Source: a virus
Direction: 5' to 3' (one strand)
Length of the DNA stretch: 24,316 nucleotides
Virus record (IMG/VR): IMGVR_UViG_3300042691_052185
Span: 1 to 24,316 of that record
Every line of letters starts with the position of its first letter. Position 1 is the first letter of the stretch. The notes below the pieces were generated by a model. It made no database searches and was not told the origin of the DNA. It saw nothing but the letters and a program-made list of their open reading frames with translations. Positions 1 to 24,316 of the stretch are shown here, one piece after another. The position numbers and the translations under genes were made by a program.

Positions 1-422
1 ATTTCAATCACAAGATTGCGCCTTTTATGATGCCTCTCATGGAAATCAGCATCGAACAACTCGGTAAAAATATCATAACCGATTTGATCGACAAGGGAAA
101 CATACAGATTCTTCCACTCGCATATATGCGTGGAGTTACGTTCAAGAATGCATTTGTTGTGGCGGATGAAATGCAAAATTCAACGGTTCAACAAATGCGG
201 ATGATTTTTACACGCATCGGAGAAAATTCTAAATTGGTTGTGACGGGCGATACCGAACAATCGGATCTTTATTTTCGAGATCGTGAAACTCGAAATGGTT
301 TGAGCGATTGTCTGGATCGTTTGAAAAGTGTTGAAGAAATTGGTTTCTTTGAGATGTTGGAAGAGCATTGTGTTCGATCGCCCATAGTGGCAAAGATCGA
401 CAAGCTTTACCGAAGTAAATAA
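1..422 (+). CDS. phoH: PhoH-like ATPase, C-terminal part (5' end outside window)
   Basis: The reading frame is open from the left edge (codons from position 3), so the start lies upstream. The first in-window ATG at 27 is internal and not a real start. The visible 140 residues are the C-terminal half of a PhoH P-loop ATPase: a Walker-B-like stretch (VVADEMQN) is followed by a segment ending VVTGDTEQSDL, characteristic of PhoH and related superfamily 1 helicase-like ATPases. The Walker A motif should lie upstream of the window. PhoH proteins are common in marine phages and are often discussed with phosphate stress, but their biochemical role in infection is unsettled. The gene ends 1 nt from a strong bidirectional terminator and converges with the minus-strand RNase H group. 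Confidence 0.9.
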   Translation, partial: FNHKIAPFMMPLMEISIEQLGKNIITDLIDKGNIQILPLAYMRGVTFKNAFVVADEMQNSTVQQMRMIFTRIGENSKLVVTGDTEQSDLYFRDRETRNGLSDCLDRLKSVEEIGFFEMLEEHCVRSPIVAKIDKLYRSK

Positions 423-452
423 AACAAGGGGCTCCAAAGAGCCCCTTGTTTT
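421..452. terminator. Bidirectional intrinsic terminator between phoH and the RNase H group
   Basis: A perfect GC-rich stem, ACAAGGGGCTC (424-434) pairing with GAGCCCCTTGT (439-449), closes a 4-nt loop (CAAA). It is followed by a T run on the plus strand and preceded by an A run that gives a U tract on the minus strand. It lies exactly between two convergent genes, so it can stop transcription from both sides. Confidence 0.92.
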
Positions 453-455
453 TTA

Positions 456-629
456 TCAATTACGATTATTAAATTTTTCAAAATTTGAATATATTTCTTC
501 GTTTTCTATATCAACACATTCGGTATATTTTTTTAGTATCTTTTTTGTATGTTTTTTTGATTTGTTGTTTTGTATTTGTTGTTGCGAACGGTTTTTGTTT
601 TGTTCTTCTTTGCTTGAAAAATTTTTCAT
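456..629 (-). CDS. Small basic hypothetical protein (57 aa)
   Basis: Last gene of the minus-strand RNase H group, ending just before the shared terminator. I chose the ATG at 629: the frame could open at a TTG at 641, but the ATG has GGTGA about 6 nt upstream, inside the end of the preceding gene. The product is hydrophilic and Lys/Asn/Gln-rich in its first two thirds (KNRSQQQIQNNKSKKHTKK), then has a short acidic segment (DIENEEIY). No membrane segment, signal peptide or recognisable domain is visible. It directly follows the DUF6433-like gene and is probably cotranslated with it. The composition could be a low-complexity tail or a nucleic-acid-binding peptide; no function is assigned. Confidence 0.55.
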   Translation of the reverse strand: MKNFSSKEEQNKNRSQQQIQNNKSKKHTKKILKKYTECVDIENEEIYSNFEKFNNRN

Positions 630-630
630 T

Positions 631-1074
631 TTAATCACCAATAAGACCAGGAAATGCTTCTTGTGCCACTTTCTTGTTTAAGTTATACTTTTTATCAAAA
701 TCTCCACGAACCATACTTTCCAATACTTCTGCTTCTCTAGGATGAATGTTTTCTAATATTTGCGTTAAAATTTCCATTTTTCTTTTTAAGTTTGTGTGTT
801 TTCCTGTCATGCTGAATTCTGTGTTCTGTTCGGTAAGAATATAAAATCTTTTGGTTTCGTTGAAAAGACTGTTGAAACTCATTCCTTCTGGAACATTGTC
901 GATTTTATATTTTGGTACTTGATTTGTAAAAAACTTTAAATTTTTTGAAAAAACATATCGAATAACTTCTCGCAATGCGGGAGTGTTGTTTTTTCTGAGT
1001 ATTTGTATTTTTAAGTTTTTGTCGGTTTGTTTCGACACTTCGTCAAGCACTTCGTGAATCATTTTCTGATGCAT
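631..1074 (-). CDS. DUF6433-like conserved T4-type phage protein
   Basis: A 147-residue protein whose ATG immediately follows the RNase H stop codon, with GGAG of the upstream gene serving as ribosome binding site, so the two are translationally coupled. The pattern resembles a family I recall from T4-like marine phages as DUF6433: an N-terminal HEVLDEVSK helix, a central NTPALREVIRYVF, a phenylalanine-rich middle, then NIHPREAEVLESMVRGDF and the C-terminal VAQEAFPGLIGD. The ending EAFPGLI is the most recognisable part. The function is not established; its conserved position beside RNase H suggests a link to DNA replication. No enzyme motif is visible. Family assignment is from memory, hence moderate certainty on the name but high certainty that the gene is real. 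Confidence 0.8.
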   Translation of the reverse strand: MHQKMIHEVLDEVSKQTDKNLKIQILRKNNTPALREVIRYVFSKNLKFFTNQVPKYKIDNVPEGMSFNSLFNETKRFYILTEQNTEFSMTGKHTNLKRKMEILTQILENIHPREAEVLESMVRGDFDKKYNLNKKVAQEAFPGLIGD

Positions 1075-1950
1075 TTAAAACTCCGATAAATGTTGTATCA
1101 AATGGCGCATACCTTTAGCGATAAAATAATTCATAATTTTATCACGACTAGCTACTTGTATGTTGTCGAATTTTTTTAATATTCTTTCGGATATTTCTTC
1201 GGGAATACAATCAAAATCAATCAACACACTGTTTCTATTTATGTTTGATAACACATTTGAATCGGTAGAAATTGATTTAATGTCACGATTGGTGGAACCG
1301 CTGTTGTGCCAAAGATTTAACCAATTTTCATATTTTTTCTTGCTGATGGGTGTTTGACGATTCGATTCTTGTACAAAAATATCGTCTGCGGAAAGAATGT
1401 TGGGAACTCCATCCGAGGCATCACCACGAACAATATGTTCAAAAAGATATTCGTAGGGATCATCACATTTGATGATCTTTTTTAGTGTAGGACTATATTG
1501 ATCGATATTTGAATATTTTTGCAATTGTTGAAAATCGCCATCCGAACTAATAATTAATATTTTTTCATCTTTGTAAAACTTTTTGCTCAACACAGCAATA
1601 ATATCATCCGCTTCACAATTTTCAACTGCTATAACTTTGTATGGAAGATTCTCAATCAACTCGTTTTGAATTTTGTTCAGTAATTCAAAAAGAGCCGACC
1701 AATCAAAATCGCTAGCCTTTCTTTCACGCTTGCGAGATTCCTTGTAGTATTGATAAAACTTTTTGCGCCAACTGTGTGGGCTATCGTAGCATATTACCAA
1801 TTCACCATAGTTTGCGTATTGTTTGTTGCGAATTGTGCGTAAATTGTTCATAATCATATGGCGAATCAAATCCTCATTCAAAGACGGTTTGCCTTTGGAT
1901 TCTGCCATGATAGCTCCAATAGTGATTTGATTCATGTCAACTAAAATCAT
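1075..1950 (-). CDS. rnh: T4-type RNase H (5'-3' FEN-family nuclease)
   Basis: A 291-residue protein of the FEN/PIN 5'-nuclease family, close in length to T4 RNase H (305 aa), which removes RNA primers and adjacent DNA from lagging-strand fragments. The conserved acidic metal ligands are in order: D5 (LVDMNQ), D56 (ICYDS), E113, D115 and D116 (NCEADDI), D137 and D139 (SSDGDFQQL), D177 and D180 (GDASDGVPN). A basic region (WRKKFYQYYKESRKRERK, residues 61-78) corresponds to the DNA-binding arch. The ATG at 1950 is preceded by CGGAG. It is the first gene of a three-gene minus-strand group with the DUF6433-like gene. All catalytic positions appear intact, so the enzyme should be active. Confidence 0.93.
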   Translation of the reverse strand: MILVDMNQITIGAIMAESKGKPSLNEDLIRHMIMNNLRTIRNKQYANYGELVICYDSPHSWRKKFYQYYKESRKRERKASDFDWSALFELLNKIQNELIENLPYKVIAVENCEADDIIAVLSKKFYKDEKILIISSDGDFQQLQKYSNIDQYSPTLKKIIKCDDPYEYLFEHIVRGDASDGVPNILSADDIFVQESNRQTPISKKKYENWLNLWHNSGSTNRDIKSISTDSNVLSNINRNSVLIDFDCIPEEISERILKKFDNIQVASRDKIMNYFIAKGMRHLIQHLSEF

Positions 1951-2046
1951 TTTTGTCTCCGTTGTTTGTATAGTTTACGCAACCCGTATATTTTTTCAAA
2001 AGCACGCTATAAAACTCTCTCTAGCCATATATAGTGTAGTGTTGTT
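1951..2046. promoter_or_regulatory. Divergent intergenic region between rnh (-) and the tRNA block (+)
   Basis: This AT-rich stretch separates two divergent transcription units and must hold promoters for at least one of them. TATA-rich elements are visible (CTATAAAAC near 2009 and TATATAG near 2030 on plus; AACTATACAAAC on minus, read towards rnh). No hexamer pair with good -35 spacing can be defended, and there is no T4-late TATAAATA motif here, in keeping with early or middle expression of rnh. Confidence 0.35.
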
Positions 2047-2119
2047 GGCCTTGTCGTCTAGCGGTACAGGACCCAGCCCTTTCAAGGCTGAGACCAGGGT
2101 TCGAGTCCCTGCAAGGTCA
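2047..2119 (+). tRNA. tRNA-Glu (anticodon UUC)
   Basis: A full cloverleaf can be folded. The acceptor stem is GGCCTTG with CAAGGTC (one G-U), the D stem GTCT with GGAC, and the anticodon stem CAGCC with GGCTG around CTTTCAA (anticodon TTC). The T stem is CAGGG with CCCTG around TTCGAGT. The discriminator is A and no CCA is encoded, so the host must add it. Confidence 0.95.
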
Positions 2120-2125
2120 TTATCT

Positions 2126-2199
2126 CAGGGTGTAGCTCAGCTTGGTAGAGCGTCTGGTTTGGGTCCAGAAGGTCGTAGGTTCGAATCCTATCACCCTGA
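2126..2199 (+). tRNA. tRNA-Pro (anticodon UGG)
   Basis: The acceptor stem is CAGGGTG with CACCCTG. The D arm is GCTCAGCTTGGTAGAGC, and the anticodon stem TCTGG with CCAGA surrounds TTTGGGT (anticodon TGG). The T loop is TTCGAAT. The discriminator is A and no CCA is encoded. It lies 6 nt downstream of tRNA-Glu, so the two are probably processed from one transcript. Confidence 0.95.
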
Positions 2200-2263
2200 C
2201 TTTCGGTAAATAATATTTGTGCAACGGTGTGTTGCCGCCAAACAAGTATTCGGAGTTTTGCAA

Positions 2264-2470
2264 ATGGCTAATGTTGTTAATGTTTCAGGTGTTCGTAACG
2301 CTACTCGTTCGGTAATTGTTCATAGCGAGCAAACCATCAAGAAGTATGGTGAAGTTGTTCGTGTAGAACACGACAAGGTATGGGGTCCTCAATATCTTGT
2401 TGCGGTTCCAGATCGTGAAATGGGCGAAGAACTTTTCTGGATGCGAAAGAGTGAAATTTCTTTCAAGTAA
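2264..2470 (+). CDS. Small hypothetical protein between tRNA genes (68 aa)
   Basis: The chosen start is the ATG at 2264 because CGGAG sits at 2250-2254, about 9 nt upstream; in-frame codons before it run back towards tRNA-Pro and lack a ribosome site. The product begins MANVVNVSGVRNATRS and has a beta-rich look, with alternating valines (GEVVRVEHDKVWGPQYLVAV) and a C-terminal EELFWMRKSEISF. No cysteines, membrane segment or known motif are visible. Codon use resembles the structural genes of the phage, and the frame is clean between two tRNAs, so I regard it as a real gene of unknown function. It could be an SH3-like or small regulatory protein, but that is a guess. Confidence 0.65.
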   Translation: MANVVNVSGVRNATRSVIVHSEQTIKKYGEVVRVEHDKVWGPQYLVAVPDREMGEELFWMRKSEISFK

Positions 2471-2484
2471 CATATATAGAATGT

Positions 2485-2556
2485 GCAGGTGTAACTCAGC
2501 GGTAGAGTGATAGCCTTCCAAGCTATACGTCGAGGGTTCAAGCCCCTTCACCTGCT
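2485..2556 (+). tRNA. tRNA-Gly (anticodon UCC)
   Basis: The acceptor stem is GCAGGTG with CACCTGC. The D arm is ACTCAGCGGTAGAGT, and the anticodon stem ATAGC with GCTAT surrounds CTTCCAA (anticodon TCC). The T stem GAGGG pairs with CCCTT (one G-U) around TTCAAGC. The discriminator is T and no CCA is encoded. It reads GGA, a glycine codon used often in this AT-rich phage. Confidence 0.94.
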
Positions 2557-2577
2557 TTTCCTTATAAGGAGTTTTAT

Positions 2578-2802
2578 ATGCAAGACAGTTATTACGATGA
2601 TGACGAACATATTGAGGATGAAGATATTGAAGAGTTTGACGATGAAGAATATGATGAAGATTCCGAAGGTGATGAATACTACACCGACGAAGACGAAGAA
2701 GGTTTTGAAGACGAAGATGTAGAATACGACGATTCGGAAGATTTCGACGATATCGACGAAGATGACTACGAAGAATACGATGACGACGAAGAAGATCAAT
2801 AA
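2578..2802 (+). CDS. Extremely acidic small protein (74 aa)
   Basis: The start is set by a strong AAGGAG 7 nt upstream of the ATG. By direct count 49 of 74 residues are Asp or Glu (27 D, 22 E), with 8 Tyr, one His and no Lys or Arg. No domain, signal peptide or membrane segment is present; it should be intrinsically disordered with a very low isoelectric point. It stands between tRNA-Gly and a terminator, so it closes the tRNA transcription unit. Proteins of this kind in phages include DNA mimics that block host DNA-binding proteins, but the repeated D/E/Y composition is also seen in poorly understood acidic tails. The strong ribosome site argues for high expression. No function is assigned. 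Confidence 0.8.
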   Translation: MQDSYYDDDEHIEDEDIEEFDDEEYDEDSEGDEYYTDEDEEGFEDEDVEYDDSEDFDDIDEDDYEEYDDDEEDQ

Positions 2803-2823
2803 TAATTAAAAAAATATTTAATA

Positions 2824-2856
2824 AAAAAACTAGCTGATGTTTGGCTAGTTTTTTTA
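2824..2856 (+). terminator. Intrinsic terminator after the acidic protein gene
   Basis: The stem AAAAACTAGC (2825-2834) pairs with GCTAGTTTTT (2844-2853) around a 9-nt loop, and a run of T follows. Only the five inner pairs (CTAGC/GCTAG) contain G or C, so it is weaker than the other two terminators in the window. It separates the tRNA and acidic-protein unit from uvdE. Confidence 0.8.
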
Positions 2857-2885
2857 TTTCTATTCACAGCTGCATACAATACATC

Positions 2886-3827
2886 ATGATATCCAACATT
2901 CGATACGGTTTGTGTTGCATGCATCTTGGTCTTGCCGACAAAGGCTATAAGTTTGAAACCATGACGCGCAAGCGTTATTTTCAACTTGGCGAATCGGCTC
3001 ACTCTACCATAGTTGATCGTGCACTCAACAACATCAAAGTTACAGAAAAGATTGCGTGCGAGTGTATGCAACGCGGTTGGGTGTATCGTGTGAGCAGCGG
3101 TTTGATTCCGCTCGTTACGCTTCCCGAAGCCAAGTTCAATCTCGACACAATTATCGAAACTTCCAATCATCGTCCTATGTCGTTTGAAACCGCTTGTATG
3201 CGTGTGCGACAACTTGTTGACTGTGGTTTGCGTATCAGCAATCACCCTGATCAATTCAATGTTTTGGCTAGTGACAATCCTCAAGCCGTAGACAAGACGA
3301 TTCGTGAACTTGATATGGAAGCTCGCGTGATGAGCATGTTGGGCGCACGCAACAGTTACGAGTCGCCGATGAACATTCATATCAATTGCAGCAAGGGCAA
3401 CATTCAAGACATTGCGGATCGTTTTGCCGCAAACATCGAACGCTTGAGTCCCGCTGCACGTAGCAGGCTTGTTGTTGAGAACGAAGACAAAGGCGTTTGG
3501 ACAGTCGAAAACTTGTATAAATACATATATCTGCGTACGGGTACGCCCATCACGTTTGACTATTTGCATCACAAGTGCAATCCTGGCAGCCTCTACCTTC
3601 AAGATGCTTTCCAGATGGCTGCTTCCACTTGGAAAGGCTATCGTCCACTGTTTCACTACAGTGAAACTTTGCCGGGTCAACCCAATCCTCGTAAACATGC
3701 CGACTATTCCACAAATGTATTCAATGCTTATGGCATTGATATTGATGTTGACATGGAGTTCAAAATGAAGGACGCGGCGATCGATCGCCATATTAAATTA
3801 ACGGAGAGAATCAATGCCCTTGTATGA
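2886..3827 (+). CDS. uvsE: UV damage endonuclease (UvdE/UvsE family)
   Basis: A 313-residue TIM-barrel endonuclease of the UVDE family, which nicks DNA 5' of UV photoproducts and starts alternative excision repair. Family signatures occur in order: RYGLC (6-10), SNHPDQFNVL (118-127), NIHINCSKG (163-171), VENEDKG (197-203), TFDYLHHKCNPG (223-234), HYSE (257-260), HADYS (271-275) and DMEFKMKD (289-296). The His/Asp/Glu residues in these match the expected metal site. By my recollection the Thermus enzyme has a carbamylated lysine two residues before the HYS-type histidine; here that place is Leu255, which needs an alignment. Start: the ATG at 2886 gives the family N-terminus; a TTG at 2841 lies inside the terminator and is unlikely. 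No Shine-Dalgarno sequence precedes the ATG. The 3' end overlaps the FmdB-like gene by 14 nt. Confidence 0.92.
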   Translation: MISNIRYGLCCMHLGLADKGYKFETMTRKRYFQLGESAHSTIVDRALNNIKVTEKIACECMQRGWVYRVSSGLIPLVTLPEAKFNLDTIIETSNHRPMSFETACMRVRQLVDCGLRISNHPDQFNVLASDNPQAVDKTIRELDMEARVMSMLGARNSYESPMNIHINCSKGNIQDIADRFAANIERLSPAARSRLVVENEDKGVWTVENLYKYIYLRTGTPITFDYLHHKCNPGSLYLQDAFQMAASTWKGYRPLFHYSETLPGQPNPRKHADYSTNVFNAYGIDIDVDMEFKMKDAAIDRHIKLTERINALV

Positions 3828-4068
3828 TTATCGTTGCTCGGCTTGCAATCACGGTTTTGAACAATTTCAAAAAGTTAACGATCGCAACAAACCAACAAAA
3901 AAGTGTTGTCCCGAATGCAACAAAAAGAAAGTGGAACTTGTTATTGGTGCACCTGCTATTTGTGATCCAATTACAATAGGTGTCAAAAAGCATGACAAGG
4001 GATGGCATGAAGTACTTTCGAAGGTAAACAAATCCAATCGAACAAAAGTGCAAAGCAAGTACACATGA
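3814..4068 (+). CDS. FmdB-type zinc-ribbon protein
   Basis: An 84-residue protein opening with MPLYDYRCSAC, the hallmark of the FmdB/CxxC_CxxC_SSSS small zinc-ribbon family. The zinc ligands are two CxxC pairs, C8/C11 and C32/C35 (CCPEC), with an extra Cys31. The rest is basic (KKHDKGWHEVLSKVNKSNR). ACGGAGAG about 7 nt before the ATG is a good ribosome site inside the end of uvdE. The TGA overlaps the next gene's ATG (ATGA), so the three genes are translationally coupled. Members of this family are often called regulatory proteins on thin evidence. In T4-like marine phages a similar gene sits next to recombination and repair genes, suggesting an accessory nucleic-acid role (inference). Confidence 0.82.
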   Translation: MPLYDYRCSACNHGFEQFQKVNDRNKPTKKCCPECNKKKVELVIGAPAICDPITIGVKKHDKGWHEVLSKVNKSNRTKVQSKYT

Positions 4069-4790
4069 ATTATCATCATGTTGATTCTTCCAATATTTTG
4101 CCAATCGAGGCAAAACAAATAGTATCCACCGAAATAGAATCGGGAAGATTTTATCGATCTCCTAGACCACCACATTATTGGTATCCGTCTGTCACGACAG
4201 TAACAGGCTTTTCTAAAGCTAAATTTTTTGCTGAATGGCGTAAAAATCCCGACAATGAAAAACTCAGCAAGCACGCTTCAAACAGAGGCAACGAACTTCA
4301 CAATATGATAGAATTGTATTTAAAAAACGATGACGCGTACAATAAGAATAAAAATCTATTGACATTATCTTTATTTAAACAAATGCAGTACGAGTTGCAT
4401 AAAATCAGTGATATCATTACACAAGAAACTAGTTTATGGTCGGATACACTTCGTTTGGCGGGTAGAGTAGATTGTATTGCTAATTATGAAAATAAACTTT
4501 CAATAATCGATTTTAAAGGATCAAGTAAAGAAAAAAAAGAAGAATGGATCTTAAATTATTTCGAGCAAGCTAGTTGCTATGCATTAATGTATCAAGAAAT
4601 GACTAATACTCCTGTGAATCAAATTGTTATTATGATTACATCAGAAGATGGTACTATTCAAACCTTTAAGAAACATCCACGAGATTATTTGAAGTCGTTG
4701 CATTATACTATTAAAAATTACTGGAAAAATAACGATTTTAATAAGTTACAAGAAAGGTTATCAAGCAATGGGAGCATCGTTCAAATTTAA
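4065..4790 (+). CDS. PD-(D/E)XK exonuclease, RecB/MGME1-like
   Basis: A 241-residue nuclease of the PD-(D/E)XK superfamily, in the phage group resembling the mitochondrial exonuclease MGME1. Visible elements are YPSVTTVTGFS (40-50), RGNELHNMIELYL (74-86), the core strand GRVDCIANY (133-141) carrying D136, IIDFKGSSK (147-155) giving D149 and K151 of the D-x-K motif, and FEQASCYALMY (166-176) with Gln168 of motif QxxxY. The usual DFKTS is DFKGS here; the catalytic residues remain. Such enzymes degrade single-stranded DNA ends and in T4-like phages lie next to gp59 and gp32, pointing to recombination-dependent replication or end processing. The ATG overlaps the FmdB-like stop by 4 nt, and the 3' end overlaps gp33 by 23 nt. 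Confidence 0.86.
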   Translation: MNYHHVDSSNILPIEAKQIVSTEIESGRFYRSPRPPHYWYPSVTTVTGFSKAKFFAEWRKNPDNEKLSKHASNRGNELHNMIELYLKNDDAYNKNKNLLTLSLFKQMQYELHKISDIITQETSLWSDTLRLAGRVDCIANYENKLSIIDFKGSSKEKKEEWILNYFEQASCYALMYQEMTNTPVNQIVIMITSEDGTIQTFKKHPRDYLKSLHYTIKNYWKNNDFNKLQERLSSNGSIVQI

Positions 4791-4995
4791 TAAAAAAGAA
4801 TTCAGTCAAGAAATAGAAAACTATAAAAAGAAAAATTCATGTACTTACATAGAAGCAATATTAGCACTTTGTGAAATACACGACATAGAGCCAGATACTA
4901 TTGGAAAACTAATAGAAAAACCTATAAAAGAAAAAGTAGATTACGAAGGTCAAAAATTAAACTTGCGTCCCAAAAAAAATGAATTGCCTATTTAA
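4768..4995 (+). CDS. 33: gp33-like late transcription co-activator
   Basis: A 75-residue protein matching the pattern of gp33 of T4-like cyanophages. A helical N-terminal half (FSQEIENYKKKNSCTYIEAILALCEIHDIEPDTI) is followed by a short C-terminal segment KLNLRPKKNELPI, close to the conserved E-L-N-F-L-P-K ending I recall for that family. In T4, gp33 bridges RNA polymerase and the gp45 sliding clamp so that gp55-directed late promoters fire. Here the late motif TATAAATA occurs before several structural genes, consistent with a gp33/gp55 system, although gp55 is outside this window. The ATG at 4768 has AGAAAGG upstream within the exonuclease gene. The position directly before gp59 and gp32 matches T4, where 33, 59 and 32 are neighbours. 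Confidence 0.8.
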   Translation: MGASFKFNKKEFSQEIENYKKKNSCTYIEAILALCEIHDIEPDTIGKLIEKPIKEKVDYEGQKLNLRPKKNELPI

Positions 4996-4996
4996 T

Positions 4997-5611
4997 ATGG
5001 ACCCATTCAGCGTATACAAAACTTATCTTGGAATAAAGTCTCACTTTAACAGTGCTACTTACGATTATACTTTATACGGAAACGTAAATGCCAAGCATCA
5101 AACTTTTTTGAGCAGAAGAGATCGTTATTTTTTTGAAAAAATTAGTAAAAAATATAAAGATGATGAAATAGTAAATTTTTTTGTTGCAAATTTTTTAACC
5201 AACGAAAACATTTGGGTTGGCGATCTTTTAACATCCGAAACCGAAAGTGTTTATTGCGATTGGCGTCGTCGCAGAGAAAGCATCGAATATATCTTTGAAC
5301 AAGATGTGGAAAGAATTTGCGAAAATTTAGAAAATAACAATATGAAATTTGATGATATGTTCAAATGTCAAAATGGACATCCGCATATTTTTAAAATGTT
5401 GTTGCAAAAACAAATAACTCCAGAAACTTATGTGATACTCGATAACATTTTAAACTTTATAAAAAATTTGGACAATAAATTGAATGGGGATGTTGCGTAT
5501 AGTACCATGTCAAAACGCTACAAAAAATATAAACCTTTTGTAATTGTAAACGATATAAAATGGTATGTTAAAATTTTGCGTGACAAAATTAAAATGTACA
5601 GTCTTGCATAA
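4997..5611 (+). CDS. 59: gp59 helicase loader
   Basis: A 204-residue all-helical protein, near T4 gp59 in length (217 aa), which loads the gp41 replicative helicase onto gp32-coated single-stranded DNA at forks and recombination intermediates. The N-terminal half aligns by eye with T4: FSVYKTYLGIKSHFNS, then RRDRYFFEKISKKYKDDEIV and FLTNENIWVGDLL; the C-terminal half has HIFKMLLQKQITPETYVILD. I prefer the ATG at 4997, which gives MDPFSVYKTYL and lies 1 nt after the gp33 stop. An alternative ATG at 4979 overlaps gp33 and adds 6 residues (MNCLFN). Neither has a clear Shine-Dalgarno sequence, suggesting coupling to gp33. The order 33-59-32 is as in T4. Confidence 0.93.
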   Translation: MDPFSVYKTYLGIKSHFNSATYDYTLYGNVNAKHQTFLSRRDRYFFEKISKKYKDDEIVNFFVANFLTNENIWVGDLLTSETESVYCDWRRRRESIEYIFEQDVERICENLENNNMKFDDMFKCQNGHPHIFKMLLQKQITPETYVILDNILNFIKNLDNKLNGDVAYSTMSKRYKKYKPFVIVNDIKWYVKILRDKIKMYSLA

Positions 5612-5614
5612 ATA
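5608..5614 (+). promoter_or_regulatory. Possible late promoter motif upstream of gp32
   Basis: CATAAATA overlaps the gp59 stop, about 47 nt before the gp32 ATG, and resembles the T4-type late -10 element TATAAATA with one mismatch. T4 gene 32 is known to have a late promoter as well as earlier ones. The leader that follows (5615-5660) is AT-rich and looks unstructured. That would suit autogenous repression by gp32 binding, but this is inference. Confidence 0.4.
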
Positions 5615-5660
5615 ATAACATACAAAACAATTTACACGAAACTTTTTATAAGGAGCATAT

Positions 5661-6551
5661 ATGAGTTTTCAGAATTTGAAGAAACAGTCGCAGGCAAATG
5701 TTCAAAATCTTAGCCGTGAGCTCGAGAAGATGAACAAGGGTGGCGAATCGTTCAAGGACGATCGCTTTTGGAACATCGAGCGCGACAAGACTGGAAATGG
5801 TTTTGCAGTGATTCGTTTTCTCCCTGCATGCGAGGGAGAAGACATTCCTTGGGCACGTGTTTTTTCACACGGCTTTAAGGGTCCAGGTGGCGATTGGTTT
5901 ATCGAAAACTGTCCCACGACTCTCGGTCAAAAGTGTCCCGTTTGCGAAGCAAACAGCGTTCTTTGGAACAGCGGAATCGAAAGCGACAAAGATCTCGCTC
6001 GTTCGCGCAAGCGCAAGCTTCGTTACATCAGCAACATCCTTGTGATCAGCGATCCAGCTCACAAGGAAAACGAAGGCAAGATTTTCTTGTACAACTATGG
6101 CAAGAAGATCTTTGACAAGATCACTGAATCGATGCAACCTCAGTTTGCTGGTGAAGAACCAATCAATCCATTTGATTTTTGGAAGGGTCGCAACTTCAAG
6201 CTTAAGGTTCGTACCATCGGAGACTTCCCCAACTACGACGCAAGCGAGTTTGCTTCTCCTTCGGCGTTGTTTGATGGTGACGATGCCAAGCTTGAGAAGC
6301 TTTGGAAAACTCAATACAAGCTTGCTGAATTTACCGCAGCTAGCGAGTTCAAGAGTTACGAAGAACTTCAAACTAAATTTACTCAAGTGATTGGCGGCAA
6401 GCAAAAGTCTAACGTTACCGATTCGAATCCTGCTAGCAAGTTTAGCAAGAAGGATTCACCCAAGGCAAACGATAATACTCCTCCGTTTGAAGCCGATATT
6501 GAAGAAGATGATAACATCAGCTACTTCAAGCGTCTTGCTAGCGAAGATTAA
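5661..6551 (+). CDS. 32: gp32 single-stranded DNA-binding protein
   Basis: A 296-residue protein (T4 gp32: 301 aa) that coats single-stranded DNA in replication, recombination and repair. The three-part layout is clear. A short basic N-terminal cooperativity region includes LKKQSQ. The OB-fold core carries a zinc site formed by H70, C84, C92 and C95 (in WFIENCPTTLGQKCPVCEAN), matching H64-C77-C87-C90 of T4. An acidic C-terminal tail (FEADIEEDDN) recruits partner proteins such as gp59. The ATG at 5661 has a strong AAGGAG 7 nt upstream. Codon choice is richer in AAG, CTT and GGC than in the neighbouring gp59 and exonuclease genes, as expected for a highly expressed gene. It ends the replication operon and is followed by a strong terminator. 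Confidence 0.97.
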   Translation: MSFQNLKKQSQANVQNLSRELEKMNKGGESFKDDRFWNIERDKTGNGFAVIRFLPACEGEDIPWARVFSHGFKGPGGDWFIENCPTTLGQKCPVCEANSVLWNSGIESDKDLARSRKRKLRYISNILVISDPAHKENEGKIFLYNYGKKIFDKITESMQPQFAGEEPINPFDFWKGRNFKLKVRTIGDFPNYDASEFASPSALFDGDDAKLEKLWKTQYKLAEFTAASEFKSYEELQTKFTQVIGGKQKSNVTDSNPASKFSKKDSPKANDNTPPFEADIEEDDNISYFKRLASED

Positions 6552-6570
6552 AATTAAATAATAGTCAAAC

Positions 6571-6600
6571 AAAAAAGGGAGCCTTTCGGCTCCCTTTTTT
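6571..6600. terminator. Bidirectional terminator between gp32 and the tape measure gene
   Basis: The perfect stem AAAAAAGGGAGCC (6571-6583) pairs with GGCTCCCTTTTTT (6588-6600) around a TTTC loop. A and T tracts on both sides serve both strands. It lies exactly between convergent gp32 (+) and the tape-measure gene (-). Confidence 0.95.
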
Positions 6601-9092
6601 TATCTATATGGCATCGATTCTTTTTCAAACTCTCTTCGTTTAGGTGCGTTTGTAATTAGATTTTTTGTCGAGTTATCTACAGTTGTGTTGTTTATCATAT
6701 TGTTGTTTTTAGATTCTTTTTGCACATCATTTACTTTAAGTTGTTCATTTATAGATATAGACTCTATAGTTTTTGATTCGGTTGTTGATTTAGCCGATTC
6801 TGGTTTTGGTTTATTTTTTGATATAGACTTTAATTCTTCATCGGTAGCACGAAGACCAAATTCTTGTTCTAGTGTATAACCATATTTCTTTCGTAAAGCT
6901 CGTTCTTCTTCGTCTCGTTCGTTTGCTAAACTGTATCCGCTTTTTCCAGTAACTTGACTTTCGTGTAATCTTTCTGCGCGTTGACTAAGTGTCATGCCAC
7001 TTCTAAAATCAAAATCTTCGGGAAGAATTCTTTGTCTTTTGTATTTTAATTTTGATTCGGATACTTTTGATTCTCCAAATTCTTCTACAAAACTATAACC
7101 GAATTTTTTTCTTCTTTCTTTTTCTTCAAGATCTTTTTCGTGTGCTACACTGTAACCGCTTTTTCCTTCGGTTTGACTTTCGCGAAGTCTTTCTGCTCGT
7201 AAATCTCCCGTCATTAGTTTTGCAAAATCAGGATCTTCTGGAAGAATTCTTTGTCGCTTGTAGCTTGATTTATCGGAAGATGATTTTCCAGCTTTAGCTA
7301 TTTTACCTAAAACGCTCTTTATTTTACCAATTGGACTTGTGCTTTTTACAGGTTCAATTTGCTGGCTTGATTCTGATATTGGTTTTATTTCCGATTGTTT
7401 TTGGTCTGAAGGAGCACCAAATTGTTGTTCGAGTGTATAACCATACTGTTTTCGTAACGCTCGTTCTTCATTATCTTTTTCTGTTGCTAAACTATATCCA
7501 CTTTCTCCCATAATTTGACTTTCACGCAATCGTTCGGTTCGATCAGAAACCGACATACCATTTTTAAAATCAGGATCTTCTGGAAGAATTCTTTGTCGCT
7601 TGTATTGAAATTCTGATTTTGATTTTTGTGGTGTTTGTGATACTGATTTTTTAATTGGCGTTTCTGTTATTGTTTTTGCTAAATCCAATGAAGATTTATT
7701 TTCTTGATTTTCAGAAGATTTAATTTGTTTTGCTGATTCTTTTTCTTGATCTATCAATTCAGCATTAATTTGTTTAGTTTCTAATTTGATTTCTTTTTGT
7801 TTTTCCAATATGTCGTTGGTTGCTTCGTGTTCTTCATTTATTTTTTGAACATCTCTAGCTACTATCGCAGCATCCACAGCAAATGATGCAGCCGTTCCTA
7901 CTCCAGGAAGCGTACCTAAAGCTCCTGAAGCAACTTCCATACTAGCTCCCTTATAGTCACCTTCCGCTGCTCTAGCAGCAGCAAAACCAAGACCAAACAA
8001 TAATCCTAATAAAGGCGTTTTTTTCGCAAAAATTTTTAATGCTGCTTTTTCTGTAGCTTTTTCTGCAACTCGTTTTCCAACTTCCTGTCCAACCTCTGTT
8101 CCTATACTTTTTATGGATTTTTCGCTTATTTTTGCTGTGTCTTTTGCCAATGTTTCTGCAACTTTTGTTTCAGTTTTAACAGCAGCTTCAGCACTTCCAG
8201 CCGCAGCTTTTGCAACACCAGCACCTGTTGCAGCAACAGCGCCACCTTTAACTAATGGGTTTTTAATAACTTTTCTAATTGCAGGTAAAGCTTTTCTTGA
8301 AAGTATTACTCTACTTGCTCTACCTAATTTTCCTATGCGAGTGCGACCCAATATTCTAGATAAAGATGCACCTTTGACTCCAAGAAGACGACTCAATATT
8401 TTATATTGTAAATATTCTCTAGCAACACCACCAACAACACCTAAAATTCCTCCTTCGGATTCGGAACCTAAAGGTCCCATTTTATTTTCAGGTGCAAAAA
8501 CATCGGTTCTATAACTTACAGAAGATTTTGCAGCTTCTCGTTCGGCTTCTTGACGTGCAAGATCATCATCTCTACTTTTCATTATTTTGTTTGTATCCGA
8601 AACACTCGTTGATATTTTTTTTAATGTATTTGTTGATTCTACTTGATTTTTCAATACATCTTCGTTTATTTTTTGAATGTGTTTTAAAATTTCAAGATTT
8701 TGAAAGAATATACTAGAGATGCTGCTCGTTTCGCGAATACTAAATCCAGATTTTTCCTCTTCGCTTTTTTTATCTTTTTGTTTAAAAATTCCACTAATAC
8801 TATTTGTAAGTTTATTCATTCCAATATTCAAAACTTTAGCTATCACTGCATCTGATGTATTACCCTCGGCTGCAACAAAAAATTGTTTATTAGTATTTTT
8901 ATTTTTATTTAATAAATTTGTTTTGGATATTTCGTTCGATGCTGAGTTTTGAGATTGAATGTTGCTGTCGATAGAATCACTGTTCTTTTCAACACGCGAT
9001 GAAAGATTATTCAAATTTTCATTTGTTTGTCGAATTTCATTTTTTAAATCTTGTAAACTTTTATTTAACGAGTCGAGTGATTCTTGATCCAT
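6600..9092 (-). CDS. 29: Tape measure / baseplate hub protein, gp29-like
   Basis: An 830-residue protein at the place where T4-like phages carry gene 29, directly after gp26/gp51. The N-terminus is coiled-coil-like (SLDSLNKSLQDLKNEIRQTNENLNNLSSRVEKN split over residues 5-37). Residues about 270-410 are Ala/Gly-rich and include long hydrophobic stretches (for example TPLLGLLFGLGFAAARAAEG), typical of tape measure proteins that line the tail tube and enter the membrane. From about residue 497 onward the protein is hydrophilic and holds three 63-residue repeats. Sequence similarity to T4 gp29 itself is not evident by eye; the call rests on position, size and composition. The ATG at 9092 follows AGGA and starts 8 nt after the frameshift ORF stop. 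It is the last gene of the minus-strand tail operon. Confidence 0.82.
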   Translation of the reverse strand: MDQESLDSLNKSLQDLKNEIRQTNENLNNLSSRVEKNSDSIDSNIQSQNSASNEISKTNLLNKNKNTNKQFFVAAEGNTSDAVIAKVLNIGMNKLTNSISGIFKQKDKKSEEEKSGFSIRETSSISSIFFQNLEILKHIQKINEDVLKNQVESTNTLKKISTSVSDTNKIMKSRDDDLARQEAEREAAKSSVSYRTDVFAPENKMGPLGSESEGGILGVVGGVAREYLQYKILSRLLGVKGASLSRILGRTRIGKLGRASRVILSRKALPAIRKVIKNPLVKGGAVAATGAGVAKAAAGSAEAAVKTETKVAETLAKDTAKISEKSIKSIGTEVGQEVGKRVAEKATEKAALKIFAKKTPLLGLLFGLGFAAARAAEGDYKGASMEVASGALGTLPGVGTAASFAVDAAIVARDVQKINEEHEATNDILEKQKEIKLETKQINAELIDQEKESAKQIKSSENQENKSSLDLAKTITETPIKKSVSQTPQKSKSEFQYKRQRILPEDPDFKNGMSVSDRTERLRESQIMGESGYSLATEKDNEERALRKQYGYTLEQQFGAPSDQKQSEIKPISESSQQIEPVKSTSPIGKIKSVLGKIAKAGKSSSDKSSYKRQRILPEDPDFAKLMTGDLRAERLRESQTEGKSGYSVAHEKDLEEKERRKKFGYSFVEEFGESKVSESKLKYKRQRILPEDFDFRSGMTLSQRAERLHESQVTGKSGYSLANERDEEERALRKKYGYTLEQEFGLRATDEELKSISKNKPKPESAKSTTESKTIESISINEQLKVNDVQKESKNNNMINNTTVDNSTKNLITNAPKRREFEKESMPYR
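6855..7604 (-). repeat. Three 63-aa repeats in the C-terminal part of the tape measure
   Basis: Three 189-nt in-frame copies occupy 7604-7416, 7262-7074 and 7043-6855. Each begins YKRQRILPED, contains ERLxESQxxGxSGYS and KxxEERxxRKxYGY, and ends with FG. Copies 1 and 2 are separated by 51 residues, copies 2 and 3 by 10. They have diverged at the protein level but keep identical stretches at the DNA level (for example GGAAGAATTCTTTGTC). Confidence 0.93.
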
Positions 9093-9100
9093 ACAAATTC

Positions 9101-9280
9101 CTATTTCTGAGCATATCGTTTGTTTTCTTCATCAATATGCTGTTTTAATAAACTAAGGTAAATTTCTCGCTCCCAAGGAATCATATTTTCTAGTTCTTGT
9201 AATGAATATTTGTGATGCTGTATTAACTGAAAGTTTAATTTATAATATTGAAATAAACTTTCATCAATACAGCTTAACTG
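9101..9280 (-). CDS. 51: gp51-like frameshift extension of gp26 (-1 frame, no own start)
   Basis: An open frame of 59 codons, in the -1 frame relative to gp26, begins at the gp26 end and stops with TAG at 9103-9101, 8 nt before the tape-measure ATG. It has no ATG, GTG or TTG before the internal ATG in ENMIPWERE, so it cannot be started independently in full. Read through by -1 slippage at T TTT TTC (9286-9280), it gives a 291-residue gp26 fusion (232 + 59). The translation contains LEQ-type helical segments and the motif MIPWEREIYLSLLKQH, then a charged end DEENKRYAQK. Position (between gp26 and the tape measure) and product size argue for the T-domain of a tail assembly chaperone, functionally comparable to lambda gpT or P2 E', and the likely counterpart of T4 gp51 (inference). 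Confidence 0.82.
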   Translation of the reverse strand, partial: QLSCIDESLFQYYKLNFQLIQHHKYSLQELENMIPWEREIYLSLLKQHIDEENKRYAQK

Positions 9281-9286
9281 AAAAAA
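9217..9286 (-). promoter_or_regulatory. Programmed -1 ribosomal frameshift signal (slippery heptamer, spacer, hairpin)
   Basis: On the minus strand the heptamer T TTT TTC (9286-9280) is in the gp26 frame, two codons before its TAA. After a 6-nt spacer (AGTTAA) a hairpin starts: GCTGTATT (9273-9266) pairs perfectly with AATACAGC (9224-9217), and GAAAGTTTA (9262-9254) pairs perfectly with TAAACTTTC (9237-9229). The bases between the two stems (GAT opposite AGTT) can form G-U, A-U and U-G pairs with one bulge, so the stem may be nearly continuous. The loop is about 16 nt. Confidence 0.85.
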
Positions 9287-9975
9287 CTATAAAAATCATC
9301 TACTTTATAATCACCAACATGATTGCATTCTTTGCATTTATACTTTATCGAATGTGATAACGATGGTATCGTTTCAAAGAATTCTTCGATTTTTTTGTAT
9401 TGAACTTCCGTTAAGTTTTCAACAAAACCTTCGAGTTCTTGGTTCGTACAGTCTTTGGAATAATATATTTGATTTTGATCAAAAATATAATCTATGCAAT
9501 TAATTAAGATCTTGATATCAAGATCTTCGGGTTTTATATCTTTTGGCAGTGTCTGAACAGAAATTCCAGGATACTTTAATACCATTCCAACACTGTCGTT
9601 TATCATTATTTTGTTTTGATGATTTGGATTTTTATTTATTTTAATTTCATCAAAATTTATTTTAGAATGAACATAAGCTGCGCAGTTTGGACATTTAAAT
9701 TTAAAATCAGCAACTTCACCAATAGATTTGCTGCGTATTTTTAAAAATAAGTATTGTATTTCAAAAAGAGCAAGACGATCAACATCCAATTTTCCAAAAG
9801 TACAATTTGTGATTATTTGTTTTACAGCTAATATTGCAGCATCTTCATTGCTTGATTCGGATGCAGCCATCAATATCTTTTTTTCTTTTACCAAAAATGG
9901 TCGATAAGTTACTTTTCCTTCTATTGAAATCAATTGAACATCGTAAAGTGGTACGTCAATTTGTGGTAATGCCAT
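9274..9975 (-). CDS. 26: gp26-like baseplate hub / tail assembly chaperone, zero-frame product
   Basis: A 233-residue protein of the T4 gp26 type. The ATG at 9975 is chosen because AAAGGA lies 8 nt upstream; a TTG two codons earlier would be too close. Visible features are an N-terminal PLYDVQLISIEGKVTYRPFLVKEKKILMAASES region, typical of gp26-like proteins, and a helical AILAVKQII. A zinc-ribbon-like pair follows: CPNC (in FKFKCPNCAAYV) and, near the end, CKEC (in IKYKCKECNHVG). The product ends DDFYSFFS. In T4, gp26 and gp51 are needed for hub formation but are not found in the finished baseplate by my recollection, which fits a chaperone role. The last codons form a slippery site, so a minority product fused to the gp51-like frame is expected. 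Confidence 0.85.
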   Translation of the reverse strand: MALPQIDVPLYDVQLISIEGKVTYRPFLVKEKKILMAASESSNEDAAILAVKQIITNCTFGKLDVDRLALFEIQYLFLKIRSKSIGEVADFKFKCPNCAAYVHSKINFDEIKINKNPNHQNKIMINDSVGMVLKYPGISVQTLPKDIKPEDLDIKILINCIDYIFDQNQIYYSKDCTNQELEGFVENLTEVQYKKIEEFFETIPSLSHSIKYKCKECNHVGDYKVDDFYSFFS

Positions 9976-10014
9976 ATTCAATATCCTTTCTATGATTAAG
10001 CATTCGAATCAATT

Positions 10015-11322
10015 TTATCCTATACGAGAATTTGATGGTGAGAACGCAGCAAAATTAGAAGCATTCAAATCGCCTAATCCTCTTTCTATCAATAATTGTC
10101 TTGTTTTAAATGGATCGTTTGTTTTAGCCAATTGATACGCGCGATTTCCAAATTTAGTAAATGGATTTGCATTGTCTATTTTGGTTCCTGGGAAACTTTT
10201 TGGACCTTTTTTATAATCATTAGGTGTTGCACTTGGATCAGTTAAACCCATCAATTCTGGATTGTAAATTCCTATTTGTTGAGCCAATTCAAAATTTCTT
10301 CTGACATTTGGATCGTTTGGATTGGCTCGTGTAAAAAATTTATCTATCGCATTATTCAATTGTTTTGAAAATCTACTATTTTCAACATTAGAAGCATTAG
10401 CAAAACTCGTTTGTTGCAAATATTCAATAACAGGATCGGTCCATTTTAAATATTTAAATGCAACCGACAATCCAAGAATTGCTCCTTCACCAGTTGCTGA
10501 CACCACTTGTTCGGAAACTCTAATCGGATAAACATGATGATATTTCACATAATAGACTTGTTGTGAGACATTTGCTTCCATCAAATTTGTTGCAGCGTTT
10601 TCAAAACTAGCACCACCAGTGGAATCGCCAAAATCTGTTGGCAAATGTGCAACTATGATATTCCAAGGCAACGCATACGTATCGTACATAGCTACTTCAT
10701 GCGTTCCTGGATTGACTATTTTATGAACCCAACTTTCAAAATAGTGTCTTTCGAAAAAATCTGCGCCTGTCAAAAAATTTAAAACTAGATCACCCGATAC
10801 GTTTTCAGCATAAGCATGCGTTGTGAGTGGACCATTTCCCACTATATTTGATTCTTGCGTCATCAATGCTTTTGCTGGAAAACTTGCGTCTTGACAGTTT
10901 AGTGCCAATCTTTGTTTGGATTTGATATCTAAACCCATACCTATTGATGAAGCCATGGAACTTGAAGTAATTTCAAACGAAGTTACGTCAATTCCTGGAC
11001 CATGAATCAATACAATAAAACGATTGTTTCGAGCAAATCCTATGCTTCTCGCTTGTTCGTGAAATTTACCAACCAAACTGTTGGGATATCTGCTGTATAC
11101 TGTGGAATCGGTATTTGATACTGAATTTGAGGATACGTTCGATGGTAGATCTTTTTGGTCGGGTCCTTCGGGACTTGTGGTTACTTTTTGTCTAAATGTG
11201 ATGCGTCCAGTTTGTACATCTTTAGTTTCTTGAAAAACAACTTTACCATCAACCGTCGTTACGGTTCGTTCTACAAATTCATCGCGATACGTTGTTGTTA
11301 TTGGTTCACCTGGTTGAGGCAC
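10015..11322 (-). CDS. 54: gp54-like baseplate tail-tube initiator
   Basis: A 435-residue structural protein starting with GTG at 11322, which has AAAGGA about 8 nt upstream and lies 1 nt after the preceding stop. Residues about 80-310 have the tube-like fold signature of gp54: RNNRFIVLIHG near 98-108, an aromatic FFERHYFESWVHKIVNP segment, and a beta-hairpin YYVKYHHVYPIRVSEQVVSATGE followed by VAFKYLKW. The same fold as the tail tube protein gp19 is expected, since gp54 is the platform on which gp19 polymerises. T4 gp54 has 320 residues; here a polar N-terminal arm of about 80 residues and a C-terminal tail of about 125 residues (Asn/Pro-rich) are added. It could in principle be a divergent gp48, but gp48 is better matched at 12191. 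Confidence 0.78.
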   Translation of the reverse strand: MPQPGEPITTTYRDEFVERTVTTVDGKVVFQETKDVQTGRITFRQKVTTSPEGPDQKDLPSNVSSNSVSNTDSTVYSRYPNSLVGKFHEQARSIGFARNNRFIVLIHGPGIDVTSFEITSSSMASSIGMGLDIKSKQRLALNCQDASFPAKALMTQESNIVGNGPLTTHAYAENVSGDLVLNFLTGADFFERHYFESWVHKIVNPGTHEVAMYDTYALPWNIIVAHLPTDFGDSTGGASFENAATNLMEANVSQQVYYVKYHHVYPIRVSEQVVSATGEGAILGLSVAFKYLKWTDPVIEYLQQTSFANASNVENSRFSKQLNNAIDKFFTRANPNDPNVRRNFELAQQIGIYNPELMGLTDPSATPNDYKKGPKSFPGTKIDNANPFTKFGNRAYQLAKTNDPFKTRQLLIERGLGDLNASNFAAFSPSNSRIG

Positions 11323-11323
11323 T

Positions 11324-11686
11324 TTATTTTCCTTTTACGATATCCAAAGATCTCAAAATGTTCATCCAATCATCGTTTTTTATAAGTTTATAGGAATGCA
11401 ATTGCTTGGTTTTTTGTGTTTCAACGTGTTTTTTTATCGAGTTCCATAAACCCAAGGTCAACAAATCCTCAATTTTTTTGATTTTTTTATTTAAAATAGA
11501 CTCCAACAATCGATTCAAAACACTTGTTGGTAGTTTTTTTAGATTTACTATCGCAATTTGATCGTTTTCTGCGCCAATGCACCACATCAAACGATTTTGT
11601 TCGGACTTTGATTGCAAAAAAACATTAAAAAGAGGAATTTCAATGTTTTTTTGTTCGGAAACGCTAGATGTTTTTGAGATTTTCAT
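11324..11686 (-). CDS. Hypothetical protein in tail operon (120 aa)
   Basis: A real-looking gene between gp4 and gp54 on the minus strand; it overlaps the end of gp4 by 23 nt and ends 1 nt before the gp54 GTG. The product starts MKISKTSSVSEQKN and continues as an alternating hydrophobic and helical protein: IEIPLFNVFLQSKSEQNRLMW split around 17-37, then IVNLKKLPTSVLNRLLESIL, with a lysine-rich second half ending in DDWMNILRSLDIVKGK. There is one cysteine and no membrane segment. The ribosome site is weak (AAGACG). T4 has no recognisable counterpart here. Location suggests a tail or head-completion accessory protein; the function is unknown. A TATAAATA motif lies 91 nt upstream inside gp4. Confidence 0.78.
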   Translation of the reverse strand: MKISKTSSVSEQKNIEIPLFNVFLQSKSEQNRLMWCIGAENDQIAIVNLKKLPTSVLNRLLESILNKKIKKIEDLLTLGLWNSIKKHVETQKTKQLHSYKLIKNDDWMNILRSLDIVKGK

Positions 11687-12125
11687 CGTCTTGTTTGAAA
11701 ATATGCTTTTCGGTGAGTACTAAAAAATCCCAATTTCTACTTTTGCAATAAGATTCTGCAGCTTTCCATTTATGATTATTTATAACCCATGCTTTTACTT
11801 CCGATAAATAGCTTTTAGTCTGACGTTTGGGTTGTTTTGGTTGTTGAGTTTGTTTAAAAGGTTTGATTTCAACCATTTTGCATTTTATTTCACCGTTCTT
11901 CTCTTGTATTTTGATCCAAAAATCAACAAAATAACGGTGATAACGTTTGTCGATAGGGCTGAAATATTTTATTGCTATTTCTTCCGATGACCATTCGAGT
12001 ATATTTTCAGTGGTATCACAAAATTTCATAAATTTTCTTTCCCACAAACTACGATAAAATATACGCGTGGGATCGCCACGGTACTTTTTGGGGTTAACAG
12101 GAACATATCTTCCGCTGTAAGCTAT
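11664..12125 (-). CDS. 4: gp4-like head completion protein, apparent ATA start
   Basis: The frame encodes a gp4 (gp50/65) head completion protein, which works on filled heads before tail joining. Signature segments are SLWERKFMKFCD, ILEWSSEEIAIKYFSPID, RYHRYFVDFWIK, MVEIKPFKQT, WKAAESYCKSRNWDFLVLTEKH. The YFVDF...VEIKP spacing recalls the core of small PD-(D/E)XK-like nucleases. Canonical starts allow only TTG at 12047 or ATG at 12029, but the conserved N-terminal arm is encoded upstream in the same frame: AYSGRYVPVNPKKYRGDP, then TRIFYRS. That arm begins directly after an ATA codon at 12125-12123, with AAAGGG 6-7 nt before it. With ATA as start the product is 153 aa, against 150 for T4 gp4. 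An in-frame TAA lies farther upstream with no ATG, GTG or TTG between. Confidence 0.85.
   Translation of the reverse strand: MAYSGRYVPVNPKKYRGDPTRIFYRSLWERKFMKFCDTTENILEWSSEEIAIKYFSPIDKRYHRYFVDFWIKIQEKNGEIKCKMVEIKPFKQTQQPKQPKRQTKSYLSEVKAWVINNHKWKAAESYCKSRNWDFLVLTEKHIFKQDDENLKNI
11777..11784 (-). promoter_or_regulatory. Possible internal late promoter (TATAAATA) in gp4
   Basis: A perfect TATAAATA on the minus strand, inside gp4 (codons for VINN), 91 nt before the start of the 120-aa gene. It could give extra transcripts of the downstream tail genes. Chance occurrence in AT-rich coding DNA cannot be excluded; another perfect copy inside uvdE is probably meaningless. Confidence 0.35.
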
Positions 12126-12146
12126 TTTTAGCCCTTTAAAAATAAT

Positions 12147-12154
12147 TATAAATA
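12147..12154 (+). promoter_or_regulatory. Late promoter motif TATAAATA for gp48 operon
   Basis: A perfect T4-type late -10 element 37 nt before the gp48 GTG. A transcript starting some 6-7 nt downstream would keep the AAGGA ribosome site (about 12179-12183). This makes it the best candidate for driving the plus-strand baseplate operon. Confidence 0.65.
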
Positions 12155-12164
12155 AATATGAAAT

Positions 12165-12178
12165 TATTTATATAAATA
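12165..12178. promoter_or_regulatory. Palindromic double late promoter TATTTATATAAATA
   Basis: This 14-bp perfect palindrome contains TATAAATA on both strands (plus 12171-12178, minus 12172-12165). The minus copy is well placed for gp4: a start near 12159 leaves a leader of about 34 nt with the AAAGGG ribosome site. The plus copy lies so close to gp48 that its transcript would begin near or inside the ribosome site, so it may matter less for that gene. Confidence 0.65.
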
Positions 12179-12190
12179 AGGAATCACTAA

Positions 12191-13684
12191 GTGGCAACCG
12201 ATCCTAGATTGAACAATCCACGGTACGTAGAATATTATAACGAACAATATTTTGAATTAAAGAAAAAACGTGCTAGCGGAACAGCCACTAGTGCTGAAAT
12301 ACAACAAATACAAGAAATAGAGAAATTTTTTGAAGGTAGTCCCTATTTCAAAAAAGATCAAAACAATCGAGCCGTCAATACCGATCGAACAGGCACCGAA
12401 ACTAGTTGGAAAGATATTTACACATATGATGATACAGAGCCACAAACAAGACGCAACGATATAGCACCTAGTCCACCGCATCCGTCCACAAATGCTAATC
12501 AAAATGAAACTGTAAAAAAGTTAAACGAAACGACTAAAAAGCCAGGTCAAGGTATTTTATTTTATCCTCAAGCTTTGGAAAATGTAGGTCCTTCCACTTA
12601 CAGCATCGATCCTGAAGCGCCGCGTCATGCTTTAAAGGTCACAATTTTAGATTATTTCGGTAGCAATCTTGAAAGCAAAGAACAAAAAGCTCAAGCGTCT
12701 GACAGTTCAAACTTTAATATTGGATCAACATCTCGAAGTATACAAGAAACAGCCGATCAATTAAGAAGCAATCGTTTGACTCAGCAAGCATTAAATAATT
12801 TACAAAATGATAAAAATTTTGTTACAACTCAATCGATTGCTGCTGGCGTGGGTTTGATTGGTGGTTTGTTGAGTGGTAATGTTGCTCCTGCTGTTACAGC
12901 AGTTGGAGCCGTCACGAAATTTATCACTCGTTCGCAAACAAAAATAAACAAAGAAATTTTACCGGATGACGTTAAAAGTATAGTTTATCTTTACGCAAAC
13001 GGATCGAATCTCGACTATACTTACAAAACAACATGGAGTGTAACCGAAACTACTGGTATGGTTACCGACTTAGCAAATGCAATAGAAACAGCTAGAAGCA
13101 CTGGTGAATTTAGCGAAAATATGTTGGAATCTGTTAAAGCATCGGTTAGTCGTCTTATTCAAGCAAGCGATAATAATATTGGAAATTTGTTTTTGAGTAA
13201 ATTAGGTTCGGCTCCCGCAAGAAATTTTGAATTTCTTTTTGATCAAGTTCAAAGAAGAAATTTTACAGTAAATGTTACTTTTCAACCTCGCAACGAACGA
13301 GAAATCGATTCTGCAGCAAAAATCATACAAACATTCAAGCACTATTCTCACCCATCAAGACCCAAAGATTCTCCTATGATGAAAGTTCCAACTGCGTTTA
13401 TATTGGAAAATTTAACATATACGGAAAATCAAGGATGGATTGAAAACTTGTATTTGCCTAGATACAAAGTTTGTGTGTTGCAGGGTATGAACGTAAATTA
13501 TGGCCAAAATGGTCATTTGGTTACACACTTTGATTTTGTAAAATCAAATGCTGGTGGAGCATTCAAGGCTCCAGTAAAATTTGAAATGAGCTTGGCATTT
13601 CAAGAAATTCAGATTCTCACGCGCGAAGATATCACAGCTCCCGACGAATTCTTTAAATCCAATCCACGCACTGGATACTATTAA
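12191..13684 (+). CDS. 48: gp48-like baseplate tail-tube cap
   Basis: A 497-residue protein starting at GTG (12191) with AAGGA about 8 nt upstream. The C-terminal half carries the gp48 pattern: SIVYLYANGSNLDYTYKT, then a run of helices, then RNFTVNVTFQPRNERE, IIQTFKHYSHP, FILENLTYTENQGW, LPRYKVCVLQGMNVNYG and FEMSLAFQEIQILTREDI. This beta-rich domain is shared with tail tube and gp54 proteins. The N-terminal 130 residues are polar and low in complexity, and residues about 215-245 are Gly/Ala/Val-rich. T4 gp48 is shorter (about 364 aa). It caps the hub and accepts gp54 before tube growth. It is the first gene of the plus-strand baseplate operon; gp54 is on the opposite strand, unlike T4, where 48 and 54 are adjacent. 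Confidence 0.87.
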   Translation: MATDPRLNNPRYVEYYNEQYFELKKKRASGTATSAEIQQIQEIEKFFEGSPYFKKDQNNRAVNTDRTGTETSWKDIYTYDDTEPQTRRNDIAPSPPHPSTNANQNETVKKLNETTKKPGQGILFYPQALENVGPSTYSIDPEAPRHALKVTILDYFGSNLESKEQKAQASDSSNFNIGSTSRSIQETADQLRSNRLTQQALNNLQNDKNFVTTQSIAAGVGLIGGLLSGNVAPAVTAVGAVTKFITRSQTKINKEILPDDVKSIVYLYANGSNLDYTYKTTWSVTETTGMVTDLANAIETARSTGEFSENMLESVKASVSRLIQASDNNIGNLFLSKLGSAPARNFEFLFDQVQRRNFTVNVTFQPRNEREIDSAAKIIQTFKHYSHPSRPKDSPMMKVPTAFILENLTYTENQGWIENLYLPRYKVCVLQGMNVNYGQNGHLVTHFDFVKSNAGGAFKAPVKFEMSLAFQEIQILTREDITAPDEFFKSNPRTGYY

Positions 13685-13693
13685 AGGAAAACG

Positions 13694-14623
13694 ATGTCGT
13701 TTTTTACGAATTATCAAAAAACAATATACAATTTTGATTCCACCGTAGACAATCGAAACGTTGTTGTTAATGTTTTAACATCCGCTAGATTTGTAGATTT
13801 GTTGCCCGAAAGATCCGATCAATTTTATGTTGATTATATTGTAAAAGACGAAGAAAAACCCGAACATATTGCTGATAGAGTATATGGTCGCTCGGATTAT
13901 CATTGGATTATTTTAATGGCTAACAAAGTTTATAATCCATATTTTGATTGGCCAATGTCCAACAGAGAATTGGTTTCTTACATTGAAAATAAATATCAAG
14001 GAGTAGCAATATTTTTTGATTGTATTGGAGATGATGCTACAAAATTTCGAGTTCAAAATTCTAATACAATGCGTTTGTCAGAAGCAAAATCTCATTTTAT
14101 TGTTGGAAACACTGTAACACAAACTCAAGGTTCTCGAACAATTACTGCAACCATAACCGAATGGAATCCAACATACAGAAAATTGGTAGTAAATAATGCT
14201 TCGGGTGTTTTCAGCAAAGAATATTCGTGTGTGTCTAAAAACGTAGACGGTCGTTCGTTTGAAGTTACACCCAAAAAAATCGTTCAAGAAAACGCTCAAG
14301 CAGTTCATCATTTTGTGGACGATTTCAATAATATATTAGATCCATACGGAAAAATAAATTACTATGAATACGATGATCATAAAATTTATTCAAAAAAGAG
14401 TATCTATTATTTGAACGATGCAGGCATACCTACAACAGAAACTATCGGTATAAACGGAACAAACGATTTTATATTGAATAAATATATTAATGATTTTCAA
14501 GGAAATGCCGTGACAAACGCAAAATACGAAAGCAATCAGAACGAAAAGAAACGACAAATAAAAATCTTAAAAATAGAATACATTCCAACCATAATCGCAA
14601 ATTTTGAAACAATATTTCAATGA
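13694..14623 (+). CDS. 53: gp53 baseplate wedge protein
   Basis: A 309-residue protein with the typical gp53 N-terminus: FFTNYQKTIYNFDS, DLLPERSDQFYVDYIVKDEEKPEHIADRVYG (in two parts around residues 38-67), then YHWIILMANKVYNPYFDWPM and the ELVSYIENKYQG helix. This LysM-like wedge core resembles T4 gp53 (196 aa). Residues about 112-190 form a beta-rich insert (FIVGNTVTQTQGSRTITATI and following) not present in T4 to my knowledge. The C-terminal part has a second family-like segment around HHFVDDFNNILDPYG. AAAGGA lies 6 nt before the ATG and 9 nt after gp48. The stop overlaps the next ATG (ATGA), so gp27 is coupled to it. Confidence 0.92.
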   Translation: MSFFTNYQKTIYNFDSTVDNRNVVVNVLTSARFVDLLPERSDQFYVDYIVKDEEKPEHIADRVYGRSDYHWIILMANKVYNPYFDWPMSNRELVSYIENKYQGVAIFFDCIGDDATKFRVQNSNTMRLSEAKSHFIVGNTVTQTQGSRTITATITEWNPTYRKLVVNNASGVFSKEYSCVSKNVDGRSFEVTPKKIVQENAQAVHHFVDDFNNILDPYGKINYYEYDDHKIYSKKSIYYLNDAGIPTTETIGINGTNDFILNKYINDFQGNAVTNAKYESNQNEKKRQIKILKIEYIPTIIANFETIFQ

Positions 14624-15921
14624 GCTCACTAGATAAAAAAGATAAAATGTTACACCCAACCGACTATCTTTTAAAGTCGGTTTTGATACAATCCTATAAT
14701 GGTTTAGAAGTTGATATTTCTAACAACATTTTTGAATTGATAATTCACGAATCGATGGATGCTTTGTGTTTGTCGGGTCATATTGTTGTAGTAGACAATA
14801 TAAATTTAATACGTCACGTACCGTTAATAGGAAACGAAAAATTAACAATCGTTTTCAATACTGCAAGTCGTAAAGAAATAAAGAAAACTTTTTTCTGTTA
14901 TAAAATAGATAATAAAAAAGATGACGAAACAACTAAAAAGTCTAGTTTGTACTATATCCATTTTATATCTGAAGAATTGATCGAATCTCACAAACAAAAA
15001 ATTTCTTTATCTTTCAAAGAAATGTATCATCATGAAATGGTTGAAAAAATATTTAAAAATAAGTTAAAATCTTCCAAAAAATTAACGGTAGCAAACACTT
15101 TATCCAAGAAAAATTTAGTGTTGCCGTATATGAGTCCATTTGAAGCAATTGATATGATTTGTTCTTTGAGCCGTGCAAAAGAGGGTGATCCAACATACAT
15201 TTTTTATGAAGATTTGGATGGTTTTTATTTTCACCCATTCAATCTATATGCACGTAAAAAGCCAGACATTGTTTATACATGGTATCCTAGAAACATTTCA
15301 GTGAGCGATAAACCAGAAGTGTATCGTGATCTTGAAAAAGATTTTTATAGAATATCTGAATACGATCAAGATAATATATTTAATACAATTAAAAACATAA
15401 AAAATGGATTGTTCGCTTCTTCGATGTTAATACATGATACAACATATAAAACTATTGATTTAGTGAAATTTGCATACAATAACGATTTTTTTAAATTCAA
15501 CCGTTTAAATGATTTTGGAATATTACCTGAAGCAAATGATACATTCAGTAAAAAAAGTGATGCGCATTTTAGAATGTATCCAAGACAATCTTATACTTTT
15601 GATAAAATTGAAAGAAACGATGATTTACAAGATATTATTTTAAAAAGAAATGCATATTTTAACCAATTAAAAAATCAAAATATTTCTGCTGTTGTTCCTG
15701 GAGATTCGGATCGTCGTGTTGGAGAACCTGTTGATATTCGCATCGTTTCTGCAGAACCTTCAACAAAAAATGAACCTATAAAATATGATCCATATTTATC
15801 TGGAAAATATATAATTAAAAGAATAACACACATGATGGAAAAGCAGAAATATGAAATGCGTTTGTATCTTGAAAAAGATTCACAAGAACTTGGATATCCA
15901 GAAACGAAAACCACGAGGTAA
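14620..15921 (+). CDS. 27: gp27-like baseplate hub protein
   Basis: A 433-residue protein between gp53 and gp5, the place of the central hub in T4-like marine phages (T4 gp27: 391 aa). The N-terminal beta domain (VLIQSYNGLEVDISNNIFEL, ALCLSGHIVVVDNINLI, LIGNEKLTIVF) and the middle IHFISEELIESHKQKISLSF with YMSPFEAIDMICSLSRA match the first tube-like domains of hub proteins. The C-terminal end (VPGDSDRRVGEPVDIRI, then YLSGKYIIKRITHMM and YEMRLYLEKDS) is the usual closing barrel shared with phage-tail hub proteins of other families. It forms a trimer that joins gp5 to the tube (family knowledge). The ATG overlaps the gp53 stop by 4 nt, without its own strong ribosome site. Confidence 0.85.
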   Translation: MSSLDKKDKMLHPTDYLLKSVLIQSYNGLEVDISNNIFELIIHESMDALCLSGHIVVVDNINLIRHVPLIGNEKLTIVFNTASRKEIKKTFFCYKIDNKKDDETTKKSSLYYIHFISEELIESHKQKISLSFKEMYHHEMVEKIFKNKLKSSKKLTVANTLSKKNLVLPYMSPFEAIDMICSLSRAKEGDPTYIFYEDLDGFYFHPFNLYARKKPDIVYTWYPRNISVSDKPEVYRDLEKDFYRISEYDQDNIFNTIKNIKNGLFASSMLIHDTTYKTIDLVKFAYNNDFFKFNRLNDFGILPEANDTFSKKSDAHFRMYPRQSYTFDKIERNDDLQDIILKRNAYFNQLKNQNISAVVPGDSDRRVGEPVDIRIVSAEPSTKNEPIKYDPYLSGKYIIKRITHMMEKQKYEMRLYLEKDSQELGYPETKTTR

Positions 15922-15923
15922 TT

Positions 15924-16916
15924 ATGGAAAAGCATGCATATAGTGTTGGCGACAATTACTTTATGGGAAATTCGTTTGTTTGGTGGCAAGGTGTTGTCGA
16001 GGATGTCAATGATCCTTTGAAACTAGGAAGATGTCGTGTAAGAATAATGGGATTTCACAATGCAGACACTAAAGAAATACCAACCGAACATCTTCCATGG
16101 GCAGTATGTATACAACCCGTTACAAGTGCGAGTTTGAGTGAAGTTGGAACTTCTCCAACGGGGTTGTTACCTGGTTCTTGGGTTGTTGGTTTTTTCAGAG
16201 ATCCAGAATATTACCAACTTCCCATAGTTTTTGGTTCGATACCAGGAATACCCAAAAAACAAGATGTAAGTATTGGTGATGGTTTCAAAGATCCTTCTAA
16301 AAAATATCCATTAAAAACACATCTGAACGAATCAGATTTAAGCCGTTTGGCGCGCAACGAAAAAATCGATCAAACAATTGTAAAAAAGAAACGCGACAGC
16401 CGCATAAAGTCGGTAGTCGGTGCTTTGAATCGCGACAGTTGGAGCGAACCAGAAGTTCCTTACAAAGCAGAATATCCTAAAAACCACGTGATGCAAACCG
16501 AAAGCGGTCACATTCAAGAATTTGATGATACTCCAAAAAACGAACGCATACAAACTTATCATAAATCTGGAACTTTTGAAGAAATACATCCCGACGGTTC
16601 CACCATGAAAAAAATCGTTTCGGAAAAATATGAAATTGTATACGATGACAATCGAGTTCTTATACGCGGTAAAAAAACTGAAAATATAGGAAAAGACCAC
16701 AATCAAAAAGTTGGCGGAAACGTTAATGTTGAAATCGACGGTGACGTTAGCATGTGGGTAAAGGGTGATTATTACTTGCGAGTCGATGGTAGATACAGCG
16801 TTGATGCTGGTGGTGGTAGCGCAGTTGTGAGTCGAGGAAATATGGTTTGGGTAGCTCCTCGTATTGATTTGAACCCTCAAGGTATTGGTGCTTCTGATAT
16901 CGGAAGAGTTTTGTAA
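15924..16916 (+). CDS. 5: gp5-like baseplate spike protein without lysozyme domain
   Basis: A 330-residue protein with two of the three gp5 parts. Residues 15-110 form the OB fold: WWQGVVEDVNDPLKLGRCRV, LPWAVCIQPVTSAS, PGSWVVGFFRDPEYYQLPIV and FGSIPGIP. Residues about 190-330 form the beta-helix spike: HVMQTESGHIQEFDDTPKNE, TYHKSGTFEEIHPDGS and repeated short strands (VGGNVNVEIDGDVSMWVKGD, YYLRVDGRYSVDAGGG). The T4 lysozyme domain is missing; in its place is a basic, charged linker of about 80 residues (KKKRDSRIK). T4 gp5 has 575 residues. The protein therefore probably punctures the envelope without digesting peptidoglycan. GAGG precedes the ATG, which is 2 nt after the gp27 stop. Confidence 0.92.
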   Translation: MEKHAYSVGDNYFMGNSFVWWQGVVEDVNDPLKLGRCRVRIMGFHNADTKEIPTEHLPWAVCIQPVTSASLSEVGTSPTGLLPGSWVVGFFRDPEYYQLPIVFGSIPGIPKKQDVSIGDGFKDPSKKYPLKTHLNESDLSRLARNEKIDQTIVKKKRDSRIKSVVGALNRDSWSEPEVPYKAEYPKNHVMQTESGHIQEFDDTPKNERIQTYHKSGTFEEIHPDGSTMKKIVSEKYEIVYDDNRVLIRGKKTENIGKDHNQKVGGNVNVEIDGDVSMWVKGDYYLRVDGRYSVDAGGGSAVVSRGNMVWVAPRIDLNPQGIGASDIGRVL

Positions 16917-16917
16917 C

Positions 16918-17130
16918 ATGGAAATAAGTTTTAATAATTTTTTTAATGATATGCAAACTAGAACAGCAGACCCAGATGTACCATTTACCGAGCCGACAAC
17001 ATTTCCTGAAATATATGTTTCTGGTAGTGCTCCAAACGCTGCCGTACAGGGTAGTTTTTGGTACAATGTAAATATTGATTCAGGAAAACTTTACATTCGA
17101 TACGACAACAACTGGATTGGTATAGAATAA
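16918..17130 (+). CDS. Small structural-type hypothetical protein (70 aa)
   Basis: The ATG at 16918 is 1 nt after the gp5 stop, with GGAAGAG about 10 nt upstream. The product begins MEISFNNFFNDMQTRTADPD and ends GSFWYNVNIDSGKLYIRYDN followed by NWIGIE. That last pattern, W-x-N...SGKLYI-x-YD-x-x-W, is common in phage fibre and collar proteins as a short beta module; a similar piece ([10 protein letters not shown]) is at the right edge of the window in the collagen-like protein. It is likely a virion or fibre-attachment protein (inference). No enzyme motif, cysteine or membrane segment is seen. A late-promoter-like motif overlaps its stop. Confidence 0.72.
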   Translation: MEISFNNFFNDMQTRTADPDVPFTEPTTFPEIYVSGSAPNAAVQGSFWYNVNIDSGKLYIRYDNNWIGIE

Positions 17131-17137
17131 ATAAATA
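17127..17137 (+). promoter_or_regulatory. Late promoter-like motif before the large tail fibre gene
   Basis: Overlapping ATAAATA copies (17127-17133 and 17131-17137) lie 28-38 nt before the fibre ATG and upstream of its AAAGGA ribosome site (17149-17154). The first base of the consensus TATAAATA is A here, so it is a near match. Confidence 0.5.
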
Positions 17138-17164
17138 AAGATAAATTTAAAGGAATTTTCAAAA

Positions 17165-20100
17165 ATGCCAACGACTGGTGACTTAATAAATCTTGAAACG
17201 CTTGTACTTACCGATACGTTCAACACTTGGTTGAATCGTACCAATCAATTGGTTGATAGCGTCAATCCACTTCAAGTTTATGATGTAGACGTTGGCGCTG
17301 GATCCACGGCTTACGAAACAGGTGCAGGTTTAGCCAAATATACTGGCGAGGTGGCTGGTAATTACAACGGTGTTATAACTTTAGGCGTAAATCCAGGTCC
17401 TGGTGTTGGTTACGAAAGCATAAGCGGTCAATCGCGAAGCATTGTTGATTTCAGCAATTATCAAACATATGGTAGAACTTTAACTGGCGGTGGTACGGCT
17501 AGCAGTTCGAGCCGTGTTGCGTCCAATGACGAATATATCGTAAATGATATTAGTGATGTTACTACAGGTCCTCGAGGAACATCAAAAAGTGTAAAAGCCC
17601 GTCATATGCTTCCACCCGAAGTGGAAATGGACATATTGACGATCAGCGGTAACGTTGTTATCAAAGGAAATCTTTCTACTTTGGGTGCGCAAGACTTTAT
17701 TGCATCCAACAATCTCAGAATTGAAGATAAACAAATTGAAATTGGTTATCAACAAGCAGTTATTCTCGGAATGACTGGTGTTACTTCTGGATCATTTACC
17801 GCAGGAAATTTAGGAGCTACGGCTTATTATTTCACAGATGCTAGTACAGTAACAGCTTCGTTTTATGGAAAACTTCAATCGTTTGCTTCTACTGTAACTG
17901 GACCAACAGGCACTTTACTTCTTGGTTCTCTTTTTCAAGATCCATATGGAGCAGAAGACGTTGGTGCAACTGGTTACATAAGTTTATTTTCGAACGGTTC
18001 AACTCGTTACGAATTCAATCAAAACAATGGTATAACTAATTCGTTCCTTTCTAATGTTGCACTCGATGAAGGTGGTATTGTTCTCAAAGGTAGCGAAGGC
18101 GACAAATCGTTGCTTTGGATATGGACCGACAACGACACGGGACAATATTACGACAGTTGGCAGGCGAGTACAAATTTAGGCGTTAATGGTGATACAAATG
18201 CTATAATTTCGCGTGTGTATCGTTCGTTTGGTTACACGGGAATTGATCAGTCGCAATTTATATTTGCTGCTGAAAACAACAAAGATGCCGAAGTTTATTT
18301 TGCACAAACCGATTCAACAGTAACTCCTTTAAACTTTACTGGCGGTTCTTGGCGCATCAGCAAGAAAAATTCCACAAACATTCTTGAAGTTTCTGTTGGT
18401 GCTGCAGGGGTTACTGGACTCACAACAAGCTTTTTGATCACTCCAGGTGCAAGTGGTACAACTTATGCTGGCATAACAACCACAAATTATGCAAAATATT
18501 TGAATGCTGATATGGTTGATGGTGCGCACGCTAGCACAGTTGCAGCTCCTTATACTATACCAGTTGCCGATCAGTATGCAAAAGTTGATGGAGAATTTTT
18601 AAATGCTGATGCTGTTCGTCGCAGATACACTCAAGCAAATCACAATTTAACAGCAGGACTTGCTGTTAGAATTGTTGAAGGTGGAGGATTCACATCAGCT
18701 TTAGCCACAACTCCAGAAAATGCAGAATTGATTGGTGTTGTGTCGGCAGTTCACTCTTCGAGCGAATTTACTGTCACACACAAAGGAAGAATCGATAATT
18801 TGAACGGTTCTTTGATGACGCTCGAAGGCACAACTTTAACAGCTGGTGTGTTGTATTTCTTGGGCGCATCGGCTAACTCGCGAGGAAAATGGACAAGCGA
18901 CCCCGACTATTCAACAGCAACGCGAGTAGCTGTTGGACAGGTTCGTAGACCTTTGTTGTTGGCTTTGAGTGCAACAAGTGGTTATGTGGTGAGCTATCCT
19001 GGCGTAGCAGTTAAATCACCAACCGATCAAGTTTATTTGTATGGTTTGGTTCCTGTTGGCACAATACAAACATATGGCGGAGATTTAAATAAACTTCCTT
19101 TACAATGGTTGCTGTGCGATGGCAAGAAATATCGTGCGGTGGATTACCCAGACCTTTATGGAATTATAGGTTCCAATTTCAATGCTAGAATAACCGTCAC
19201 AGCCGCAACTGGAACATCCACCAATTCGGTTGGTATAATTTCAGGCGGAACAAGAAATATTGAAATTGGAGACGTTCTTCGTTTTAAAAATGTAGCTACA
19301 GGAAGTGAATACTCGGTTCGTGTTGGAACAGTAACTTCTTCAACAAGCGAAATAACATTCACCGATCCAACAACATTTGCAACTTTACAGGTTTTAGCTG
19401 GAACTTACAATGCTGTTGGTGTAACCGATGCAAACGATTATAGAATTTTCTTTGTTCCCGACATGCGTTCGCGCGTGGCCATGGGTGGCAACACAGGCGA
19501 TTCAAATTACTATTTAAGCTTCAATTCTAGTGCTGGCTTGAGCGCACACACATTTGGTGAATATGGTGGAAATGAAAATGTCAATCTTGATATCAATCAA
19601 ATACCAAATCACACGCACAATACAACAACGCAAACTCACACTCCAGGTGGTGCACAAACCGTAATTCAAACGGTAGGTAATGTTACATCTTCAAGCACTG
19701 TTGCCAACAAAGCAATCGATTTGCATACACCATACATGGTATTGCATTACATTATTCGTGCAAAACCACACACCGATGCTTTGATATTAACAGGTCACCA
19801 TCACGACGATCGTTATCATCGTTTAAATTATCCAGTATTTACATTAACAGCCGCTTCAAACAATGCAATAAGCGAAACCATACCCTCAAATTCATTTAAT
19901 GTTATAGCAGCAACGGGTGTAGCTGGAACCAACAAACAGCAACGAACAATTTTGAGTGTTTACGCCGATCAAACACCACTTCAAAATGGCGGCTCAAACA
20001 CAGAAGTCACAGTTCGTGGCGATTTCTATGTGTATGCTAATGGTCTTACAACCGAAGGATTCACTAGCGCAGCAAGATATGGTGAAACTTTCCTTGTACG

Positions 20101-22201
20101 TCCAAACATAAGCACTGTTACAATTGTTGGTGGTACAGGCAGTTCACTCACATTGACTCGCCCTCAACCAGTTCTCAGTTTTGTGAATGGAGTATCGGGT
20201 GGATCTGCAATCGGAACAATCGTAGGTCTTAGTTTAACTGCTAACATAACAGGTGATAGTCACGGTGTTTCCAAATATTATTCGGACACTAGCGACAAGA
20301 CCATAAAAAATACCGATTACTACAATGATTGGGCTGTTCGTCACGATTCAACAGCAGTTACAACGCGTAACGGTATAGTAGGTATAGATCCGTTAGGTAC
20401 AGCTATTATCAAAGCACGATACGATCGCGGAAACGAAGCAGGCACTATCGACAGTCAACTTCAAACTTACGTTTTTGGCGATTTTACAGTTTTTGGCGAC
20501 GGATTAACCAATCAAGGAAACAGAACTGGACACAGCACTGTAACTTTTGCAGTTGATCCGATGACTAGCACCGTTACAATAGCAGGCAACGAAGGTGGCA
20601 CAGGAAAATCATCGCCGCAATTGTCTTTTATAAACGATGCGGATCCAACATACAGTCAAGGCAAGTATTTGGGAACCATAAATGGTCTCACATTTCCAAC
20701 TTTGAATCATCAAGCTGTCAACAAGCAATATCTTCAGCGAACTACTTACAATTTGAATCAACAAATAGCTATTATGAATAGAATGGGAAATAGTAGCTTT
20801 AAAAATAACGATAGTATTGCAGGAACTTTGAGTGCCTTTAATACTAATTCAGATTTTACTGTAAATAGAACTTTCAATACATCTGGAAGTAATACCGATT
20901 CTCCGAATTCATGTGAAGATATACGACCAAAACATATTTACGCATATGATAGTTATACTCGAACAATGGGTCTTGGGCCATTCTATCAATTTAAAGTAGA
21001 TGAACCATATAGAAATGGTGGCGATTATGGGCTTAGTTTTGGTTGGGCTCCAGGAAATCCATCTTTTGGTTTTGGTCCGTTGCAAAGCACTGCTGGTTTC
21101 TATCAAGGTCTTGGTGGCTTTGTTAATGGCGTATATAATCCATATACAATAGTGCACAACTTTACTAAAATAAACAAAGAATATGTTTTAGAATATGCGG
21201 AAGAACATGACAATTGTGTAACTATTGAACCACCTACTGATTTGCAAGACTGGGATTATGCAATAATTAAAATTCATAATATGAATCAATTTGACATGTA
21301 TGATGAAAATAGAACATATATTGACAATATCACATCAGGATGGGTACCTAGATTCCCAACTGTAACTAGACCATTTGAAATTAGATTCGAGCGAGGACAA
21401 ATATATCCTAACAGTTTAACAGCAGCAGGACCATTCTATAGTTTACAAGATGCTTTACTAAATGCTCCTCTTAAAGGATTTTTAGGAACACCAAAATTAA
21501 TGGTTACTGGTTCAGCTCAAGATTTTCAAAGTGTAGGTAAAACAGGCAGCGATTATAATGTAATAAGCAAAGGAACTTATTATTGGAGAACACAAGAACC
21601 AAAGTATAGTCCTGGTGATATTTTTCCAGAATCTAAACGTTTAATATGGAACAATGTAGTAGAAAGCCTCGGGACTGATGTTGAATCTTATAAAACTTAC
21701 GATTTTGCGTACCGTTTAAACAATTTCGCACATCGAGATAAAAGAGGATTTGTGATGGTTAGAATCAAACCAAATCATACACAACCACTATGGGATAAAC
21801 GACATATTTTCAAAAATAGTAGCATTACTGGTGACAACAACAATAATATAGATTATACATATAACAATATTTGGTCTGGGTGGTCCAACAAAATACAATT
21901 AAGAATAGCTTACACAACGTCAATAACAACAAATCAAACGGATCCTTACGAACTGATAACAGAGCCTTTACAAAATACAAATCCAAGTAATGCTGCATTC
22001 ACTGCTCAAGATAACGCTGGAAATTTGTGGCATCCTATCAAGGGTGATAATTCAGGTGTAGAAGACTATTTTGACAAAACTATAGAACAAACTGGTCCCA
22101 TTAACTCTTCAAGATTTATACAACCAGAAAATATATTTAACATTGAAACTACTTTCCATAGATATAACGATTATACAGGACCTAGATATTCACGCACATA
22201 A
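17165..22201 (+). CDS. Large tail fibre / collar-domain structural protein (1678 aa)
   Basis: The start is set by AAAGGA 10 nt before the ATG. The N-terminus (MPTTGDLINLETLVLTDTFN) and the segment TISGNVVIKGNLSTLGAQDF with NLRIEDKQIEIGYQ are typical of marine T4-like fibre proteins. Residues about 632-776 form a phage tail collar domain: GTIQTYGG, WLLCDGKKYRAVDYPDLYGI and, after an unusual insert of about 90 residues, FFVPDMRSRVAMGG. A His-rich NHTHNTTTQTHTPGG and GHHHDDRYHRLN (about 876-887) suggest metal-bound trimers as in T4 gp12 or gp37. Two related beta domains follow (about 929-1024 and 1081-1177). From about residue 1196 the protein is unlike the rest, with AGA- and ATA-rich codons; this end is a candidate receptor-binding module. 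The role is host recognition at the baseplate or fibre tip. Confidence 0.85.
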   Translation: MPTTGDLINLETLVLTDTFNTWLNRTNQLVDSVNPLQVYDVDVGAGSTAYETGAGLAKYTGEVAGNYNGVITLGVNPGPGVGYESISGQSRSIVDFSNYQTYGRTLTGGGTASSSSRVASNDEYIVNDISDVTTGPRGTSKSVKARHMLPPEVEMDILTISGNVVIKGNLSTLGAQDFIASNNLRIEDKQIEIGYQQAVILGMTGVTSGSFTAGNLGATAYYFTDASTVTASFYGKLQSFASTVTGPTGTLLLGSLFQDPYGAEDVGATGYISLFSNGSTRYEFNQNNGITNSFLSNVALDEGGIVLKGSEGDKSLLWIWTDNDTGQYYDSWQASTNLGVNGDTNAIISRVYRSFGYTGIDQSQFIFAAENNKDAEVYFAQTDSTVTPLNFTGGSWRISKKNSTNILEVSVGAAGVTGLTTSFLITPGASGTTYAGITTTNYAKYLNADMVDGAHASTVAAPYTIPVADQYAKVDGEFLNADAVRRRYTQANHNLTAGLAVRIVEGGGFTSALATTPENAELIGVVSAVHSSSEFTVTHKGRIDNLNGSLMTLEGTTLTAGVLYFLGASANSRGKWTSDPDYSTATRVAVGQVRRPLLLALSATSGYVVSYPGVAVKSPTDQVYLYGLVPVGTIQTYGGDLNKLPLQWLLCDGKKYRAVDYPDLYGIIGSNFNARITVTAATGTSTNSVGIISGGTRNIEIGDVLRFKNVATGSEYSVRVGTVTSSTSEITFTDPTTFATLQVLAGTYNAVGVTDANDYRIFFVPDMRSRVAMGGNTGDSNYYLSFNSSAGLSAHTFGEYGGNENVNLDINQIPNHTHNTTTQTHTPGGAQTVIQTVGNVTSSSTVANKAIDLHTPYMVLHYIIRAKPHTDALILTGHHHDDRYHRLNYPVFTLTAASNNAISETIPSNSFNVIAATGVAGTNKQQRTILSVYADQTPLQNGGSNTEVTVRGDFYVYANGLTTEGFTSAARYGETFLVRPNISTVTIVGGTGSSLTLTRPQPVLSFVNGVSGGSAIGTIVGLSLTANITGDSHGVSKYYSDTSDKTIKNTDYYNDWAVRHDSTAVTTRNGIVGIDPLGTAIIKARYDRGNEAGTIDSQLQTYVFGDFTVFGDGLTNQGNRTGHSTVTFAVDPMTSTVTIAGNEGGTGKSSPQLSFINDADPTYSQGKYLGTINGLTFPTLNHQAVNKQYLQRTTYNLNQQIAIMNRMGNSSFKNNDSIAGTLSAFNTNSDFTVNRTFNTSGSNTDSPNSCEDIRPKHIYAYDSYTRTMGLGPFYQFKVDEPYRNGGDYGLSFGWAPGNPSFGFGPLQSTAGFYQGLGGFVNGVYNPYTIVHNFTKINKEYVLEYAEEHDNCVTIEPPTDLQDWDYAIIKIHNMNQFDMYDENRTYIDNITSGWVPRFPTVTRPFEIRFERGQIYPNSLTAAGPFYSLQDALLNAPLKGFLGTPKLMVTGSAQDFQSVGKTGSDYNVISKGTYYWRTQEPKYSPGDIFPESKRLIWNNVVESLGTDVESYKTYDFAYRLNNFAHRDKRGFVMVRIKPNHTQPLWDKRHIFKNSSITGDNNNNIDYTYNNIWSGWSNKIQLRIAYTTSITTNQTDPYELITEPLQNTNPSNAAFTAQDNAGNLWHPIKGDNSGVEDYFDKTIEQTGPINSSRFIQPENIFNIETTFHRYNDYTGPRYSRT

Positions 22202-22209
22202 GCAATCAA

Positions 22210-22548
22210 ATGGCAACAACAAAAAACATTTTCATCGATCAAGGAAGCACTTTCAGTTATTCGATAACTGCAACCGACGAAACTGGAACTGCGCTCGCAA
22301 TAACAGCTGGTAGCGGATACACCGCTAGCGGTCAATTGCGACGCAGTTACTATTCGCTCACAAGCACGTCGTTTGTTGCGGGTGTAACTGGAGCTACAGG
22401 CAACATTACTTTTAGTTTGGGTGCCACAAGCACCGCAGCACTAAAACCTGGAAGATACGTTTACGATATTGAATTGGAATATCCAACTGGAAAAGTTGTG
22501 CGACAATTGCAAGGAACCATTACGGTCGATCCCGAAGTGACTAAATAA
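22210..22548 (+). CDS. Small virion protein with Ig-like/BppU-type beta fold
   Basis: A 112-residue protein of a type frequent in marine myoviruses. It opens with NIFIDQGSTFSYSITATDET, has a central ASGQLRRSYYSLTSTSFVAG and GNITFSLGATSTAALKPGRY, and ends with YDIELEYPTGKVVRQLQGTI followed by TVDPEVTK. The alternating strands and the closing Y-D-I-E-L...V-R-x-x-x-G-x-x-x-V-x-P-E-V-T pattern resemble the N-terminal domain of baseplate upper proteins (BppU-like). It probably connects or decorates fibres (inference). No clear Shine-Dalgarno sequence precedes the ATG, 8 nt after the fibre stop. Codon use is similar to the first part of the fibre gene. Confidence 0.78.
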   Translation: MATTKNIFIDQGSTFSYSITATDETGTALAITAGSGYTASGQLRRSYYSLTSTSFVAGVTGATGNITFSLGATSTAALKPGRYVYDIELEYPTGKVVRQLQGTITVDPEVTK

Positions 22549-22568
22549 CATGCGCAGGAGCAATTACT

Positions 22569-23162
22569 ATGATACCATTCAAAAAATACTTGGGCGAACC
22601 GCATGTTCCCGATTGGATCGATTCGGATGCAACCGTTTTATCGTTCACGTGTCTTGAAAAATTACTTTTTGAACGTTCAAACATTGAATATTGTATTGTA
22701 GTTCCTAGAAATTTAGGTGGACGCCGCGAAAACGAAACAATTCGTGAATATTTTCAAGAACAACGAACAAGTTTGTATCCAATTGCTGTTGGAAACAAGC
22801 GCAATCACGGTAGAGTATATGCGCTTGTCAAAAAACCTCACACACGTTCGCAAGATTTTCGAGAAATGGTGAGCGATGCATTTTACAAACTCGAAAATTT
22901 TGATGCTATTTACAGCAACGGTTCATCAATAAAAACTTTAACAAGCGAAGGTGTAAAAGTTCTCGGTGAAGAAGCTAGCATCAGCAAATTTCAAGAAATA
23001 GTTTCTGCTTTTTGCGGCAAAAAAACATCATTTTATGGTGTTGAAATTGCAATAAACGAAGAAATAAAATATCATTTCGGTAAAAACAATCTCGTATCGT
23101 ATCCATTGACCGAATACGATTTGAAATATTCAAAAAATTGGAATAATTTCTTGAATGGCTGA
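22569..23162 (+). CDS. Hypothetical protein, fibre-operon (197 aa)
   Basis: A clean gene with AGGAG 8 nt before the ATG. The product is an alpha/beta-looking soluble protein: [40 protein letters not shown], a basic [37 protein letters not shown], then [20 protein letters not shown] and a C-terminal helix-strand region ending WNNFLNG. There are three cysteines with no zinc pattern and no membrane segment. I do not recognise the family. It overlaps the collagen-like gene by 8 nt (ATGGCTGA), so the two are coupled, which suggests a fibre chaperone or a component of the same appendage (inference only). Confidence 0.8.
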
Positions 23163-24316
23163 CGCAATCAACGACTCGTTTCGGTGTCGTCTTCGCAAAC
23201 CGCTTGCAAATTACAGCGGCGATTGTTGGTTTCAAATTGTAGATCAAAAAGAATGTGTTTTTCCGACCGAGTATCGTCTCGATGAAGGCGATGCGTGTTT
23301 GTACACCATCGACAAATATGGCGAATCCACTGCTTTCTATGGTTCACCCGAAAAAATTGTTGAATACTTTTCTCTGCCTTCTATAAAAACTGAAATCAAA
23401 GAAAGTGTTTCGATTGTTCAAGGTCCCATAGGTCCACAAGGACCACAAGGCGAACGTGGACCTGCAGGTGCACAAGGAATTCAAGGTAAAATTGGCCCTG
23501 TTGGTCCGATCGGTCCGCGCGGCGATCAAGGCGTTGCTGGTTCACAAGGACCACAAGGACCAAAAGGTGATCGTGGCGAACGTGGCGAACGTGGTGAAGT
23601 GGGTCCTCAAGGCGAACGCGGCGAACAAGGACTAAAAGGTGAACAGGGTCCTGCGGGTCCACAAGGTGAAGTTGGTCCTCAAGGCGAACGTGGTGAACAG
23701 GGTCCTGCGGGTCCACAAGGTGAAGTTGGTCCTCAAGGCGAACGTGGTGAAGCGGGTCCTGCGGGTCCACAAGGTGAAGTTGGTCCTCAAGGCGAACGTG
23801 GTGAAGTGGGTCCTCAAGGCGAACGCGGCGAACAAGGACTAAAAGGCGAACAAGGTCCTATTGGTCCACAAGGTTTACAAGGAACACAAGGTCCTCAAGG
23901 CGAACGCGGTGAAGTGGGTCCTCAAGGTGTCGCTGGAGAAAGTGGGCTTTTGGATGTCGCATATCCGCTAGTTTACGACAAACCCAAAAAGTTTTTAAAA
24001 ATTGATACGCGTGCGTTTGAAAAATATTTCAAAGATCGTGGTTCGTTGGTATCAAGTGGCGGTGGTGTTGGCGAAGCGTTTAAATTTGTCGGTGTAACTG
24101 GAGCATTCAATCCAACCGGACAAAGTGGGTTGACTGCAGTTGGTTTTGCAGCCGAAACGCTCACACTCGAAGCAGGCTACAACGTAACGTTACGCACCAA
24201 CGCCAGCACCAACACCATAAAAATAGAGTCCAACGATTTCAACTATGGAGCCACACCACCCGCAACTGGCATCACTAGCGGCAATCGTTGGATGGACAGC
24301 GATACGGGTATCGAGT
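23155..24316 (+). CDS. Collagen-like fibre protein (3' end outside window)
   Basis: The frame runs uninterrupted from an ATG at 23155, inside the end of the preceding gene, to the right edge, giving at least 387 residues. Residues 1-89 form a compact domain ([20 protein letters not shown], three Cys in the first 53 residues). Residues 90-263 are 58 uninterrupted Gly-X-Y triplets rich in GPQ, GER, GEV and GEQ, expected to form a collagen triple helix. The segment after it ([20 protein letters not shown], then [18 protein letters not shown]) returns to fibre-type beta sequence, ending at a [10 protein letters not shown] motif near the edge. Gly is coded mainly by GGT and GGC. Such trimeric stalks are known in phage tail fibres and capsid appendages. 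The start has no strong ribosome site and is probably reached by coupling. Confidence 0.9.
23422..23943 (+). repeat. Collagen Gly-X-Y tract with nested tandem DNA repeats
   Basis: 58 triplets code for Gly-X-Y without a break. Within them are three 54-nt tandem units at 23638-23691, 23692-23745 and 23746-23799: the first two are identical and the third differs by 2 nt (CAG to GCG). They are flanked by two identical 45-nt blocks at 23593-23637 and 23800-23844. The pattern shows recent unit duplication. Confidence 0.95.

Follow-up and report, generated by a model that had tools for sequence, protein, structure and literature searches.

A probable -1 ribosomal frameshift joining gp26 to a gp51-type extension ahead of the tape measure gene in T4-like phages

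In phage P2, the E/E' pair arises by a -1 extension of a short open reading frame (ORF) lying ahead of the tape measure gene, the same arrangement as in lambda G/GT, where the slippery heptamer is G GGA AAG. For T4-like phages, the tail assembly chaperone (TAC) genes were reportedly identified by Vladimirov, Gautam and Davidson in 2022. Two later papers citing that work mention TACs made from a short gene plus a long gene in some T4-like phages (PMC10885494) and poly-T slippery sequences in the TAC-N genes of T4-like phages (PMC12846349), so the core idea pursued here, a TAC frameshift in T4-like phages, has probably already been published. A 2016 review called G-T frameshifting widely conserved and T4 the exception; it also describes lambda gpG and gpGT as binders of the tape measure protein, with the tube protein bound by the T part (PMC5009743). 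The essential T4 protein gp51 was described in a 2010 review as having no known function (PMC3004832), and Sullivan et al. (2010) recorded a cyanophage gp51 of about 20% of the usual length, and gp51 as missing in Aeh1, with no frameshift invoked (PMC3037559).

The DNA analysed here (the window) is a whole record, of 24,316 bases, from a marine T4-like virus, in which gp26, the presumptive short TAC form, is encoded on the minus strand (9274..9975, 233 aa, TAA at 9276-9274). Its product matches the PF12322 profile (Pfam T4_baseplate) at 6e-57, with 193 bits against a curated cut-off of 24.5, and phrog_150 at 6e-60. The gene is placed between those of the tail tube and the tape measure: immediately upstream lies a tail-tube-like protein of 435 aa starting from GTG (10015..11322, minus strand; phrog_45 tail tube, 1e-16), and downstream a probable tape measure protein of 830 aa (6600..9092, minus strand), which is named from its size and its synteny with annotated relatives and had no direct family match in Pfam and PHROG profile searches. 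A gp4-like head closure gene (11664..12047, minus strand; phrog_218 head closure, 1e-44) anchors this synteny to T4-like relatives. The C-terminal region of the probable tape measure protein (6855-7604, minus strand) carries a unit of ~63 residues in three copies, at residues 497, 611 and 684, which reads YKRQRILPEDPDF...GKSGYSLA.E.D.EERALRKKYGYTLEQ.FG; the repeat count might tune tail length, or the repeats might be cargo or a cleaved region. Elsewhere, on the plus strand, the window holds three tRNA genes, Glu(ttc), Pro(tgg) and Gly(tcc) (2046-2556, where the listed ORFs are spurious), a homologue of the UV-damage endonuclease UvdE (2841-3827; PF03851, 1e-37), here in a T4-like phage, and a long collagen-like Gly-X-Y protein (23155-24315; PF01391, 8e-30), which is encoded by near-identical DNA repeats and extends beyond the window end.

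gp26 was modelled with AlphaFold (mean pLDDT 87.9), and the model was compared with solved structures and with viral models. Sequence search of the solved structures returned no relative, and Foldseek of the model against the PDB returned nothing at E<=0.001. The matches to the TAC fold come solely from a second look with VIA-align, where the best solved structures were the HK97 gp13 tail assembly chaperone (2ob9, Z 7.6, 83 of 107 residues, rmsd 3.7) and YqbN (3klu, Z 6.7), with the next row at Z 3.2; the matching region is formed by the ~85 N-terminal residues of the model. Among viral models, T4-type hub chaperones were the best matches. The predicted fold thus gives moderate support, at Z below 8, to the shared gp26 domain having a TAC fold.

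The 3' end of gp26 on the minus strand reads GAT TTT TAT AGT TTT TTC AGT TAA, and the heptamer T TTT TTC (9286-9280, minus strand), with TTT in the P site and TTC in the A site of the gp26 frame, is indeed found near the TAA, where the sequence-only reading had placed a slippery site. One codon ahead of it, and abutting it, a TAG (9287..9289, minus strand) closes the -1 frame upstream. Past the heptamer come the six-nucleotide spacer AGTTAA and a stem-loop (9273-9217, minus strand) with 10 bp, a 1-nt bulge, another 10 bp and a 16-nt loop, of which the 8-bp and 9-bp stems picked out earlier are the cores; its calculated energy is -22 kcal/mol and its z about -6 to -7, none of 200 shuffles being equally stable. 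The -1 frame runs from the heptamer for 59 codons (9280-9104) to a TAG at 9103-9101 (whole feature 9101..9280, minus strand), which ends 8 nt before the tape measure ATG at 9092. Taken by itself, this extension hits phrog_634, named 'baseplate hub assembly catalyst' (gp51), at 9e-25; it also matches 40 columns at the C-terminal end of phrog_150, at 2e-7, from which it follows that some phrog_150 members have the extension in one frame.

Our preferred reading, to which we give a probability of roughly 0.93, is that a programmed -1 ribosomal frameshift yields gp26 (233 aa) together with a minority gp26-51 fusion of 291 aa. The evidence for it is strong, though wholly comparative. Most ribosomes would terminate gp26 at its TAA. 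A minority would pause at the hairpin 6 nt downstream and shift back by one base at the U UUU UUC heptamer; their product would then consist of 232 aa of gp26 followed by the 59-aa C-terminal extension, in agreement with the fusion length first proposed. The short and long forms would make up a tail assembly chaperone pair like lambda gpG and gpGT, in which, by analogy, coating of the tape measure protein would fall to the common domain and recruitment of tube subunits probably to the extension. That slippage takes place, at what rate, and what both forms do are all inferred here. T-even phages would obtain both of these products from two genes, 26 (the short form) and 51 (a gp26-like domain plus the extension, in one frame).

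The window has 20 copies of TTTTTTC where 26 are expected in such AT-rich DNA, so the presence of the heptamer alone proves nothing, and it is its positional conservation that counts. Relatives were gathered in two collections (one by gp26 query, one by extension query) and supplemented with annotated phages, which makes for a sample biased to those detectable by these queries and composed of non-independent sequences. In all 211 loci having both parts, the extension is in the -1 frame relative to gp26. The sequence-only reading had predicted that relatives would keep the heptamer, and T TTT TTN stands at the equivalent place in 191 of the 192 distinct junctions, which span 159 gp26 clusters at 90% identity and 67 at 60%; the motif is TTTTTTC in 152 of them, TTTTTTT in 32, TTTTTTA in 5, TTTTTTG in 1 and T TTA AAC in 1. 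The T TTA AAC count refers to Rhizobium phage RHph_I1_18 (L108, ~2960-2998), where the motif continues from TTTTTTA as a second, overlapping heptamer; its run, TTTTTTAAAC, lies ~24 nt ahead of the gp26 stop and does not adjoin it, yet here too the extension can be aligned starting at the slip site. We do not regard the sole junction that lacks the heptamer (L217) as a counterexample, the gp26 3' end being lost there.

Such a fixed position exceeds chance, common as the heptamer is, and T TTT TT occurs in frame at 0.1% of the other codons of the same gp26 genes. We also rejected the protein sequence (Phe-Phe) as the sole cause of the conservation. The codon preceding TTT varies (AGT, AAT, GAT, TCT, GCT, GGT, CAT), and with it the residue (Ser, Asn, Asp, Ala, Gly, His), yet its third base is T throughout; likewise, the first Phe codon at the slip site is always TTT, while TTC starts 101 of the 207 other Phe-Phe pairs of gp26, so that both are fixed despite free alternatives.

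For RNA structure, 70-nt windows starting 3 nt past the heptamer were scanned with z<-2 as the cut-off, which was passed in 42% of loci as compared with 5-8% in three upstream windows, 14% in the next window downstream and 1% in the one beyond. Two main hairpins occur among relatives at equal spacing, namely the long stem of the window type and a 10-bp stem in the P-SSM2 group. The long stem, common to the window and three relatives (L001, L002, L003), pairs in 96% of cells, and three of its pairs are changed on both sides. The 10-bp stem was followed in 38 distinct sequences, which were selected by their left-arm ATG and reduced manually, not by pairing; 84% of its cells pair, against 25-43% when the arms are slid, and four pairs show two-sided changes, one position being U-A in 15 sequences, A-U in 8 and G-C in 3. 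Across a larger set of 73 loci, this position reads A-T in 22, T-A in 21, G-T in 6, G-C in 5 and something else in 19, for which reason we consider the covariation of the stem real, yet imperfect. The compensatory changes that had been predicted for the stems are thus present in both groups.

These data bear on the alternative that survives best, although we consider it improbable: the heptamer would slip, and the hairpin, in place of stimulating, would serve for processing, act as a terminator-like element or be incidental. It draws on the facts that a simple strong hairpin is absent from many relatives, with fewer than half of the loci at z<-2, and that the hairpin varies between lineages. 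Against this, structure is enriched at the distance from the heptamer at which a stimulator is expected, and the stems carry compensatory changes. A transcription terminator in particular was rejected, as no T run follows the hairpin, which in the window lies inside the -1 reading frame. A frameshift with the stem-loop as its probable stimulator remains the reading that we prefer.

A second alternative, which we hold to be very unlikely, takes the downstream ORF as a separate small gene 51, with its own start or with termination-reinitiation at the gp26 stop. Records of many cyanophages, vibriophages and Sinorhizobium phages do carry a separate short gp51; in numerous relatives among the cyanophages, an ATG is present in the -1 frame close to the gp26 stop, so that reinitiation may occur in these, and in P-SSM2-type cyanophages the ATG annotated as the 'gp51' start is found 2 nt past that stop. 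This last ATG sits within the hairpin arm, however, and reinitiation there would yield an extension lacking the domain found in T4 gp51. The extension is protein-coding (third-position entropy of 1.40 versus 0.84 and 0.58 at the other codon positions). In the window, its first ATG, GTG or TTG comes at codon index 32 of 59, and there is no start upstream of the slip or within the first five extension codons in 94 of 191 loci, or within the first ten in 62 of 191. A Shine-Dalgarno-like tetramer accompanies 1 of the 124 early starts, so the ribosome site that would have spoken for an independent gene is almost never present at such starts. A conserved coding -1 extension with no start of its own is thus found in the window and in relatives. 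A separate gene would, moreover, leave the invariant heptamer unexplained, and T4 gp51 is a full gp26-like protein plus the extension.

A further point for such a separate gene comes from Vibrio phage D510 (L116, 3200-3400), in which a gp26 homologue is followed by the kept -1 ORF with no recognisable T-run heptamer and with a TAATG overlap of stop and start, which hints at reinitiation; no recognised tape measure gene lies next to this -1 ORF. Loss of the heptamer with retention of the ORF, which had been named as counting against the frameshift, is seen in this phage, and we accept it as a genuine, distant exception.

Transcriptional slippage on the T run, in place of ribosomal slippage on U UUU UUC, is just as improbable, for although 6-7 T are present at every site, the run is just six T followed by C in 152 of 191 loci, which is short for polymerase slippage, the phase relative to codons (X XXY YYZ) never varies, and only the ribosomal route would call for downstream RNA structure at ribosomal spacing and for compensatory changes in it.

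T4 itself does have genes 26 and 51 as separate genes, as had been stated, and the two are divergently oriented. T4 gp26 also matches PF12322, and so does T4 gp51 (3.9e-52), which continues into an in-frame segment homologous to the extension (phrog_634, 1e-23), the alignment joining its two domains where slippage would join gp26 and the extension. Since T4 gp51 is a second gp26-like domain plus the same extension, T4 would use two genes where this phage probably frameshifts, and T4 gp51 is suggested to be the long tail assembly chaperone. Describing the 59-codon frame as gp51-like was consequently right in that the C-terminal part of the long form is homologous to the T4 gp51 C-terminus, by alignment and by the phrog_634 match, and wrong in that T4 gp51 corresponds to the whole fusion. 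The proposal that gp26/gp51 is the T4-side equivalent of G/GT gains from T4 gp51 being a gp26 paralogue with the extension, as well as from the resemblance of the gp26 N-terminal domain to solved TACs.

Junctions of the frameshift type are found in Kyanoviridae, a Methylophilales phage, vibriophages nt-1 and D486, Aeromonas phages phiAS5 and P19, Sinorhizobium phage phiM7 and two Rhizobium phages. T4, MY02, Acj9 and Aes508 have a gp51 with its parts fused in frame, with gene 25 occupying the -1 frame; the slippery run is lost in gp26 of this type, the old slip site reading TTC TTT, TTT ATT or unrelated codons. Vibrio phage pv27 (L109, 1805-3147) has two PF12322 genes, the second with an in-frame gp51-type extension, and its pair is in tandem, unlike the divergent 26 and 51 of T4. 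In the tree, T-even gp26 and gp51 form sister groups (93/81), which would fit a single duplication within the T-even lineage; the two pv27 copies join on long branches and their joining may be false. With its midpoint root, long branches and unsettled bootstrap values, the tree can do no more than hint at the direction of change. We lean, by a little, towards a -1 frameshift that was ancestral in the T4 superfamily and was replaced by duplication at the T-even base (26 and 51) and separately in pv27, with a lineage-specific stimulatory RNA, an invariant heptamer and covarying stems.

If our preferred reading is correct, T4-superfamily phages, the abundant marine ones included, would conform to the general pattern in which long-tailed phages produce two forms of the chaperone at a set ratio. 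The short cyanophage gp51 of Sullivan et al. (2010) would be explained as a frameshift extension of gp26 and not as a gene of its own. GenBank cyanophage records such as L023 (ACG-2014e) and L111 (DSL-LC03) either give the extension as a small gp51 gene of its own or leave it without annotation in the stretch from gp26 to the following gene. Hundreds of public genomes would then misannotate or miss the long-form protein. What may be new in our analysis is the breadth of the survey, the covarying hairpins, the pv27 and D510 variants, and the identification of the short cyanophage gp51 with the frameshift extension.

Among described systems, an excerpt of the report on Pseudomonas phage Adele and the Vandenendeviridae presents a -1 frameshift at a T run near the 3' end of TAC-N, ahead of the tape measure gene, with an extension that had once been annotated as a hypothetical gene (PMC12846349). 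That case differs in belonging to another phage family and in having the motif GTTTTT, with no hairpin reported in the excerpt (PMC12846349). With lambda G/GT, the locus shares a short ORF ahead of the tape measure gene, a slippery heptamer at its 3' end and a minor long -1 form, predicted in our case (PMC5009743). It differs from lambda and P2, with whose chaperones gp26 has no sequence family detectably in common, in its U UUU UUC heptamer, its strong hairpin and its setting among T4-like contractile tail genes. T4 genes 26 and 51 differ in being two divergent genes with no frameshift, yet they share PF12322 with our locus, T4 gp26 resembling the short form and T4 gp51 the gp26-like domain joined to the extension.
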